This document shows, one piece after another, positions 1 through 64,000 of a stretch of 64,000 nt of DNA. Source of the DNA: Phreatobacter sp. (GTDB lineage Bacteria > Pseudomonadota > Alphaproteobacteria > Rhizobiales > Phreatobacteraceae). The stretch lies in assembly GCF_027532945.1 (NCBI RefSeq), contig NZ_JAPZTZ010000003.1:1-64000 (forward strand). Direction: 5' to 3'. Position numbers and translations under genes: made by a program. The notes under the pieces were generated by a model. That model saw only the letters and a program-made list of their open reading frames with translations. It searched no databases and had not been told where the DNA came from. Position 1 is the first letter of the stretch. Every line of letters begins with the position of its first letter.

Positions 1-16
1 CTAGAGCGCCATTCGA

Positions 17-966
17 TCAGGCTGCATCGTACCCTGCTGCGTTGAAGTAGTTCCGGCATTCGGCGGGCTGGAAGTGGTCGATGAGGCGGCCGATCGCGGC
101 CCATAGCCCGTCCACGGTTCGCTCGGCGGCCTTTCTGAGCAGCGCCTTGAGTTTGGCGAAGGCGTTTTCGATTGGATTGAAGTCGGGGCTGTAGGGCGGG
201 AGGTATTTGAGCTCGGCGCCGGCGGCCTCGATCATCTCTCGTACGCGCGGGCCCTTGTGGCTCGACAGGTTGTCCATGACGACGATGTCGCCTGGCCTCA
301 GCTCCGGCACGAGGATCCTGGCGACATAAGTCTCGAAGGCGTCGCGGTTGATTGGCCCGTCGAGCACCCAGGGCGCGATGAAGCCGCGAAGGGTCAGCGC
401 GCCCATGAAGGTCGTTGTCTTCCAGTGGCCATGAGGAACGCCGATCCGAAGCCGCTCACCGCGCCGGCAGCGACCGTGCCGACGAGCCATGTTGGTGGAG
501 GCCCAGGTCTCGTCGATGAAGACGAGGCGCTCCGGATCGAGGTCGAGTTGGCCCTCGAACCAGGCCTCGCGTTGCCTCAGGATGTCCGGGCGGTTTTGCT
601 CCGTGGCGTGCGCCGTCTTTTTTTGCGCGTGACGGCGTGGCGTTTGAAGAAGCGCTGGATCGCGCCGAAGCCGAACACCAGGCCCTTTTCGTCACGCAGG
701 ATGGCACGCACTTCATCGATCGTACGGTCACGCTCCGGGCCGAGAGCCGCGAGTATCGCCTCCTTGTGGGCGTCGACGCGATGAGATCTCTGATCCCCAC
801 CCATGGCCTTGGGCCGGGCGTCGCCTTGCTCGCGCTCCAAAGCGCGCCAGCGGCTGATGCTCGCCGCGCTCACGGCAAAACGCTCGCCCGCGGCACGATG
901 CGACAGCCCTTCGGCGACCGCGGCCAAAACCCTGCGACGAAGATCAAACGAAAGCGAAGCTGCCAT
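17..966 (-). CDS. IS630-family transposase, orfA/orfB joined by a -1 frameshift
   Basis: Frame A (966 to 577) gives 129 residues with an N-terminal helix-turn-helix (LSHRAAGERFAVSAASISRW) and a basic end RKKRRR. The catalytic frame follows in the -1 frame down to the stop at 17-19. It carries the IS630 DDE acids: FIDET (first D), VVMDNLSSHKG (second D) and NPIENAF (E). Read through a single -1 shift at the A7 run (618-624) the product is about 316 residues, normal for the family. No other lesion is visible, so the enzyme is probably active. The alternative, an accidental frameshift, is less likely because the slip falls exactly on a homopolymer between the two domains. Confidence 0.87.
618..624 (-). 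promoter_or_regulatory. Candidate programmed -1 frameshift site (A7)
   Basis: On the coding (minus) strand the run CGCAAAAAAAGACGG reads CGC AAA AAA AGA in frame A. Slipping back one base on the A run moves the ribosome into the frame that leads without a stop into FIDET and the rest of the DDE domain. Frameshifting at A-runs is known in IS630-family transposases. The stimulatory structure was not analysed. Confidence 0.65.
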
Positions 967-1057
967 CCCTGCTGGCCTCCGCCCAGCAGGAAGCTTGAAT
1001 CAGATCGTCACCGATTTGGGAATCTCGAACGATTCAGCCAGGACGATTCCGGCTCTA

Positions 1058-3055
1058 GTGCGGCTGGCCCGCGTCCTGCACTTCTTGCATGGCGAGGAAC
1101 TGGGAAACTGGAACCGCAGCAAAGACGGTCTTCAGACGGCTATTGCGGCATCCGAAGACGACGCTAGCCTTAAGGCGCACCTTGGAAACCTCAAGATCCG
1201 GCAGCTCGACCTTGATGTCCCATTGATGTCGGTCGATGACCCCAAGAAGTCTGGGGATGTCGAGGTTTCCGCTAAAGCTTGTTCGGCGCGGACTTTGCTG
1301 CGCCTCGTGAACATGTACGAGGCCGGGGGACGAAACGCATCCGCGCTCTGTCCGCGGTTCCCCGCCCGCGGCAACCGGCGGATGCGCGTTCACCCCATTG
1401 CGCATGCAGCCGCCCGCAAGATCGCGGCTCTGTACCTCGACCCGAAGAAGCCCTCGAAGAAGGCGGTCTACGTCCTGCTGAAGGACGAGATCAGGGATAT
1501 CAACGAGGTGCGGCTCCAGAACGGCGAGGAGGCGCTGCCGGTCCCATCGAGAACCTACCTTTCGCAGCTGATCGACGAGTTCGATGCCTACGAGGTCACC
1601 TTCTACCGCGAGGGCAAGGAGGCTGCCGACAAGAAGTTTGCGTCCGTCGGTGCCGGCAAAATGGTCGAACGGATTGGCGAGCGGGTGGAGGGCGACGAGT
1701 GGAAAATCCATGCGTTTGCCCTGCTGGTCAGGCACGACCTGTGGCGTCATCTCAACGCAGAGCAGCGCGAGAAGGCGCTCGTCGCCAGGTACTCCCTGAC
1801 AGTCTTCATCGATGTGGCCAGCCGGGTCATTCTCGGCATCCACCTGTCCCCGTCGCCAACAACTGAGGCGGCGCTCCGCGCCTTCTCGCTGATCGGCCAG
1901 GACAAGACGTCTCTCGCCAACTCGTTCGGATGCGCTGCCGAATGGGACTTTGCATGCGGGGTCGAGAAGGTTGTCGTCGATAACGGCAGTCAGTTCCTGT
2001 CTTACGAGTTCCAGGAGGCCGTCACTGGCCTCGGGACGGAAATCCAGTACGCGATTGCGGGTATCCCTCGACTGCGTGGAACGATCGAACGGTGGTTTCG
2101 CCGGATCCATGTTGACCTGATCGGCCGTCTCCCTGGCAAGACCTTTTCGAAGGCCAGTGAGCGCGATGAGTACAAGTCAAAGGAGCTCGCCAGCCTCTCT
2201 GTAGAGGAGATACTGCGTGTCATCTTTCGCTGGATCGCTGACGAGTACCATCACACTCCTCACGAGGGCCTTGGGGGGCGAACCCCCGCCCAGGAATTTC
2301 AGCGGCTCGCCGACAAGTACGGGGTTCCTGCCCCGCCGTCTTACGACCAGCGCCGGCTCGCGCTCGGCCGCCGCCTGACGCGGACGCTCGGGGCCACCGG
2401 CGTTCGCGTGGCGAACATTGACTACAACTCCGAGGAACTCGGCGATCACTTCAGCAAGCATGATCGCTGCAAGGTCGAGGTCTGTCTCGATACAGACCGC
2501 CTTGACGAAGTGTCCGTTCTCATCGGCGGCCGATGGGTAACCGTACCTCAGCGGGTGCCGGGGCTCGCAAGCGGCCTGTCGCTGGAGCAGTGGAACGAGG
2601 TGCTTGCCGAGGTGCGGCGCCGCTACGGCGAAAACATCGAGATCCACTACGACCAGGTCCGCAAGGCTCGGGAGGACGTGGCGGCGATCATCCACCAGTC
2701 CCGCACCCGCGCCGTGCTCCTCGAGGAACGCCCGACCGCAAAGGCAATCCGGTTCCACGAGGCTCAGATGGGCAGCGGGTTCCGTGTGACCGGGGATCCG
2801 ACGCTGGTGGAAACCATGCCCGCCCTTTCCATCGGCAAGGTCTTCAAGACCGGTGCGCTGGCCCCGAAGACCCCGGTGAAGCCGCCCACGGGCCACGATG
2901 ACACGCCGTCTGATGCCAACCCGGCTCCCGCTCCGCTGACGACGACCGTCCGCATCGAGTCCGAAGGACCCGATGTTCCGGCCCCGGGATCGGACGACGT
3001 GACAGTTTCCCAGCCCAGCACCGAGGAGGATGACGGTGACCTCAACTTCATTTGA
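1058..3055 (+). pseudogene. TnsB/TniA-like DDE transposase, 5' end cut by IS630
   Basis: The open frame continues upstream into the IS, but that part is only antisense of the IS transposase, so the native sequence starts at 1058 and the true N-terminus is lost. What remains is about 665 residues. It has an HTH region (RTLLRLVNMYEAGG), a linker (PVPSRTYLSQLIDEFDAYEV), and the rve/DDE core with an acidic residue near EGDEWK, then VVVDNGSQFL (second D) and RGTIERWFRRIH (E). A Mu-type C-terminal domain and a Pro/Thr-rich acidic tail that may contact the ATPase complete it. It overlaps the next gene by 26 bp, as in tnsB-tnsC or tniA-tniB operons. It would cut and join the transposon ends. Internal starts exist (GTG 1058), but loss of the DNA-binding N-terminus probably inactivates it. 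Confidence 0.85.
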
Positions 3056-4019
3056 CGGCGAGCCGATGCCGATGCCGCCCAACATCAACGAGATCGTGGG
3101 GGGCCTCAGGGCCCTCCATGTCCAGTCACCGCTGGATGACAAGGCCAGGACCGCCTTGGATCAGGCCCTGAACAACCACGCCACCGGCTCCCGCAAGCTG
3201 GTGCTGGCGGCTCTCGGCCCGTCTGGGGCTGGCAAGACGAAGACGGTGAAGCGCCTTCTGTCGGAGGAGCGCTTCGCGGGAAAGGTGCTCTCCGTCGTTG
3301 CGACGTCTCCTGCCTCGGTCAAGACGCTTGCCCGTGATGCGCTTCATGCCCTGGGCCATACCATCGTGCGCGGTCAGATGGATGAGCAGGCGTACCTCAA
3401 TCAGTTGAAGCTGGGACTGGGCGCTTCGGGGACGATGATTTTCCACATCGACGAGGCTCAGCATCTACTGACGTCCAATGGTGAAGTTACCATCGCTCGG
3501 ACGCTCGATACCCTGAAGCTCCTCGTGCAGGATCCCTACAAGGTCGTGCTGATCCTTACCGGCACCGACAGGGTGGCCGAAGTCTTCGAGCGCGACGACC
3601 AGCTCCATGAGCGCACCATCTACGTGGAAGCCAAGCGGCTTTCGATCGATGCCAACTCGGTCCTGACAGGAAAGATGCTTCGCAACTTCTGTCAGAGGGC
3701 TGGCCTTGAGCAGGGCTGGGTGGATGCTGATCGACTGCCTCAGCGCATCACGCACGCTGGTCGAACGTTCGGCCTGGCTGTCAGCCTCATCATTGATGCC
3801 ATCGAACTCGAGCTGAGGTCTGGCGGGAAAACCCTTTCCCCGGAGAGCTTTGCCAAGGTCTACGCGCGAGACCGCGACGTGGGGGCCTACCTCAACCCCT
3901 TCGTGGCGGAGGATTTCATGGATATCGATCCTTCCCGGCGCACCGAAGCTACGGAAGAGGATGCATGTCGTCCGGCGAGGAAGAGCCGCGGCCGCAGGAA
4001 GAAGGGGGCGAGGCGATGA
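3030..4019 (+). CDS. TnsC/TniB-like AAA+ ATPase
   Basis: The 329-residue product has Walker A GPSGAGKT (about residues 63-70) and Walker B MIFHIDEAQ (about 135-143). A sensor-like LILTGTD follows, and the C-terminus is very basic (RKSRGRRKKGARR), which could bind DNA. In Tn7 and Tn5053 elements this ATPase links the target selector (TnsD/TniQ) to the DDE transposase and senses target immunity. The gene starts inside the end of tnsB-like DNA and its stop overlaps the start of tniQ, so the three are one translationally coupled operon. It appears intact. Confidence 0.88.
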   Translation: MTVTSTSFDGEPMPMPPNINEIVGGLRALHVQSPLDDKARTALDQALNNHATGSRKLVLAALGPSGAGKTKTVKRLLSEERFAGKVLSVVATSPASVKTLARDALHALGHTIVRGQMDEQAYLNQLKLGLGASGTMIFHIDEAQHLLTSNGEVTIARTLDTLKLLVQDPYKVVLILTGTDRVAEVFERDDQLHERTIYVEAKRLSIDANSVLTGKMLRNFCQRAGLEQGWVDADRLPQRITHAGRTFGLAVSLIIDAIELELRSGGKTLSPESFAKVYARDRDVGAYLNPFVAEDFMDIDPSRRTEATEEDACRPARKSRGRRKKGARR

Positions 4020-5791
4020 GCCGCCTCTTTCTCCCCCTGCGCGTCTTTGAGACAGCCTATTCCTATGTGGGGCGCCTGGCTGCTCGTTTGGGCCGGGCGA
4101 TGGGCGAGTATCTGGTCGACGTTGGTCTCCCAGCGGCAGAGTTCACTGCCGGTGAGCCAAAGGTCTTGCAGCGGATCGCCGAGATCGGCGGGTGCGATGT
4201 GGAGATGCTCGCGTGGAGTACACCGCGCCGGGCGTCCGACGGCACGGATTCCGTGTTCCTGGGCCATACGTGGCCTCGCTCGTCGCTTCTCCGCGAAACC
4301 GTCCGCTGGTGTCCCGTCTGTACCGCGGAGGATCGCAAAAATGCCTCCGGTAACGTCTGGCCTTCCTTCGCGGCGTACGGTCGGGCTTCCTGGCTCTGCT
4401 CCTCGATCCGAACCTGCGTCGAACACGGGGTCGAGCTTGCCGAGCAGCGGCTCCCCCGGGTCCGGCAGCTCGACGTCGTATTCGCCATGGCGGCGCCGCA
4501 GGCGGCAGAACCGGTTCATCGGAACCCATCCCCACTGGAGATCTACCTTGTCGAGCGTCTGACGGGTAATGGCTCGACCGCCTCGTTCCCCGACGCCATG
4601 CCGCCCTGGGCCGTCGCAAAGTTCTCCGAGCAGTTCGGAGCGACCATCGCGTTCGGCCGCGATGTGGGTTTCGACACGTTGACGGAGGCGCAACTGGCCC
4701 TCGCTGGAGGCGCTGGTTTCACGGCGGTCGAGACTGCTGAGAACCTGCGTGCCCAACTCGCTTCCTTGGTCGCGACTTTCAAGGGCCCATCGAACGCCGG
4801 CCCTCAGGCGATCTTCGGCCGCAGCTTCTGGGTTTGGCTCTCAAAGGAAGCCGACAACCCCGCATATGCGCCACTGGTTGAAATCATCCGCGATTTTATC
4901 GTCGACGCGCTGCCGCTCCCGCCGGACGCCATCGTCCTCGGTGAGAAGGTGACGCCAAAGCACATGTCGGTGGTGGCGGCGGCCAAGCACTATGGGCTGC
5001 ATCCCAAGACGCTCGGGAACGTTCTCGTCAGTGCTGGTATCCTGCCCGAGCGCGCAGAGGTCGGCGTCGCCCCTTCGATTGACGTTTCGGCACTCCACCA
5101 GTCCCTCTGTGACCTGAAGGACTCGCTCGGACCGAAAGACCTTCAGACCTATCTGAATTGCCCCAGGGTCCAGACCAAGCTTCTGATCGAAGGGGGCCAC
5201 CTGAAGCCGGTTTTCGAGACTGCCGAGGCCGAGCGCAGATACGCCCGGAGGATGGCCGATGAGTTCATGGCATCGATCTGTTCGGGCGCCCAGGCAGTCG
5301 ACATCCCCTCGCCCGGCTGGTTCCACCTGGTCGCCGCCACCAAGCGAGCGAACTGCAAACTCGTCGAGACCGTCGATCTCATCCGGTCCGGACAACTGCC
5401 TGTTCAGGCAGTGAAGGTGATGCCCGGCTTCATGGGCGCCCACGTTGAACTGGAAGCACTGAAGAAGCTCACCCGCGGGGAGCCTCTCCCTGGTTTCACC
5501 AAGCGCGAGTTTATCCAGTTGCTCTCGCTCAGCGATCGCGTGGCCAACGCACTCATCGAGAATGGGATCGTTCCCACGATCCCGGCGCGGCATCCGGTGC
5601 ACCGCGGAACCATCGACGTTGTCCCAACCGAAGCGGTCGAAGCCTTCGCCCAGACTTTTGTCACGCTGCACAACCTCGCCGCGGAACGGGGCCAACATTT
5701 CCTGAGCGTCAAAAAGGACCTCGAGCAGCGAGCTGTCGCTCCGGCCTTTGATCCCGCGACTGTCTTCGCCACGATCTATCGCCGATGCTAA
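4016..5791 (+). CDS. TniQ/TnsD-family target-selection protein
   Basis: The N-terminal TniQ domain has a zinc-finger pattern WCPVC ... W-LC ... CVEHGVEL (about residues 99-145), typical of the family. A later helix-turn-helix-like stretch (SVVAAAKHYGLHPKTLGNVLVSAGI, abbreviated here as residues about 323-347) may contact DNA. At about 591 residues it is longer than most TniQ proteins and comparable to or larger than TnsD, which favours a sequence-specific target selector. The start at 4016 gives an ATGA overlap with tnsC and follows a G-rich ribosome site; ATG 3965 is an alternative. The C-terminal 60 residues have a diverged second copy as a relic at 55296-55481. Confidence 0.83.
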   Translation: MSRLFLPLRVFETAYSYVGRLAARLGRAMGEYLVDVGLPAAEFTAGEPKVLQRIAEIGGCDVEMLAWSTPRRASDGTDSVFLGHTWPRSSLLRETVRWCPVCTAEDRKNASGNVWPSFAAYGRASWLCSSIRTCVEHGVELAEQRLPRVRQLDVVFAMAAPQAAEPVHRNPSPLEIYLVERLTGNGSTASFPDAMPPWAVAKFSEQFGATIAFGRDVGFDTLTEAQLALAGGAGFTAVETAENLRAQLASLVATFKGPSNAGPQAIFGRSFWVWLSKEADNPAYAPLVEIIRDFIVDALPLPPDAIVLGEKVTPKHMSVVAAAKHYGLHPKTLGNVLVSAGILPERAEVGVAPSIDVSALHQSLCDLKDSLGPKDLQTYLNCPRVQTKLLIEGGHLKPVFETAEAERRYARRMADEFMASICSGAQAVDIPSPGWFHLVAATKRANCKLVETVDLIRSGQLPVQAVKVMPGFMGAHVELEALKKLTRGEPLPGFTKREFIQLLSLSDRVANALIENGIVPTIPARHPVHRGTIDVVPTEAVEAFAQTFVTLHNLAAERGQHFLSVKKDLEQRAVAPAFDPATVFATIYRRC

Positions 5792-5822
5792 ACATGAAGC
5801 CGCAGCTCGTTGTGTCTCTCCC

Positions 5823-5851
5823 AAAACGCCCGCGTACCTCGCGGGCGTTTT
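5823..5851 (+). terminator. Strong hairpin terminator after tniQ
   Basis: A perfect 12-bp inverted repeat (AAAACGCCCGCG at 5823-5834, 5-base loop, CGCGGGCGTTTT at 5840-5851) lies 31 bp after the tniQ stop. The A/T flanks of the stem make it a candidate bidirectional intrinsic terminator closing the transposition operon. Confidence 0.85.
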
Positions 5852-5878
5852 GCGCTTTTGGGGCAATCGATGGCATGG

Positions 5879-6106
5879 CCTGGCGCCAGGTTATGGGTGG
5901 ATTCTGCCCCACGCTAAGTGAAGCGAGCCGACCGCCAGTGACAGGTTATGCCTGCGGTGCGCCACCATTTGCTTCGAGAATCGGCCCAAAACCCCGGTTT
6001 TTGGTGACAAGAATTGCTTGCCTCTACAGGGGTGGAGCTGTGGAGCGACGCATAACTTGGCACCAAAAGCCGGGTTAGCGTGGCGCCATCCACCCATAAC
6101 GTGACA
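5879..6106. repeat. Candidate transposon right end: four GTTATG-cored repeats in inverted pairs
   Basis: Four short repeats share GTTATG followed by a G/C-rich tract and CCAC. Two are on the plus strand (from 5890 and from 5945), and two on the minus strand (ending at 6056 and 6100). The outer pair is almost identical: GTTATGGGTGGAT followed, after 4-6 unlike bases, by CCACGCTA, at 5890-5916 and on the complement of 6076-6100. TGGCGCCA palindromes occur at 5881-5888 and 6081-6088. The outermost bases TGACA (6102-6106) read TGTCA inward, as in Tn7/Tn5053-type ends. I infer TnsB-binding sites at the transposon right end; the inverted pairing is unexplained. Confidence 0.55.
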
Positions 6107-6118
6107 TTCTCATCAATG

Positions 6119-6145
6119 GGCCTCGCCGAACGGCGGGGCCTTTGT
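6119..6145. terminator. Hairpin with T-rich tail just outside the transposon end
   Basis: GGCCTCGCC (6119-6127) pairs with GGCGGGGCC (6132-6140) with one U-G pair and a 4-base loop, followed by TTTGT. It looks like an intrinsic terminator. The gene it served is not obvious; it may belong to the chromosome beside the insertion site. Confidence 0.5.
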
Positions 6146-6476
6146 CATTTCAGAAAGCTAGTGGCGGTGACGTTGCCCCTCTGAGCTAATCCAGCTTGAA
6201 GTTCGTTCTGGCTCGTGGTGGTGGGGAAGGTCGAACGTCAGCTCTTGGGCTAGAAGCAAACGACGGCAATGGCGGCGCCAAGCTGACTCTGCATCGCATT
6301 CGCCTCTTGGGCCCATTGCCGACATCCCCAACGTCCGCTTCGAGCGGCCCGACGGGACATAGCTGGTAACCGGTCAAGGCAGCGAACGATACGGCATCCT
6401 CAGGTTTGATCCCCTCAAAGAATACCTGCAAGGGACCCGCTGATGGCGGCTGGCCGTTTTGTGCTGCTCACTAAAG
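6146..6476. other. Non-coding stretch with a dispersed-repeat fragment
   Basis: No convincing gene is seen. On the minus strand 6303-6350 carries CGAAGCGGACG and, about 14 bases on, AATGGGCCC. The same two blocks in the same order occur at about 49165-49200, so this is a degraded member of an interspersed repeat family. An 81-codon open frame across it has no recognisable protein features. Confidence 0.6.
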
Positions 6477-7259
6477 CTAGACAAACTGAACGGAGACGCT
6501 GCCAAGCGGACCGAAATCAGCGTGCAGCGTATCACCTTTCGCCGCCCAGACCGGCCGGGTGAATGATCCCGACAGCATCAGATGGCCGGGCTCGAGCACC
6601 GTCCCGAATCGCCCGACCTTGTTGGCGAGCCATGCGATCGCCATGGCGGGATGGCCAAGGACACCAGCCGCCAGGCCCGTCTCCTCGATCTCGGAATTCC
6701 GGTAGAAGATGGCACCCACCCAGCGCAGATCCACGGCGTCCGGCCGAACGGGGCGCCCACCGAGGACGATCCCTGCGGCTGCGCCGTTATCGGCCACGGT
6801 GTCCTGGATCTTGCGAGGGTTCTGAACACGCGCATCGATGATCTCGATGGAGGGCACCACCCACTCCGTCGCCCGCAGAACATCGACGAGGCCGATCCCC
6901 GGCCCTTTGAGGGGCTCCTTCAGGATGAAGGTGAGTTCCGGCTCGACCCGCGGCACGCAGTAGTTCTCGAACGGGACCTTCGCTCCATCATTCAGGAGCA
7001 TCGTATCCAGGAGGTGCCCATAGTCAGGCTCGTCGATCTGCGAGGAAGCCTGCATGGCCTTGGATGTGAGGCCGATCTTGTGGCCGATGAGGCGGGCACC
7101 GTCAGCGATCTTCCGCTCTGTCACGAGCGAGGAAATGGCGTAGGAATCCTCGATCTCGATATCAGGCATGGTCTTGGTGAGCTGGAGCGCAGGCGTGCGG
7201 ATGCGCTCGGCTTCGAGCAGGATATCTGCGGCTTTGCGGCGATCGGCATCGGACAGCAT
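6477..7259 (-). CDS. hpaH: 2-oxo-hept-4-ene-1,7-dioate hydratase (HpaH-like)
   Basis: The 260-residue product belongs to the 2-keto-4-pentenoate hydratase/FAH-fold family. It shares long stretches with HpaH of homoprotocatechuate degradation, including [17 protein letters not shown] followed by EPDYG, PRVEPEL with metal-binding acids, EIIDARV, and GSFTRPV near the C-terminus. HpaH adds water to 2-oxohept-ene-dioate before aldol cleavage in the meta-cleavage pathway, in the cytoplasm. The other hpa genes are absent here, so the actual substrate may be a related oxo-enoate. It is followed 9 bp away by the decarboxylase-like gene upstream on the same strand. Confidence 0.82.
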
Positions 7260-7268
7260 GACGGTGGC

Positions 7269-7676
7269 TCAGGGCTTCTCAAAGGTTGTTGCGTGGTCCG
7301 GGAAGAGGCCCGTCAGGACCTCACCGGCAAGATTGAAGGCCGCGACGCCGCGAAACAGTGCAGCGACGCCCGCGGCAGCGTGAAGTTCGTCGAGGCTGGC
7401 GCCCGCCTTGATGGCCGCCTTTGCGTGATTGGTGGCAGCTTCCGACGTCTGAGTGAGCAGGATGGCAAAGGCCATCAGCTGGACCGTCTTCTGGTCGAGA
7501 GCGTCAGGGGTCAGGGCCGCAATTCGCCAGTCCTCGAGTGCTGTCACGAGCGCCGGGTCGACATTCATCCCAAGCTCAAGCCGCTTGGCGATCCGTGGAG
7601 GCGTGAAGCCAATCATGTCCTCGTATCGCTTCTTGAGTTCGCTGAGCGTGGGCAAGGACTTGCCTGGTTCCGACAT
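7269..7676 (-). CDS. Carboxymuconolactone decarboxylase/AhpD-family protein
   Basis: The 135-residue product has the single CMD domain (about residues 45-130) with the family motif LTQTSEAATNHAKAAIKAGASLDELHAA. The histidine of the motif is present. The CxxC pair of the peroxidase-type AhpD proteins is absent, so a decarboxylase- or isomerase-like role in aromatic catabolism is more likely than peroxide reduction. It lies between the Bug-type binding protein and the HpaH-like hydratase in a probable three-gene operon transcribed leftward. The exact substrate cannot be read from sequence. Confidence 0.78.
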   Translation of the reverse strand: MSEPGKSLPTLSELKKRYEDMIGFTPPRIAKRLELGMNVDPALVTALEDWRIAALTPDALDQKTVQLMAFAILLTQTSEAATNHAKAAIKAGASLDELHAAAGVAALFRGVAAFNLAGEVLTGLFPDHATTFEKP

Positions 7677-7715
7677 GGGACGATCTCGTTCGGTTGCGTT
7701 TCTGCAGCGCTGGCT

Positions 7716-8684
7716 TCACTGCGGATTGAGACCCGCGGTCTTGGCGATGGCTGACCACTTGTCGGCCTCGGATCGCAGGTAGGTGGCGAAGGCGGGGCCA
7801 GCCAAGGACCCGGGTTCTGCGCCGAGTTCGGCGAACTTCGCGACCATCGCGGGTTCCTTCAGGAGACGCTCTGTCGTCTCGACGAGGACCTTCATGATGG
7901 CGGGAGGCGTGCCAGCGGGTGCGACGAGGCCAAACCAGGCACTTGCCTCGAAACCCGCAACACCTGCCTCGGCCATCGTAGGCAGTTCGGGATAGAGCGA
8001 TGAGCGGGTTGCACCTGCGACGGCAAGGGCGCGCACCTTGCCGCCTTCGACCTGGGGGCGAACCGCCGGCATGTTGTCGAACATGAACGGGATGTGGCCT
8101 GCAACGAGATCATTCATGGCGGGGGCAGCGCCACGATAGGGGACGTGGACAATGTTGATGCTGGCGCGCGCCTTGAAGAGTTCCCCCGCCAGATGGTTGG
8201 TTGATCCGGCGCCAGAAGACCCGAAATGCAGCTTTCCCGGCTCGGCTCTCGCAAGCACGATGAGCTCGGCGACCGAATTGGCGCGAACTTGGGGGTGAAC
8301 GGCAAGAACGATGGGCACAGAGGCGATGAGCGACACGGGCGCAAAATCCTTCGCCGGATCGAAGCTCATCTGCTTGAACAGCGAGGTGTTGATCGCCAGA
8401 GGCCCGGGCGCCGAAAGCAGCAGGGTATATCCATCAGGATCGGCCTTTGCGACGACCTCCGCGCCAATATTGCCCCCGGCCCCTCCCCTGTTCTCGATGA
8501 CGACAGGCTGGCTCCAGACCTCGGACAGCCGCTGACCGAGAATGCGGGCAATCACGTCGTTGGACCCACCTGCTGGGAACGGCACAACGATCCGCACTGC
8601 GCGTTCTGGAAACGCTGCCAACGGGGTGTGGGACACGGCCAGTCCGAGAAGCGCGAGACCCATCGCGCACCACCGAGCCAACAT
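7716..8684 (-). CDS. Bug/TctC-family periplasmic solute-binding protein
   Basis: The 322-residue protein starts with a cleavable signal peptide (MLARWCAMGLALLGLAVSH) and shows the Bug family pattern: VRIVVPFPAGGSNDVIAR, VVIENRGGAGGNIGA, PDGYTLL and TMAEAGV. ATG 8684 is chosen because GGGAGG lies 8 bases upstream; longer in-frame starts would add a non-signal leader. Bug proteins bind carboxylates, often aromatic acids or their breakdown products. No TctA/TctB membrane partners are in the window, so it either uses a remote TctAB pair or works as a sensor. Confidence 0.85.
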   Translation of the reverse strand: MLARWCAMGLALLGLAVSHTPLAAFPERAVRIVVPFPAGGSNDVIARILGQRLSEVWSQPVVIENRGGAGGNIGAEVVAKADPDGYTLLLSAPGPLAINTSLFKQMSFDPAKDFAPVSLIASVPIVLAVHPQVRANSVAELIVLARAEPGKLHFGSSGAGSTNHLAGELFKARASINIVHVPYRGAAPAMNDLVAGHIPFMFDNMPAVRPQVEGGKVRALAVAGATRSSLYPELPTMAEAGVAGFEASAWFGLVAPAGTPPAIMKVLVETTERLLKEPAMVAKFAELGAEPGSLAGPAFATYLRSEADKWSAIAKTAGLNPQ

Positions 8685-8697
8685 CACTAACCTCCCT

Positions 8698-8727
8698 AAA
8701 ATCGATTTTACTACGATCATCGATGAT
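8698..8727. promoter_or_regulatory. Two 12-bp palindromes in the divergent promoter region
   Basis: AAAATCGATTTT (8698-8709) and ATCATCGATGAT (8716-8727) are perfect palindromes centred 18 bp apart in the 73-bp gap between the divergent binding-protein and amidohydrolase genes. They are good candidates for operator sites of the GntR regulator encoded at 9702. The link is inferred from position. Confidence 0.5.
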
Positions 8728-8757
8728 TTATAAGGACACACCTGATGAGGTCGGTCA

Positions 8758-9705
8758 ATGCCGGCTGGTCGAAGGATGGAGGCGACATTGGCTCAGACAG
8801 CAGGGGGCAAGGCGGCGCCTGTTTGTGCGGGCCCAGACCGATCGCCCCGCGAGCCGCGCTACCGCATGCCCCGGGGTGCCTGTGACACCCATGTGCATGT
8901 CTTCGGCCCCTCGGATCGTTTCCCGTTCAGCACGGAGCGGAGCTACACCCCCGAGGACTGCACCTTCGAAGACCTGAACGCCCTCCACGCCGTTCTCGGC
9001 ATCGATCGGGCCGTCATCGTGCACGGGGGAGCACACGGTACCGACAATCGCGCCACCCTCGACGCCCTCGGACGCGACCCGGTCCGTCTGCGCGGTGTTG
9101 CCGTTATTCCGTCGGGCCTCTCCTTTGCCGAGCGCGAGAACATGCATGTCTCGGGCATACGAGGATGCCGGATGTCGACGGTCGTCGCAGGAGGTGCATC
9201 GTTCGACCATCTGCCGCGGCTTGCGGCAGAGGCCGACGAGTTTGGCTGGCACCTCGTCCTGCATTTCCATCGCGCCGCCGAACTTCTGGACGTCGAGAAT
9301 GAGCTTGTCGCCTGCAGGGCGGACTTCGTCCTCGATCACCTTGCGCGGATCACCGCCCTGGAGGGCACGGGCTCAGCGCCGTTCCAGGCCGTCCTGCGAT
9401 TGCTCGACACCGACCGGTGCTGGGTGAAGCTCGCAAGCCTTTATCGTCTGTCGGCCGAGCCCTACCCCCACCGCGACATGCTCCCCCTGATCCACAAAGT
9501 CGCTACACACCGGCCTGACCGGATCATCTGGGGGAGCAATTGGCCGCATCCGATCTGTCCCGTCGCGATGCCGGACGACGGTGACCTGGTCGACCTCATT
9601 CCGATGTGGCTCCCCGAGGTCGCCCAGCAACAACAGGTCCTTGTCGATAACCCGGCAAGGCTCTACGGCTTCGAAGCGATCGCCGAACCACATCACGCCT
9701 CATGA
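8758..9705 (+). CDS. Amidohydrolase, 2-pyrone-4,6-dicarboxylate lactonase (LigI)-like
   Basis: The 315-residue protein has the COG3618 TIM-barrel pattern: CDTHVHVFGP (metal-binding HxH, about residues 42-51), HLVLHFHR (about 163-170), VLDHLAR and WGSNWPHP with the catalytic Asp replaced or shifted relative to some relatives. LigI-type enzymes hydrolyse the lactone of PDC in protocatechuate/syringate catabolism. The neighbouring HpaH- and CMD-like genes support an aromatic ring-fission pathway. The start at 8758 has only a weak ribosome site; ATG 8776 is possible. The stop overlaps the start of the regulator gene by 4 bp. Confidence 0.75.
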   Translation: MPAGRRMEATLAQTAGGKAAPVCAGPDRSPREPRYRMPRGACDTHVHVFGPSDRFPFSTERSYTPEDCTFEDLNALHAVLGIDRAVIVHGGAHGTDNRATLDALGRDPVRLRGVAVIPSGLSFAERENMHVSGIRGCRMSTVVAGGASFDHLPRLAAEADEFGWHLVLHFHRAAELLDVENELVACRADFVLDHLARITALEGTGSAPFQAVLRLLDTDRCWVKLASLYRLSAEPYPHRDMLPLIHKVATHRPDRIIWGSNWPHPICPVAMPDDGDLVDLIPMWLPEVAQQQQVLVDNPARLYGFEAIAEPHHAS

Positions 9706-10391
9706 GCCACCGCAGCGGCCCCCTGCCCTCCAGCGCAACGTTGACGACAACCCTTTCCGCGAGGCTGAGAGGGGCAATCCTGCGCGGAGAATTCGAGCCG
9801 GGGTCAAAGCTCGTCCTTGATCGCGTCCGGGAGGCCTACCAGGTCAGTCTGAGCCCGCTTCGCGAGGCCTTGTGCAGACTTGAGAGCGAAGGGCTTGTGG
9901 TCGCCGAGGATCAGCGCGGCTACCGGGTCACGCCGGTCTCTGCCGACAATCTCACGGAAGTCATTCGTCTGCGCTGCGACCTTGAGGCCATGGCAGCAAA
10001 GGAGGCCATGATCCATGGCGATGCTGCTTGGGAAGGCCGTATCCTCGCAGCGCTCCACCAATTGAACCGCGTCAAGCGGATCGAAGGTGGAGATAGCGCA
10101 CGGGAAGAGTGGGAGCGCTGCCATCGCGCATTCCACGCCGAACTCATCGCCCCATGCCGGATGCCGATCCTCCAGAGCTTCTGCGAGACGCTCCACGATC
10201 AGAGCGATCGGTATCGTCGCATCTTCCTGAAGAACCATACGCCCGATCGTGACGTGCCTGCCGAGCATGCGGCTATAGCGGAAGCCATGATCGAACGGCG
10301 AGCCGATCAGGCCGTGCAGATGCTGCGCGATCACATCGAACGAACCGGCCGCAATATCCAGCTGGCCTTGGGCGGAAAATACGCTCGCTAA
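9702..10391 (+). CDS. GntR-family regulator with FCD ligand domain
   Basis: The 229-residue protein has a GntR winged helix (about residues 18-78: LRGAILRGEFEPGSKL, VSLSPLREALCRLESEGLV) and an all-helical FCD domain with the metal-binding His pattern (CHRAFHAELI, EHAAIAEAM, LRDHIERT). It overlaps the amidohydrolase gene by 4 bp and therefore probably controls this operon and the divergent hpaH operon. The palindromes at 8698-8727 are the likely sites. The effector is probably a carboxylate. Confidence 0.85.
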   Translation: MSHRSGPLPSSATLTTTLSARLRGAILRGEFEPGSKLVLDRVREAYQVSLSPLREALCRLESEGLVVAEDQRGYRVTPVSADNLTEVIRLRCDLEAMAAKEAMIHGDAAWEGRILAALHQLNRVKRIEGGDSAREEWERCHRAFHAELIAPCRMPILQSFCETLHDQSDRYRRIFLKNHTPDRDVPAEHAAIAEAMIERRADQAVQMLRDHIERTGRNIQLALGGKYAR

Positions 10392-10826
10392 CAGCCCGTG
10401 ATTGCGCTGATCAAAGGCTTTCCGACGCCCCCGCCGGCGCGAGCCTTAACCCCGCAAAATTCCAGCTCAGGCTGGTCTAGGATCGGGTAGCGCTTCAGCG
10501 AAACCCAGCACTCTCCCTCAGGCCGGGGAGAAGAGGGTCTCAGGTCATTCCCCCCTACACTTTTCGCCCCGAAGACCCCACTGCAAACCCTCGCTGGGTT
10601 ACTGCTGAACTGGAGTCGAGGAGCTTTGTGCCCCGTGCCTTGGCTCGAAAAGAAGACGCTTGGGTATGGGCCGACGATGACAATCGCCGCAGCTTTTCTG
10701 GCAAGCGTGACAGCGTGGATCGCTCGTCCGGAGAAGACATCGATCAATCAGCACTTTGCCAAAGACATCGCCGGCTGAGGGGCAACTCGCAGACGAGACG
10801 AGACGTCAAAAACGGGAGGATGACCA
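10392..10826. other. Intergenic region before the Liv-type operon
   Basis: No supported gene. A short plus-strand frame (about 10675-10779, ending KDIAG) shows no recognisable domain and has no ribosome site, so it may be a gene remnant. The promoter of the large downstream cluster should lie near the 3' end, where GGGAGG precedes the start codon at 10827. Confidence 0.4.
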
Positions 10827-12095
10827 ATGCGCAAGATAATGCTCGCCGCCTTCTCGGCCTTTGCCATGTTATTGCCAGGCTCTGCCATGGCACAGGGCAA
10901 TCCACCCATCAGGATCGGCATCCTGGTCGCGCTGGAAGGCGCCTTCGCCGCCGGTGGCGCAGATGGTGTCCGCAACGTCGAACTGGCACTGAAGCAGATC
11001 AACAGCACGGTTGGCGGTCGGCGTATCGAGACCGTCGTCGCGCCGACAGATACCAGGCCAGACACCACCGTCCGCATGGCGCGCAAGCTCATCGAGCAGG
11101 ATAAGGTCGACATCATCATCGGGCCACTCTCCGGCTCCGAGGGCATCGCGATGCGCGACTTCGCCAAGACGATCCCGGGCAATGTCGTGATCAACGGCAT
11201 TTCCGGCGCGCTTGAGACGACCTGGGTCGACCCGGCACCGAATTTCTACCGCTTCAACCTGGACGGCGCCCAGTGGGGTTTCGGCCTCGGCAGCTACGTG
11301 GTCCGGCAGAAGAACTGGCGCCGCGTGGTGAGCATCGCGGGCGACTATTCGTTCGGCTACACCAACTTCATGGGCTTTGCGATCGACTTCTGCAGGGCCG
11401 GCGGTGACATCGTCCAGCGCTTCTGGCATCCGCTCGGCCAGGCTGATTTCGGCGCCATCATCGCCCAGCTTCCCGACAACGTCGACGCGATCTATCTCGG
11501 TCTCGGCGGCACCGATGCCATCAACTTCCTCAACCAGTATCAGCAGGCAGGCGAGCGCACGCGCCTCATCGGCGGCACCATCATGGCCGACCAGACGGTG
11601 CTGACCGCCCGCGGCCGCGCGAAGGACGTGCTGCGGGGCACGCCGACCTCCGGGCCCTTCGCCGTCGACAATCCCGACGCCGCCTGGCAGGCCTATGTGA
11701 AGCTCTATCAGGACAGCTTCCCGGCCAACCAGCGTTTCCCGACGCCCTCGCTCTTCGGCCTCGGCTACTATATCGCAACCCTCGCCGCGATCCGGGGTCT
11801 GGAAGCGGTCGGTGGTGACCTCAGCAACAGCCAGGCGCGCTTCAAGGAGGCGCTGAACAAGATCCAGCTGGACAGCCCGATCGGCCGGATCACCCTCAAC
11901 GAGAACCGCCAGGCCACCGGCACCGTCTTCATCAATGAGGTGGTCGAAGGCACCGATGGCAACCTGACGAACAAGATGGTCGGCAGGACGGACAACGTGA
12001 CCCAGACTCTCGGCATGACCGCCGAGCAGTACCGGGCGATCGGACTGCCTTCCCGCAACGTCGTCGACTGCGCCCGGTTGCGCGCCGGCGGCTGA
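10827..12095 (+). CDS. ABC transporter branched-chain-amino-acid-type binding protein (LivK-like)
   Basis: The 422-residue protein has a signal peptide ending MAQG and the type-I periplasmic binding fold: PIRIGILVALEGAFAAGG, KQINSTVGGRRIETVVAPTDT, KLIEQDKVDIIIGPLSGSEG. Proteins of this class often bind aromatic acids or other organics rather than leucine. GGGAGG lies 7 bases upstream. It opens the long same-strand cluster whose permeases and ATPases are at 14371-19476, and a strong hairpin follows it, a common way to raise binding-protein levels over the membrane parts. Confidence 0.85.
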   Translation: MRKIMLAAFSAFAMLLPGSAMAQGNPPIRIGILVALEGAFAAGGADGVRNVELALKQINSTVGGRRIETVVAPTDTRPDTTVRMARKLIEQDKVDIIIGPLSGSEGIAMRDFAKTIPGNVVINGISGALETTWVDPAPNFYRFNLDGAQWGFGLGSYVVRQKNWRRVVSIAGDYSFGYTNFMGFAIDFCRAGGDIVQRFWHPLGQADFGAIIAQLPDNVDAIYLGLGGTDAINFLNQYQQAGERTRLIGGTIMADQTVLTARGRAKDVLRGTPTSGPFAVDNPDAAWQAYVKLYQDSFPANQRFPTPSLFGLGYYIATLAAIRGLEAVGGDLSNSQARFKEALNKIQLDSPIGRITLNENRQATGTVFINEVVEGTDGNLTNKMVGRTDNVTQTLGMTAEQYRAIGLPSRNVVDCARLRAGG

Positions 12096-12113
12096 AACGC
12101 CTCCGTCAAGGCA

Positions 12114-12136
12114 GGGGCCGGCGTCATGCCGGCCCC
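12114..12136 (+). terminator. GC-rich hairpin after the binding-protein gene
   Basis: A perfect 9-bp stem (GGGGCCGGC / GCCGGCCCC, 5-base loop) starts 18 bp after the stop codon. There is no long T run, so it is probably an mRNA-stabilising or partial terminator structure separating the abundant binding protein from downstream genes. Confidence 0.6.
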
Positions 12137-12195
12137 ACTTCATCGGCTCTTCATGCGTCTGCCCACGGGCAGCGAGGACCGACGGGGCGACCTCG

Positions 12196-13251
12196 ATGAC
12201 GTTGATCGGGTACCTTGCGCCAACGCTGTTCGCGGACGGCGCCATTGATGACGCACTGCCGGAAGAAGCCTCTCGATTGGGCAAGGCTCTGGTGGTCATC
12301 GACTCCGAGCCGGGAGCGGCGGAAGCCCTGGCGCGCGTCGTTGATGCCCTGCCGCGCACACGGCTCGCATCGCTGCAGATTGCCGGCGGCGCACCGCGAC
12401 GCAGCGACGCTGGCCAGGTGCTCGTCGCACTCGACCGCGCCGAGTCCTCGACCATCATCGCCATAGGCGGAGCAGGGGCGATCGGCCGTGCCCGCCTCGC
12501 TTCGGCAGCTGCCCAGAGGCGCGGAACGGATTGCTCCGTCATCGCGATCCCCGTCGGCCTGTTCGACCTTGGGCTCGGCAGGCATGTACGGCTGCGCGAC
12601 GGCGAACCCTTGCTGTGCCCCCGCCCCCACCGGGTCATCGCCGACCCGACGACCCTGGCCCATGCCCCACCGCGCCGGCTCGCCGCAGCCGGCATGGAGC
12701 TCCTTGTCCATGCCATCGAGGCCTATGCCAGCCCGAGCTACAATCCGCCTGCGGACGCGCTGGCGCTGGACGCGATCCGTCGCCTCGCGCGCTGGCTGCC
12801 AATCGTCGTGGAGCGGCCTGGTCAAGCGGAGGCGCGGCGCGAGACTCTCGCCGGCGCACTGACCGCGGGCCTCGCACTGGAGAAGGCCGTGGGCGGTGTC
12901 GACGCCCTCGCCCACCCGCTGGAGGACGCACTGGCTGAACGGGCCCTGCCGGGGGAATTGCATACTCCCGTCCTGGCGGCTTTCGTCGGCTTCAACGCCC
13001 GCGCCGTCGGCGAGCGATACGGCGCCCTGTCCCAGACCCTCGGCGAGAGCGTGTCGTCAGGGGGCCTCGACATCCAGGTCACCGCCTTCGCCCGCGCGCT
13101 TGGGCTCCCCGCCGCCCTGCGCGAAACCGCAACGGATCCCCGTCACTTCGCTGGCGTCGCGGAGCAGGCGGCCAATACGCCCGCGGCGCTGGCCAACCCG
13201 CGCCTTCTGACCCCGGGCGACTGCCAGCAAATCCTGGAGGCCGCATGGTGA
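12196..13251 (+). CDS. Iron-containing alcohol dehydrogenase/maleylacetate reductase-like protein, divergent active site
   Basis: The 351-residue protein has the size and layout of maleylacetate reductases: a Rossmann N-terminal half and an all-helical metal domain. Metal-ligand histidines are seen in LVHAIEAY (H172), ALAHPLEDAL and GELHTPVLAAF. Two normally strict features differ: the metal-binding Asp of GMDAxxH is Glu (E168), and the nucleotide motif GGGSxxD is GGAGAIG. It may reduce maleylacetate or a related oxo-enoate with altered metal or cofactor binding, or have lost activity. It lies within the Liv-type cluster between the binding protein and the AraC regulator. Confidence 0.7.
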   Translation: MTLIGYLAPTLFADGAIDDALPEEASRLGKALVVIDSEPGAAEALARVVDALPRTRLASLQIAGGAPRRSDAGQVLVALDRAESSTIIAIGGAGAIGRARLASAAAQRRGTDCSVIAIPVGLFDLGLGRHVRLRDGEPLLCPRPHRVIADPTTLAHAPPRRLAAAGMELLVHAIEAYASPSYNPPADALALDAIRRLARWLPIVVERPGQAEARRETLAGALTAGLALEKAVGGVDALAHPLEDALAERALPGELHTPVLAAFVGFNARAVGERYGALSQTLGESVSSGGLDIQVTAFARALGLPAALRETATDPRHFAGVAEQAANTPAALANPRLLTPGDCQQILEAAW

Positions 13252-13370
13252 TGCCCGGCCCCATGCCTGCCCAGACCCTCTGTTCGGCGGCACAGGCGGC
13301 GTCCTCGCCGGTGTCTCTGTGCCGCGTCGAATCGTCCGTTGCCAGCCGGGCGGGCTGCGATAAGGTCCAA

Positions 13371-13403
13371 AAGAAAAAACGGACACGACACCAAGAAAAA
13401 ACG
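13371..13403. promoter_or_regulatory. Two 11-bp direct repeats spaced two helical turns apart
   Basis: AAGAAAAAACG occurs at 13371-13381 and 13393-13403, a 22-bp period, just upstream of the AraC-family gene. Directly repeated half-sites at this spacing are typical of AraC-family operators, so this may be the autoregulatory site or the control site for the operon. Confidence 0.45.
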
Positions 13404-13426
13404 CCCGTTCATCAGGGAGGAGCGTT

Positions 13427-14266
13427 GTGAGTGTTGCTCACGCTGTTGCGCACGGCGTGTTTGGTCGCGCCTGTCTCTACGTGATGGACAAGGCCATGGC
13501 GCCACACGCCCATCGGGAAGGACATCTGATCTTTCACCTTCTGGGCCCCCCGGCGGAACTAGTCGTGGACGGTCGCCCGTTCCCTTTGTCACCCGGCCGA
13601 GCGGTGGCCATCAGCCCGTGGCAGCCCCACTTCTACCGACCGCTGACGACGCGCGACAACGTCCTGGTGCTGGTGCTCTACATCCGTCCGGGCTGGTTCG
13701 TTCACGCCAGCCGCCAGGCGTCGGAAATACTTCGCTTCGGCCGCGTCGGCGTTGAGGTCTCGGATCGTCTGGCACGCCTTGTGTGCGACACCGGGCACCT
13801 GCTCGGCGCGCATGGTGGAACCGATGGCGGGTTCGAGGATCGCCTGAGTGCCCTGACCCAGGCCTGTTTCGACCAGACATGGCAGTGGACGGCGGAGGGG
13901 TCCCAGTTCATTGGGCAGGAGCGCTCGTTGCGCGACTTTCGCATCCGCAGGGCCCTGCGTCTGCTCGACGAGTGCCTGGGCGAGCCGATCGACCTCGCCC
14001 GCCTTTCCCGTGCCGCCGGTCTTTCCAGGCCTCACTTCTTCAAGCTGTTTCGTGAGCAGATCGGTTTGCCGCCGAACATCTACTTCAACGCCCTGCGCAT
14101 GGAGCGGGCGATCGAGAGATTGGCCCTGGGCAAGGAGACGGTCGCCGATATCGGGCTCGACCTCGGCTTTTCCACACCGGCCAGCTTTTCACGGTTCTTC
14201 ATCGCCAACGGGGTGGTGCCGCCAAGCACCTATCGCCGCAGTGTCCTGGCTCACGCGATGCAGTGA
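13427..14266 (+). CDS. AraC-family transcriptional regulator
   Basis: The 279-residue protein has an N-terminal cupin-like sensing domain (MAPHAHREGHLIFHLLG, about residues 22-38) and a C-terminal double helix-turn-helix (about 165-275: IDLARLSRAAGLSRPHFFKLF and TVADIGLDLGFSTPASFSRFF). The GTG start at 13427 is preceded by GGGAGGAG at a good distance. It is embedded between the dehydrogenase and permease genes, so it is the likely activator of this cluster, responding to its substrate or a breakdown product. Confidence 0.85.
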   Translation: MSVAHAVAHGVFGRACLYVMDKAMAPHAHREGHLIFHLLGPPAELVVDGRPFPLSPGRAVAISPWQPHFYRPLTTRDNVLVLVLYIRPGWFVHASRQASEILRFGRVGVEVSDRLARLVCDTGHLLGAHGGTDGGFEDRLSALTQACFDQTWQWTAEGSQFIGQERSLRDFRIRRALRLLDECLGEPIDLARLSRAAGLSRPHFFKLFREQIGLPPNIYFNALRMERAIERLALGKETVADIGLDLGFSTPASFSRFFIANGVVPPSTYRRSVLAHAMQ

Positions 14267-14370
14267 TGAACCGCGAAAGAAAAGACCCTCGGTAAAGCCC
14301 CGCTGCGCGCGGCGGGCCTAGCCTGTTCAAGCGGCACCCCCGCCGCAGAGCTGCAAGTGTCGACGGTGCG

Positions 14371-15387
14371 ATGGACAAGTTCGCGAAGACCAATCCTGCC
14401 TGGGCTTTGGTGATCGCGCTCGTCGTGGTGGCTTTCCTGTGGCTCGTCCTGGCGCCTTGGCCCACCGAACTGGAGGCCGCGATCGGCCGCAAGCGGGTCT
14501 TTCTGAACGCCCTCCTCGGCGGCATTACCCTCGGTGCGCTCTACTTCCTCGTCGCCTCGGGATTCACGCTGATCTTTGGCCTGTTGCGCATCGTCAATCT
14601 GGCGCACGGTTCGCTGTTCCTGCTTGGGGGATATATCGGCTACGAGGTCACCAACTACACCGGCTCGTGGTTCCTGGCCTTCCCCATCGTCTTTGTCGCC
14701 GTTGGCCTGGTAGGCCTCGCGATGCAGCGCTTCATCTTCGCCTACATGGAGGGCGAGGAGCTCCGCCAGACCTTGGTCAGTATCGGGCTCTCCGTCGTGC
14801 TCGCGGATGTCATGCTCTGGTACTGGGGCGGCCAGTCCTACACGACGCTTGCGCCCGGCTTCCTGCGCGGGCCCATGGAACTGCCGCTGATCTCGTCCAT
14901 CAACACGACCAGCGGCGAGGCCATCTTCATCCGCTATCCCTCGGTCCGCATCTGGATCCTGATTGCGGCGATCGTGATCGGCGTAGCGATGTGGCTCGTG
15001 CTCAACCGCACCTCGCTGGGCATGCTCATCCGCGCTGGCGTCGACGATCGCGAGATGCTGGCGGCCTCCGGCGTTCGAATCCAGTTGGTCTTCCTCGCTG
15101 TCTTCGTCTTCGGCGCAGGCCTCGCCGGCATGGCCGGCGTGGTTGGCGGAACCTTCCAGTCGCTGTCGCCCGGAGAGGACACGCGCTTCCTGCTGGCCAG
15201 CCTCGTCGTGGTCATCGTCGGGGGAATGGGGTCGATCGTGGGCGCGGCCATCGGCGCCCTCGTCATCGGCATCGCGGAGCAGATGGGGCTCGTCTATGCC
15301 CCGACCTATTCGGTGGTCTTCACCTTCCTCATCATGGCGGCTGTGCTGGCCTTCCGGCCGCAGGGCTTTCTCGGCGCGGGGCGGTGA
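14371..15387 (+). CDS. ABC transporter permease, LivH type
   Basis: The 338-residue, strongly hydrophobic protein has 8-9 likely membrane spans and the LivH signature region GGITLGALYFLVASGFTLIFGL plus LRIVNLAHGSLFLLGGY (quoted as separate blocks). The coupling-helix stretch TSLGMLIRAGVDDREMLAASGV contacts the ATPases. The C-terminus ends VLAFRPQGFLGAGR, as in the family. It works with the LivM-like protein 3 bp downstream, the two ATPases and the binding protein at 10827 to import an organic nutrient into the cytoplasm. Confidence 0.87.
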   Translation: MDKFAKTNPAWALVIALVVVAFLWLVLAPWPTELEAAIGRKRVFLNALLGGITLGALYFLVASGFTLIFGLLRIVNLAHGSLFLLGGYIGYEVTNYTGSWFLAFPIVFVAVGLVGLAMQRFIFAYMEGEELRQTLVSIGLSVVLADVMLWYWGGQSYTTLAPGFLRGPMELPLISSINTTSGEAIFIRYPSVRIWILIAAIVIGVAMWLVLNRTSLGMLIRAGVDDREMLAASGVRIQLVFLAVFVFGAGLAGMAGVVGGTFQSLSPGEDTRFLLASLVVVIVGGMGSIVGAAIGALVIGIAEQMGLVYAPTYSVVFTFLIMAAVLAFRPQGFLGAGR

Positions 15388-15390
15388 GCG

Positions 15391-16464
15391 ATGGCACTGG
15401 CTGACCAGGCCCCCAGAGCGGCGCGCATGGCCCCCGCGAGGGCGCCGGACCGTCTCTGGTTCGAGCGTATCCCGATGGCCTGGTGGATCGTCGTCGCCGT
15501 CCTGCTCACCATGCCTCTGTTCGCCAATAACTTCTGGCTATTCCAGGTGATGGGCTGGAGTTTCATTCTCGGCACCATCGCCGTGAGCCTGACCTTCCTG
15601 GCCGGGTATGGCGGGATGGTGAGCCTGCTCCAGATGAGCATCGCCGGCCTTGCGGGCTACATGGTGGCCATCCTCGGCCCCTCCGGCACGACCTCGATCA
15701 GCCTCGGCCTCGCATGGTGGATCGTGCTGCCCGCGGCCTTCCTCATCGCAGCGGTTTTCGCCACGCTTTGCGGCGCGCTCGCGGTGCGGACCGAGGGCAT
15801 CTATACGATAATGATCACCCTGGCGATCGCCGCTGCCTTCTTCTACTTCACCCGCCAGAATTACACGATCTTCAATGGCTATTCGGGCTTCAACCTGGTT
15901 CTGCCGCCGCAGCTCTTCGGCGTGAATTGGCGCGACCCTGCCCCGTTCTACTACCTGTGCCTGGGCTGCGCTGCGCTTTGCTACGGCGCCGTGGTCTATA
16001 TCACCCGCTCGCCCTTCGGCCTGGCCTTGCAGGGGGTCCGAGACAACCCCCGCCGCATGGCGGCGCTCGGCTTCAACGTCACCGCCCACCGGGTGGCGGC
16101 CCATGCTCTCGCCAGCGTCTTCGCCTCGGTCGGCGGCATCCTTCTCGTGTGGCAGAACGCCCAGATCGCGCCTGGCACCATCGGCATTCCCGCAGCCATC
16201 GACATCCTCGTCGTTGCGGTGATCGGTGGCATCAGGCGCCCCCTCGGCGCCTTCGTTGGCGCCTTCATCTACGTGATCCTCCAGGTCTTCTCGCCGGACA
16301 TTCTGGGCACCTTCGGCTTCTCCGCCGAGCGCTTCAAGCTGATCATCGGTCTTGGCTTCCTGGCGGTGGTTCTGTTCTCGCCAGACGGAGTGCTGGGCCT
16401 GTGGGACCGCTGGCGGGCCCGTCGGGCGCGTCGCGTCGATCCATTGACAGGAGCGCCGCGATGA
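15391..16464 (+). CDS. ABC transporter permease, LivM type
   Basis: The 357-residue membrane protein has about ten spans and the LivM-type blocks LAGYGGMVSLLQMSIAGLAGY, CGALAVRTEGIYTIMITLAIA and SPFGLALQGVRDNPRRMAALGF (coupling region), ending LFSPDGVLGLWDRWRARRARR. It starts 3 bp after livH-like and overlaps the livG-like start by 4 bp. It pairs with the LivH-like subunit to form the translocation path. Confidence 0.87.
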   Translation: MALADQAPRAARMAPARAPDRLWFERIPMAWWIVVAVLLTMPLFANNFWLFQVMGWSFILGTIAVSLTFLAGYGGMVSLLQMSIAGLAGYMVAILGPSGTTSISLGLAWWIVLPAAFLIAAVFATLCGALAVRTEGIYTIMITLAIAAAFFYFTRQNYTIFNGYSGFNLVLPPQLFGVNWRDPAPFYYLCLGCAALCYGAVVYITRSPFGLALQGVRDNPRRMAALGFNVTAHRVAAHALASVFASVGGILLVWQNAQIAPGTIGIPAAIDILVVAVIGGIRRPLGAFVGAFIYVILQVFSPDILGTFGFSAERFKLIIGLGFLAVVLFSPDGVLGLWDRWRARRARRVDPLTGAPR

Positions 16465-17241
16465 CACTCGCCGCGCCCGACGATCGCCTGACGCAGATGA
16501 ACAGCGGCAATGCGCTGGAACTGCGCGGCATCACCAAGATGTTCGGCGCACTTGCGGCCATCGCCGACGTGACGCTGACGGTTCGCCCGGGCGAGCGACG
16601 GGCCGTGCTCGGGTCCAACGGCGCCGGCAAGACGACGCTGTTCAACTGCATCACCGGTGACTTCCCCGCCACCTCGGGCATCATCCGCTTCTTCGGCGAG
16701 GATGTGACGGCCTTCCCGCCATACGAGCGCATCCGCCGTGGTCTGCGCCGCACCTACCAGATTTCGTCGCTTTTCGCCGGCTTGACGGTCATGGACAACG
16801 TCTACCTGGCGTGCCGCGGCGTCTCCCGGAACCGCTACTCGCTGCTTCGCCCGCGCAGCGACGACGCTCTTGTTCACGCCGCCGAGACCCTGGTGGAGGC
16901 GGTGAACCTGACCGCCGTGCGCGACCAGCTCGTGGGTGAACTCGCCTATGGCCAGCAGCGCCAGCTCGAGATCGCGCTAGCGCTGTCGGGTGCGCCGCGC
17001 TTCATCCTTTTCGACGAACCAGCGGCAGGTCTGTCCCCGACCGAGCGGCGGGACCTCGTCACCATCCTCACGTCGCTACCCTCCCATATCGGCTACATCA
17101 TCATCGAGCACGACATGGACGTTGCACTGCGCGTCGTCGAGAGCGTGACGATGATGCACAACGGGCGCATCTTCAAGGAAGGCCTGCCGAGCGAAATCGA
17201 AGACGATCCGGAGGTACAGGAACTCTACCTTGGGGGCGGCC

Positions 17242-17249
<8 letters not shown>
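16461..17249 (+). CDS. ABC transporter ATP-binding protein, LivG type
   Basis: The 262-residue ATPase has Walker A GSNGAGKTT (about 47-55), an unusual signature LAYGQQRQLEIA, Walker B FILFDEPAAGL and the switch histidine in IIIEHDMDVAL. The LivG-specific insertion (RRTYQISSLFAGLTVMDNVYLA) follows Walker A. ATG 16461 gives a 4-bp overlap with livM-like. It energises import together with the LivF-like domain of the next gene. Confidence 0.88.
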
Positions 17250-19476
<2,227 letters not shown>

Positions 19477-19479
19477 CCC

Positions 19480-20310
19480 ATGGCCCGCTTTGCGAAGCAG
19501 GACCTCCTCGCGCGTTACCGCGCCATGATCGACCGGGGCGAGGCCATCGTCGGCGGCGGCGCCGGCACCGGCCTCTCCGCCAAATGCGAGGAGGCCGGCG
19601 GCATCGACCTCATCGTCATCTACAATTCCGGCCGCTTCCGCATGGCCGGCCGCGGGTCCCTTTCGGGCCTCATGCCCTATGGCGACGCCAACCAGATCGT
19701 CATGGAGATGGCGGGAGAGGTTCTGCCGGTGGTGAAGAACACGCCCGTCATCGCGGGGGTCTGCGCCACCGACCCCTTCCGCCAGATGGATGTCTTCCTC
19801 GACGAGGTGAAGCGCATCGGCTTTGCGGGCGTGCAGAACTTCCCGACCGTCGGGCTGATCGACGGCGTCTTCCGGGCGAACCTCGAGGAGACCGGCATGG
19901 GCTATGGGCTCGAGGTCGAGATGGTGGCGCTCGCCAATGCCAAGGGCCTCCTGACCACACCTTACGTCTTCTCCGAGGACGACGCGGCGAAGATGGCCGG
20001 CGCAGGCGCCGACATCATCGTCTGCCATCTCGGACTGACGAGCGGTGGCTCCATCGGCGCCGAGACCGCGCTGAAACTGGCCGACTGCCCCGCCATCGTC
20101 GACGACTGGGCGGCGGCGGCGCGGGCCGTGAAGCCCGACGCCATCATTCTCGTCCACGGCGGCCCAGTGGCCCAGCCGGCCGATGCCGACTTCATCCTGA
20201 AAAACACCCGCTACTGCCACGGCTTCTACGGCGCGTCATCGATGGAACGTTTGCCTGTCGAGGTGGCGATCCGTGACCAGACGCGGGCCTTCAAGGCGAT
20301 TAGCCGCTGA
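19480..20310 (+). CDS. Phosphoenolpyruvate hydrolase-family TIM-barrel protein
   Basis: The 276-residue protein matches the family that accompanies Tm-1-like proteins: [71 protein letters not shown] and [17 protein letters not shown]. The fold is related to the PEP mutase/isocitrate lyase superfamily, but the reaction of this subgroup is not established. It starts 3 bp after the fused LivF/Tm-1 gene, so the Tm-1-like/PEP-hydrolase pair is kept together and probably acts on one metabolite. Confidence 0.8.
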
Positions 20311-20367
20311 TGTGGCGCAGCACGACCAACGACGAGACCGGAAAAGAAGCGTCGGGAGGAACATGAC

Positions 20368-22986
20368 ATGACGGGACAGCTCATCGGAGCCCTGATCCTC
20401 TGGCTGATCGTCGCGGTCATCGCCATCGCGATCATCGTTTATCTCGTGAACTGGCTGTACCGGCGATCCTCGAAGGAGGTGTCCTTCGTCCGCACGGGCC
20501 TGTTCGGCGAGAAGGTGGTGATCAATGGCGGCGCCTTCGTGCTGCCGATCATTCACGACGTCACACCCGTGAACATGAACGTCCTGCAAATGGCAGTGAC
20601 CCGGGCCAAGGACACGGCGCTGATCACCCGGGACCGGATGCGGGTCGATATCGACGCCGAGTTCTATGTGCGGGTGAGACCCGACAAGCCCTCCGTCGCG
20701 ATTGCTGCCGCCACGCTCGGCAGGCGCACATTGCAGCCGGATCAACTCAACACGCTGCTCTCCGGCAAGTTCATCTCGGCGCTACGCACGGTTGCTGCGG
20801 CGATGAGCATGGAGGAGATGCACGAGCAGCGCGGCGACTATGTCCAGCGCGTCAAGGACGCTGCAGCCGAAGCGCTCGATCAGAATGGCCTTGTGCTCGA
20901 ATCCGTCGCCATCACCGACCTCGACCAGACAGACCTGCAATACTTCAATCCGTCCAACCGCTTCGATGCGGAAGGCCTCACCCGGATCATCGAGGAGATC
21001 GAGGAGAAGCGGAAGGTGCGCAACGACATCGAGCAGGATTCGATGATCCGCATCCGCACACGCAATCTCGAAGCCGAGCGTCAGGCGCTGGACATCGAGC
21101 GGGAGAGCGAGGCCGCCCGTCTGGAACAGCAGCGAGAAATCGAGATCAAGCGCGCCATGCAGCGGACCGAGATCGCGCGCGAGCGCGCCGTCCGCGACAC
21201 CGAGGCCGAGCAGGCGCAAATCTCGTCGCGCGAGGAGATCGAGAAGTCGCGCATCGCCAACGAGCGCGCCATCAGCGAGGCGCGCATCGCCTCCGAGCGC
21301 GACATCCGCCAGCAGGAGATCGCCCGAACGAAGGCGGTGGAGGCGGCCGAGATCGCCGCGCGCGAGGAGATCGAGAAGGCCCGGATCGCCAACGAGCAGG
21401 CCATCCAGACCGCCCGCATCGCCTCCGATCGCGACACCCGCCAGAAGGAGATCGAGCGGACCAAGGCCCTCGAGCAGGCAGAGATCGCAGCACGCGAGGC
21501 GGTGGAGCGGTCGCGCATCCTGCAGGAGGCCCAGGTCAGCGCCGAGCGCATCGACCGCGAGAAGGAGATCAAGAACCTCGAGATCGCCCGCAACAAGGCC
21601 CTCGACGAGGCAGAGATCGCCGCACGCGAGGCGGTGGAGAAGGCCCGCATCGCCCAGGACATTGCGCTCACCGCCGAGCGCATTGCCTCCGACGAGGGCA
21701 AGCGCAAGCTCGAGATCGCCCGCAATCGCGCTCTCGAGGAAGCCGAGATCGCCGCCCGCGAGGCCACGGAAAGCGCCCGCATCGCCCAGGAGAAGGCGAC
21801 GGCCGCCGAGCGGATCGCATCGGAACTCTCAACCCGGCAGCTGGAAATCGAGCGCGCCGAGCAGCTGGAGGCTGCCGAGATCAAGCGGCGCGACGCCGTC
21901 GAGCGGCAGCGCATCGCCGCAGAGCTCAAGATCGAGGAAGAGCGGATCGCCTCGTCTCGCGCGCGCGAAGTCCTGCAGATCGAGCAGAAGAAGGCTGTCG
22001 AGGTGGCGGAAGAGGATCGCGCCATCGTCATCGCCGCCAAGCGCGCCGAGCGCACGGATGCCGACAAGACGCTGCGGCAGACGGAGATCGTTGCCAAGCA
22101 GGAGGTCGAGAAGGCCGACGTCGCCCGCGAACAGGCGCTGGAAGCGGCCCGGCTGGAGCGCCGTCGCGCCATCGAGCAGCTTGAGGTCGCCCGCTCTCAG
22201 GCCCTGCAGGAATCGCAGATCGCCTCCAACGAGGAGATCGAGCGCGCCCGCATCGCCGCCGACCGCGGCCTGGACGAGGCGCGGGTCGGCCGCCAGCGCG
22301 ACCTGCGCCGCCTCGAGATCGAGCGCGAGCGCGACGTCGAGAACGCCGCCATGGAAAAGGCCATCGCGCTCTACGCGAAGTCGCTCGAGGAGAGCGCCGC
22401 GGCCGTCAAGGCGGAGATGGCGAAGGCCAAGGCGGTCGAGGCCGCCGAGCTCGTCCAGACGGTCAAGGAGAGCGAGGGCGCCAAGCGCCGCAAGACCGTC
22501 GAGGTCATCAATGCCGAGCGCGAGGCCGAGGAGGTGCGCATCGCCGCCGAGGCCGACAAGCTGCGCAAGGCGGTCGATGCCGAGGCGCAGAAGCTTCTCT
22601 ACGAGGCCGAGAACGTGCTCACCGACGGCGCCCGTTACGGTCTCTTCCGCCGCCGGCTGCTCGACCGCATCGAGGGCATCGTCCGCGAGAGCGTCAAGCC
22701 CATGGAGAAGATCGAAGGCATCCGCATCCTCCACGTCGACGGCCTCCAGGGCATGGGCGGCGCGGGCGGTGGCGGCTCGTCCCGCACCCCCACCGACGAG
22801 GTGATCGAGTCCGCGCTGCGCTACCGCGTGCAGGCGCCGCTCATCGACCAGGTGCTGAAGGAGATCGGCATCGAGGGCGGCAACCTCGCCAAGATGGGGG
22901 GCCTGATGCGCGAGGCCTCCGACATGCAGCGCGTCGCCAAGGACGCTCAGCCTCCCAAGCCGAAAGACGGCGGCGAGAAGAAGTGA
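20368..22986 (+). CDS. Large flotillin-like SPFH-domain protein with very long coiled coil
   Basis: The 872-residue protein starts with one membrane span (LIGALILWLIVAVIAIAIIV), then an SPFH/band-7 domain (about 35-225). About 500 residues of charged coiled coil follow, built from repeating blocks of roughly 35 residues such as EIAAREEIEKARIANE and EIAAREAVERSRI. A C-terminal flotillin-type region (QLLYEAENVLTD-like, about 740-870) ends Lys-rich. Flotillins scaffold membrane microdomains. Usual bacterial flotillins are about 500-700 residues, so the coil is expanded. It lies between the PEP-hydrolase-family and SRPBCC genes in the same direction, which suggests a scaffold for the membrane-associated oxidation system. 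Confidence 0.85.
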   Translation: MTGQLIGALILWLIVAVIAIAIIVYLVNWLYRRSSKEVSFVRTGLFGEKVVINGGAFVLPIIHDVTPVNMNVLQMAVTRAKDTALITRDRMRVDIDAEFYVRVRPDKPSVAIAAATLGRRTLQPDQLNTLLSGKFISALRTVAAAMSMEEMHEQRGDYVQRVKDAAAEALDQNGLVLESVAITDLDQTDLQYFNPSNRFDAEGLTRIIEEIEEKRKVRNDIEQDSMIRIRTRNLEAERQALDIERESEAARLEQQREIEIKRAMQRTEIARERAVRDTEAEQAQISSREEIEKSRIANERAISEARIASERDIRQQEIARTKAVEAAEIAAREEIEKARIANEQAIQTARIASDRDTRQKEIERTKALEQAEIAAREAVERSRILQEAQVSAERIDREKEIKNLEIARNKALDEAEIAAREAVEKARIAQDIALTAERIASDEGKRKLEIARNRALEEAEIAAREATESARIAQEKATAAERIASELSTRQLEIERAEQLEAAEIKRRDAVERQRIAAELKIEEERIASSRAREVLQIEQKKAVEVAEEDRAIVIAAKRAERTDADKTLRQTEIVAKQEVEKADVAREQALEAARLERRRAIEQLEVARSQALQESQIASNEEIERARIAADRGLDEARVGRQRDLRRLEIERERDVENAAMEKAIALYAKSLEESAAAVKAEMAKAKAVEAAELVQTVKESEGAKRRKTVEVINAEREAEEVRIAAEADKLRKAVDAEAQKLLYEAENVLTDGARYGLFRRRLLDRIEGIVRESVKPMEKIEGIRILHVDGLQGMGGAGGGGSSRTPTDEVIESALRYRVQAPLIDQVLKEIGIEGGNLAKMGGLMREASDMQRVAKDAQPPKPKDGGEKK

Positions 22987-22998
22987 GGCAGATCGATC

Positions 22999-23436
22999 AT
23001 GGCCCGCGTCTATGTCTCCAGCGTCATCAACGCCCCCGCCGCCCGGGTCTGGGCTCGGGTTCGCGACTTCAACGGCCTGCCGAACTGGGTCCCCGCCGTG
23101 GCGGAGAGCCGGATCGAGAACGGCGAGCCGGCTGACAAGGTCGGTTGCGTCCGGGCCTTCTCGCTGCGCAACGGCGACAAGCTGCGCGAGAAGCTGCTGG
23201 GCCTGTCGGATTTCGACATGTTCTGCACCTACTCGATCCTCGACAGCCCCATGCCGCTAACGGACTACGTGGCGACACTCCGGCTCACGCCCGTCACCGA
23301 CCAGGACCGCACCTTCGTCGAGTGGTCGGCCGAGTTCGACTGCGCCCCCGACAAGGAGCAGGACCTCGTCTCCAACATCGGTGCGAATGTCTTCCAGGCG
23401 GGCTTCGACTCGCTCAAGCGCGCTTTCGGAGGGTGA
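22999..23436 (+). CDS. SRPBCC (START-like) family protein 1
   Basis: The 145-residue protein has the helix-grip fold pattern: VYVSSVINAPAARVWARVRDFNGLPNWVP at the N-terminus, GCVRAFSLRNGDKLREKLLGLSD in the middle and a long C-terminal helix. Such proteins bind hydrophobic ligands in a deep cavity. In molybdenum-hydroxylase operons CoxG is an SRPBCC protein that helps place the enzyme at the membrane, but this one lacks the CoxG membrane tail. It starts 12 bp after the flotillin gene and is followed 1 bp later by a paralogue. Confidence 0.8.
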   Translation: MARVYVSSVINAPAARVWARVRDFNGLPNWVPAVAESRIENGEPADKVGCVRAFSLRNGDKLREKLLGLSDFDMFCTYSILDSPMPLTDYVATLRLTPVTDQDRTFVEWSAEFDCAPDKEQDLVSNIGANVFQAGFDSLKRAFGG

Positions 23437-23437
23437 T

Positions 23438-23890
23438 GTGCCGAAGGTCGTGCGCAGCACCATCATCGACGCGCCGGTGGACCGCCTCTGGTCCGTGCTG
23501 CGCGACTTCAACGGCCACGACCAGTACCACCCGATCGTGGCGGAGAGCGCCATCGAGCGTGGCTATTCCTCCGACAAGATCGGCTGCGTCCGCCGCTTCA
23601 CCCTGGCCGACGGCAGCGAGTTGCGCGAGCAGCTCCTGTCCCTGTCCGACCTCGAGATGACCTACAGCTACTGCCTGCTCGACACGCCCATCCCGCTGTT
23701 CAACTACGTCGCCCATATTCGCCTGCTGCCGGTGACCGATGGCAACCGCAGCTTCTGGCATTGGGAAAGCCGCTTCACGACGCCTCCGGGCCGTGAGGCG
23801 GAACTGGCGGAGAAGGTCGGCAACGACGTCTATTCCGCCGGCATGGAGGCCGTCCGCCGCCTGCCGGAACTCGAAGGTGCGGGGATCTGA
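23438..23890 (+). CDS. SRPBCC (START-like) family protein 2
   Basis: The 150-residue paralogue shares APVDRLWSVLRDFNGHDQYHPIVAES, IGCVRRFTLADGSELREQLLSLSD and LLDTPIPLFNYVA with the preceding protein, so the pair arose by tandem duplication. GTG 23438 is chosen because CGGAGGG lies just upstream; it leaves a 1-bp gap. Two different subunits may form a heterodimer or bind substrate and product of the nearby hydroxylase. Confidence 0.8.
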   Translation: MPKVVRSTIIDAPVDRLWSVLRDFNGHDQYHPIVAESAIERGYSSDKIGCVRRFTLADGSELREQLLSLSDLEMTYSYCLLDTPIPLFNYVAHIRLLPVTDGNRSFWHWESRFTTPPGREAELAEKVGNDVYSAGMEAVRRLPELEGAGI

Positions 23891-23893
23891 GCC

Positions 23894-24715
23894 ATGCCGA
23901 TCGAGATCCGCACCGCCTCCACCGCATCGGAAGCCGCCGGGCTCCTCGCCGGCGACAGGCAGGCGCGCCTCCTGTCCGGCGGCACCCTGCTGATGCGCGA
24001 TCTCAACGAAGGTCGCCTGACGGATGGCGTGCTTGTGAGGCTCACGGACCCGGCCTATCGCCAGATCGGCGTGTCCGGCAGCCGGGTCGAGCTTGGTGCC
24101 GGTGTCACCATGGCGATGATCCTGAAGCGCCGGGAACTCGCCTGCCTCCATGGCGCCGCCCGCGCCATCGGCGGGCCGGCCGTGCGCAACATGGCGACCG
24201 TCGGCGGCAACCTCTTCGCCGAGACGCCGTATGGCGATTTCACCGTCGCACTCCTCGCGCTCGACGCTCAGGTGATGGTTCTGCAGGGCTATGGCGCGCC
24301 GCGCGCCGTGGGGCTGGAGGAGTTCCTGGCGGGGCGCGGGCGGGCGTCCTCGGGCCTCGTGACCGCTGTGCAGGTAACGCTTCCCCAAAACCCCCTGGAC
24401 TTGCGGTTCCGGAAAGTCAGCCGCGTGAGGCCCAAGGGCATTGCCGTCCTGTCGATCGCCGCCCTCCTGCCAACGTCCGGAGGCCGCGTGACCGGCGCGC
24501 GCGTCGCCTACGGCGCCATGGCGCCGACGCCTATCCGCGCCAAGGCAGTGGAAAGGGCCCTCGACGGCAAGGCGCTGGACGCCGCCACCATCGCGGCGGT
24601 GCGCGCCGTCGCGACCGAAGGCACACGTCCTGCGACGGACGCGGTCGCCAGCGACTGGTACCGCCGCGAGGTTCTACCGGTTCATCTGGCGCGGCTCCTG
24701 TCCGGTCAAGAGTGA
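23894..24715 (+). CDS. Molybdenum hydroxylase medium subunit, FAD-binding (CoxM/CutM type)
   Basis: The 273-residue protein has the FAD-binding PCMH pattern of the xanthine dehydrogenase family: ARLLSGGTLLMRD, RVELGAGVTMAMIL and RNMATVGGNLFAETPYGDF, plus the C-terminal CO-dehydrogenase flavoprotein domain (KVSRVRPKGIAVLSIAALL). It passes electrons from the 2Fe-2S subunit to FAD and an acceptor. It lies 10 bp before the 2Fe-2S gene, in the order medium-small-large usual for these enzymes. Confidence 0.88.
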   Translation: MPIEIRTASTASEAAGLLAGDRQARLLSGGTLLMRDLNEGRLTDGVLVRLTDPAYRQIGVSGSRVELGAGVTMAMILKRRELACLHGAARAIGGPAVRNMATVGGNLFAETPYGDFTVALLALDAQVMVLQGYGAPRAVGLEEFLAGRGRASSGLVTAVQVTLPQNPLDLRFRKVSRVRPKGIAVLSIAALLPTSGGRVTGARVAYGAMAPTPIRAKAVERALDGKALDAATIAAVRAVATEGTRPATDAVASDWYRREVLPVHLARLLSGQE

Positions 24716-24725
24716 GGAGAGGCAC

Positions 24726-25208
24726 GTGGCGAAAGTACCCGTCCAGTTCCGCCTGAACGGCTCCGACCGCGCCGCCTTCGTGGCGCCGGCCGACAACCTC
24801 CTCACCCTTCTGCGCCGGGGGCTGAACGAGTTCGGCCCGAAATATGGCTGTGGTCAGGGAACCTGCGGTACATGCACCGTGCTCATCGACGGCGAGTTGC
24901 AGCTCTCCTGCCTCACCCTCGCCGCCACCTGCGAGGGCCGCCACGTCGAGACCGTGTCAGGCATGGCGAACGGGCCGACGCTCCATCCGATCCAGCAGGC
25001 CTTCATGGAGCATTTCGCCGCCCAGTGCGGCTTCTGCACGCCGGGCATGCTCACCGCCGCCCGAGCGCTCCTCGAAGCCAACCCTACCCCCTCGCGCGAA
25101 GAGGTCATCGACGGCATATCCGGCAACATCTGCCGTTGCACCGGCTATGAGGCGATCATTGAGGCCATCCTGGCCGCCGCCCGGTCTGGGCAGGTCAGGC
25201 GCGCCTGA
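24726..25208 (+). CDS. Molybdenum hydroxylase small subunit, two [2Fe-2S] clusters (CoxS type)
   Basis: The 160-residue protein shows both clusters of the family. The plant-ferredoxin-type site is YGCGQGTCGTCTVLIDG followed by LSCLTLA (about residues 40-62). The helical-domain site is QCGFCTPGML with NICRCTGYEAI (about 99-140). It begins with GTG and lacks a signal peptide, so the enzyme is cytoplasmic. It relays electrons from the molybdenum site to the FAD subunit. Confidence 0.92.
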   Translation: MAKVPVQFRLNGSDRAAFVAPADNLLTLLRRGLNEFGPKYGCGQGTCGTCTVLIDGELQLSCLTLAATCEGRHVETVSGMANGPTLHPIQQAFMEHFAAQCGFCTPGMLTAARALLEANPTPSREEVIDGISGNICRCTGYEAIIEAILAAARSGQVRRA

Positions 25209-25218
25209 GGAGGGCACC

Positions 25219-26970
25219 ATGCTGGAATTCCGCAAGGACCTCTTCGCCGCGGAACGGGACGACAACCTCAACGTCGTGGGCAAGGGCGCGCAGCGCCAGG
25301 ACATGCCCGGCCATGTCACCGGCCGCTCGCCGTTCTTCGATGATCACGCCTTTGAGGGGCTGCTGCACCTGAAGGTGGTGCGCAGCCCACACCATCACGC
25401 CCGCATCCGTCATATCGACACATCGGCCGCCGAGCGCGCACCGGGCGTCAAGCGCGTCCTGCGCGGCGCCGACGTGCCGGTGAACAAGAACACCCTGCTC
25501 AGTCTCATCAATTTCGGCAAGGACGACGAGCCGACGCTGGCGGTCAGCAAGGTCTCCTACAAGGGCGAGCCGGTCGTCGCGATCATTGCCGAGACCGAGC
25601 ATCAGGCTCTCGCCGCGCGGGCGCTGGTGCGGGTCGATTACGAGGTCATCCCGCACGTTTTCGATGTTGAGGAAGCGCTGAAGCCCGGCGCACCCGTCGT
25701 CAACGAGACCTACCCGAACAACTACTTCGATTATCACGACCGTTACGACCATTCGAAGCTGCGGTTCGGCGATGTCGAGCGGGCGTTTGCCGGCGCCGAC
25801 TTCATCGTCGACGACCGCTACCAGATGTCGCCGATCGAGCACGCGCCGACCGAGACCAACGGTTCGATCGCAGCGCCCGAGCAAAACGATCGGTTTGTCG
25901 TCCACTCATGCGCCCAGGGCTTGTTTTTCTCGCTTGGCACCGCCGCCAAGATCCTCAACCTCGAATCCAACCGTCTCCACTTCGTTGGCGGTACCGTCGG
26001 CGGCGGTTTTGGCGGCAAGGTCGATTCTCTTACCGAACCGCTGTCGATCCTCGGCGCGATGATGACGGGCCAACCGGTCCGCTACGTGCTCGATCGCGAG
26101 GAGGAGATGCTCTACGGCTCGCCGCGCGGCGCCGAGCGCATCTACATCAAGGATGGCATCATGCGCGACGGGCGCATCGTCGCCCGCCGCATCCGCAGCT
26201 ACTTCGACGCCGGTGCCTATACGCGCCTGTCGAGCTACGCCGCCATCAAGTGCACCGCCCACCTGCCCGGCCCCTACACGATCCCGAACGTCAGCGCCGA
26301 CATCTACGTCGCCTATACCAACCGCTGCCCGTCCACCGCCATGCGCGGCTTCGGTATCACTGCGGTCGACTTCGCGCTGGAGGTCCACATGGACAAGGGC
26401 GCCGAGGCCTGCGGCATGGACCCGATGGAGTTCCGGATCCTGAATGCCTATCGCGACGGCGACATGAAGGCGCATCGCCGCGTCGCCAAGAACACCGCCC
26501 TCATCGAATGCGTGCAGGTGGTGGCGGACAAGACCGGCTGGCCGCTTTCGGATCAGGCGCGACGGCAGAGCTCGCTGACCGGGGGCGGCGGCGCCCGCGC
26601 CGACATTCCCGCGACCGTCCTCGACGACAACGGCCGCATCGGCCGCCCGGAGACGCGCACCGGCCCTGTGACCGAGACGCTGCCGGCGGGCACCATGCGC
26701 ATTCCGATGACGAAACAGCCGATCATGGAAGGCTCCGCCGAGGCCCGGCCGACACCGCCCGCCGTGCCGCAATACGAGCCCTATCGCCCGACCCCGCCGG
26801 CGAACCAGCCCGCATATCAGCCTCAGCCCTATCAGCCGACACCGACGGCCCCGCCGCCCACCCAGGCGGCGCCTCCATCGCCGCCCTCGGCACCGCCGCC
26901 CGCATCCGCGCCGCCGACGCAGCATGGCGCGGTGCGGTTTTCCTCCGTCTTCGGCACGAGGAGGCGCTGA
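25219..26970 (+). CDS. Molybdenum hydroxylase large subunit, N-terminal half with Pro-rich tail
   Basis: The 583-residue protein covers the aldehyde oxidase/xanthine dehydrogenase a/b hammerhead domain (about 20-140) and the first molybdopterin domain. It has VGGGFGGK-type binding loop GGTVGGGFGGKVDS and TNRCPSTAMRGFG, which is the ordinary hydroxylase loop and not the Cys-Ser-Phe-Arg loop of CO dehydrogenase. Homology stops at about residue 450. The rest is a low-complexity linker, then a Pro-rich stretch (about 505-570) ending just before the next gene 1 bp away, which supplies the second molybdopterin domain. The split is natural-looking, with a proper stop, ATG and no frameshift pattern. 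Confidence 0.87.
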   Translation: MLEFRKDLFAAERDDNLNVVGKGAQRQDMPGHVTGRSPFFDDHAFEGLLHLKVVRSPHHHARIRHIDTSAAERAPGVKRVLRGADVPVNKNTLLSLINFGKDDEPTLAVSKVSYKGEPVVAIIAETEHQALAARALVRVDYEVIPHVFDVEEALKPGAPVVNETYPNNYFDYHDRYDHSKLRFGDVERAFAGADFIVDDRYQMSPIEHAPTETNGSIAAPEQNDRFVVHSCAQGLFFSLGTAAKILNLESNRLHFVGGTVGGGFGGKVDSLTEPLSILGAMMTGQPVRYVLDREEEMLYGSPRGAERIYIKDGIMRDGRIVARRIRSYFDAGAYTRLSSYAAIKCTAHLPGPYTIPNVSADIYVAYTNRCPSTAMRGFGITAVDFALEVHMDKGAEACGMDPMEFRILNAYRDGDMKAHRRVAKNTALIECVQVVADKTGWPLSDQARRQSSLTGGGGARADIPATVLDDNGRIGRPETRTGPVTETLPAGTMRIPMTKQPIMEGSAEARPTPPAVPQYEPYRPTPPANQPAYQPQPYQPTPTAPPPTQAAPPSPPSAPPPASAPPTQHGAVRFSSVFGTRRR

Positions 26971-26971
26971 C

Positions 26972-28003
26972 ATGGCCCGCCACCGGGGACGCGGCATGGC
27001 GTCCGTCAACTATCCCATCGGCATGAACCTCGGCGGCGATCCGAGCCAGGCGCTGATCCACTCCAATCCCGACGGCAAGTTCACCGTCGCGCTGTCGGCC
27101 ATCGATCTCGGCCAGGGGATGAAACAGGTGACGCGGCAGGTGGCCGCCGAGACCCTGGGCGTCCCCATGGAAGACGTCTATGTCGACACCGCCGACAGCG
27201 ATACCGGCCCGCACGACATGGGCAGCTTCGCCTCGCGCGGCACCCACCGCATGGGCAATGCCGTCATCGCCGCCGCCCGCGAGGCGCGCGGCGTCCTCCT
27301 GGAGGCCGCCGCTGAGGAACTCGAGGTCAATGCCGGCGACCTCGTCACCGACGGGCGCGGCAACATCCACGTGAAGGGCGCGCCCTCGCGCTCCATCACC
27401 GTCAAGGCCACCGCCCAGGCGGCGCAGTTCAAGCAGGGCAAGACCATTGCCGGGCGCGGCATCTTCCTGATCCCACTGTCGACCGTTGACCCGCAGACCG
27501 GCGAGATGAATCCCAACACCGCCTTCGCCCATGCGAGCCTCGTCGCCGATGTCGAGGTGGACGACGAGACCGGCGAGGTGACGGTCCTGAAGATGGCCTC
27601 GGCCTATGAGCTGGGGCGGGCGATCAATCCGAAGATGGTCGAGCAGCAGCTCGTCGGCGGGGCCTGGATGGGCATCAGCCACGCGCTCTACGAGACGCCT
27701 GAGCCCTACTATCCGGACCCGAGCCACGGGCCGCGCGACTTCAACGAATATCTCATGCCGGGCCCCGGCGACATCGCGCCCTATTCCATCACGGTGCTGG
27801 AGCGGCCGGCGCCTGACGGCCCCTTCGGCGGCAAGGGTCCGGGGGAGATGTGCGCCAACCCCGTGCTCCCGGCCATCGCCAACGCCGTCTACAACGCGGT
27901 TGGCGTGCGCGTGAACGACCTGCCGATCACACCGGAGAAGATCCTGCGCGGCATCAAGGCCAATGGTGGAGCGCGGCCACAGCCGCGCCGCGGCGGGGGC
28001 TGA
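26972..28003 (+). CDS. Molybdenum hydroxylase large subunit, C-terminal half
   Basis: The 343-residue protein is the second molybdopterin-binding domain: HSNPDGKFTVALSAIDLGQGM, VDTADSDTGPHDMGSFASRGT, MASAYELGRAINPKMVEQQ and FGGKGPGEMCANPVLPAIANA. The Glu in GKGPGEM aligns with the catalytic glutamate that activates the hydroxylating water in this family. It must pair with the preceding protein to make one active site, so the enzyme would have four subunit types. Together the two halves exceed the usual length of about 770 residues because of the linker. Confidence 0.87.
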   Translation: MARHRGRGMASVNYPIGMNLGGDPSQALIHSNPDGKFTVALSAIDLGQGMKQVTRQVAAETLGVPMEDVYVDTADSDTGPHDMGSFASRGTHRMGNAVIAAAREARGVLLEAAAEELEVNAGDLVTDGRGNIHVKGAPSRSITVKATAQAAQFKQGKTIAGRGIFLIPLSTVDPQTGEMNPNTAFAHASLVADVEVDDETGEVTVLKMASAYELGRAINPKMVEQQLVGGAWMGISHALYETPEPYYPDPSHGPRDFNEYLMPGPGDIAPYSITVLERPAPDGPFGGKGPGEMCANPVLPAIANAVYNAVGVRVNDLPITPEKILRGIKANGGARPQPRRGGG

Positions 28004-28008
28004 CGGCC

Positions 28009-28893
28009 ATGGCGCTGCAACCGCCCATCGCCGGCCTGTCGAGCCCTGAGGCGCTGGCCGAGGCGCTGCGCTCGGCGCTCTATCTCGCCGACGACGGCAT
28101 CGCCACCGCAGGCTTCCTGTCGCTCGCCCTCGGCAAACCGCTGCTGCTGGAAGGCGCGCCGGGCGTCGGTAAGACCGAGGCCGCCAAGGCGCTCGCCGGG
28201 ATCCTCGGGCGGCAGCTCATCCGTCTGCAGTGCTTTGAGGGCATCGACGCCTCCGCCGCCCTCTACGAGTGGAACTATCCGCGCCAGATGCTCGCCATCC
28301 GCCAGGCGCGCGAGGGCGAGAGCGTCGACATCTATCGGGACGACTTCCTCATCGAGCGCCCGATGCTGGCGGCCCTGCGGCGGCCCGACTCCACCGTGCT
28401 GCTCATCGACGAAATCGACCGCTCTGACCACGAGTTCGAGGCCTTCCTGCTGGAATTCCTCTCCGATTTCTCCATCTCCATCCCCGAGCGTGGCACGCTA
28501 AGGGCCGCCGACCGGCCGGTCGTCGTGCTCACCTCCAACCGAACCCGCGACCTCCACGAGGCTCTCCGGCGTCGGTGCGTCTACCACTACATCCCCTACC
28601 CCGACCCGGCCCGGGAGGCGGCCATCATCATGCTGCGGTCCTCGGCCGTCGCCGAGAGCACGGCCCGCGCCATTGTCCACGCCGTCGGCCTCCTGCGGCA
28701 GGAGCCGCTGACCAAGCCGCCGGGCGTCGCCGAGGCCGTCGACTGGGCGGAGGCGGCCACCGCCCTTGCCCGCACCGGCGCATCCTGGCCCGAGGCCTTC
28801 CGCCGCTCCATCGGCACGGCGCTGAAGGACGAGGAGGATCTCGCCCTGATGCGCCCGCGCATGGACGCCTTCATCCGTGCGGTGGCGGCATGA
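28009..28893 (+). CDS. MoxR-type AAA+ ATPase (CoxD-like)
   Basis: The 294-residue ATPase has Walker A EGAPGVGKTEAAK (about 47-59), Walker B VLLIDEIDRSDHEFE, sensor TSNRTRDLHEALRRRC and the arginine-finger region expected of MoxR proteins. CoxD-type ATPases sit beside molybdenum hydroxylase genes and, with a VWA partner, help insert or mature the metal site. The VWA gene follows with a 4-bp overlap, giving the classic CoxD-CoxE pair. Confidence 0.88.
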   Translation: MALQPPIAGLSSPEALAEALRSALYLADDGIATAGFLSLALGKPLLLEGAPGVGKTEAAKALAGILGRQLIRLQCFEGIDASAALYEWNYPRQMLAIRQAREGESVDIYRDDFLIERPMLAALRRPDSTVLLIDEIDRSDHEFEAFLLEFLSDFSISIPERGTLRAADRPVVVLTSNRTRDLHEALRRRCVYHYIPYPDPAREAAIIMLRSSAVAESTARAIVHAVGLLRQEPLTKPPGVAEAVDWAEAATALARTGASWPEAFRRSIGTALKDEEDLALMRPRMDAFIRAVAA

Positions 28894-30020
28894 GCGAGCG
28901 CCCCGCCAACGCGAGGTTGCCAGCTGCGACGCGGCCGCTCGTCGCCTTCGCGACGCTCCTGCGCGGCAACGGCTTCGCGGTGGCGCCGGAACAGACGGTC
29001 GCCTTCCTCGCTGCCGTGGACCTGCTCGGACCGCGGTCGATTGAGGACATCCGTCGCGCGGCGGCCGCGACGCTCGCCCCGCCCCACGAGCGGCGAGACA
29101 TGTTCGACGCCCTTTTCGACGCGCATTTCCTCGGCGCGGCGGGCGAGCCCGGCGAGGATGACGACTTCCAGCCGGACGACGAGATGAAGGTCGAGGAGGA
29201 AGGCGCCCACCAAGAGATCCTGATCGGCGAGGAGATCCACGAGACCGGCCGCGAGGCGACGGCGGCGGAAGCCCTCGCCGTCCGCCGGCTCACTCCGCCG
29301 GACGACGGCGAGATGCTGCGCCGGTTCACCCGAGACCTTCCCGACGCCCTGCCCCGCCGCCGCGGCTATCGCCGCCGCCGCGCCCGGCGCGGCCCTGGCT
29401 TCGACCTGGCGGCGAGCCTCAAGGCCGCGATCCGCAACGACGGCGAGGTCATGTCTCTGAAGCGCTGGCGTCACGCTACGCGGGTGCGGCCGATCCTGCT
29501 GCTCGTCGACGTCTCCGGCTCGATGAAACAGCGCACCGATGCTCATCTCGCCCTCGCCCATGCGCTTGTTCACGGCGCACCGCGCGTCGAGGTCTTCACC
29601 TTCGGCACCCGGCTGACGCGCCTCACCACGGTGCTGAAGCACCGAAACCGGGCCCGCGCCCTGGCGCTCGCCGCCGATCTCGTCGCCGACTGGGACGGCG
29701 GCACCCGCATCGGCGACGCGCTGCAGGCCTTCCTCGGCGTGCCGCGCTTTGCCGGCTACGCCCGCGGCGCCGTGGTCGTCGTCCTGTCCGATGGCCTGGA
29801 GCGGGGCGACCCCCGCGCCATGATCCAGGCGGTGGGGCGCCTCGCCGCCCGCGCCCACCGCATCGACTGGCTCTCGCCGCTCGCCGCCGACAGCGCCTAC
29901 CGGCCGGAAACCGAGGGTCTCGCTGCCATCAGGCCGCTCCTCGGCTCCCTCAGCAATGGCGGCACGACCGCCGCCGTCTGCCGGCACATCCTTTCACTCG
30001 GCAGGGAGCGCGCGGCATGA
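28890..30020 (+). CDS. VWA-domain protein (CoxE-like)
   Basis: The 376-residue protein has an acidic middle (EPGEDDDFQPDDEMKVEEE), a very basic stretch (PRRRGYRRRRARRG) and a C-terminal von Willebrand A domain. The MIDAS site is LLVDVSGSMK (about 203-212) with later WDGGTRIGDAL and VVLSDGLERGD. This matches CoxE/YehP-type VWA partners of MoxR ATPases. It is translationally coupled to the MoxR gene and to the amidohydrolase gene downstream (4-bp overlaps at both ends). Confidence 0.87.
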   Translation: MSERPANARLPAATRPLVAFATLLRGNGFAVAPEQTVAFLAAVDLLGPRSIEDIRRAAAATLAPPHERRDMFDALFDAHFLGAAGEPGEDDDFQPDDEMKVEEEGAHQEILIGEEIHETGREATAAEALAVRRLTPPDDGEMLRRFTRDLPDALPRRRGYRRRRARRGPGFDLAASLKAAIRNDGEVMSLKRWRHATRVRPILLLVDVSGSMKQRTDAHLALAHALVHGAPRVEVFTFGTRLTRLTTVLKHRNRARALALAADLVADWDGGTRIGDALQAFLGVPRFAGYARGAVVVVLSDGLERGDPRAMIQAVGRLAARAHRIDWLSPLAADSAYRPETEGLAAIRPLLGSLSNGGTTAAVCRHILSLGRERAA

Positions 30021-30886
30021 TCGACGCCCATTTCCACATCTGGCGCCAGGCGGACCTGCCCTGGCTGACCGGGCCGATGCAACCGCGCATCTTCGGCCCC
30101 TACGAGCCGATCCGCCGGGACTATCCGATCGCCGAATACACGGCCGACGCCAACTCCGCCGGCATCACCGGCGCGGTCTATGTCCAGGCCAACTGGCCGG
30201 TCGACCGCTATTGCGACGAGGCAGCCTTCGTCTCGCAGGCCTCCGAGGAGAGCGGCTTTCCCATCGCCATCGTCGCCTATGCGGACATGCTGGCAGCTGA
30301 CGCGCGACCTCAACTCGACGCGCTCGCCCGCAACGCGCTCGTCCGCGGCGTGCGCATGCAACTTCACTGGCACGAGAACCCGCTCTACCGCTTTGCCAGC
30401 GGGCCCGACCTCGCGCGCGATCCTGTTCTGCAGCGCAACGTCGCGAGCCTCACCGCCTATGGCTGGAGCTTCGACCTGCAGGTCTTTGCAGGCCAGATGG
30501 CGGGGGCCGCCGCCCTCGCCGAGGCCTGTCCCGGGGTGACCTTCGTGCTCCAGCACGCCGGCATGCTGGAGGATATCTCGCCGGCCGGCATCGCCGCCTG
30601 GCGCTCGGGCATGGCGCTGCTCGCAGCCCGCCCCAACGTCGTCAGCAAGCTGTCGGGCCTTGGCACCTTCCTGCGCCGCAACGACGAGGCCCACGTCGCC
30701 ATGATCGTCCGCGAGACGCTGGGGCTGTTCGGCGCAGACCGCTGCCTGTTCGGCTCGAACTTTCCCATCGAAAAGCTCTGGACGAGCTATCCCGCGCTTT
30801 TCGCCGCCCATTGGGCCGCTGTTCCGCCTGGGGACCGGTCCGCCGTCTTCTCTTCAACCGCCAAGCGGGTCTACCGGCTGGCCTGA
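30017..30886 (+). CDS. Amidohydrolase-2/COG3618 TIM-barrel hydrolase
   Basis: The 289-residue protein opens with MIDAHFHIW (metal-binding HxH), then VRGVRMQLHWHENP, FVLQHAGML and CLFGSNFPIEKLW, the pattern of predicted metal-dependent lactonases and amidohydrolases. A lactone or cyclic amide formed after ring hydroxylation would be a reasonable substrate, but this is inference. It overlaps the VWA gene by 4 bp and precedes a metallo-beta-lactamase-fold hydrolase. Confidence 0.8.
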   Translation: MIDAHFHIWRQADLPWLTGPMQPRIFGPYEPIRRDYPIAEYTADANSAGITGAVYVQANWPVDRYCDEAAFVSQASEESGFPIAIVAYADMLAADARPQLDALARNALVRGVRMQLHWHENPLYRFASGPDLARDPVLQRNVASLTAYGWSFDLQVFAGQMAGAAALAEACPGVTFVLQHAGMLEDISPAGIAAWRSGMALLAARPNVVSKLSGLGTFLRRNDEAHVAMIVRETLGLFGADRCLFGSNFPIEKLWTSYPALFAAHWAAVPPGDRSAVFSSTAKRVYRLA

Positions 30887-30903
30887 CACATTCGGAGGAA
30901 ACC

Positions 30904-31752
30904 ATGCCACTCGAGATCAAGGTCCTCGACTACGGCGACATCGAACTGGAATCGAGCTTCCTGGTGCTCGGCCGGGGCTGCGGCCAGGTACGCCGCACCT
31001 ACACTTACGGTTTCCTCATCCTCGGCGGCCCCTGGCCGGTGGTGGTCGACACCGGCTACCGCCACAACCAGATCATGGAGAGCCTAGGCATGCGCGGGCT
31101 CCAGTTCCACGAGAACATGATCGAGAACCAGCTGATGAAATTCGGCGTCCGCATGGGCGATGTGCGCTATGTCGCGCACACCCACCTGCATATCGACCAC
31201 GCCGGCAAGGACGAACTCTTCCCGATGAACACGACGGTGATCATCAACCGTCGTGAACTCGAATACTCCGTCTCCGGCCTCATGCACCCGCAATATCCGG
31301 CGCCGGACATCAAACACCTCATCGACCGGCTGCACACCAAGCACGCGCTGCGCCTCGAAGATCTGGAGCTGACCGGCATGGTCGAGCTCTTCCCCGGTTG
31401 TTACCTGGAGGCGGCCGGCGCTCACACCGAGGGCTCGATGAACGTCCACGTCGACACCGCCGAGGGCCGGGCGACGATCTGCGGCGACGTCATCTATGAC
31501 TTCAACGACCAGATCGTGAACCCTTTCCACGAGATCCACGCGAATGAGCCGCGCGTCACAGGCAACCACGGCACCTCCAAGCGCGCCGAGAAGGCCGCGA
31601 TCAAGAAGCTGCTGAACTCCTCGCGATTCCTGCTCCCTGTCCACGACAAGCCGGCGAAGATCGAGGCCGGCCAAGTCGTGGCGCGGCTCGATATGGCCGT
31701 TCCGGGACCCATCACCCAGACCCTGCCGTCACGGCCCTGGTTCCCGGTCTGA
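30904..31752 (+). CDS. Metallo-beta-lactamase-fold lactonase (N-acyl homoserine lactonase family)
   Basis: The 282-residue protein has the metal-binding pattern HTHLHIDHAGK (about 96-106), the later histidine in GAHTEGSM, the bridging Asp in ICGDVIYD and VHDKP near the C-terminus. GGAGGAAACC precedes ATG 30904. Family members open lactones such as acyl homoserine lactones. Its place in a catabolic operon makes a pathway lactone at least as likely as quorum quenching. Confidence 0.82.
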   Translation: MPLEIKVLDYGDIELESSFLVLGRGCGQVRRTYTYGFLILGGPWPVVVDTGYRHNQIMESLGMRGLQFHENMIENQLMKFGVRMGDVRYVAHTHLHIDHAGKDELFPMNTTVIINRRELEYSVSGLMHPQYPAPDIKHLIDRLHTKHALRLEDLELTGMVELFPGCYLEAAGAHTEGSMNVHVDTAEGRATICGDVIYDFNDQIVNPFHEIHANEPRVTGNHGTSKRAEKAAIKKLLNSSRFLLPVHDKPAKIEAGQVVARLDMAVPGPITQTLPSRPWFPV

Positions 31753-31804
31753 CGCCAGCCTCGCAGTCCATGCCTCACGGAGCCCAGCTGAGCGAGAGCC
31801 CCCC

Positions 31805-33409
31805 ATGACAACCCATGTCGCCATAAGGCCGGCCTTCGAAGACCTCATCGATCTCTGGGCGCCGGTGCGTCAGCTCGGCACGGGGTTCCAGTTCACCGAG
31901 GGGCCGATCTGGAATCCGAAGGACGAGTTCCTGCTGTTCTCGGACATGCCCGGTGACGTACGTCGGCGCTGGGACAGGACCGGCATCCGCGAGGTCATGC
32001 GCCCCGCCAACAAGTGCAACGGCATGACCTATGACGGCGATCTCACCCTCGTCGTCTGCGAGCACGCGACCTCGACGCTGGTGCGCGAACGGCCGGACGG
32101 ACGGCGTGAGGTTCTGGCCTCCCACTTCGACGGCCGCGAGCTCAACAGCCCCAACGACGTCGTGGTGAAATCCGACGGTGCCATCTATTTCTCCGACCCC
32201 TGGTACGGCCGCATGCCGGTCTATGGCGTCGAGCGGCCGCGCCAGCTCGGTTTCCAGGGTGTCTATCGCATCGCCCCGGGCGGTGGTCCGCCGCAACTGC
32301 TGGTCGACCGCTACCTGTTCGAACAGCCGAACGGCCTCTGTTTCTCGCCCGACGAGAAATGGCTCTACGTCAACGACACGGTGCAGCAGCTGATCCGCGC
32401 CTTCGAGGTCCTGCCGAACGGCAGCCTCGGAGCCGGCCATGTCTTCGCCTCTGGCATCGCCTCGCCGTCGGAACCCGGCGTGCCGGACGGCATGAAGTGC
32501 GATGCCGGTGGCAATATCTGGGTCTGCTGCCCCGGCGGCGTCTGGGTCTATGCGCCGGGCGGCGACCTCATCGGCAAGGTCAGGGTGCCGGAACTGGTCG
32601 GCAATCTCACCTGGGGCGGTCCGGGTTTCCGGACACTCTTCCTCACCGCCACCCATTCCCTCTATGCCGTCGACACCAAGGTTGGCCCGCGCGCCGAGCC
32701 CTACATGGTCGCTGGCGGTGCGCACCGCGCCGCGGCGGGTGGCGCGCCGAAGACCACAGCCGCCGCATCCGTTGGGCGCAACGGCGCGCTGAAATGCGCC
32801 CCCGGCTACGTCCTCGACGCCAGCCGCTGTGCCGTCATCGTCCAAGACATGCAGAACGACGTGGTGATGGAGGGCGGCGCCTTCGCCTCCTCCGGTTCGC
32901 CCGCCCATTGCCGCGAGCAGAGCGCCATTGCCAATGGCGTCCGCCTGACAGCGGCTGCCAGATCCAAAGGCGTGCCCGTCATCCATGTCTGGTTCATCGT
33001 CGAGCCGGGATGCCCGGGAGTGACGATGAACGCGCCGCTCTTCGAAGGGCTCGCCGACGCCAAGGCCATGGTGCGCGGCACCTGGGGAGCGGCGCCTGTT
33101 CCGGGGCTGGAGGCGCAGACCGGCGACCACGTCGTCGAGAAGCAACGCATGAGCGCATGGGAGGGTTCGCGGCTGGAGACGGTGCTCAAGGCTCTCGGCC
33201 GCGACATCATTATCGTCACCGGCGCCTGGACCAACATGTCCATCGAGCACACCGCCCGGACGGGGGCGGATAAAGGCTATTACATGGTGGTGCCTGAGGA
33301 TTGCTGCTCGACGATGAACGCCGAATGGCACACCGCCTCGGTCAATTATGCACTGCAGAATGTCTCTGTGGTCACCGATGCTGACGCGGTCATCGCCGCC
33401 TGGGCCTAG
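31805..33409 (+). CDS. SMP-30/gluconolactonase domain fused to an isochorismatase-like domain
   Basis: The 534-residue protein has an N-terminal six-bladed SMP-30 lactonase domain (about 15-305: FTEGPIWNPKDEF, LNSPNDVVVKSDGAIYFSDP, PNGLCFSPDEKWLYVND, GIPDGMKCD-like). A 30-residue linker leads to an isochorismatase-like hydrolase (about 335-530) with VIVQDMQND, VVEKQRMSAWEGS and VTGAWTNMSIEHTAR. In amidase members of the second family the residue after TN-x is the nucleophilic Cys; here it is Ser (about residue 479), while the Asp and Lys remain. It could open a lactone and then process the product. It ends the large cluster, and no stop separates the domains. Confidence 0.83.
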   Translation: MTTHVAIRPAFEDLIDLWAPVRQLGTGFQFTEGPIWNPKDEFLLFSDMPGDVRRRWDRTGIREVMRPANKCNGMTYDGDLTLVVCEHATSTLVRERPDGRREVLASHFDGRELNSPNDVVVKSDGAIYFSDPWYGRMPVYGVERPRQLGFQGVYRIAPGGGPPQLLVDRYLFEQPNGLCFSPDEKWLYVNDTVQQLIRAFEVLPNGSLGAGHVFASGIASPSEPGVPDGMKCDAGGNIWVCCPGGVWVYAPGGDLIGKVRVPELVGNLTWGGPGFRTLFLTATHSLYAVDTKVGPRAEPYMVAGGAHRAAAGGAPKTTAAASVGRNGALKCAPGYVLDASRCAVIVQDMQNDVVMEGGAFASSGSPAHCREQSAIANGVRLTAAARSKGVPVIHVWFIVEPGCPGVTMNAPLFEGLADAKAMVRGTWGAAPVPGLEAQTGDHVVEKQRMSAWEGSRLETVLKALGRDIIIVTGAWTNMSIEHTARTGADKGYYMVVPEDCCSTMNAEWHTASVNYALQNVSVVTDADAVIAAWA

Positions 33410-33746
33410 AATGGCGTCACTCTGAGGTCTTAACCTTAGGCGACTCGTCGCAATCGTCTTCAGGGCGCAAGCCGGCTCAAGCTTAGGTCCGGCGCCCGTA
33501 AGTGGACCCTATTGAAGCCGGGCCCGCTTCTGTGCGTCGGCAGGAGGTCTCGTTCTGAGGCAAAAAACTCATGGGCAACGAGCTGACCGGCCGGGAGATT
33601 TTGCGGGTCGGCACCAAGGGCTTCCTGACACACATATCCGCTTAGGGCGCCATGACAAACGTCCACTATGCAGGGCGTGAAGCGGACACTCGCAGACGTT
33701 TGCGGGTCCTAGTCGAGAGGTGAGACATCGAGCGGAGCGGTTCACC
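33410..33746. other. Non-coding stretch with a dispersed-repeat copy
   Basis: No gene is supported. The segment 33655-33715 contains GAAGCGGACACTCGCAGACG followed by TTTGCGGGTCC, which aligns with the repeat at about 49205-49232. Small open frames on either strand have no family features. It separates the large plus-strand cluster from the leftward biuret-hydrolase-like operon. Confidence 0.6.
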
Positions 33747-34730
33747 TTACTCCGCGGCGTCTCGTGGATCGAAAACGCTACGCCACGCTTCCAGGCTTGG
33801 GGATGAAGGGCCCCCTGCAGCAAGCTGCCTGAGCGCGACCCGTAGAGCGTGACGTTCGAACTTCCCCAAGGGCGCAGCGAAGGTGTGCGGATCCTGCGCG
33901 GCCGATACCCCTCGGCGGGCAGCGTTCTTCACGTCTTGCAAGCTGGGACATCCGAAGCGGGAGAGCAGGTCTTCAAAGCACCCATGTGCAGCGGCGTTGT
34001 ATGGGCGGGCATAGCCCATGGCGTCCCTGACGGGATGAGCGGGAATGAGATGAGCGCAAGGCACGAAGCCCTCGGGAACCGGCTCCGTTGCTGCATGAGT
34101 GCGACCGCTTTTGATCAGCTCCGGCAGGACATGCGTGTGCGGCCCCGGGGGGCTCCGGCCCTCGGCGGGAGGAATCCCCTGATAGACCTCGCAGCGCGCG
34201 AACCGAGCGATGAAGACCCGATGTGGACCCGCAGCGATGACAGCGCTCATGACGGGATTGCCGGGTTCGAACAGGGACCTCCCCAAATGGTCCCGAAGCA
34301 GCCCACAAAGAGTGGAATCGGACACGCGGATGCAGACATCAACCTGCCGCGTTCCGAGCCCCATGTCGAAAAGGATAGCGGCCCGGTCCTCCGGTCGGAT
34401 GGCTGCGTCATCGGCTCCCATCTCGGTCAGGACGGTGCGGCGGCTCGTCTCGCATTGAGCGTCCCGCAAACACAGGGAGACGCGATGGCCCCACATGGAG
34501 CCGGTCGCTGACTCCGAGGCAAATGCCTTCACGCCGTCGAGTGAACCAAAACTGATGCCGCCACGGCTGGTGGATACCGACATCTGACGCGGCTCGTCCA
34601 CGATGACGACGGGCTCGCTTTGATCACGCATGAATTCGGCGATAGCGCCAAACGTGCCGACAGTCCACTGGCTATCGGGATCGCCAAGGTGGTCCCGAAC
34701 GAGCTGCCGAACATCTTCCGGATCATTCAT
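33747..34730 (-). CDS. Conserved-looking protein of unknown function
   Basis: The frame encodes 327 residues from ATG 34730 (TTG 34766, overlapping the upstream stop, is an alternative). The N-terminus reads MNDPEDVRQLVRDHLGDPDSQW and GTFGAIAEFMRD; no signal peptide, membrane span or catalytic motif is evident. The composition looks like a soluble protein, and its clear coding bias and tight spacing (32 bp) to the biuret-hydrolase-like gene suggest a two-gene operon. I do not recognise the family with confidence. Confidence 0.65.
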   Translation of the reverse strand: MNDPEDVRQLVRDHLGDPDSQWTVGTFGAIAEFMRDQSEPVVIVDEPRQMSVSTSRGGISFGSLDGVKAFASESATGSMWGHRVSLCLRDAQCETSRRTVLTEMGADDAAIRPEDRAAILFDMGLGTRQVDVCIRVSDSTLCGLLRDHLGRSLFEPGNPVMSAVIAAGPHRVFIARFARCEVYQGIPPAEGRSPPGPHTHVLPELIKSGRTHAATEPVPEGFVPCAHLIPAHPVRDAMGYARPYNAAAHGCFEDLLSRFGCPSLQDVKNAARRGVSAAQDPHTFAAPLGKFERHALRVALRQLAAGGPSSPSLEAWRSVFDPRDAAE

Positions 34731-34762
34731 CGGGAGCCACCGCCGCGTTGAGGCTGAGTTGG

Positions 34763-35440
34763 TCAAGGCAAGCCGGCGACAATGGCATCCGAGTCGCTGA
34801 CGGCACCGAAAACACCGCCCTGCATCTTGACCATCTTGATCGCAGCCAGGTGGTTTCCATGGTCAGTGGCACCACAGCAATCTTCCAGCAACAGACACTC
34901 GAAGCCGCGATCATTGGCCTCCCGCATCGTGGTGTGCACGCAGACATCAGTCGTGATGCCCGTCAGGATCAGGTTGCGGATGCCCCGCTGGCGCAGGATC
35001 AGTTCGAGATCCGTGGCGCAGAACGAACCCTTGCCGGGCTTGTCGATGATCGTCTCGCCGGGAAGCGGCTTGAGCTCGTCAATGATCTCCCAGCCCGGCT
35101 CACCACGGACCAGGATTTTCCCGCAGGGCCCGGGGTCGCCGATTCCGGCGCCGATCTGCTGCGACCGCCATCGCTTGTTGGCGGGTAGGTCGGCCAAATC
35201 AGGGCGGTGTCCCTCGCGGGTGTGGATGATCCAGTAGCCCTTCTCACGCATGACCGCGAGCACCCGCTTGATGGGCTCGATCGGCGCCCGGGTGAGCGAC
35301 AGGTCGTAACCCATGGCATCGACATAGCCACCCTTGCCGCAAAAATCGGTCTGCATATCGATCACGATCAGGGCGGTGTTGGCAGGCCCGAGAGCGCCGT
35401 CAAACGGCCAGGCATAGGGGTCGGAGGGGATGGTCGGCAT
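34763..35440 (-). CDS. biuH: Biuret amidohydrolase-like cysteine hydrolase (isochorismatase-like family)
   Basis: The 225-residue protein is very close to Rhizobium biuret hydrolase as I recall it, with the catalytic triad at D28 (VIDMQ), K134 ([10 protein letters not shown]) and C167 (TTDVCV). Long shared blocks include [36 protein letters not shown] and [18 protein letters not shown]. BiuH hydrolyses biuret to allophanate and ammonia in the cytoplasm. The relatives triuret hydrolase and guanylurea hydrolase have the same triad, so specificity is not certain. ATG 35440 is chosen because GAGG lies upstream; the longer frame adds 15 unconserved residues. It is divergent from the ABC operon at 35606. 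Confidence 0.83.
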
Positions 35441-35481
35441 GGGGCGGTCCTCGATGAGGCGGCATTGTTCGTGACCAGCGA

Positions 35482-35513
35482 GCAAGGGCCATGCCTGTTG
35501 GCATCCCTCTTGC
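35482..35513. promoter_or_regulatory. 32-bp dyad between biuH and the divergent ABC operon
   Basis: GCAAGGG-cc-ATGCC and GGCAT-cc-CTCTTGC form an inverted repeat with a 4-base centre and a symmetric CC/CC interruption. At the DNA level it is a large operator-like dyad placed to control both divergent operons. As RNA it would form a stable hairpin. No dedicated regulator gene lies next to it. Confidence 0.55.
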
Positions 35514-35605
35514 GGACCTCAGCAATCAAGCACTGCCCAACTGTATGCACCGGGCCGCCGATGCACAACATTTGCGCGGAATCGCAAAATTCAAGGAGCA
35601 GTTGT

Positions 35606-36373
35606 ATGCAATCTGACCGACTCACACGCTATGCCTGGATGGCGGTGGGTCCGCTCGCACTGTTCCTCGTCTGGTATGCCGTCCATCTCGCCGGCCTCGT
35701 GACGCCGAAGCTTCTGCCCTCCCCTGTGCGCACTCTGCAATCCGTGTGGACCAATGCCATCTCCGGCGGTCTCGGTCCGGATTTCCTCCGCACGCTGTGG
35801 CGGACATTGCAGGCTTTCGGCATCGCTGCTGCCTTCGGGGTTCCCATCGGTATCGTCATCGGCGCGAACGAGAAGCTCTATCGCTCGATTGAATTCCTCA
35901 TCGACTTCTTTCGGTCCACGCCGGCGACCGCGATGTTCCCGCTTTTCATGATCATCTTCGGCCTTGGGGACTTCTCGAAGATCGCGGTGGCTGCCTTCGC
36001 CGCCTGGCTCGTTGTGCTGTTCAACGTCGCCTACGGGGTCATGAACGCCCGGCAGACGCGCATTCTGGCGGCCAAGGTGATGGGCGCGTCCCGGGCCCGC
36101 ATCTTCAAGGACGTGATGTTCTACGAATGCCTGCCGCAGACCTTCGTTGGTCTGCGCACCGCAGTGTCGCTGGCGCTTGTCGTCATCGTCGTGGCCGAGA
36201 TGTTCATTGGCTCGGACGACGGCCTCGGCAAGCGCATCATCGACAGCCAGATCACCTTCGACCTGCCGCAGCTATACGGGACGATCCTCGTCAGCGGCAT
36301 CCTCGGCTACGGCCTCAATCTCATCTTCCTCGGCCTCGAGAAGTGGCTGGTCCATTGGTCCGGCCGCGCCTGA
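35606..36373 (+). CDS. ABC transporter permease, NitT/TauT (SsuC) type
   Basis: The 255-residue protein has six likely membrane spans and the family coupling block VMGASRARIFKDVMFYECLPQTFVGLR (given by its start and end), with GLGDFSKIAVAAFAAW in the core. AAGGAGC lies 7 bases before ATG 35606, so the longer upstream frame is not used. With the binding protein and ATPase that follow it forms an importer for a small nitrogen- or sulfur-containing compound. The gene order permease-binding protein-ATPase is compact. Confidence 0.85.
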   Translation: MQSDRLTRYAWMAVGPLALFLVWYAVHLAGLVTPKLLPSPVRTLQSVWTNAISGGLGPDFLRTLWRTLQAFGIAAAFGVPIGIVIGANEKLYRSIEFLIDFFRSTPATAMFPLFMIIFGLGDFSKIAVAAFAAWLVVLFNVAYGVMNARQTRILAAKVMGASRARIFKDVMFYECLPQTFVGLRTAVSLALVVIVVAEMFIGSDDGLGKRIIDSQITFDLPQLYGTILVSGILGYGLNLIFLGLEKWLVHWSGRA

Positions 36374-36400
36374 TCCGCACGTCATCCCCAGGAGCGAACC

Positions 36401-37396
36401 ATGACGAAGAGACGCGAATTCATCCTTGGACTCGGTGCCGCCGTGGTCGCCACGGGCGCCCCGCAGGCGCCTGCCCTCGCGCAGGCGCGCGACAAGGTGG
36501 TGGTGTCCTGGCTGCCGATCATGCAGACCATGGCCTTTTATGTGGCGCAGGAAGAAAAGCTGTTCGAGAGAGCCAATATCGAGATCGAAGCCGCGCGCTT
36601 CCAGGCGCCGAACCAGATCATCGACAGCCTCGTCTCGAACCGGGCGGATGTCGGCGCCCCCGGCGCGGCGGCAGGCATCTCGGTCCTCGCCGAGAGCCAG
36701 TTCCCCGGCACGTTCAAGGTCTTCGGGCTGCAGGGCGGCGGCATCGGCGTCAACCGCATCAATGACGGCCTCATCGTCGCCAATGCGTCCCCCATCAGCT
36801 CGTTCGCGGACCTCAAGGGCAAGACCCTCGGCCACCTGCCGGGCATCCAGTGGCGCACCATCTCCCGCCACATGGTCCGCAAGGCCGGGCTCGACCCTGA
36901 CAAGGATGTGAGACTGGTGGAACTGGCCGTCGGCCTTCAGGTCCAGGCCGTCATCGCCGGATCCGCCGATGCAACGCTCTCGCTGGAGCCGGTCGGCTCC
37001 ATCGCCGTCGCCCTCGGCGAGGCCAAGCGCGCCATGACCAATCCGGTGGCCGCGGTGATCGCCGATCCCTTCTATTCCGGCTGCTCGCTGCTCACCACCA
37101 AGTTCATCAAGGACCGGCCGGCTGTGGCCCGCCGCGTGGTGGAGGTGCTGGACGAGGCAACCCGGCTCGCCGAGACGCAATACGAGAAGTACCGGCCGAT
37201 CCTGCCGAAATACACGCCGGTCCAGGCGAACCAGGTGGGCATCGTCGCCCAGCCCTATCTGCGTGCCTGGCGGGACCTGAACGAGACCGACCTCAAGTCC
37301 TACCAGGCCCTGGTCGATGTCTTCTCCGCCGAGGGCGCGCTGAAGACCCCAATGAAGGTGCAGGACATCATCCTGAAGCCTGCGGATCTCGCCTGA
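36401..37396 (+). CDS. ABC transporter substrate-binding protein, NitT/TauT type
   Basis: The 331-residue protein has a Tat-like leader (MTKRREFILGLGAAVVATG, with the cleavage region ALAQA) and the NMT1/TauA fold: SWLPIMQTMAFYVAQEEKLFE, IDSLVSNRADVG, FADLKGKTLGHLPG and RKAGLDPDKDVRLV. Such proteins bind nitrate, taurine, cyanate-like or aromatic compounds. The ligand here is probably related to the downstream nitrile-hydratase-like enzyme. Its stop overlaps the ATPase start. Confidence 0.84.
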   Translation: MTKRREFILGLGAAVVATGAPQAPALAQARDKVVVSWLPIMQTMAFYVAQEEKLFERANIEIEAARFQAPNQIIDSLVSNRADVGAPGAAAGISVLAESQFPGTFKVFGLQGGGIGVNRINDGLIVANASPISSFADLKGKTLGHLPGIQWRTISRHMVRKAGLDPDKDVRLVELAVGLQVQAVIAGSADATLSLEPVGSIAVALGEAKRAMTNPVAAVIADPFYSGCSLLTTKFIKDRPAVARRVVEVLDEATRLAETQYEKYRPILPKYTPVQANQVGIVAQPYLRAWRDLNETDLKSYQALVDVFSAEGALKTPMKVQDIILKPADLA

Positions 37397-38229
37397 TGAC
37401 ACTGGCGCAGAGGACGCCCGCGGAGGAGGCGCCAGCCGGTGCCTCTTATCCAGACCTGCGGTGGTTCCCGCCGGGGACGCACATCACCGTGCGCGGGCTG
37501 AAGAAGGCCTTCGATGGCAATCCCGTCTATGTCGGCTTCGACATCGACCTGCCGAAGGGCAAGATCGTCTCGGTCTTCGGGCCGAACGGTTGCGGCAAGT
37601 CGACCTTCATCAACATGGTGGCCGGCCTCCTGCCGATCGACGCGGGACAGATCCTGTTCGAGGGCAAGACCATCGCCGAGACCCGGATCGGCTACGTCTT
37701 CCAGAACTACCGAGAGGCCCTCTTCCCCTGGCTCCGCGCCATCGACAACATCCACTATCCCCTGCGGCTGATGGGCATCGGCAAGGCCGAGCGCGAGCGG
37801 CGGATCGAGGAGCTGGTGGCGGGGTTTGACCTCAAGTTCGACCTTCACCGCTATCCCTACCAGATGTCGGGAGGGCAGCAGCAAACGGTATCTATCATGC
37901 GATCCCTGGTGATCGAGCCGGAGGTGCTGTTCCTCGACGAGCCCTTCTCCGCGCTCGACTATGAGATGACGCTGATCATGCGCGACCAGCTTCAGAAGGT
38001 GCTGGTGGCACGCGGCGTGACGACCGTTCTCGTCAGCCACGATCTCGAGGAAGCCGTCTACCTCGCCGACAAGGTTCTGATGCTGACCCGCCGTCCGTCG
38101 CGAATCGCCGACTACATGGATGTGGACTTGCCGCGCCCGCGCGATCCGTCCACGCTCACCGATCCGCGCTTCATCGATCTCAAGGCGCGCACGCTCGAGG
38201 TCTTCCAGAACGCCGTGAGGGCCAGCTGA
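37396..38229 (+). CDS. ABC transporter ATP-binding protein, NitT/TauT type
   Basis: The 277-residue ATPase has Walker A GPNGCGKST (about 64-72), signature MSGGQQQTVSIMRS (the usual R after QQ is T), Walker B EVLFLDEPFSALD and switch His in LVSHDLEEAVYLADK. The N-terminal 30 residues are an extra leader. It powers the importer and is followed 2 bp later by the three nitrile-hydratase-like genes, so transport and enzyme are one operon. Confidence 0.86.
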   Translation: MTLAQRTPAEEAPAGASYPDLRWFPPGTHITVRGLKKAFDGNPVYVGFDIDLPKGKIVSVFGPNGCGKSTFINMVAGLLPIDAGQILFEGKTIAETRIGYVFQNYREALFPWLRAIDNIHYPLRLMGIGKAERERRIEELVAGFDLKFDLHRYPYQMSGGQQQTVSIMRSLVIEPEVLFLDEPFSALDYEMTLIMRDQLQKVLVARGVTTVLVSHDLEEAVYLADKVLMLTRRPSRIADYMDVDLPRPRDPSTLTDPRFIDLKARTLEVFQNAVRAS

Positions 38230-38231
38230 CC

Positions 38232-38603
38232 ATGACGGACCAAGCCGACAGCGGGCCGCCCTATCGCGGCTACCATGATATCGGCGGCCTGCCGGGCGGC
38301 CCCGTGGCCTGTGTCGAACGGCCGTTCGACGACTGGCAGAAGCTGTCGGAGGCCATCCGAGGCGCGCTGGAGCAGAAGAACCGGACGGTGTCGCTCGACG
38401 AAATCCGCCGCGTCTTCGAGAGCTTCGGCGAACAGCTCTACGAAACGCTCGGGTTCTATGAGCGGCGCGCCGAAGCGCTGACGATCCTGCTCACCGAGAA
38501 GGAGATCGTCACGCGGGAGGAAGTGCTGTCGCGCATGGACGCCATCGCCGCCGGTCGCGGCCAGCGGGTGGACCATGCGGCCCGGACGGTGGAGCCGCTG
38601 TGA
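38232..38603 (+). CDS. Nitrile hydratase beta N-terminal-like / thiocyanate hydrolase beta-like subunit
   Basis: The 123-residue protein matches the helical N-terminal domain of nitrile hydratase beta subunits: YHDIGGLPGGPV near the start, FDDWQKLSEAIRGAL, SLDEIRRVFESFG and YETLGFYERRAEALTILLTEKEIVT. In most nitrile hydratases this domain is joined to the SH3-like domain that is encoded here by the next gene. The split into two chains is the arrangement of thiocyanate hydrolase. The ATG lies 2 bp after the ATPase stop. Confidence 0.8.
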   Translation: MTDQADSGPPYRGYHDIGGLPGGPVACVERPFDDWQKLSEAIRGALEQKNRTVSLDEIRRVFESFGEQLYETLGFYERRAEALTILLTEKEIVTREEVLSRMDAIAAGRGQRVDHAARTVEPL

Positions 38604-38896
38604 TGCCGCGCTTCACTGCAGGGGACCGCGTCACGGTGCTGGATCTCGGCAAGCCCGGCCATGTGCGAATCCCCTGGTTCATCCGACACAAGACCGGGCG
38701 GATCGAACGCTATTGCGGCGCCTATCCCAATCCGGAGGACCTCGCCTTTGGCCGCCCTGGCCTTCCCGCCATCGACCTCTACCGTGTTCATTTCCCCCAG
38801 ACCGAGCTGTGGCCCGACTATCCCGGCCCACCCGGCGACACGCTGGAAATCGAAGTCTACGACCACTGGCTGGAGCCGGCGGAGCCCCTGACATGA
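38603..38896 (+). CDS. Nitrile hydratase beta C-terminal (SH3-like) / thiocyanate hydrolase alpha-like subunit
   Basis: The 97-residue protein is the SH3-like barrel of the nitrile hydratase beta family: PRFTAGDRVTVLDLGKPGHVR, PWFIRHKTGRIERYCGAY, LYRVHFPQTELWPDYPG and IEVYDHWLEPA. It overlaps the preceding gene by 1 bp (GTG 38600 is an alternative start with a 4-bp overlap) and the next gene by 4 bp, so the three chains are made together and should form one heteromer. Confidence 0.82.
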   Translation: MPRFTAGDRVTVLDLGKPGHVRIPWFIRHKTGRIERYCGAYPNPEDLAFGRPGLPAIDLYRVHFPQTELWPDYPGPPGDTLEIEVYDHWLEPAEPLT

Positions 38897-39546
38897 CACC
38901 CGAGCCCATCGGCTACTCTGCGGATGCCGTCGACCCCTCGCGCCTTGTCGTCGAGGGCCACGAGGGTGCCGACTACTACGCCCTCATGACAGAGGCTATC
39001 CACAAGATCCTGTTGGAGAAACAGGTCCTTGCCCCGTCCGACACCGATCGCGTCATCGCCGCGCTTGAGGCCCCGAACGTCACCTGGGGCGCACGGATCG
39101 TCGCCCAGGCCTGGAAAGACCCGTCCTACAAGGCGCGCCTGCTGGCCGATGGATCGGCTGCTGCGAGGGAGATGGGTTATGCGATCAAGGAGGCCAAGCT
39201 CGTGGTGGTCGAGAACACCTCCTCCCTCCACAATATCATCGTCTGCACGCTCTGCTCCTGTTATCCTCGCTCGCTCCTCGGCCAGCCGCCCTGGTGGTAC
39301 ATCTCCAAGAACTACAGGGCGCGGACGGTTCGGGAGCCGCGCGCCGTCCTTGCCGAGTTCGGCGTGGCGATCCCTCCGCCGATGGAGGTCCGCGTCCACG
39401 ATTCCAACGCTGACATGCGCTACTTGGTGCTGCCGAAAGCCCCGGCCGACGCCGCCGAACGGCGCTTCGACGATCTCGTCCGGATCGTCACCCGCAACAT
39501 GATGATTGGCACCGAACTGGTCGAACCGTATCGCGATCGCGGATGA
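38893..39546 (+). CDS. Cobalt-type nitrile hydratase alpha / thiocyanate hydrolase gamma-like catalytic subunit
   Basis: The 217-residue protein carries the metal site VCTLCSCYPR (C118, C121, S122, C123). The T-L and Y residues are the cobalt-type variant; iron-type enzymes have CSLCSCT. The residue after YP is Arg (R126), where classical nitrile hydratases usually have Trp; thiocyanate hydrolase is the more similar arrangement as I recall it. The cysteines would be oxidised to sulfenic/sulfinic acids around Co(III). The reaction is probably hydration of a C-N triple bond (nitrile, thiocyanate, cyanamide or dicyandiamide). The usual metal chaperone/activator gene is absent nearby. Confidence 0.85.
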   Translation: MTPEPIGYSADAVDPSRLVVEGHEGADYYALMTEAIHKILLEKQVLAPSDTDRVIAALEAPNVTWGARIVAQAWKDPSYKARLLADGSAAAREMGYAIKEAKLVVVENTSSLHNIIVCTLCSCYPRSLLGQPPWWYISKNYRARTVREPRAVLAEFGVAIPPPMEVRVHDSNADMRYLVLPKAPADAAERRFDDLVRIVTRNMMIGTELVEPYRDRG

Positions 39547-39697
39547 CCGCTTGACGCCATCGGCGGCGCCGAAACCACCGTTGGACGGCGGGCGAGGGAG
39601 TCCAGCAAATGCCCCATGCATGTTGCGGCAGCCCAGAACGATCTTCGCGTCTCGGGCGCAGCGCGGCGTCCCCGGGGCATGGTGACCAGGGACCTCC

Positions 39698-40714
39698 TCA
39701 AGTCACGGCGCGGAGGCCTGTCGACCGGCGGACGACAAGATCCACCGGTATCTGAACCTCTGCGTCGATGTCCTTTTCCTCGATGAGGTCACAGAGCATC
39801 GCGGCACAGGTCGCGCCGATGCGGGCGGTCGGAACGTGCACGGTCGTCAGCGGTGGCGACAGATGGGCCGACATGTCGAGGTCATCGATGCCAACAACGG
39901 AGAGGTCGTCGGGGACGGTCAGCCCGCGGGCCTGTGCCTCGATCATGCAGCCGATGGCGATGAGGTCGATGCCTCCGATGATCGCTGTGGGCGGCTCGCC
40001 GAGGCCCAGCAGGCTGGCGCAGCCCGACCGCCCACCGGCCAGCGTGGTCGGAACCTGGATGGCGAGCCAATCCGGCACCGCGAGGCCCTCAGCGGCCAGG
40101 AAGGCCCGCGCGCCGTCCTGACGGGCTCGCTGGCGATCATTGAAGGCGTGGCTGCCGGTGATGATGCCGATCCTGCGGTGGCCGAGTTCGACCAGATGCT
40201 TCGCCGCGAGCTCCCCTGCCCGCTCGTTGTCGACCACCACGGCCGCATGACCGGGAATGCCGCGCCAGGTCAGGACCACCGGCACCTCAGTATCAGCGAG
40301 TAGCGCCTCGGTTTCGGGGGCCCGCTCGGCCCCGACCAGCATGAGCCCGTCGACGCCACGGCCGACGAGCATCTTGACCGCTTCGGCCTCCGCTGCCGCG
40401 TTATAGTCGTGGGAGGCAACGAGGAGCTGATAGCCCCTTCCGGCGAGCACCGCCTGCATGCTCTGCAAGGCGCGCGAGAAAATGGCGTTGTCGAGCGTCG
40501 GCACGACAGCGCCGATCGTCATGGAGCGCCCCGAGGCCAAAGCCCGCGCGGCCGCATCCGGACGATAGCCGAGGCGAAGCGCGCTCTGACGAACGCGGGC
40601 CAAGGTCTCGGCATTGAGCAATTGGGGCTGCGACAGGGCCCGCGAGACGGTCGCCGCGGACACGCCGGCGTCGCGGGCGACATCGATGATGCGAGCCTTG
40701 CGCGTGGATTTCAT
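39698..40714 (-). CDS. LacI-family transcriptional regulator
   Basis: The 338-residue protein starts MKSTRKARIIDVARDAGVSAATVSRAL, the LacI helix-turn-helix and hinge, and has the periplasmic-binding-type effector domain (IGAVVPTLDNAIFSRALQ, HLVELGHRRIGIITG, DDLSVVGIDDLDM). ATG 40714 is chosen because the HTH begins directly there; a longer frame adds 75 unrelated residues. It is divergent from the ABC operon at 40863, with a canonical LacI-type operator between them, so it most likely represses that operon until an inducer is bound. Confidence 0.9.
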   Translation of the reverse strand: MKSTRKARIIDVARDAGVSAATVSRALSQPQLLNAETLARVRQSALRLGYRPDAAARALASGRSMTIGAVVPTLDNAIFSRALQSMQAVLAGRGYQLLVASHDYNAAAEAEAVKMLVGRGVDGLMLVGAERAPETEALLADTEVPVVLTWRGIPGHAAVVVDNERAGELAAKHLVELGHRRIGIITGSHAFNDRQRARQDGARAFLAAEGLAVPDWLAIQVPTTLAGGRSGCASLLGLGEPPTAIIGGIDLIAIGCMIEAQARGLTVPDDLSVVGIDDLDMSAHLSPPLTTVHVPTARIGATCAAMLCDLIEEKDIDAEVQIPVDLVVRRSTGLRAVT

Positions 40715-40819
40715 GCCCCATCCATGACTGAAAACTTTTTCATCCGCAATCGCACCGCGAACGAACACGATCCCGCGCCGCCCAACGTTGACATGGCCAG
40801 CCTGGCATGCAGCTATAGA

Positions 40820-40833
40820 TGTAAGCGCTTTCA
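40820..40833. promoter_or_regulatory. LacI-family operator
   Basis: TGTAAGCGCTTTCA is an almost perfect palindrome with the central CpG typical of LacI/GalR-family operators. It lies 30 bp before the permease start and 106 bp from the regulator start, in the shared promoter region. Confidence 0.82.
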
Positions 40834-40862
40834 TAAATTGCGCACCAAGGGAGGCGACCCGC

Positions 40863-41639
40863 ATGGTCGGGCGCAGGGCAGGCATCGGACTGACGACAGT
40901 GGCGTCGGTCGGCGTCACGTGGTGGCTGCTGACCTCCGTCACCGGAATCGTCGGCTCGGCCCGCTTCCCCTCGCCTGCGGAGTTTGGGGTCTCCCTGAAC
41001 CAGATCCTGACCCGCGGCTATGCAGGGGCAGGCCTTGCCCAGCATGCGGTGCACAGCCTGAAGCTGGTCGTGATGGGGTTCGCCGTGGCGGTGGTCACCG
41101 GCATCCCGCTCGGGCTCTGGATGGGCTGGGACCGACGCGTCGAAGCCTGCGTCAACCCGATCTTCCTCGTGATCCGCCCGATCCCGCCGCTCGCCTGGAT
41201 TCCGCTCGCGATCCTCTGGCTGGGGCTCGGCGATGCGGCCAAGATCATGGTCATCTGGTTCGCCGCCTTTGTGCCCTCGGTGATCAACGCCTTTGCCGGC
41301 GTGCGCAACATTGACCGGCCGGTCATCGAGGCGGCCCGCATGCTCGGCACCCCGCGCTGGCGGATGGTCCGCGAGATCATCGCCCCGGCGGCCGCTCCGA
41401 TGATCTTCACCGGCCTGCGGCTGTCATTGCAGGCGAGCTGGACGACGCTCGTCGCGGCCGAACTTGTCGGCGCGCTCGTCGGCCTCGGCTTCATTCTGAA
41501 CATGGCCCAGCAGGACATCTATCCCGGCATGATCCTGGTCGGGATGGTGGCGGTCGGCATCCTCGGATGGGCGACAACATGGCTCCTCGGACAGGCGGAG
41601 CGCCGCGCGCTCGCCTGGAACGTCGCGGCGAGGGACTAG
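40863..41639 (+). CDS. ABC transporter permease 1, NitT/TauT type
   Basis: The 258-residue protein has six spans and the coupling region EAARMLGTPRWRMVREIIAPAA with the upstream VIRPIPPLAWIPLAILWLGLG typical of SsuC/TauC permeases. AGGGAGG lies at a good distance before ATG 40863. A second permease follows 3 bp later, so the transporter is a heterodimer rather than the homodimer usual for Ssu/Tau systems. Confidence 0.85.
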   Translation: MVGRRAGIGLTTVASVGVTWWLLTSVTGIVGSARFPSPAEFGVSLNQILTRGYAGAGLAQHAVHSLKLVVMGFAVAVVTGIPLGLWMGWDRRVEACVNPIFLVIRPIPPLAWIPLAILWLGLGDAAKIMVIWFAAFVPSVINAFAGVRNIDRPVIEAARMLGTPRWRMVREIIAPAAAPMIFTGLRLSLQASWTTLVAAELVGALVGLGFILNMAQQDIYPGMILVGMVAVGILGWATTWLLGQAERRALAWNVAARD

Positions 41640-41642
41640 GCG

Positions 41643-42431
41643 ATGACGCAGGCGCCGCTGTCCCTTTCGCAAAGGCTGGGCTGGGGCCTCCTCGGCGTCA
41701 CGCTGCTGCTCGGCCTGTGGACGCTGCTGACCGCCACGGGCTTCGTCCCGCGGCAATTCCTGCCCTCGCCGCTGGAGGTCGCAACCCGGTTCACCACATT
41801 GCTGACGTCGCCCTTCGCGGGAGCCACCCTGCCGGTCCATCTGGCTTCAAGCTTCCAGCGCTATGCCTATGGTGTCATCCTGGCGGCGGCGGTCGGCATC
41901 CCGCTCGGTCTGCTCATGGGCTGGTTCCGCCTGCTCGACGACATCGTCACGCCCATCTTCGATGCCCTGCGCTTCATCGCGCCCATCGCCTGGGTGCCCT
42001 TCGCCGCCCTGTGGTTCGGCACCGGCATGGGCGGCCCGGTCATGATCATCTTCGCCGGCGCCTTCCCGCCCTGCCTCATCAACGCCTATCGCGGCGCGCG
42101 CTTCGTCGAGCCGCGACTGATCGAGGCGGCGCGGATGCTCGGCACCGGCCACATCCGGATGATCCTCGAGATCCTGCTGCCGGCGGCCGTTCCGTCGATC
42201 ATCGCGGGCTTGCGCGTCTCGGCAGGCCTCGGCTGGCAGTCACTGGTCGGCGCCGAGCTGATCGTCGCCGCTGCCGGCGTCGGCTTCATGATGGTGCAAG
42301 CCCAGGGCAGCGTGCAGACCGCGACGGTCATGAGCGGGATGATTGCCATCGGCGTCGTCGGGATGGCCATCGACGTCGCCCTGCGACAGGGCGAAAGCTG
42401 GCTGCGCCGCCGGCGCGGGCTCGAAAGCTGA
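41643..42431 (+). CDS. ABC transporter permease 2, NitT/TauT type
   Basis: The 262-residue protein is a paralogue of the previous permease, with LRFIAPIAWVPFAALWFGTGM and EAARMLGTGHIRMILEILLPAA. It is likely to pair with permease 1. It is followed 2-11 bp later by the ATPase gene. Confidence 0.85.
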   Translation: MTQAPLSLSQRLGWGLLGVTLLLGLWTLLTATGFVPRQFLPSPLEVATRFTTLLTSPFAGATLPVHLASSFQRYAYGVILAAAVGIPLGLLMGWFRLLDDIVTPIFDALRFIAPIAWVPFAALWFGTGMGGPVMIIFAGAFPPCLINAYRGARFVEPRLIEAARMLGTGHIRMILEILLPAAVPSIIAGLRVSAGLGWQSLVGAELIVAAAGVGFMMVQAQGSVQTATVMSGMIAIGVVGMAIDVALRQGESWLRRRRGLES

Positions 42432-42442
42432 GGGTGCGCCAG

Positions 42443-43240
42443 ATGGGTTCGATCCGCTTCCAGGGCGTCAACAAGGTCTTCGGCCCGGCGAGTTCCGGCG
42501 TGAAGGTCCTCGACGACATCAACCTCGACATCGCGGAGCGGGAGTTCGTGGCGATCGTCGGCCCCTCGGGCTGTGGCAAGACCACCTGCCTGAGAATGGT
42601 CGCCGGCTTCGAGGCCCCGACGTCGGGGATCGTCAGTGTCAGCGGCAGGACCGTCACCGAGCCCGGACCGGACCGCGCCGTCGTTTTCCAGCAGTTCGCG
42701 CTTTTCCCGTGGAAGACGGTACGCGCCAACATCGACCTCGGCCTGCGCAACAAGAACCTACCGAAGGACCAGCGCGACGACCTGATCGCCAACGCCCTCA
42801 AGCTGATGAACCTGGAGAGTCATGCGGAGGCCTTCCCGCACCAGTTGTCAGGCGGCATGCAGCAGCGCGTCGCCATCGCCCGCGCCTATGTGCTCGATCC
42901 CGAGGTGCTGCTGATGGACGAGCCGTTTGGCGCCCTCGATGCGCAGACGCGCGTCGTCATGCAAGAGGAGCTGGTGCGGCTCGCGCGGGTCAATCCGCGC
43001 ACGGTCCTCTTCATCACCCATGCCGTCGAGGAGGCCGTCTACCTGGCTGACCGGGTGGCGATCATGACCAGGCGCCCGGGGCGCATCAAGGAGATCCTCG
43101 ACGTCAGGACGGTCCGTCAGTCGGAGAACTGGGACAGGTTCAACAAGATCGAGGACGTGATGGACCTCGAATCCTTCGTCCACCTGCGCACCCACATCTG
43201 GCGGTCCCTCCGCGAGGAGAAGGGGGCCCAGGGTGTCTGA
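42443..43240 (+). CDS. ABC transporter ATP-binding protein, SsuB/TauB type
   Basis: The 265-residue ATPase has Walker A GPSGCGKTT (about 40-48), Q-loop VFQQFALFPWKTV, signature LSGGMQQRVAIARA, Walker B EVLLMDEPFGALD and switch His in FITHAVEEAVYLAD. Both ATG 42443 and GTG 42434 are in frame; neither has a clear ribosome site and translation is probably coupled to the permease. The phrase LFPWKTV is typical of sulfonate/taurine and nitrate transporters. Confidence 0.87.
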   Translation: MGSIRFQGVNKVFGPASSGVKVLDDINLDIAEREFVAIVGPSGCGKTTCLRMVAGFEAPTSGIVSVSGRTVTEPGPDRAVVFQQFALFPWKTVRANIDLGLRNKNLPKDQRDDLIANALKLMNLESHAEAFPHQLSGGMQQRVAIARAYVLDPEVLLMDEPFGALDAQTRVVMQEELVRLARVNPRTVLFITHAVEEAVYLADRVAIMTRRPGRIKEILDVRTVRQSENWDRFNKIEDVMDLESFVHLRTHIWRSLREEKGAQGV

Positions 43241-44513
43241 ACCCCGCCGGCTGATGCGTGACCTCACCGACCCCGCCCCCGTGCCGGAGGCCGGAATCGC
43301 GCGCGCGGTCGAACTGATGCGCTCGGGTCGGCTCTTCCGCTATGGCGAACTCGGCGCGGACCAGGCCGATGCCGCCCTGCTTGAACGGGAATTTGCCGCG
43401 CTGGTCGGGCGGCGGCACTGCATCGCGGTCAATTCGGGCGGCGGCGCGCTGTTCCTGGCGCTCAAGGTTCTCGACGTGCGTCCCGACGAGCCTGTCCTGG
43501 TCAATGCCTTCACCCTCGCGCCGGTGCCGGGAGCGATCGTCCACGCGGGCGCTCGGCCCGTCATCGTCGCCATCGGGCCCGACTACAAGATCGACGTCGA
43601 GGACCTGCGGCGGAAGGCCGCCGACAGCGGCGCGCGCGTCCTCATGCTGTCCCACATGCGCGGGCACCTCGCCGACATGGACGCCGTGATGGCCGTCTGC
43701 GACGAGCTCGGCCTGCTGCTGGTCGAAGACTGCGCCCATGCGCTCGGCGCCCGCTGGGGCGAGCGCATGATCGGAACGTTCGGCGTCGCCGCAGGCTTCA
43801 GCGCGCAGACCTACAAGCACCTGAATGCCGGAGAGGGCGGCTTCCTCGTCGTTGACGATCCGGATCTCGCGGCCCGCGCCATCCTGCATTCCGGCAGCTA
43901 CATGCTGCACCAGCAGCATCTCGATCCGCCGCCGCCTGAGACCATGGCGCGCTGGACCGAGCGGACACCCAATTTCAGCCTCCGCATGACGGCACTGGCG
44001 GCGGCGCTGCTGCGGCCGCAGCTTCACGACCTGCCCGAACGCGTCGATCGCTGGAACGCCATTTACAGGCGGATAGCGGCAGGCCTTGCCCGCGCGCAGG
44101 CCGTGCGGCTGCCGGTGCGCCCGCCCACGGAGCATTTCACCGCGACCTCGATCCAGTTCTCCCTGCCCGGTCTCTCGGCTCGGGAGATCATGGCCGTCCT
44201 CGACCTCGCGCGGGCTCGCGGCCTGCCGATCAAGTGGTTCGGAGCGGCCGAGCAGGCCGGCTTCACCAGCGCGCCGCGCCACTGGCGCTATGCGCCGGGC
44301 CAGAGCGGCCTGGACGACACTCACCGCATCCTCGCGACCCTCTGCGACATCCGCACCCCGGTGTCGCTGACGGACGAGGAATGCGACCTGATTGCGGACA
44401 TCGTCCGTGAAAGCCTCGAAGCAGTGACTTGCGGATCAACCGCAGCCGAACGGCACGGCGCCGCCCCGGAACGGAGCGGCTCCCGCCACCAACACCCGGG
44501 AGGAACACCATGA
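43233..44513 (+). CDS. DegT/DnrJ/EryC1/StrS-family PLP aminotransferase
   Basis: The 426-residue protein has the fold-type-I pattern: CIAVNSGGGALFLALKVL (substrate/PLP loop), LLVEDCAHALGARWG (Asp-x-x-His binding the cofactor), and the PLP lysine in AQTYKHLNAGEGGFL. Members act on keto sugars or other oxo compounds. The GTG start at 43233 overlaps the ATPase by 8 bp. The last 30 residues, rich in Ser/Arg/His, are unlike the family and overlap the ribosome site of the next gene. Its presence in a transport operon suggests transamination of an amino group on the imported compound or its product. Confidence 0.82.
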   Translation: MSEPRRLMRDLTDPAPVPEAGIARAVELMRSGRLFRYGELGADQADAALLEREFAALVGRRHCIAVNSGGGALFLALKVLDVRPDEPVLVNAFTLAPVPGAIVHAGARPVIVAIGPDYKIDVEDLRRKAADSGARVLMLSHMRGHLADMDAVMAVCDELGLLLVEDCAHALGARWGERMIGTFGVAAGFSAQTYKHLNAGEGGFLVVDDPDLAARAILHSGSYMLHQQHLDPPPPETMARWTERTPNFSLRMTALAAALLRPQLHDLPERVDRWNAIYRRIAAGLARAQAVRLPVRPPTEHFTATSIQFSLPGLSAREIMAVLDLARARGLPIKWFGAAEQAGFTSAPRHWRYAPGQSGLDDTHRILATLCDIRTPVSLTDEECDLIADIVRESLEAVTCGSTAAERHGAAPERSGSRHQHPGGTP

Positions 44514-45559
44514 AGAAGACCCTGGCCGCACTGGCCCTCGCCCTTGGCCTCGCCGCAGCCCCCGCGGCGGCACAGGTACCCGCCGCCATCGGCGTGAGCT
44601 ACCAGCCATCGCTCTACTGGGCGCTGCCGTTCCACTACGCCACGGTGAAGGGCTGGTGGGCCCAGGTCGGGCTGAACCCGAACTTCTCGACCTTCCCGGC
44701 GGGCGCGCCGCAGGTCGCCGCCGCCGCGGCACGGTCCTGGGATGTCGGCGGCACCGGCTCGGTGCCGGCCGTGCTCGGCGCGGTGCGGTTCAACCTCATG
44801 ACCATCGGCATCACCAACGACGAATCGAAAACCAACGCCGTGATGGTCCGCGGCGACCGGTTCGACGCGATCCGCGCCAACCCGGCGTCCCTGCGCGGCC
44901 AACGCCTGCTGCTGACCACCAATTCGACCGTCCATTTCGCGGCGCGCCGCTGCCTGGAACGCCTCGGCGTCAACCCCGCCGACATGCAGTTCGTGAACCT
45001 TGGCCAGGCGCAGATCATTACCGCCCTGACCTCGAACAACGGCGACATTGCCGGCGTCTGGGCGCCGAACACCTACACGCTGGAGGAGCGCGCAAATGCC
45101 CGCTACCTCTGCTCGGGCGCCGAGGCCAACGCCATCGTTCCCGGCGCGCTGATCGTCCGCTCCGACTTCGCGCGGGAGCGGCCCGACGACGTCGCTAAGT
45201 TCCTCGCGGTCTATCTGCGCGGCTGGTCCTGGGCCAAGGCAAACCCGGCCGAGGCCCGCCGCCTCGCCCTCGATTTCTACAAGCAGGGTGGTCTCGAGGT
45301 CTCCGAGCGGGCGATGGACCAGGAGTTTGCGTTGCGGCCGACCTTCGGCCTCGACGAGCAGCTGAGGATGATGGCCCGTAGCGGCGGCGCCGCCTCCACT
45401 GTCGACGGCTGGTTCAGCGAGATCGGCAAGTTCGCGACCGAGGTGGGCACTATTCCCGCCAACCCGGAGGCCAGCAGCTACATCACCGACGACTTCCTCA
45501 AGCGGGTCGCCGCCAATCCGCAGCTGCGCGCCTTCGCCACCGAGTTCGATCGGCGCTGA
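44510..45559 (+). CDS. ABC transporter substrate-binding protein, NitT/TauT type
   Basis: The 349-residue protein has a typical Sec signal (MKKTLAALALALGLAAAPAAAQ) and the TauA/SsuA-type fold: YWALPFHYATVKGWWAQVGLNP, AAARSWDVGGTGSVPAVLGA, LTTNSTVHFAARRCLERLGV and SNNGDIAGVWAPNTY. GGAGGAAC lies 5 bases before ATG 44510. It supplies substrate to the two permeases upstream. The strong hairpin 19 bp after the stop separates it from the dehydrogenase genes. Confidence 0.85.
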   Translation: MKKTLAALALALGLAAAPAAAQVPAAIGVSYQPSLYWALPFHYATVKGWWAQVGLNPNFSTFPAGAPQVAAAAARSWDVGGTGSVPAVLGAVRFNLMTIGITNDESKTNAVMVRGDRFDAIRANPASLRGQRLLLTTNSTVHFAARRCLERLGVNPADMQFVNLGQAQIITALTSNNGDIAGVWAPNTYTLEERANARYLCSGAEANAIVPGALIVRSDFARERPDDVAKFLAVYLRGWSWAKANPAEARRLALDFYKQGGLEVSERAMDQEFALRPTFGLDEQLRMMARSGGAASTVDGWFSEIGKFATEVGTIPANPEASSYITDDFLKRVAANPQLRAFATEFDRR

Positions 45560-45577
45560 CCTCGCCTGCCATATGCC

Positions 45578-45605
45578 GCGCACGGGCCAACAAGGGCCCG
45601 TGCGC
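45578..45605 (+). terminator. GC-rich hairpin between binding-protein and dehydrogenase genes
   Basis: GCGCACGGGCC (45578-45588) and GGCCCGTGCGC (45595-45605) form a perfect 11-bp stem with a 6-base loop. There is no U-tract, so it likely stabilises the upstream mRNA or causes partial termination. Confidence 0.65.
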
Positions 45606-45616
45606 CTGCAGAATGA

Positions 45617-46951
<1,335 letters not shown>

Positions 46952-46954
46952 TCC

Positions 46955-47725
46955 ATGTTCCGTCTCGCCGGGCTCTTCGACCTCACGGGCCGCACCGCGC
47001 TGGTGACGGGCGGGAACAGTGGCATCGGCCTCGCCATGGCCCGCGCCTTGGGGGAAGCGGGGGCCGGTATCGTGCTCGCCGCGCGCCGGGCTGCAGAGAC
47101 CGACGCAGCGGTCGCCGACTTGATGGCGGAGGGGATCGCGGCCAAGGGCCTCGTGGTGGACCTCGCGACGCCCACCTGCGCGGTCACCGTGACCCACGCA
47201 CTCGCGGCGCTTGGCCTGTCGCCCGACATTCTCGTCAACGCCGCGGGAGTGAACCTCCGCCAGCCCTTCACCGAGGTCACGGCAGAGGGCTTTGACCTGC
47301 ACATGGCCCTGCACCTCAGGGCTCCCTTCCTGCTCGCCCAAGCGCTGGCGCCGGCCATGGCCGATCGCGGCTGGGGCCGCATCATCAACATCGCGTCGCT
47401 GCAGAGCTATCGCGCCTTCCCCAACAGTGCCCCCTACGGCGCCGGCAAAGGCGGCGTGGTGCAGCTCACCCGCGCCATAGCTGAAGCCTGGTCGCGCCGC
47501 GGAATCACCTGCAACGCCATCGCGCCGGGGTTCTTCCCGACCCCCCTCACCGCCCCCGTCTTCGCCGATCCCGAGCGCGCCGCCCGCAATGCCGAGCAAA
47601 CCGCGATCGGACGGAACGGAGAACTGTCCGACCTCACCGGGGCAACGGTGTTCCTCGCCTCCGACGCATCAGCCTATGTGACCGGCCAGACCCTCGCGGT
47701 CGACGGCGGCTTCACCGCCAAATGA
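46955..47725 (+). CDS. Short-chain dehydrogenase/reductase (HpsO-like candidate)
   Basis: The 256-residue classical SDR has the cofactor motif [12 protein letters not shown] (about 20-31), NAAG in LVNAAGVN, catalytic Ser/Tyr/Lys in [12 protein letters not shown] and [10 protein letters not shown], and the C-terminal [11 protein letters not shown]. Position 3 bp after the HpsN-like gene and before a zinc-type dehydrogenase suggests it interconverts a hydroxy and keto group of the same substrate, as HpsO/HpsP do when they invert DHPS stereochemistry. Confidence 0.8.
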
Positions 47726-47738
47726 CGGAAGACTGTCC

Positions 47739-48734
47739 ATGAAGGCGCTCGTCTACACGGCACCCCACAGCCTCGCCTTCCGTGACGAGCCGGACCCGGT
47801 CCCGGAAGACGGAGAGGTTCTCGTCCGTGTCGAGGCGGTCGGCATCTGCGGCTCGGACATGCATGCCTATCACGGGCATGATGCCCGCCGGCCCGCGCCG
47901 CTCATCCTCGGCCACGAGGCTGCGGGTCGGATCGTTGGCGGACCACGTGATGGCGAGCGCGTGACGATCAATCCCCTCGTCGTCGATCCGACCTGCCCCA
48001 GCGCCATCGCCGGCCGCCCTCACCTGTCACCCTCGCGCCAGATCATTTCCATGCCGCCGCGCGCCGGCGCCTTTGCCGAGTTCGTGCGGATCCCCGAGCG
48101 CAATGTCGTCGGAATCCCTGACAGCCTGCCGATCGAACATGCGGCGCTAGCGGAACCCATCGCAGTCTCGTGGCATGCGGTGTGGCTGGGGGCCCAGAAG
48201 CTTCAGCAACCTTTCGCAACCGCTCGCGTGGCTATTCTGGGCGGCGGCGCCATCGGCCTTGCCGCCGCCCTCGTAAGCCGTCTGTTCGGCGCCTCGGACA
48301 TCCGCATCGGCGAACCCAACCCGCTGCGGCGTCAGACAATCACTAAGGGCGAAGGTTTCACCGTCTATGAGCCCGGATCGGCCGGAGAACCCACCGAAAA
48401 CAGCGTCGATCTGGTCATCGATGCCGTCGGCGCCCGCGCCAGCCGGGCCGCAGCCTGTGCCATGGTGCGACCGGGCGGCGTGATCGTCCATGCCGGGCTC
48501 CTGCCGGGCCATGATGGTCTCGACATCCGCAAGATCACACTCCAGGAGGTCACGCTGACCGGCACCTATTGCTACACGCCGGTGGATTTCGCCCACACCG
48601 TCGCCGCTCTCAGCGCAGGGCGTCTGGGCGGCTTGGGCTGGTTCGAGGAACGACCGTTGAGCGCGGGCTCGTCAGCCTTCGAAGCCATTGACGCCGGCAC
48701 GACACCGGCCGCCAAGATCGTCCTGCGGCCCTGA
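47739..48734 (+). CDS. Medium-chain alcohol dehydrogenase lacking the structural-zinc cysteines
   Basis: The 331-residue protein keeps the catalytic zinc ligands of the family (C in VGICGSDMH, H-E in LGHEAAG, E in LAEPIAVSWHA) and the nucleotide loop ILGGGAIGLAAAL. The structural-zinc loop, normally four cysteines between NPLV and GRPNLC, reads NPLVVDPTCPSAIAGRPHLS and retains only one Cys. It is therefore a zinc enzyme without structural zinc, or a remodelled paralogue. It ends the HpsN-like set and may act as the HpsP-type partner. Confidence 0.78.
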   Translation: MKALVYTAPHSLAFRDEPDPVPEDGEVLVRVEAVGICGSDMHAYHGHDARRPAPLILGHEAAGRIVGGPRDGERVTINPLVVDPTCPSAIAGRPHLSPSRQIISMPPRAGAFAEFVRIPERNVVGIPDSLPIEHAALAEPIAVSWHAVWLGAQKLQQPFATARVAILGGGAIGLAAALVSRLFGASDIRIGEPNPLRRQTITKGEGFTVYEPGSAGEPTENSVDLVIDAVGARASRAAACAMVRPGGVIVHAGLLPGHDGLDIRKITLQEVTLTGTYCYTPVDFAHTVAALSAGRLGGLGWFEERPLSAGSSAFEAIDAGTTPAAKIVLRP

Positions 48735-48777
48735 TCGCGACCGTTCCCTCTGGAAGGCGCCTCGGCAAGATATCGCG

Positions 48778-48984
48778 CTAGCGTCTGGTTTCGGCAGGCT
48801 GTTGAATGTCCGCTATGGTGGCGCTCTGCCACGTATGATGACCGACTGTGCCGCCATTCTTTGCAATACCTTTTTCCAGCATCGCAACGGCACGATACAA
48901 GAGCGCCGGATCCTTGCGAATGTGCTCTGCATAGATGCGGTGATGGAGAAGGCTAGCCCGCTCCGAGATCTCATCAGCGTTCAT
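48778..48984 (-). CDS. Small protein of unknown function, possibly a truncated gene
   Basis: The frame gives 68 residues from MNADEISERASLLHHRIYAEH to a stop at 48778, with CAGGAG 8 bases before ATG 48984. The pattern of a short helical region, then KDPALLYRAVAMLEKGI and GGTVGHHTWQS, resembles small proteins found next to toxin-antitoxin genes in alphaproteobacteria. In those relatives, as I remember them, homology continues past HTWQS, so the last 15 residues here may be a replaced tail. No toxin partner is visible. Confidence 0.4.
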   Translation of the reverse strand: MNADEISERASLLHHRIYAEHIRKDPALLYRAVAMLEKGIAKNGGTVGHHTWQSATIADIQQPAETRR

Positions 48985-49385
48985 CTGATACTCCTGCTGC
49001 TGGATCACCACATCCGGGACGACGGAATTGTCCGTTCGCTTGATAATGCCTCATTCCATCAGGAGGAAAAGCAATGCGCATCGCCTCCTGCCTACTGGCC
49101 CAGACGAGCGGCATTATCGCAAGTCCGCTCGTAGCCCCTGGTCGGATGTCTGCTTTTGAGGCGCGAAGCGGACGAGTGCCGCGGACCGGTAATGGGCCCT
49201 GAGAGCGGACATCGGCAACGTCTGCGACTGGTCCCATCAGAGTCCACGCCATAGGCGGGCGCCTGTCGATGGTCGAGGGGCTTCCGACGGCGGCAAGATC
49301 CATGACCTGACGGGCGATTGCGCTGTGGTCACCGGGGCGTGGCTTTGGGGGTCTTGCAGCTGATGAGCCACCAGACGCTCTTCTG
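48985..49385. other. Non-coding stretch with dispersed repeat
   Basis: The segment about 49141-49240 holds GATGTCTGCTTTTGAGGCG and CGAAGCGGACG, then AATGGGCCC, then AGCGGACATCGGCAACGTC. Parts of it recur at 6303-6350 (reverse) and 33655-33715. This is an interspersed repeat of the AAGCGGACA type seen in Rhizobiales. No gene is supported. Confidence 0.6.
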
Positions 49386-50399
49386 CTAGCTCATCCTTAC
49401 GAGGTACCCGACGTCTGACGGAGTGACGATGCCCCGGACCATCTCGATGCGATAGACGGCACGGTCGAGAGAGAGAACCAGGTGCTCGCGCAGCGCGTCA
49501 GCGGCCTCATCGACATGACCTCCGACCAAGCGATCGAGAACACGACGATGCTCGGGCAGGAACGGCTCGGTCGGAAAGATCCGGGGGGCGGTCATGTAGA
49601 GGAAGCTATGGGCGCTGAGCAGCGACTGATAGAGGGCGATGGCCTCGACCATGGTGCGATTGCCGCAATGGCCAAGGAGGTCGACATGCAGCTCGCGCTC
49701 CAACCGATCGAGTTCCGGTCCGTCGAGTTCCTCGGCGCGGCCGATCGCTTCGTCGATGCTGGCGAGGAGCGATGAAGCCATGGACGGGGGAAGGCGCGGC
49801 GCGGCGTTGATCAAGGCCTGGGGTTCGAGGGCCCGGCGCATCTCATAGAGATCGGCCATATAGTCGCGCCCGAGACCCGGCACATACCATCGCGACCGCT
49901 TGTCCTGTTTGACGATGCCGCGCTGTTGCAGGCGACCCAGCACCTCACGGGCAACCGTCCGCGATACCCCATAGTGCTCGGCAAGCTCGGCCTCGACGAT
50001 GCGCCAGGAGCCGAACGACATCCGGGCCACGAGGGTCGCCTCGACATCGCCGTAGATTCGCGCCCAGCTCGCCTCGGCGGCGATCCGCACCGCGCTTTCC
50101 CGGCCAAAAGCGGGCCGCGCTCCCTCCGGCTGAGGCGCAGACGCACCAACCACATAGGTCAGGCCACGGCCAGAGAGCCAGCCGGCCGCCTTCAGCTCCT
50201 CCAATGCCCGCCTCACCGGCCCCCGGCTGGTGCCGAATTCGCGAGCCACCGCAGCGGTGCGCAGAACAGTGCCGGGGGCCAGGGCGCCGGACGCAAGACG
50301 CTCCGTCAGCGCGCCCACGAGCTGTTCGAACACACGCGGTGCCTTGCCCTGAAATGCCTGCTGCGACACGTCCAGCACTTTGCGAGCCCCGCGGTCCAT
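49386..50399 (-). CDS. GntR-family regulator with two winged-helix domains and FCD domain
   Basis: The 337-residue protein has two GntR-type winged helices: the first about residues 15-75 (GALAPGTVLRTAAVAREFGTS, VRRALEELKAAGWL), the second about 95-155 (SWRIVEAELAEHYGVSRTVA, EVLGRLQQRGIV). An FCD helical domain follows (about 165-310: MRRALEPQALINAAP, LERELHVDLLGHCGN, REHLVLSLDRA). Standard members have one winged helix and about 230 residues. ATG 50399 follows GGAGGGAGGG. It is divergent from the SDR/Ldh_2/TRAP operon and probably binds the GTGTATACAC site. Confidence 0.85.
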   Translation of the reverse strand: MDRGARKVLDVSQQAFQGKAPRVFEQLVGALTERLASGALAPGTVLRTAAVAREFGTSRGPVRRALEELKAAGWLSGRGLTYVVGASAPQPEGARPAFGRESAVRIAAEASWARIYGDVEATLVARMSFGSWRIVEAELAEHYGVSRTVAREVLGRLQQRGIVKQDKRSRWYVPGLGRDYMADLYEMRRALEPQALINAAPRLPPSMASSLLASIDEAIGRAEELDGPELDRLERELHVDLLGHCGNRTMVEAIALYQSLLSAHSFLYMTAPRIFPTEPFLPEHRRVLDRLVGGHVDEAADALREHLVLSLDRAVYRIEMVRGIVTPSDVGYLVRMS

Positions 50400-50470
50400 C
50401 GACCCTCCCTCCAGTCTAGCGCGACCGCCGGTCGCAGAAACAGAGGTTGTCCGGCACATAAAAATGTCTA

Positions 50471-50480
50471 GTGTATACAC
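50471..50480. promoter_or_regulatory. GntR/FCD-type operator
   Basis: GTGTATACAC is a perfect palindrome with the GTATAC core favoured by FCD-type GntR regulators. It lies between the regulator start (50399) and the SDR start (50509). An upstream in-frame ATG at 50464 would put this site inside the coding region, which argues for the later GTG start. Confidence 0.7.
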
Positions 50481-50508
50481 AAAACAAGAATGGCATCGGG
50501 AGTGCGTC

Positions 50509-51252
50509 GTGACAGGAAGGCTGCAGGGCAAGCGGGTTCTGGTGACCGGCGCCGGCCAGGGTATCGGTCGGGCCATTGCACTCGCCTGTGCCGGCGAAGG
50601 CGCCAGCGTCCTCGCCACGAGCCGGACGTTGGCGAAGCTTCAGGATCTGCCCGGGCTGTCATCCGCCATTGTCATCGCCGCGCTCGACGTGACGGATGAC
50701 CGGGCCATTCCACCCGTGATCGCTGAGGCGGGTGCCGTTGACGTTCTGATCCATGCTGCGGGCTGGGTGCATTCCGGCACCATCCTCGATTGCTCGCCGG
50801 ACGACTGGGCGCGCAGCCTCGACCAGAACGCCACCTCCGCCTATCGCATGATGCGCGCCGTCCTGCCGGGCATGCTGGATCGGGGGCACGGCACCATCGT
50901 CAACGTGGCCTCCGTCGCGTCCAGCCTGACGGGCGTCGCCGGCCGCACGGCCTATGGAGCCAGCAAGGCGGCGCTGATCGGACTCAGCAAGGCCGTGGCC
51001 CGCGACTTCATCAGCCGCGGCATCCGCTGCAACGTGTTGTGCCCTGGCACGACGGACACCCCCTCGCTCGCCGAGCGCATCTCGGCCAATTCCGACGCCG
51101 AGGCCGCGCGCAAGGCGATGATCGCCCGCCATCCCATCGGCCGGCTCGCCTCAGTGGACGAGATGGCGGCTGCCGCCGTCTTCCTCGCCAGCGACGAGAG
51201 CGGGTTCATGACCGGGCAGTTGCTCGTCATCGACGGGGGGCAGACGCTGTGA
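50509..51252 (+). CDS. Short-chain dehydrogenase/reductase
   Basis: The 247-residue classical SDR has TGAGQGIGRAIA (cofactor loop), ALDVTDD (NAD-preferring acidic residue), LIHAAG, Ser-Tyr-Lys in NVASVASSL and AYGASKAALI, and TGQLLVIDGGQTL at the end. GTG 50509 has CGGGAG upstream. It is close to the 3-hydroxybutyrate/2-keto-3-deoxyfuconate dehydrogenase branch. It overlaps the next gene by 4 bp (GTGA), so the two enzymes are co-translated and likely act in sequence. Confidence 0.8.
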   Translation: MTGRLQGKRVLVTGAGQGIGRAIALACAGEGASVLATSRTLAKLQDLPGLSSAIVIAALDVTDDRAIPPVIAEAGAVDVLIHAAGWVHSGTILDCSPDDWARSLDQNATSAYRMMRAVLPGMLDRGHGTIVNVASVASSLTGVAGRTAYGASKAALIGLSKAVARDFISRGIRCNVLCPGTTDTPSLAERISANSDAEAARKAMIARHPIGRLASVDEMAAAAVFLASDESGFMTGQLLVIDGGQTL

Positions 51253-52349
51253 GCACGGCCTCCGTCACCCCGGCCCCATCAGTCGATTCCGTGGTCCGTG
51301 TCGCGCCGTCTGCCCTTGAGCGCTTCTGCCAGGGTGTCCTTGCCGCGGCGGGTGCCGATGCGGCGACGGCTGTGGCTGCGACCCGGGCGATGATGCACGG
51401 CTCGCTCTTCGGCATCGACAGCCACGGCGTCCGCCTCACCGGCCATTACGTGAAGGCCATCGAGGGTGGCCGGGTGATCGGCAAGCCCCACATCGAGGTG
51501 ACCCGCACCGGGCCGGCGGCCGCCGTGCTCGACGGCGGCGACGGTCACGGCGCAGTGGTCACCTTCGCCGCCATGGAGGCGGCATGCGACATGGCCACGA
51601 CGGCCGGGATCGCCGCGGTGGCGATCCGCCGGTCTTCCCATTTCGGCGCGGCGGGCGCCTATGCGCTGGCTGCCGCGGAAGCCGGCTTCATCGGCATCGC
51701 CGTCTGCAATTCCGACAGTTTCATGCGGCTGCATGGCGGCGCTGAGCGGTTCCACGGCACCAATCCCATCGCGGCGGGCGTGCCCGTGGCTGGCGGCAAG
51801 CCCTGGCTTCTGGACATGGCCACAAGCGCCATCCCCTACAACCGTGTCCTGCTCTACCGCAGCCTCGGACTGCCGCTGCCCGACGGCGTCGCCTCGGATG
51901 GCGCCGGCATCGACATCGCGGACCCCCACGGGGTGGAGATGCTCGCCCCCCTCGGGGCTGCCTTCGGCCATAAGGGAGCGGGCCTCGCCGGCCTCGTGGA
52001 GATCCTCTCCGCCGTCCTGACGGGCATGCGGCTGTCCTTCGACATCGCCCCCATGGGCGGGCCGGATTTTTCCACGCCGCGCGGCATGGGGGCCTTCGTC
52101 GTGGCAATCCGGCCCGACGCCTTCATCGACCGGGACAGCTTCGACGCAGCGATGCGGCGCTATCTCGACCGGCTGCGCGGTTCGTGCACGGCACCGGGGG
52201 CCGCCGTCATGGCGCCCGGCGACAGGGAATGGGCGGAAGCCGAGAGGCGCCGCCAGGACGGGATCCCGGTGGACCCCGTCACGATCGAGGATTTCACCGC
52301 GTTGGCGAAGCGCCTCGGCGTTCCGCTGCCGGTCTTCGATCGCAATTGA
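51249..52349 (+). CDS. Malate/L-lactate/sulfolactate dehydrogenase family (Ldh_2, ComC-like) protein
   Basis: The 366-residue protein has the Ldh_2 pattern: FGIDSHGVRLTGHYV (catalytic His), AVAIRRSSHFGAAGAYA, NPIAAGVPV and AFGHKGAGLAGLVEILS. The family oxidises 2-hydroxy acids to 2-oxo acids with NAD(P)+ and includes ComC, the (R)-sulfolactate dehydrogenase. Together with the HpsN-like enzyme upstream it could take sulfolactate to sulfopyruvate; malate, lactate or ureidoglycolate-type substrates are alternatives. The GTG start overlaps the SDR stop. Confidence 0.8.
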   Translation: MSTASVTPAPSVDSVVRVAPSALERFCQGVLAAAGADAATAVAATRAMMHGSLFGIDSHGVRLTGHYVKAIEGGRVIGKPHIEVTRTGPAAAVLDGGDGHGAVVTFAAMEAACDMATTAGIAAVAIRRSSHFGAAGAYALAAAEAGFIGIAVCNSDSFMRLHGGAERFHGTNPIAAGVPVAGGKPWLLDMATSAIPYNRVLLYRSLGLPLPDGVASDGAGIDIADPHGVEMLAPLGAAFGHKGAGLAGLVEILSAVLTGMRLSFDIAPMGGPDFSTPRGMGAFVVAIRPDAFIDRDSFDAAMRRYLDRLRGSCTAPGAAVMAPGDREWAEAERRRQDGIPVDPVTIEDFTALAKRLGVPLPVFDRN

Positions 52350-52407
52350 TGACGCATTGGACACCACGACCGTTCCCCAGAGGACGGCACACCAGGGAGA
52401 AGGAACG

Positions 52408-53403
52408 ATGAAGACGGGTCTCAAGACCATGGCCGGCCTGCTTGCCGGCGTGGCGCTCTCGCTCGCCATGCCGGCGCCGGCGGCCGCCCAGCAGTTCACG
52501 CTCAGGCTCAACCACGTGCTGGCGCCGACCGAGCCGTTCCACGAAGGATTCCAGCTCTGGGCGCGTCGCGTCGAGGAGCGCACCCGCGGCGCCCTGCGCA
52601 TGCAGATCTTCCACTCCGCCCAGTTGGGCGTCGAGGAGGACATCATCGAGCAGATGCGCCAGGGCGCGAATATCGGCCAGAACACCGATGCCGCGCGCCT
52701 CGGCACCTATGTCCGCGGCATCGCGGTGATGAACGGTCCCTATTTCGCCGAGACTCTCGACGAGGTGGCGAAGCTCAGGGAGTCGCCCACCATCAAGCGC
52801 TTCGTCGACGAGCTCGCCAATCAGCACGGCCTGCGCGTCGTCTGCTTCGACTGGGTGCAGGGCATGCGCCACTTCTACACCAACAAGCCCGTGCGCAAGC
52901 CTGAGGACCTCGCAGGCCTGCGCATCCGCACGCCGCCGGCCCCCATCTGGCAGGAATCGATCCGCGCGCTCGGCGCCTCGCCGGTCGCGATGGCCTTCGG
53001 CGAGATGTATCCGGCGCTCCAGCAGAAGGCGATCGACGGCGTCGAGCTCGTGCACAACAACATTCCCGGCCGCCGCTTCTGGGAGGTGCTGAGCCACGCC
53101 AACGAGACCTCGCACATCCTGCTGATCAACTTCCAGGTCGTCGGCTCCCAGTTCTTCAACCGTCTGCCGGCCGAACTCCAGACCGCGCTGGTGGAGGAGT
53201 GCCAGAAGGCCGGCCGCGAAACCTCGGAGAAGATCCTCGCCTCGGAGGCGCAGGTGCGCCAGACGCTGCGCGAGCGCGGCATGACGCTGGTCACCGACAT
53301 CGATCTCGCCGCCTTCCGCCGCGCCGGCGAGCGCGCCTATCAGACGCTGAACCTGCTCGAAGTGCGCGACGCCGTGCACCGCGAGATCGGCAAGCAGCGC
53401 TGA
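52408..53403 (+). CDS. dctP: TRAP transporter substrate-binding protein (DctP)
   Basis: The 331-residue periplasmic protein has a signal peptide ending AAAQQ and the DctP pattern: FTLRLNHVLAPTEPFHEGFQ (with the GF-LWARRVEERT helix), NKPVRKPEDLAGLRIRTPP with the carboxylate-binding Arg, and PALQQKAIDGVELVHNN. GAGAAGGAAC precedes ATG 52408. It binds an organic acid or sulfonate and delivers it to the QM membrane proteins encoded next. Confidence 0.87.
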   Translation: MKTGLKTMAGLLAGVALSLAMPAPAAAQQFTLRLNHVLAPTEPFHEGFQLWARRVEERTRGALRMQIFHSAQLGVEEDIIEQMRQGANIGQNTDAARLGTYVRGIAVMNGPYFAETLDEVAKLRESPTIKRFVDELANQHGLRVVCFDWVQGMRHFYTNKPVRKPEDLAGLRIRTPPAPIWQESIRALGASPVAMAFGEMYPALQQKAIDGVELVHNNIPGRRFWEVLSHANETSHILLINFQVVGSQFFNRLPAELQTALVEECQKAGRETSEKILASEAQVRQTLRERGMTLVTDIDLAAFRRAGERAYQTLNLLEVRDAVHREIGKQR

Positions 53404-53423
53404 CACGGCTCCAGCACGAGGGC

Positions 53424-53918
53424 ATGACGATGCGATCCTTCCACCATCACCTCGGCCGCGCCGAGGCCGTGATCGCCGGCAGCTTCCTCGTGCTGATGGT
53501 CGTCCTGATCTTCGCCGGCGGCGTCGGTCGACTGATGGGCTATCCGCTCAATTGGTCGGGCGATGCCGCCACGGCGCTCTTTGCCTGGGCCTGCTTCCTC
53601 AGTGCCGATATCGCCTGGCGCCACAACGCCTTCATGTCGGTCGATCTCCTGATCGACCGACTCACCCCATCGGCGCGCCACGCCCTGGTGATCGCCAACC
53701 ACCTGATCGTCCTCGCCTTCCTCGCCTTCATCGTGGTCGCGGGCCTGTGGCTCGCCTGGATCAGCCGGGCCCGGACGTTCCAGGGCCTTCCCAACGTCAG
53801 CTATTCCATCGTCACGCTCAGCCTGCCGATCGGCTGCGCGCTGATGTTCCTGACATCCGCTTTCAAGCTGCTCGACCATCTCAAGGCCGGGCCACGGCCG
53901 GCGACCGAGGAAGAGTGA
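53424..53918 (+). CDS. dctQ: TRAP transporter small membrane subunit (DctQ)
   Basis: The 164-residue protein has four membrane spans (about 15-37, 47-68, 88-112, 128-148) and the DctQ block WACFLSADIAWRHNAFMSVD. It supports the DctM subunit. ATG 53424 lies 20 bp after the dctP stop. Confidence 0.86.
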   Translation: MTMRSFHHHLGRAEAVIAGSFLVLMVVLIFAGGVGRLMGYPLNWSGDAATALFAWACFLSADIAWRHNAFMSVDLLIDRLTPSARHALVIANHLIVLAFLAFIVVAGLWLAWISRARTFQGLPNVSYSIVTLSLPIGCALMFLTSAFKLLDHLKAGPRPATEEE

Positions 53919-53927
53919 GGACCGCCC

Positions 53928-55211
53928 ATGCTCACAGTCTTCATCGCCTTCCTCGTCCTCACCCTCGTCGGCGTACCCGTGGCCTTCGCGCTGGGCATTT
54001 CGGGCGCCATCTTCTTCATCCTCAACCCGGACATCCCCTTCACCGTCCCGGTCCAGCTGACGGTGTCGCAGACGCAGAACTTCGCGCTGCTGGCCATCCC
54101 GCTGTTCATCATGGCGGGCAATTTCCTCAACCAGTCGGCCATCACCGAGCGGATGATCCAGCTCGCCACCGTGCTGGTCGGCCGGCTCAAGGGCGGCCTC
54201 GCGCAGGTCGACCTCGCGCTCTCGGGCCTCATGGGCGGTGTCTCGGGCTCGGCCATTGCCGATGCGGCCATGTCGGCGCGCATGCTCGGCCCGAACATGA
54301 TCAAGCGCGGCATGTCGAAGGGCTTCGTCGCCGGCATCATCTCCTATTCGTCATTGCTGACGCCGGTGATCCCGCCGGGCATCGGCATGATCCTCTACGG
54401 GACGGTGGGACAGGTCTCGATCGGCCGGCTGTTCGCAGCGGGTTTCGTGCCGGCCTTCCTGCTCTGGGCGGCCATGGCGGCGGTCATCTGGGTGGTGGCG
54501 CGGCGACGCGGCTATGATGCCGAACTCAAGGAACGGCCGACGGTTCGCCAGATCGGCAGCGCCTTCAAGGCCAGCATCTGGGCGATCCTTTTTCCCGTCT
54601 TCCTGCTGCTTGGTCTGCGCTGGGGCGTCTTCACGCCCTCCGAGGTCGGCGCCTTCGCGGTGGTCTATGCCGTGGGCGTCGGGATCTTCGCCCATCGAGC
54701 GCTCACCCGTGCCGGCTTCCTCGAAGGGCTCGAGATGAGCCTCAGGGACGTCGGCTCGGTCATGTTCCTGCTCTCTCTCGCTGCGATCTTCAGCTACGGC
54801 ATCGTCTACGAGCAGGTGCCGGACACCATCTCGCGCTGGGTGCTGGGGGTGAGCCGCGACCTTGAGACGGTGATGGTCATCATCGTGCTCCTGGTCATCG
54901 TCGCGGGCTTCGTTGTCGACGGGGCCATCCTCATCGTTATGCTGACGCCGATCTTCCTGCCGCTGATCCTCAGCCTCGGCGGCGACCCCGTCCATTTCGG
55001 CATCATCTTCATCATCGCGGCAACCATCGGCAATTTCACACCGCCCGTCGGTGCCGCCATGTTCGCCGTCTGCACGATCCTGAAGGTGTCGATCGCCGAC
55101 TACACACGGGAATCCCTGCCCTTCTTCATCGCGGTCTGTGCCATCACGCTGCTGATGATCTTCACACCCGCCCTGGTGTTGTGGATCCCCGACCTCATGT
55201 TCGCGCGTTAG
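53928..55211 (+). CDS. dctM: TRAP transporter large membrane subunit (DctM)
   Basis: The 427-residue protein has about twelve spans and the DctM motifs LLAIPLFIMAGNFLNQS, LSGLMGGVSGSAIADAAMSARML, LTPVIPPGIGMILYG and IGNFTPPVGAAMFAVC. It is the sodium-driven transport path of the system. The gene follows dctQ by 9 bp and completes the operon that starts with the SDR at 50509. Confidence 0.88.
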   Translation: MLTVFIAFLVLTLVGVPVAFALGISGAIFFILNPDIPFTVPVQLTVSQTQNFALLAIPLFIMAGNFLNQSAITERMIQLATVLVGRLKGGLAQVDLALSGLMGGVSGSAIADAAMSARMLGPNMIKRGMSKGFVAGIISYSSLLTPVIPPGIGMILYGTVGQVSIGRLFAAGFVPAFLLWAAMAAVIWVVARRRGYDAELKERPTVRQIGSAFKASIWAILFPVFLLLGLRWGVFTPSEVGAFAVVYAVGVGIFAHRALTRAGFLEGLEMSLRDVGSVMFLLSLAAIFSYGIVYEQVPDTISRWVLGVSRDLETVMVIIVLLVIVAGFVVDGAILIVMLTPIFLPLILSLGGDPVHFGIIFIIAATIGNFTPPVGAAMFAVCTILKVSIADYTRESLPFFIAVCAITLLMIFTPALVLWIPDLMFAR

Positions 55212-55295
55212 CGTCTGCTGAAGCGACGGTTCTCCAGCTCCAGAGAAACCGAGCCTTTGCCTTGATGGCCGGATGCAAGCTCGCATGCCCTTCGC

Positions 55296-55481
55296 GGCGA
55301 CCAGGTCGCGAAGGCTCCCGGCGAGACCCGTCTCGTTCCGACGGTCTCGGCCCGTCATCCCCTGCACCGCGTGACGGTTGACGTCTTTCCAACCGAGGCC
55401 GTCGAGACCTTCGCCCGAATTCTCGTCACGATCGACAATCTGGCGGCAGGCCAAGGAGCCTTGGCCGCCAAGGAAGCGTAA
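55296..55481 (+). pseudogene. Relic of a second tniQ gene (C-terminal end only)
   Basis: The plus-strand frame from 55296 to a stop at 55479-55481 reads GDQVAKA, then LVPTVSARHPLHR, DVFPTEAVETFA and VTIDNLAAGQG. It aligns without gaps with the C-terminus of the TniQ protein at about 5545-5690 (DRVANAL, IVPTIPARHPVHR, DVVPTEAVEAFA, VTLHNLAAERG), with roughly 60% identity over about 55 residues. Upstream an in-frame stop at 55263 and unrelated sequence show the gene is truncated. The rest of 55212-55590 holds no other gene. Confidence 0.8.
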
Positions 55482-55590
55482 CCGAATATCCCTCATCAGC
55501 CTGTCTCCATCGACCCGAGAACGAGGCGGACTTGCCATTGGCCCGCAAATGAAGGAGGCCTCGTCGCTCCAAGGGGGACCGGGACGATCC

Positions 55591-56307
55591 ATGGCGAAGA
55601 CGCGCTTTCCGGTCTGGAGGCTCATCCAGAGCGATCTCGAGGCCGAGATCCGCGCCGGCCTGATTGGCCCCGGCGACCAGCTCCCCTCCGAACACGATCT
55701 TGCCGAGCGCTTCGGCGTGAACCGCCACACGGTGCGCATGGCGCTCGCCAATCTGGCCATGCTCGGGCTGGTGCGGGCCCGGCGCGGGCGCGGCGTCTTC
55801 GTTGAGGACAGGCCGCCGGAATATCGCATCACCCGCGATTCCAAGTGGAGTGAGATCGAGCGGCAGATGAATGCCGGCCCCTCCGGGCGTGTGGTGGGGA
55901 CGGAGGAGCGGATCGCCACCGCCGCCATCGCCGGACATCTCGGTGTCACCGAAGGCACGCCGTTGATCCTGATCGAAACGGTGCGCGGCGCCAGCCCCTC
56001 CCTGCTCATCTACAGCTACCACCTGTTCGAGCGCAGTCGCTTTCACGGCATCGGCGAGGCGGTGGCCAATTCCGGCAGTTTCACCCGTGCGCTCGCCGAT
56101 TTCGGCGTCGACGCCTTCTACCGTGCCTCGACCTGGCTCGACTGTCGCATGCCGCGCCCCCGCGAGGCCGAAGCGCTGTCGATCCCGCTCGATGCGCCTG
56201 TCATGGTGATGATGTACGTCGACAGCGACGCGGACGGCCGTCCCCTGCTCTACGGGAACGCAGTCATTCCTTCCGGCAGCCTCATCGTCCGGATCGACAC
56301 GCTCTGA
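55591..56307 (+). CDS. GntR-family regulator, HutC/UTRA type (PhnF-like)
   Basis: The 238-residue protein has a GntR winged helix (AEIRAGLIGPGDQLPSEHDLA, FGVNRHTVRMALANLAMLGLV; about 15-75) and a UTRA effector domain (GTPLILIETVRGASPSLLIYS, YHLFERSRF, FGVDAFYRASTW). PhnF-like regulators of this class control phosphonate genes. It reads toward the organophosphorus transport genes, 79 bp away, with an inverted repeat in the gap. ATG 55591 follows a G-rich stretch; the longer frame runs back over the tniQ relic and is unlikely. Confidence 0.85.
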   Translation: MAKTRFPVWRLIQSDLEAEIRAGLIGPGDQLPSEHDLAERFGVNRHTVRMALANLAMLGLVRARRGRGVFVEDRPPEYRITRDSKWSEIERQMNAGPSGRVVGTEERIATAAIAGHLGVTEGTPLILIETVRGASPSLLIYSYHLFERSRFHGIGEAVANSGSFTRALADFGVDAFYRASTWLDCRMPRPREAEALSIPLDAPVMVMMYVDSDADGRPLLYGNAVIPSGSLIVRIDTL

Positions 56308-56326
56308 GCCATTCGTCACATGTCCG

Positions 56327-56354
56327 TTAACTTGTCGAGTTAAAGGCGACAAGT
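56327..56354. promoter_or_regulatory. Candidate operator with nested inverted repeats
   Basis: TTAAC-7-GTTAA (56327-56343) overlaps ACTTGTCG-9-CGACAAGT (56330-56354). These dyads lie between the PhnF-like regulator and the ABC ATPase, upstream of the whole transport operon. They are plausible binding sites for the regulator; the assignment is inferred from position. Confidence 0.5.
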
Positions 56355-56386
56355 GAGGCGCCGCTGGCGTCGTTGGGCAGGACGCC

Positions 56387-57571
56387 ATGGCCGGGATCTC
56401 GCTACGCGCCATCCGCAAGAGTTTTCGCGACACGTCCGTGCTGCAGGGCGTGTCGCTCGATATCGCCGATGGCGAGTTCCTGACGCTGGTCGGTCCGTCG
56501 GGCTGCGGCAAGACGACGATCCTGCGCATCATCGCCGGCCTGGAAACGCAGGACGACGGCGACGTCGCGATCGGCGGCGCCGTGGTGGACGACCTGCCAC
56601 CCAAGGCGCGCGACATCGCCATGGTGTTCCAGTCCTACGCGCTCTACCCCTACATGACGGTGGCCGAGAATATCGGCCTGCCGCTGGAAATGCGGCGCCT
56701 GAACGCCGCACAGCGCCTGCCGGTCCTCGGCCGCGCCATGCCGGGTGCAGGGGCTCTTCGCGCCGGCATCGCAGCGGACGTTACGGCGGTCGCGGAGGGG
56801 CTCGGCATCGGCCATCTCCTGGCGCGCCGGCCCGCCCAGCTCTCCGGCGGCCAGCGCCAGCGTGTCGCCCTGGCGCGGGCCATGGTGCGCCGCCCCAAGG
56901 CCTTCCTCATGGATGAGCCGCTGTCAAACCTCGATGCGAAGATGCGCGTCCAGGCCCGCACCGAGATTTCGGAGCTGCATCGCAGCCTCGGCACCACCTT
57001 CGTCTATGTCACCCATGACCAGGCCGAGGCCATGACCATGTCGGACCGCGTGGCGGTCATGATGGGCGGCCGACTGATGCAGGTGGCGCGCCCCCAGGCG
57101 ATCTACGACGACCCGCAGGACCTCGCCGTGGCGAACTTCATCGGCACGCCCGAGATCAACACCATCCCCGGACGGGTCGAGCAGGACGGGCGCCTCGCAG
57201 TCCTTGGCGAGCCATGGCCGATCGACGTCGCCGCCCCCGCCGGCAGCCAGGTCACCGTCGCGATCCGTCCCGAAGCACTGGCGATAGCTGGCGATGCGGC
57301 CGGCTCCATCACGCTGAGCGGCACCGTCCGGCATGTTGAGATGCTGGGCGCCGAGACCCTCGTCCACCTGCGCCTGTCTGCCGTCGACAAGCCGGTTATC
57401 GCCCGGGTCGAGCCGACGGTCGGCGCCCGCTTCCGCCCCGGCGAGGAAGCCCATGTCTCGGTGGCACCGGGACGCGTGCTGGTCTTCGCCGCCGACGGCC
57501 GCCGGCTCGTCGCCGAGGCCGAGACGGCAGCGCCGCTGCAGCCACGCCCGGCGGTCGCGCTCCATGTCTGA
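56387..57571 (+). CDS. ABC transporter ATP-binding protein, UgpC/MalK type
   Basis: The 394-residue ATPase has Walker A GPSGCGKTT (about 37-45), Q-loop VFQSYALYPYMTV, signature LSGGQRQRVALARA, Walker B AFLMDEPLSNLDAK and switch His in VTHDQAEAMTM. A C-terminal TOBE domain (about 285-375) follows. An insertion of about 20 Ala/Gly-rich residues occurs before the signature (AQRLPVLGRAMPGAGALRA). It powers the two permeases directly downstream, with which it overlaps by 8 bp. Confidence 0.87.
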   Translation: MAGISLRAIRKSFRDTSVLQGVSLDIADGEFLTLVGPSGCGKTTILRIIAGLETQDDGDVAIGGAVVDDLPPKARDIAMVFQSYALYPYMTVAENIGLPLEMRRLNAAQRLPVLGRAMPGAGALRAGIAADVTAVAEGLGIGHLLARRPAQLSGGQRQRVALARAMVRRPKAFLMDEPLSNLDAKMRVQARTEISELHRSLGTTFVYVTHDQAEAMTMSDRVAVMMGGRLMQVARPQAIYDDPQDLAVANFIGTPEINTIPGRVEQDGRLAVLGEPWPIDVAAPAGSQVTVAIRPEALAIAGDAAGSITLSGTVRHVEMLGAETLVHLRLSAVDKPVIARVEPTVGARFRPGEEAHVSVAPGRVLVFAADGRRLVAEAETAAPLQPRPAVALHV

Positions 57572-58499
57572 CGTTGCGCTCCCCCACGCCGCGAGTCTCG
57601 TGGCGCATCGGCGCAAAGCCGCCGGCGAGGCCGCCGAGCAACTTGCCGCCTGGGTGCTGGCTGGCCCCGCCTTCGTGCTGATCTGGGTGATGCTGCTCGG
57701 CCCCACCGTCGCCGTCGTGGTGCTCTCCTTCACCGACTGGACCTTCGGCATGCCGGAGATCGCCTGGGCGGGTCTCGACAATTACCGCGAGATGGCGGCC
57801 GACGCGGTGTTTTGGCAGACGCTGCGCAACACGCTGACCTACGTCGCCTTCGTGGTGCCGCTGTCGGTCTTCCTCGGTCTCGGCGCCGCCATCCTGATCG
57901 AGGCCGGCACCAGCCTGCGCGGCTTCTATCGAGCCGCTTTCTTCCTGCCCGTCGTTTCGACCCTGCTGGCCATGGCGCTGGTGTTCCAGTTCGCCTTCCA
58001 TCCGACGGTCGGAGCCATCAACCTGGCACTTGCCTTCGTCGGACTGCCGACCACCGACTGGCTGAAGAACCCCAACACCGCTCTCTTTGCCCTTGGCGTC
58101 ATCGGCGTCTGGCAGGCGATCGGCCTCTCCATGGTCCTGTTTGTCGCCGGCCTGAAGGCCATCCCGAAGGACCTCTACGAGGCCGCGGCGGTGGACGGGG
58201 CAGACGGCGCCTTCGAGCGGTTCCGGCGCGTGACCTGGCCGATGCTCGGCCCGGCGACGCTCTTCGTCGTCACCATCACCGCCATCAGGTCCTTCCAGGT
58301 CTTTGACACGGTTCAGGTGCTCACCGATGGCGGGCCGAACAAGGCCACCAACGTCCTGCTGTTCCAGATGTACCAGGAGGGCTTTTCCTTCCTGCGCTCT
58401 GCCTATGCCGCCGCCCTCACCGTCGTCTTCCTCGGCTTTGTCCTGCTGGTCACCGTCATCCAGGTGAAGCTGCAGGAGCGCCACACCCACTACGGCTGA
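57564..58499 (+). CDS. ABC transporter permease, UgpA/MalF type
   Basis: The 311-residue protein has six main spans and the family coupling loop YEAAAVDGADGAFERFRRVTWPML (residues about 204-227), with GGPNKATNVLLFQMYQEGF near the end. It pairs with the UgpE-type permease 7 bp downstream. The binding protein for this pair is probably the one at 61902. Confidence 0.87.
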   Translation: MSDVALPHAASLVAHRRKAAGEAAEQLAAWVLAGPAFVLIWVMLLGPTVAVVVLSFTDWTFGMPEIAWAGLDNYREMAADAVFWQTLRNTLTYVAFVVPLSVFLGLGAAILIEAGTSLRGFYRAAFFLPVVSTLLAMALVFQFAFHPTVGAINLALAFVGLPTTDWLKNPNTALFALGVIGVWQAIGLSMVLFVAGLKAIPKDLYEAAAVDGADGAFERFRRVTWPMLGPATLFVVTITAIRSFQVFDTVQVLTDGGPNKATNVLLFQMYQEGFSFLRSAYAAALTVVFLGFVLLVTVIQVKLQERHTHYG

Positions 58500-58506
58500 G
58501 GCTCCC

Positions 58507-59343
58507 GTGCGAACCCGATCCTCCGGCCTCGGCTTCCAGCTCTTCCGCCACGGCGTCCTTGGCCTTGGCGCCATCCTCATGCTGGCGCCCTTCGTCATCA
58601 TGGTCTCGGTGAGCCTGAAGCCCTCCGGCGAGATTTTTGCGCCGGAGTTCGCGCTGCTGCCGAAGCAGTGGCACGCCTGGCAGAACTATTCCGACGCCTT
58701 CACCCGCCAGCCACTCGCCCGCTACATTCTCAACGGCTTCATTGTCACCGGCGCCATCTTCACCTGCCAGCTGCTGACCGCCCTGCCCTGCGCCTATGCG
58801 CTGGCGAAGCTGCGCTGGCGCGGCCGCGAGACAATGTTCCTGCTGGTGCTGCTCGGGCTGCTGATCCCGCCGCAGGTGACCGCCATCCCCCTCTACATCC
58901 TGCTCTGGCAGCTCGGCCTGTTGAACACCTACGCAGCGATCATCCTGCCCTCGACCATCTCGGTCTTCGGCATCTTCCTGCTGAGGCAGTTCTTTCTCAC
59001 CGTCCCGGACGACCTGATCAACGCCGCCCGGCTCGACGGGCTCGGCGAGTTCGCCATCGTCTGGTGCATCATGATGCCGACGGCCATGCCGGCAGTCGTC
59101 GCCTTCGGCGTGCTGTCGCTGGTGTGGAACTGGAACGAGTTCTTCTGGCCGCTGGTGGTCATCCAGTCCGAGCATCTCGCCACCCCGCCGCTGGGGGTCG
59201 TGTTCTTCGCCAGCGCCGAGGCGGGGACGAATTACGGGCCGCTCATGGCCGCCGCGACCGCCATCACCGCCCCCCTCGTCATCGCCTTCCTCGCTGCCCA
59301 GCGCTGGTTCATCGACGGCGTCACCATGACGGCCGTGAAGTGA
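58507..59343 (+). CDS. ABC transporter permease, UgpE/MalG type
   Basis: The 278-residue protein has six spans, the coupling loop NAARLDGLGEFAIVWCIMMP and the C-terminal VIAFLAAQRWFIDGVTMTAVK characteristic of MalG/UgpE permeases. The start is GTG 58507. It forms the second half of the sugar-phosphate-type translocation channel. Confidence 0.87.
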   Translation: MRTRSSGLGFQLFRHGVLGLGAILMLAPFVIMVSVSLKPSGEIFAPEFALLPKQWHAWQNYSDAFTRQPLARYILNGFIVTGAIFTCQLLTALPCAYALAKLRWRGRETMFLLVLLGLLIPPQVTAIPLYILLWQLGLLNTYAAIILPSTISVFGIFLLRQFFLTVPDDLINAARLDGLGEFAIVWCIMMPTAMPAVVAFGVLSLVWNWNEFFWPLVVIQSEHLATPPLGVVFFASAEAGTNYGPLMAAATAITAPLVIAFLAAQRWFIDGVTMTAVK

Positions 59344-59366
59344 GCATGTCCCACCGGAGACCGACC

Positions 59367-60230
59367 ATGACCCCCATCAACCGCCGCCTTGTCCTCGCCG
59401 CCGCCGGAGCCGTGATCGCGGCTCCCGCGCTCGCCCAGACCCGTCCCACGCTGAAGATCGGCCTTGGGCCGCAGCAGCCGACCCAGGCCGACACCCGCCG
59501 CGTCTGGGAGCCGGTCTACAAGGCCGTTGCCGACAAGGTTGGCGCCAATCTGGAGCTGCAGGTCGCCAATGACTGGGCCGGCATCGCCACGGCGCTCGCC
59601 AATGAGCAGATCGACGTCGCCCAGATGGGTCCCTGGGGCTATATTCTCGCCAAGGTGCGGGGCGATGCCCGCATCATCAACACGATGCTGGTCAACGGCA
59701 TCCCCACCTACAAGGCGATCATCGTCGCCCGTCCGGGCCTGACCATCACCGCCTTCCCCGAGGATGCCCGCGGCAAGTCCATGCAGATGCTCGACGTCGG
59801 CTCGACCTCGGGCTGGCTGGTGCCGACCCATTTCCTGCGCTCCAAGGGCATCGACCCCAAGACCTTCTTCGGCCGCTACGCCGAGGGCGCTTCCGCCGCT
59901 GCCGCGCAGATGGCGACCATCAACGGCCAGGTCGACCTTGCCACGGGCTGGGACACCCACCGCAACACCATGATCCGCAACGGCACGATCCAGCCGACCT
60001 CCAACACGGTCGTATGGGAATCCGACCCGCTGCCGAACGAGTGCGTCGTGGTGTCGAAGAGCTTCCCACAGGCCCGTGCCGAGGCCATCGGCGCGGCACT
60101 CGCCGGCCTGTCCGACGAGGAGAAGAAGCTGCTGCCCTGGCCCTATACCGGCTTCGTGCCGGCCACCCACCAGCCCTACGAGGGCCTGGAAAAGATGGGC
60201 CGGGACCTCGGCGCGATCCGGACCTCGTGA
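59367..60230 (+). CDS. phnD: Phosphonate/phosphate-type ABC binding protein (PhnD-like)
   Basis: The 287-residue protein has a signal sequence (INRRLVLAAAGAVIAAPALAQ) and the PhnD pattern: KIGLGPQQPTQADTRRVWEPV, DWAGIATALANEQIDVAQMGPW, ARGKSMQMLDVGSTSGWLVP and VVWESDPLPNECVVV. ATG 59367 is preferred because GGAG lies 8 bases upstream; ATG 59346 is possible. It binds phosphonates, phosphite or phosphate esters and feeds the PhnE/PhnC proteins encoded next. Confidence 0.85.
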   Translation: MTPINRRLVLAAAGAVIAAPALAQTRPTLKIGLGPQQPTQADTRRVWEPVYKAVADKVGANLELQVANDWAGIATALANEQIDVAQMGPWGYILAKVRGDARIINTMLVNGIPTYKAIIVARPGLTITAFPEDARGKSMQMLDVGSTSGWLVPTHFLRSKGIDPKTFFGRYAEGASAAAAQMATINGQVDLATGWDTHRNTMIRNGTIQPTSNTVVWESDPLPNECVVVSKSFPQARAEAIGAALAGLSDEEKKLLPWPYTGFVPATHQPYEGLEKMGRDLGAIRTS

Positions 60231-60232
60231 CG

Positions 60233-61060
60233 ATGGTCCGCGACGACGTCCCCGTGCGGCGGGCTGACGGCTCCTATGCGGAGCCGTCGGTCACCCTGCT
60301 GTCCCGCGCCACTCTGGCGCGGGTCGCGGTCATCGTGGCTGTCGTCGCCTTCATCCTCGCGTCGGTGCGCATCGCCGAGGTGGATCCTGCCAAGCTCGTG
60401 ACCGGCCTGCCGCGGCTGTGGTCGTGGGCGTCCAAGGCCTGGCCGCCCTATGCCGGCGACTTCGACGCTTTCCTCTACCGGGCGCTCGAGACGGTGGCGA
60501 TCGCCACGGTCGGCACGGCGGTCGCGACGCTGCTTGCCTTCCCGCTGTCGGTCTTCATTGCCCGCAATGTCACGCCCTCGCCGCTCCTGTCGGTGCCTGT
60601 CAGAGCGGTGGTCAACGCCTTCCGCGGCATCGACACGGTGGTCTTCGCCATCCTGTTCGTTGCAGCCGTTGGCCTCGGGCCCTTCGCCGGGGTGCTGGGC
60701 ATGATCGTTCATTCGCTGGGCGTCATCGCCAAGCTCAATGCCGAGGCCATCGAGACCATCCCGCCCGCCCCTCTCGAGGCCGCGGCGCTGTCGGGGGCCA
60801 ATCGCACCAAGGTCGTCACCTACGCCATGCTGCCGACCGTGCTGCCGAACCTTGCCTCGGTCTCGCTCTATGTCTGGGAGGCCAATGTCCGCACCTCGAC
60901 CATCCTCGGCATCGTCGGGGCCGGGGGCATCGGCATCGAGATCAAGGCGGCCATCGACCTCCTCGACTTCCAGAAGCTCCTGACCCTCTCGGCCATCGTG
61001 CTGGTCATGGTCACCGCCATCGACCAGTTCTCGGCCTGGCTGCGGCGGAGGCTGGTCTGA
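60233..61060 (+). CDS. phnE: Phosphonate ABC transporter permease (PhnE-like)
   Basis: The 275-residue protein has the PhnE blocks VATLLAFPLSVFIARNVTP, FRGIDTVVFAILFVAAVGLGPFAG (shown as a region at about 122-146), EAIETIPPAPLEAAALSGA and STILGIVGAGGIGIEIKAAI. It overlaps the phnC start by 1 base. Only one PhnE is present, so a homodimer is likely. Confidence 0.87.
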   Translation: MVRDDVPVRRADGSYAEPSVTLLSRATLARVAVIVAVVAFILASVRIAEVDPAKLVTGLPRLWSWASKAWPPYAGDFDAFLYRALETVAIATVGTAVATLLAFPLSVFIARNVTPSPLLSVPVRAVVNAFRGIDTVVFAILFVAAVGLGPFAGVLGMIVHSLGVIAKLNAEAIETIPPAPLEAAALSGANRTKVVTYAMLPTVLPNLASVSLYVWEANVRTSTILGIVGAGGIGIEIKAAIDLLDFQKLLTLSAIVLVMVTAIDQFSAWLRRRLV

Positions 61061-61863
61061 TGCCTGCCGTGCTCAGCCTCAGCGGCGTGTCCAAGACCTA
61101 TGGATCGACCATCGCCCTCGCCGACGTATCCTTCACCGTCGCGCCCGGCGAGGTCGTAGCCCTGGTCGGCCCCTCCGGGGCGGGCAAATCGACGGTCTTC
61201 CGCTGCGTGACGCGGCTCGTTGCGCCCGATGCCGGCAGTGTATCCGTCCTCGGAAGCGACCTTGCAGGCCTGCGTGGCCGGCAGCTCAGGGACGCGCGCC
61301 GCGACATCGGTCTCATCTTCCAGCAGTTCAACCTGATCAGCCGCATGTCGGCCCTCGACAACGTCCTGGCGGGCCGCATGGGCCACGTGGCGACATGGCG
61401 CGTCGTCGCCCGCCGCTTCCCCGCCGCGGATCGGCAGCTGGCGCTCGCCTGCCTCGACCGGGTCGGGCTCCTCGACAAGGCCTACCAGCGCGCCGACTCC
61501 CTCTCGGGCGGCCAGCAGCAGAGGGTTGCCATCGCGCGGGTCCTCGCGCAGCGCTCGCGGGTGCTCCTCGCAGACGAGCCAGTCTCGAGCCTCGACCCAA
61601 AGGCCGCCGACAACGTGCTGACGGTGCTGCGCTCCGTCGCGCGGGAGAACGGCATCGCCGTCCTGTGTTCGCTGCACCAGGTCGATCTGGCGCGACGCTT
61701 CGCCGACCGTGTCGTCGCCTTGCGCAGCGGACGGCTGGTGCTCGACGCGCCAGCCGCGGCCCTCACTCCCGCCGCCTTCGCCGACATCTACGGCACGCCG
61801 GAACCGCCGGCTGGCGAGACCCTCCCATCCTGCGACGCGCCCCCGCGCATCGCAGCTGCATGA
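61060..61863 (+). CDS. phnC: Phosphonate ABC transporter ATP-binding protein (PhnC-like)
   Basis: The 267-residue ATPase has Walker A GPSGAGKST (about 36-44), the PhnC-type stretch IFQQFNLISRMSALDNVLAGR, signature LSGGQQQRVAIARVLAQ, Walker B LLADEPVSSLDPKAA and switch His in CSLHQVDLARRFAD. These blocks are typical of PhnC rather than sugar ATPases. It completes a PhnDEC importer inserted between the Ugp-type permeases and their presumed binding protein. Confidence 0.88.
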   Translation: MPAVLSLSGVSKTYGSTIALADVSFTVAPGEVVALVGPSGAGKSTVFRCVTRLVAPDAGSVSVLGSDLAGLRGRQLRDARRDIGLIFQQFNLISRMSALDNVLAGRMGHVATWRVVARRFPAADRQLALACLDRVGLLDKAYQRADSLSGGQQQRVAIARVLAQRSRVLLADEPVSSLDPKAADNVLTVLRSVARENGIAVLCSLHQVDLARRFADRVVALRSGRLVLDAPAAALTPAAFADIYGTPEPPAGETLPSCDAPPRIAAA

Positions 61864-61901
61864 CGCATGTCCCGATGCCACTCCCCACCCCGGAGACGAC
61901 C

Positions 61902-63185
61902 ATGACCACGACCCGCCGCACCTTCCTCGCCAGCACCGCCGCCACCCTGGCGCTGCCCTCCTACCTGCGTGCCCAGAGCAGCACGATCGAGCTCGAGGTG
62001 CAGTACTCCATCCCTGTCCTGTTCAAGGACCTGTTGGAGAAGCTCGCCGCGGATTTCCAGAAGGCCCATCCGGGCATCGCCATCAAGCTTCGTGCTCCGG
62101 AAGTTGGCTATGAGGAAATCCTCCAGCGCAACCTCCGCGACGTCGTCACCAATTCCCTCCCCGACGTCGCCTTCCACGGGCTCAACCGCCAGCGCACGCT
62201 GGAAGAGCGCCGCATCCCCGTCGACCTGAAGCCCTTCATGGACGGCGATGCGGAGACGGCATCGCTCGGCTTCTCGCCCTCGCTGCTCTCGCTCGGCCAG
62301 ACCGGCACGAAGCAGACGGGCATCGGCTTCGCCATGTCGACGCCGATCATGTACTACAACGCCGACCTGCTGAAGGCGGCCGGCGGCGACCCGGACAAGC
62401 TGCCGACGACCTGGGACGAGGTGATCCGCCTCGCCGCTGCCATCTCCGCGCCGGCGCAGAACCGCACCGGCCTGTTCTACGACTGGACCATCACCGGCAA
62501 CTGGGCCTGGCAGGCGCTCGTCATGTCGCATGGCGGCACCATGCTGAATGCCGAGGAGACCCGCGTCGCCTTCGCCGACGAGCCGGGCCAGAAGGCCATC
62601 CGCGTGCTGCGCAAGATGGTCGACGACGGCAAGATGCCGGACATCCGCCCGGAGACGGCCTTCCAGGACTTCTTCTCCGGCCGCCTCGGCATGTCCATGC
62701 AGTCGACCGCGCAGCTCGGCCGCTACAACCGCGAGATCGGCGGCCGGTTCAAGCTGGTCTGCGGCCGCTTCCCGCTCTCGGCGACCAATCCGCGCCTGCC
62801 GGCCGGCGGCAATGTGGCAATGATGTTCACCAAGGACCGCGCCCGCCAGGAGGCGGCCTGGAAGTTCATCAAATACGCCACCGGCCCGATCGGCGCGACG
62901 ACCATGGTCAACGCCACGGGCTACATGCCCGGCACGACCATTCCGGCGGAGCGGGAGGACATGCTCGGCAAGTTCTATCGCGACAACCCGAACCACCTCG
63001 TCGCCATCCGCCAGCAGGACGTGATCGCCGGCTGGTACGCCTTCCCCGGCCAGAACGCTCTGCGCATCACCGACGTGATCAACGATCACCTGCAGTCGGT
63101 GGTGAACCGGTCGAAGGACGCCGACGAGGCGCTGAAGGCCATGGGCGCCGCTGTCCAGCCGCTGCTGCCGCGCCGCGCCAGCTGA
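61902..63185 (+). CDS. Extracellular solute-binding protein, UgpB-type
   Basis: The 427-residue protein has a twin-arginine-like leader (MTTTRRTFLASTAATLALP) and the family-1 binding-protein fold: LLEKLAADFQKAHPGIAIKL, LPDVAFHGLNRQRTLEERR, TPIMYYNADLLKAAGGDPDK and ATGYMPGTTIPAEREDML. It is the likely receptor for the UgpA/E/C-type importer at 56387-59343 and may bind glycerophosphodiesters or similar organophosphates. ATG 61902 is favoured because GGAGACG lies just upstream. Confidence 0.84.
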   Translation: MTTTRRTFLASTAATLALPSYLRAQSSTIELEVQYSIPVLFKDLLEKLAADFQKAHPGIAIKLRAPEVGYEEILQRNLRDVVTNSLPDVAFHGLNRQRTLEERRIPVDLKPFMDGDAETASLGFSPSLLSLGQTGTKQTGIGFAMSTPIMYYNADLLKAAGGDPDKLPTTWDEVIRLAAAISAPAQNRTGLFYDWTITGNWAWQALVMSHGGTMLNAEETRVAFADEPGQKAIRVLRKMVDDGKMPDIRPETAFQDFFSGRLGMSMQSTAQLGRYNREIGGRFKLVCGRFPLSATNPRLPAGGNVAMMFTKDRARQEAAWKFIKYATGPIGATTMVNATGYMPGTTIPAEREDMLGKFYRDNPNHLVAIRQQDVIAGWYAFPGQNALRITDVINDHLQSVVNRSKDADEALKAMGAAVQPLLPRRAS

Positions 63186-63204
63186 GCCAGCCCCGGACCG
63201 ATCC

Positions 63205-63233
63205 GGCCCGTCCCGCCCGATGCGGGGCGGGCC
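63205..63233 (+). terminator. GC-rich hairpin between the binding protein and phosphoesterase genes
   Basis: GGCCCGTCCCGC (63205-63216) pairs with GCGGGGCGGGCC (63222-63233), 12 bp with one G-U pair and a 5-base loop. No strong T-run follows, so it may only protect the upstream mRNA or terminate part of transcription before the phosphoesterase gene. Confidence 0.6.
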
Positions 63234-63256
63234 CTTCCGCACCTTAAGGACCTCCG

Positions 63257-64000
63257 ATGACCCGCGCCGCCCGCCTCTGCATCGTCACCGACATTCACCA
63301 TGGCAAGCCGTCCTTCTCAAAAGCCGGACCGGCGGCCCTGGGGCTGATGGCGGAGTTCCGCCGCTTCGTCGATGAGACCCGGCCGGACCTCGTCCTCGAC
63401 CTCGGCGATCGCATCTCCGACGAGGCGCGCGACATTGACCTCGTGCTCGAACAAGAGGTGGCCGAGGCCTTCGCGCCCATCGCCGCGCCGCGCTTCCATC
63501 TCGATGGCAATCACGATCGCGACTACCTCGACGTGACGGACAATGATGCGATCCTCGGCCGCAAAGCCGGGCACGAGACGGTGGATGTCGGCGACTGGCG
63601 CCTCGTCGTCTGGCGCGCCGATGCAAAGCTGCACAGGCCTTCGGGCTTCGCCCTCCAGGACCCGGACCTTGCCTGGCTCGCTGCGACCGTCGCGGCTGCC
63701 GACCGGCCGCTCGCCATCGTCAGCCACGTGCCGGTCTCCGGCCATTCCCAGGTCGGCAATTTCTGGTTTCAAAACAACAGCCGCTTCTCCACCTACCCGA
63801 CCGCGGACCATGTGCGCGCCGTGCTGCGGACCGCGACGGTCCCGGTGGTGTGGATCTCCGGCCACGTGCACTGGAACACGCTCACCATGGTCGATGGCAT
63901 CGCCCACATCACGCTGCAATCGCTCACCGAGACCTTCACGACGGCGGGCGAGCCGGCGGGTGCCTTCGCGCTGCTGGAACTGTCGGACGAGGTGCTCTGG
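63257..64000 (+). CDS. Metallophosphoesterase (calcineurin-like), partial at window end
   Basis: The frame is open for 248 codons to the last base of the window, so the C-terminus is missing. The dinuclear-metal motifs are complete: VTDIHHG (D-x-H), DLGDRISD (GD), LDGNHDRD (GNHD), VSHVPVSG (H) and SGHVHWNT (GHxH). No signal peptide is seen, so it acts in the cytoplasm. After uptake by the two upstream importers, a phosphodiesterase of this class could split phosphodiesters or cyclic products of phosphonate breakdown. It resembles class III cAMP/GDPD-type phosphodiesterases; the exact substrate is unknown. Confidence 0.85.
   Translation, partial: MTRAARLCIVTDIHHGKPSFSKAGPAALGLMAEFRRFVDETRPDLVLDLGDRISDEARDIDLVLEQEVAEAFAPIAAPRFHLDGNHDRDYLDVTDNDAILGRKAGHETVDVGDWRLVVWRADAKLHRPSGFALQDPDLAWLAATVAAADRPLAIVSHVPVSGHSQVGNFWFQNNSRFSTYPTADHVRAVLRTATVPVVWISGHVHWNTLTMVDGIAHITLQSLTETFTTAGEPAGAFALLELSDEVLW

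Follow-up and report, generated by a model that had tools for sequence, protein, structure and literature searches.

Organisation of the repeat block

The DNA analysed here (the window) is a stretch of 64,000 nucleotides at the start of contig C26 (331 kb) in a 4.1-Mb Phreatobacter genome. Close to its beginning, past the genes of a transposon, lies a 228-bp block (5879-6106) in which one short repeat occurs twice in each orientation, and the locus raises the question of what such an arrangement represents. GTTATG is found at 5890-5895 and 5945-5950 and its complement CATAAC at 6051-6056 and 6095-6100, which together make four of the six copies of this hexamer on both strands of the 64-kb window. 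The outer pair falls within a 31-column inverted match (TTAGCGTGGgGCagAATCCACCCATAACcTG / TTAGCGTGGCGCcATCCACCCATAACgTG) with a score of 36. Dinucleotide shuffles (2000) gave scores that averaged 14.0 and peaked at 33, and about 2000 other segments of the window reached 25 at most. Since the match exceeds all of these, the four-repeat pattern is real and not a product of chance. A preliminary description of the block had reported both the two inverted pairs and the near identity of the outer pair, and every motif lies where it had been placed. That description also had the outer pair bounded by palindromes. The palindrome TGGCGCCA is indeed present at 5881-5888 and 6081-6088; however, the left copy lies outside its GTTATG and the right copy between two CATAACs, so that the two are not equivalent. 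The right position reads TGGCGCA, which is not palindromic, in an alignment of four related ends, and the palindromes are therefore regarded as incidental. A fifth, diverged site on the minus strand (5992-6017), the terminal site of element A below, had been overlooked beside the four that were correctly seen.

The block as a whole had no second copy in our searches, which included the Phreatobacter genus, and no plasmid in the plasmid search carries it; its right module occurs elsewhere and its left module nowhere else. An Rfam search of 5700-6500 returned chance-level matches only and no family. We propose, with a probability of roughly 0.86, that the block is the junction of two ends of Tn7-like transposons of one family, where an element A landed beside an older element B at nrdJ, the gene for the B12-dependent ribonucleotide reductase. 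This corresponds to the first of three options put forward in the preliminary description, namely two abutting ends; the two lie 10 bp apart and face outward from each other. The other two options, a miniature non-autonomous derivative and an end of novel symmetric architecture, fit poorly with a right module that recurs alone in three other genomes when the left does not.

Two predicted ends of one transposon family

The right module is the putative att-proximal end of element B. It begins at 6039 with TGTGGAGCGACGCATAACTTGGCACC, extends rightward to 6149 on the plus strand and contains two predicted TnsB-type sites, P1 (terminal; 6050-6074; GCATAACTTGGCACCAAAAGCCGGG) and P2 (inner; 6094-6109; CCATAACGTGACATTC), followed on the same strand by a terminator-like hairpin at 6119-6141 (GGCCTCGCCGAACGGCGGGGCC, then TTT) that the alignment shows to be conserved inside the end. 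About 120 bp in, the end is cut off by insertion sequence (IS) debris at approximately 6163-6212, leaving only some 110-130 bp of element B here. This debris is the end of an IS (GTGACGTTGCCCC...) that is multi-copy in the genus and present in nearly all Phreatobacter genomes; the same IS end also occurs in the first bases of contig C31 (L069), downstream of nrdJ.

DNA searches located B-type ends beside nrdJ in three other Phreatobacter genomes (G009, G010 and G007), with TGTGGAGCGAC as the beginning of the homology and distances of 17, 13 and 17 bp from the nrdJ stop codon, respectively. In these nrdJ flanks the spacers to the left of TGTGG are unalignable and the sequences to its right are 88-95% identical; the terminus of B is accordingly placed where homology is lost, at the TGTGG at 6039. 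After about 110 bp the loci diverge, apart from the G010 end and a second G009 copy, on contig C29, which are alike to about 197 bp. Such differing remainders would be expected of elements that have their ends in common and vary in cargo. The C29 copy is not beside nrdJ, and its left flank has no counterpart in the Phreatobacter genus. No partner end of the B-type ends was found in 4-9 kb of flank or across the whole genus, and no transposase gene was detected beside the nrdJ-linked ends in the flanks examined. The recurrence pattern is what one would predict if end B were an end conserved throughout a family of site-specific transposons. At 2 kb to the left of the C29 copy lies a complete TnsA-TnsB-TnsC-TniQ element of a different kind (L067:3534-8347), which has a copy of about 70% identity in another genome (G003:C15).

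We had first adopted a reading in which the right module is a conserved 3' untranslated region of nrdJ, complete with terminator, into which A inserted. The module does closely follow nrdJ in the three other genomes and includes the terminator-like hairpin. This reading was dropped on finding that A's own terminus matches the first 42 bp of the module in inverted orientation and that seven other Phreatobacter nrdJ loci have unrelated DNA in its place. Other points against it are the copy away from nrdJ in G009, the identity of its first 12 bp with the terminus beside nrdJ on contig C31, the unalignable spacer to the stop codon and the lack of any matching Rfam family, and we now hold it to be quite improbable.

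The homology with the four other loci also bears on the terminus favoured in the preliminary description, TGACA at 6102-6106, under which the block would be a single, symmetric end belonging wholly to element A. TGACA does resemble TGTCA, which forms the termini of Tn5053-type elements. The homology, however, shows no common break at 6106 but takes in the hairpin and reaches about 6149, and its left border is 6039; TGACA thus sits within P2, the second site of end B. There is next to no chance that the block is one end of this kind.

Returning to the junction of two ends, the left module is, to judge from its sequence, the far end of the TnsB-TnsC-TniQ element A. It ends in CTCTACA, with ACA at 6026-6028 as the candidate att-distal terminus (plus strand; TGTAGAGGCAAG when read inward), and holds three predicted TnsB-type sites on the minus strand: D1 (terminal; 5992-6017; GCAATTCTTGTCACCAAAAACCGGGG), D2 (middle; 5935-5951; GCATAACCTGTCACTGG) and D3 (inner; 5879-5896; CCATAACCTGGCGCCAGG), where the stretch conserved with the inner site of B runs to about 5917. 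Read from 6028, this end has 29 of 42 ungapped identities to end B, making 6028 the single best counterpart of the first 42 bp of B, the next best being an unrelated terminus with 21 of 42. A 45-bp alignment of the two termini scores 36, a value reached by none of 1000 shuffles (mean 15.9, maximum 31.5), and a profile of five B-type ends matches the minus strand from 6027 with an E value of 0.016. A weight matrix built from these five ends and the A end gives them 46-53 bits and everything else at the loci 17 bits or less, which is not independent support for 6028 because the A end is in its training set. The same matrix revealed no further partner end at the examined loci (best other score ≤17 bits). 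The regions downstream of tniQ in five distant relatives lack GTTATG arrays and were of no help in placing the terminus.

Both modules thus comprise arrays of approximately 20-bp TnsB-type sites in opposite orientation, three at the far end of A and two at end B, with a consensus of about GCATAACYTGKCACCA to which TnsB would bind. Two oppositely oriented modules with conserved inner arms within 228 bp might also be expected of a single MITE carrying a left and a right end and mobilised by the neighbouring TnsB. In such an element both termini would be outermost, whereas here the termini at 6028 and 6039 lie between the arms and the ends face outward from each other, the reverse of a MITE; moreover, the whole block occurs once, with the right module alone in four places and the left module nowhere else. 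A MITE is consequently very unlikely.

The junction and the proposed nrdJ attachment site

The ends A and B are separated by 10 bp (GGGGTGGAGC), and the junction reads CTCTACA, GGGGT (6029-6033), GGAGC (6034-6038) and then TGTGGAGCGACG. In this genome nrdJ lies on contig C31, where the sequence 16 bp past its stop codon is GGGGT followed by TGTGGAGCGACG. The latter stub, which is all that remains there of the att-proximal end of A, is 12 bp long and gives way to unrelated single-copy sequence; a multi-copy IS was considered for this sequence and rejected on its single occurrence in this genome. GGGGT therefore precedes the family terminus on the nrdJ side and follows the A terminus on the other side. 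As the same pentamer stands after nrdJ on C31 and to the right of the A terminus, it looks like the 5-bp target duplication of element A, with the left copy on C31 and the right copy at 6029-6033. By base composition such a match would arise by chance in about 0.2% of cases (~0.002). The duplication is read across two contigs, C31 and C26, which are separate, so that the assembly contains no physical link between nrdJ and A; the two contigs would once have been joined through A. The adjoining GGAGC is probably the left target duplication of B, whose partner copy was not found.

The sequences show two ends, B-type ends placed 13-17 bp after nrdJ in three other genomes, and a pentamer that matches on both sides of A. 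The presence of GGGGT on both sides of A makes the simplest history one in which B inserted first, after nrdJ, and A was probably inserted later between nrdJ and B. Under this scheme TniQ would most likely recognise the conserved 3' end of nrdJ, as the position of the insertions suggests, and direct insertion to 13-21 bp past its stop codon. Element A would then have used the same attachment site and landed 5 bp upstream of B, duplicating GGGGT and thereby placing its far end back-to-back with the near end of B. The distances observed are 13-17 bp after the nrdJ stop in G000, G007, G009 and G010, and with GGAGC added, B would have stood 21 bp from the stop before the arrival of A. The TGTGG end faces nrdJ in 4 of 4 nrdJ cases, in line with orientation control. 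As a counterpoint, outside the genus the closest relatives of A share only 30-36% identity in TnsB, and none lies within about 10-20 kb of nrdJ.

Other features of nrdJ flanks were also observed. The stretch from nrdJ to a pobA-like gene measures 7.6 kb in G009 (L071:10220-17800) and 4.2 kb in G010 (L072:12832-17000), and the two are wholly different save for the B-type end, so that the 3' side of nrdJ looks like an insertion hot spot. In G005 (L080:1605 onward) an ImmA/IrrE-like gene appears to start directly after nrdJ.

Element A and its relation to known systems

Tn7-like transposons have been defined by TnsB and TnsC together with TnsA and/or TniQ (PMC11406308), and element A carries genes of this set, all on the plus strand: a TnsB-type DDE transposase (1059-3055; Pfam rve, below cut-off, and Mu-transpos_C; aligned with four relatives), a TnsC/TniB-type AAA ATPase (3030-4019; AAA_22 and TniB) and a TniQ/TnsD-type target selector (3965-5791; TniQ, E = 8.5e-19) of 608 residues with a long C-terminal part. 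An IS630-family insertion sequence on the minus strand (1-1058) forms the contig end and truncates the start of the TnsB gene, removing about 85 N-terminal residues from a translation that retains the catalytic D...D-35-E. The 1058-bp unit ends in CTAGAGC...GCTCTAG, and another copy interrupts an EamA-type gene, the two parts of which lie on contigs C6 and C23. The window contains no tnsA, the IS630 having removed the sequence 5' of TnsB; the gene was probably lost with that insertion, since the nearest relatives (30-36% identity) carry tnsA directly upstream, as seen in at least six. Element A is thus probably dead, and neither element is now likely to be self-mobile, given the missing N-terminus of TnsB in A and the short remnant that is left of B. 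Neither a resolvase ORF nor a Cas-like gene of the kind that marks CRISPR-associated transposons was recognised in 1059-6028, most of A being outside the window. A TnsB scan of the genome collection found no close relatives, and plasmid TnsB matches were all below 60% identity. Separately, a 47-residue remnant of the C-terminus of a TniQ, with 60% identity to that of A, lies at 55299-55439, flanked by a gene for a TRAP-type transporter and by a GntR-type regulator, as a trace of a third family element.

Element A and its family share with Tn7 (TnsABCDE, attachment site glmS) the TnsB/TnsC/TniQ(TnsD) set, arrays of TnsB sites, a 5-bp duplication, insertion at a short fixed distance past a conserved gene and TGTGG-type termini. 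The terminus of Tn7 is TGTGGGCGGACA, which the TGTGGAGCGAC of B-type ends resembles. They differ in using nrdJ and not glmS, in having two or three spaced sites per end, and in that no TnsE was seen and tnsA is not in the window. In Tn7 the end of the conserved gene is bound by TniQ/TnsD, TnsC acts as a bridge, and TnsB together with TnsA places the element downstream, in one orientation and at a short, fixed distance (PMC11406308, PMC10293859); the 5-bp duplication is characteristic of Tn7 and its relatives (PMC11406308). The alphaproteobacterial TnsABC-TniQ elements of G119, G345, G364 and G273 have the gene order tnsA-tnsB-tnsC-tniQ, a large TniQ and TnsB proteins 30-36% identical to that of A, but their end sequences differ and they were not found near nrdJ. 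In G119 an M78 (IrrE-type) peptidase gene follows TniQ (L036:13792). Tn5053/Tn402 elements (TniABQR) likewise combine TniA/TniB/TniQ-like proteins with a 5-bp duplication; they have a TniR resolvase with a res site and no TnsA, whereas the relatives of A carry tnsA, the termini here are TGTGG/TGTAG and no resolvase gene was seen in the part of A present.

Where a copy of Tn7 is already present, further insertion nearby is strongly inhibited (PMC11406308). That a related end at a distance of 5 bp was no bar to A suggests either that TnsB recognition has diverged or that immunity is weak. Tn7-like elements that landed beside one another at a single site, giving multiple left and right ends, are known (PMC8649781); here, by contrast, a mere 10 bp separates two ends of one family, and the existing end did not prevent insertion. 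We lean slightly towards a reading in which nrdJ is an undescribed attachment site used repeatedly by this TniQ-guided family and in which the family lacks short-range target immunity, A having inserted only 5 bp away from an end whose TnsB sites are nearly the same. The site may be new, as no paper in the open-access literature, the scope of our search, was found to combine 'Tn7-like' with 'ribonucleotide reductase' or 'Tn7-like transposons' with nrdJ. Apart from the site, this is ordinary Tn7-like biology and the elements are of a known kind.

For one Tn7-like family of Phreatobacter, the analysis gives the ends, target duplication and attachment site as predicted from sequence. nrdJ would be added to glmS, tRNA genes, parE and comM as safe sites for insertion, and the 10-bp spacing of two related ends provides a natural setting in which to ask when target immunity breaks down. 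Within Phreatobacter, cargo such as defence genes could be sought in the 3' flank of nrdJ.
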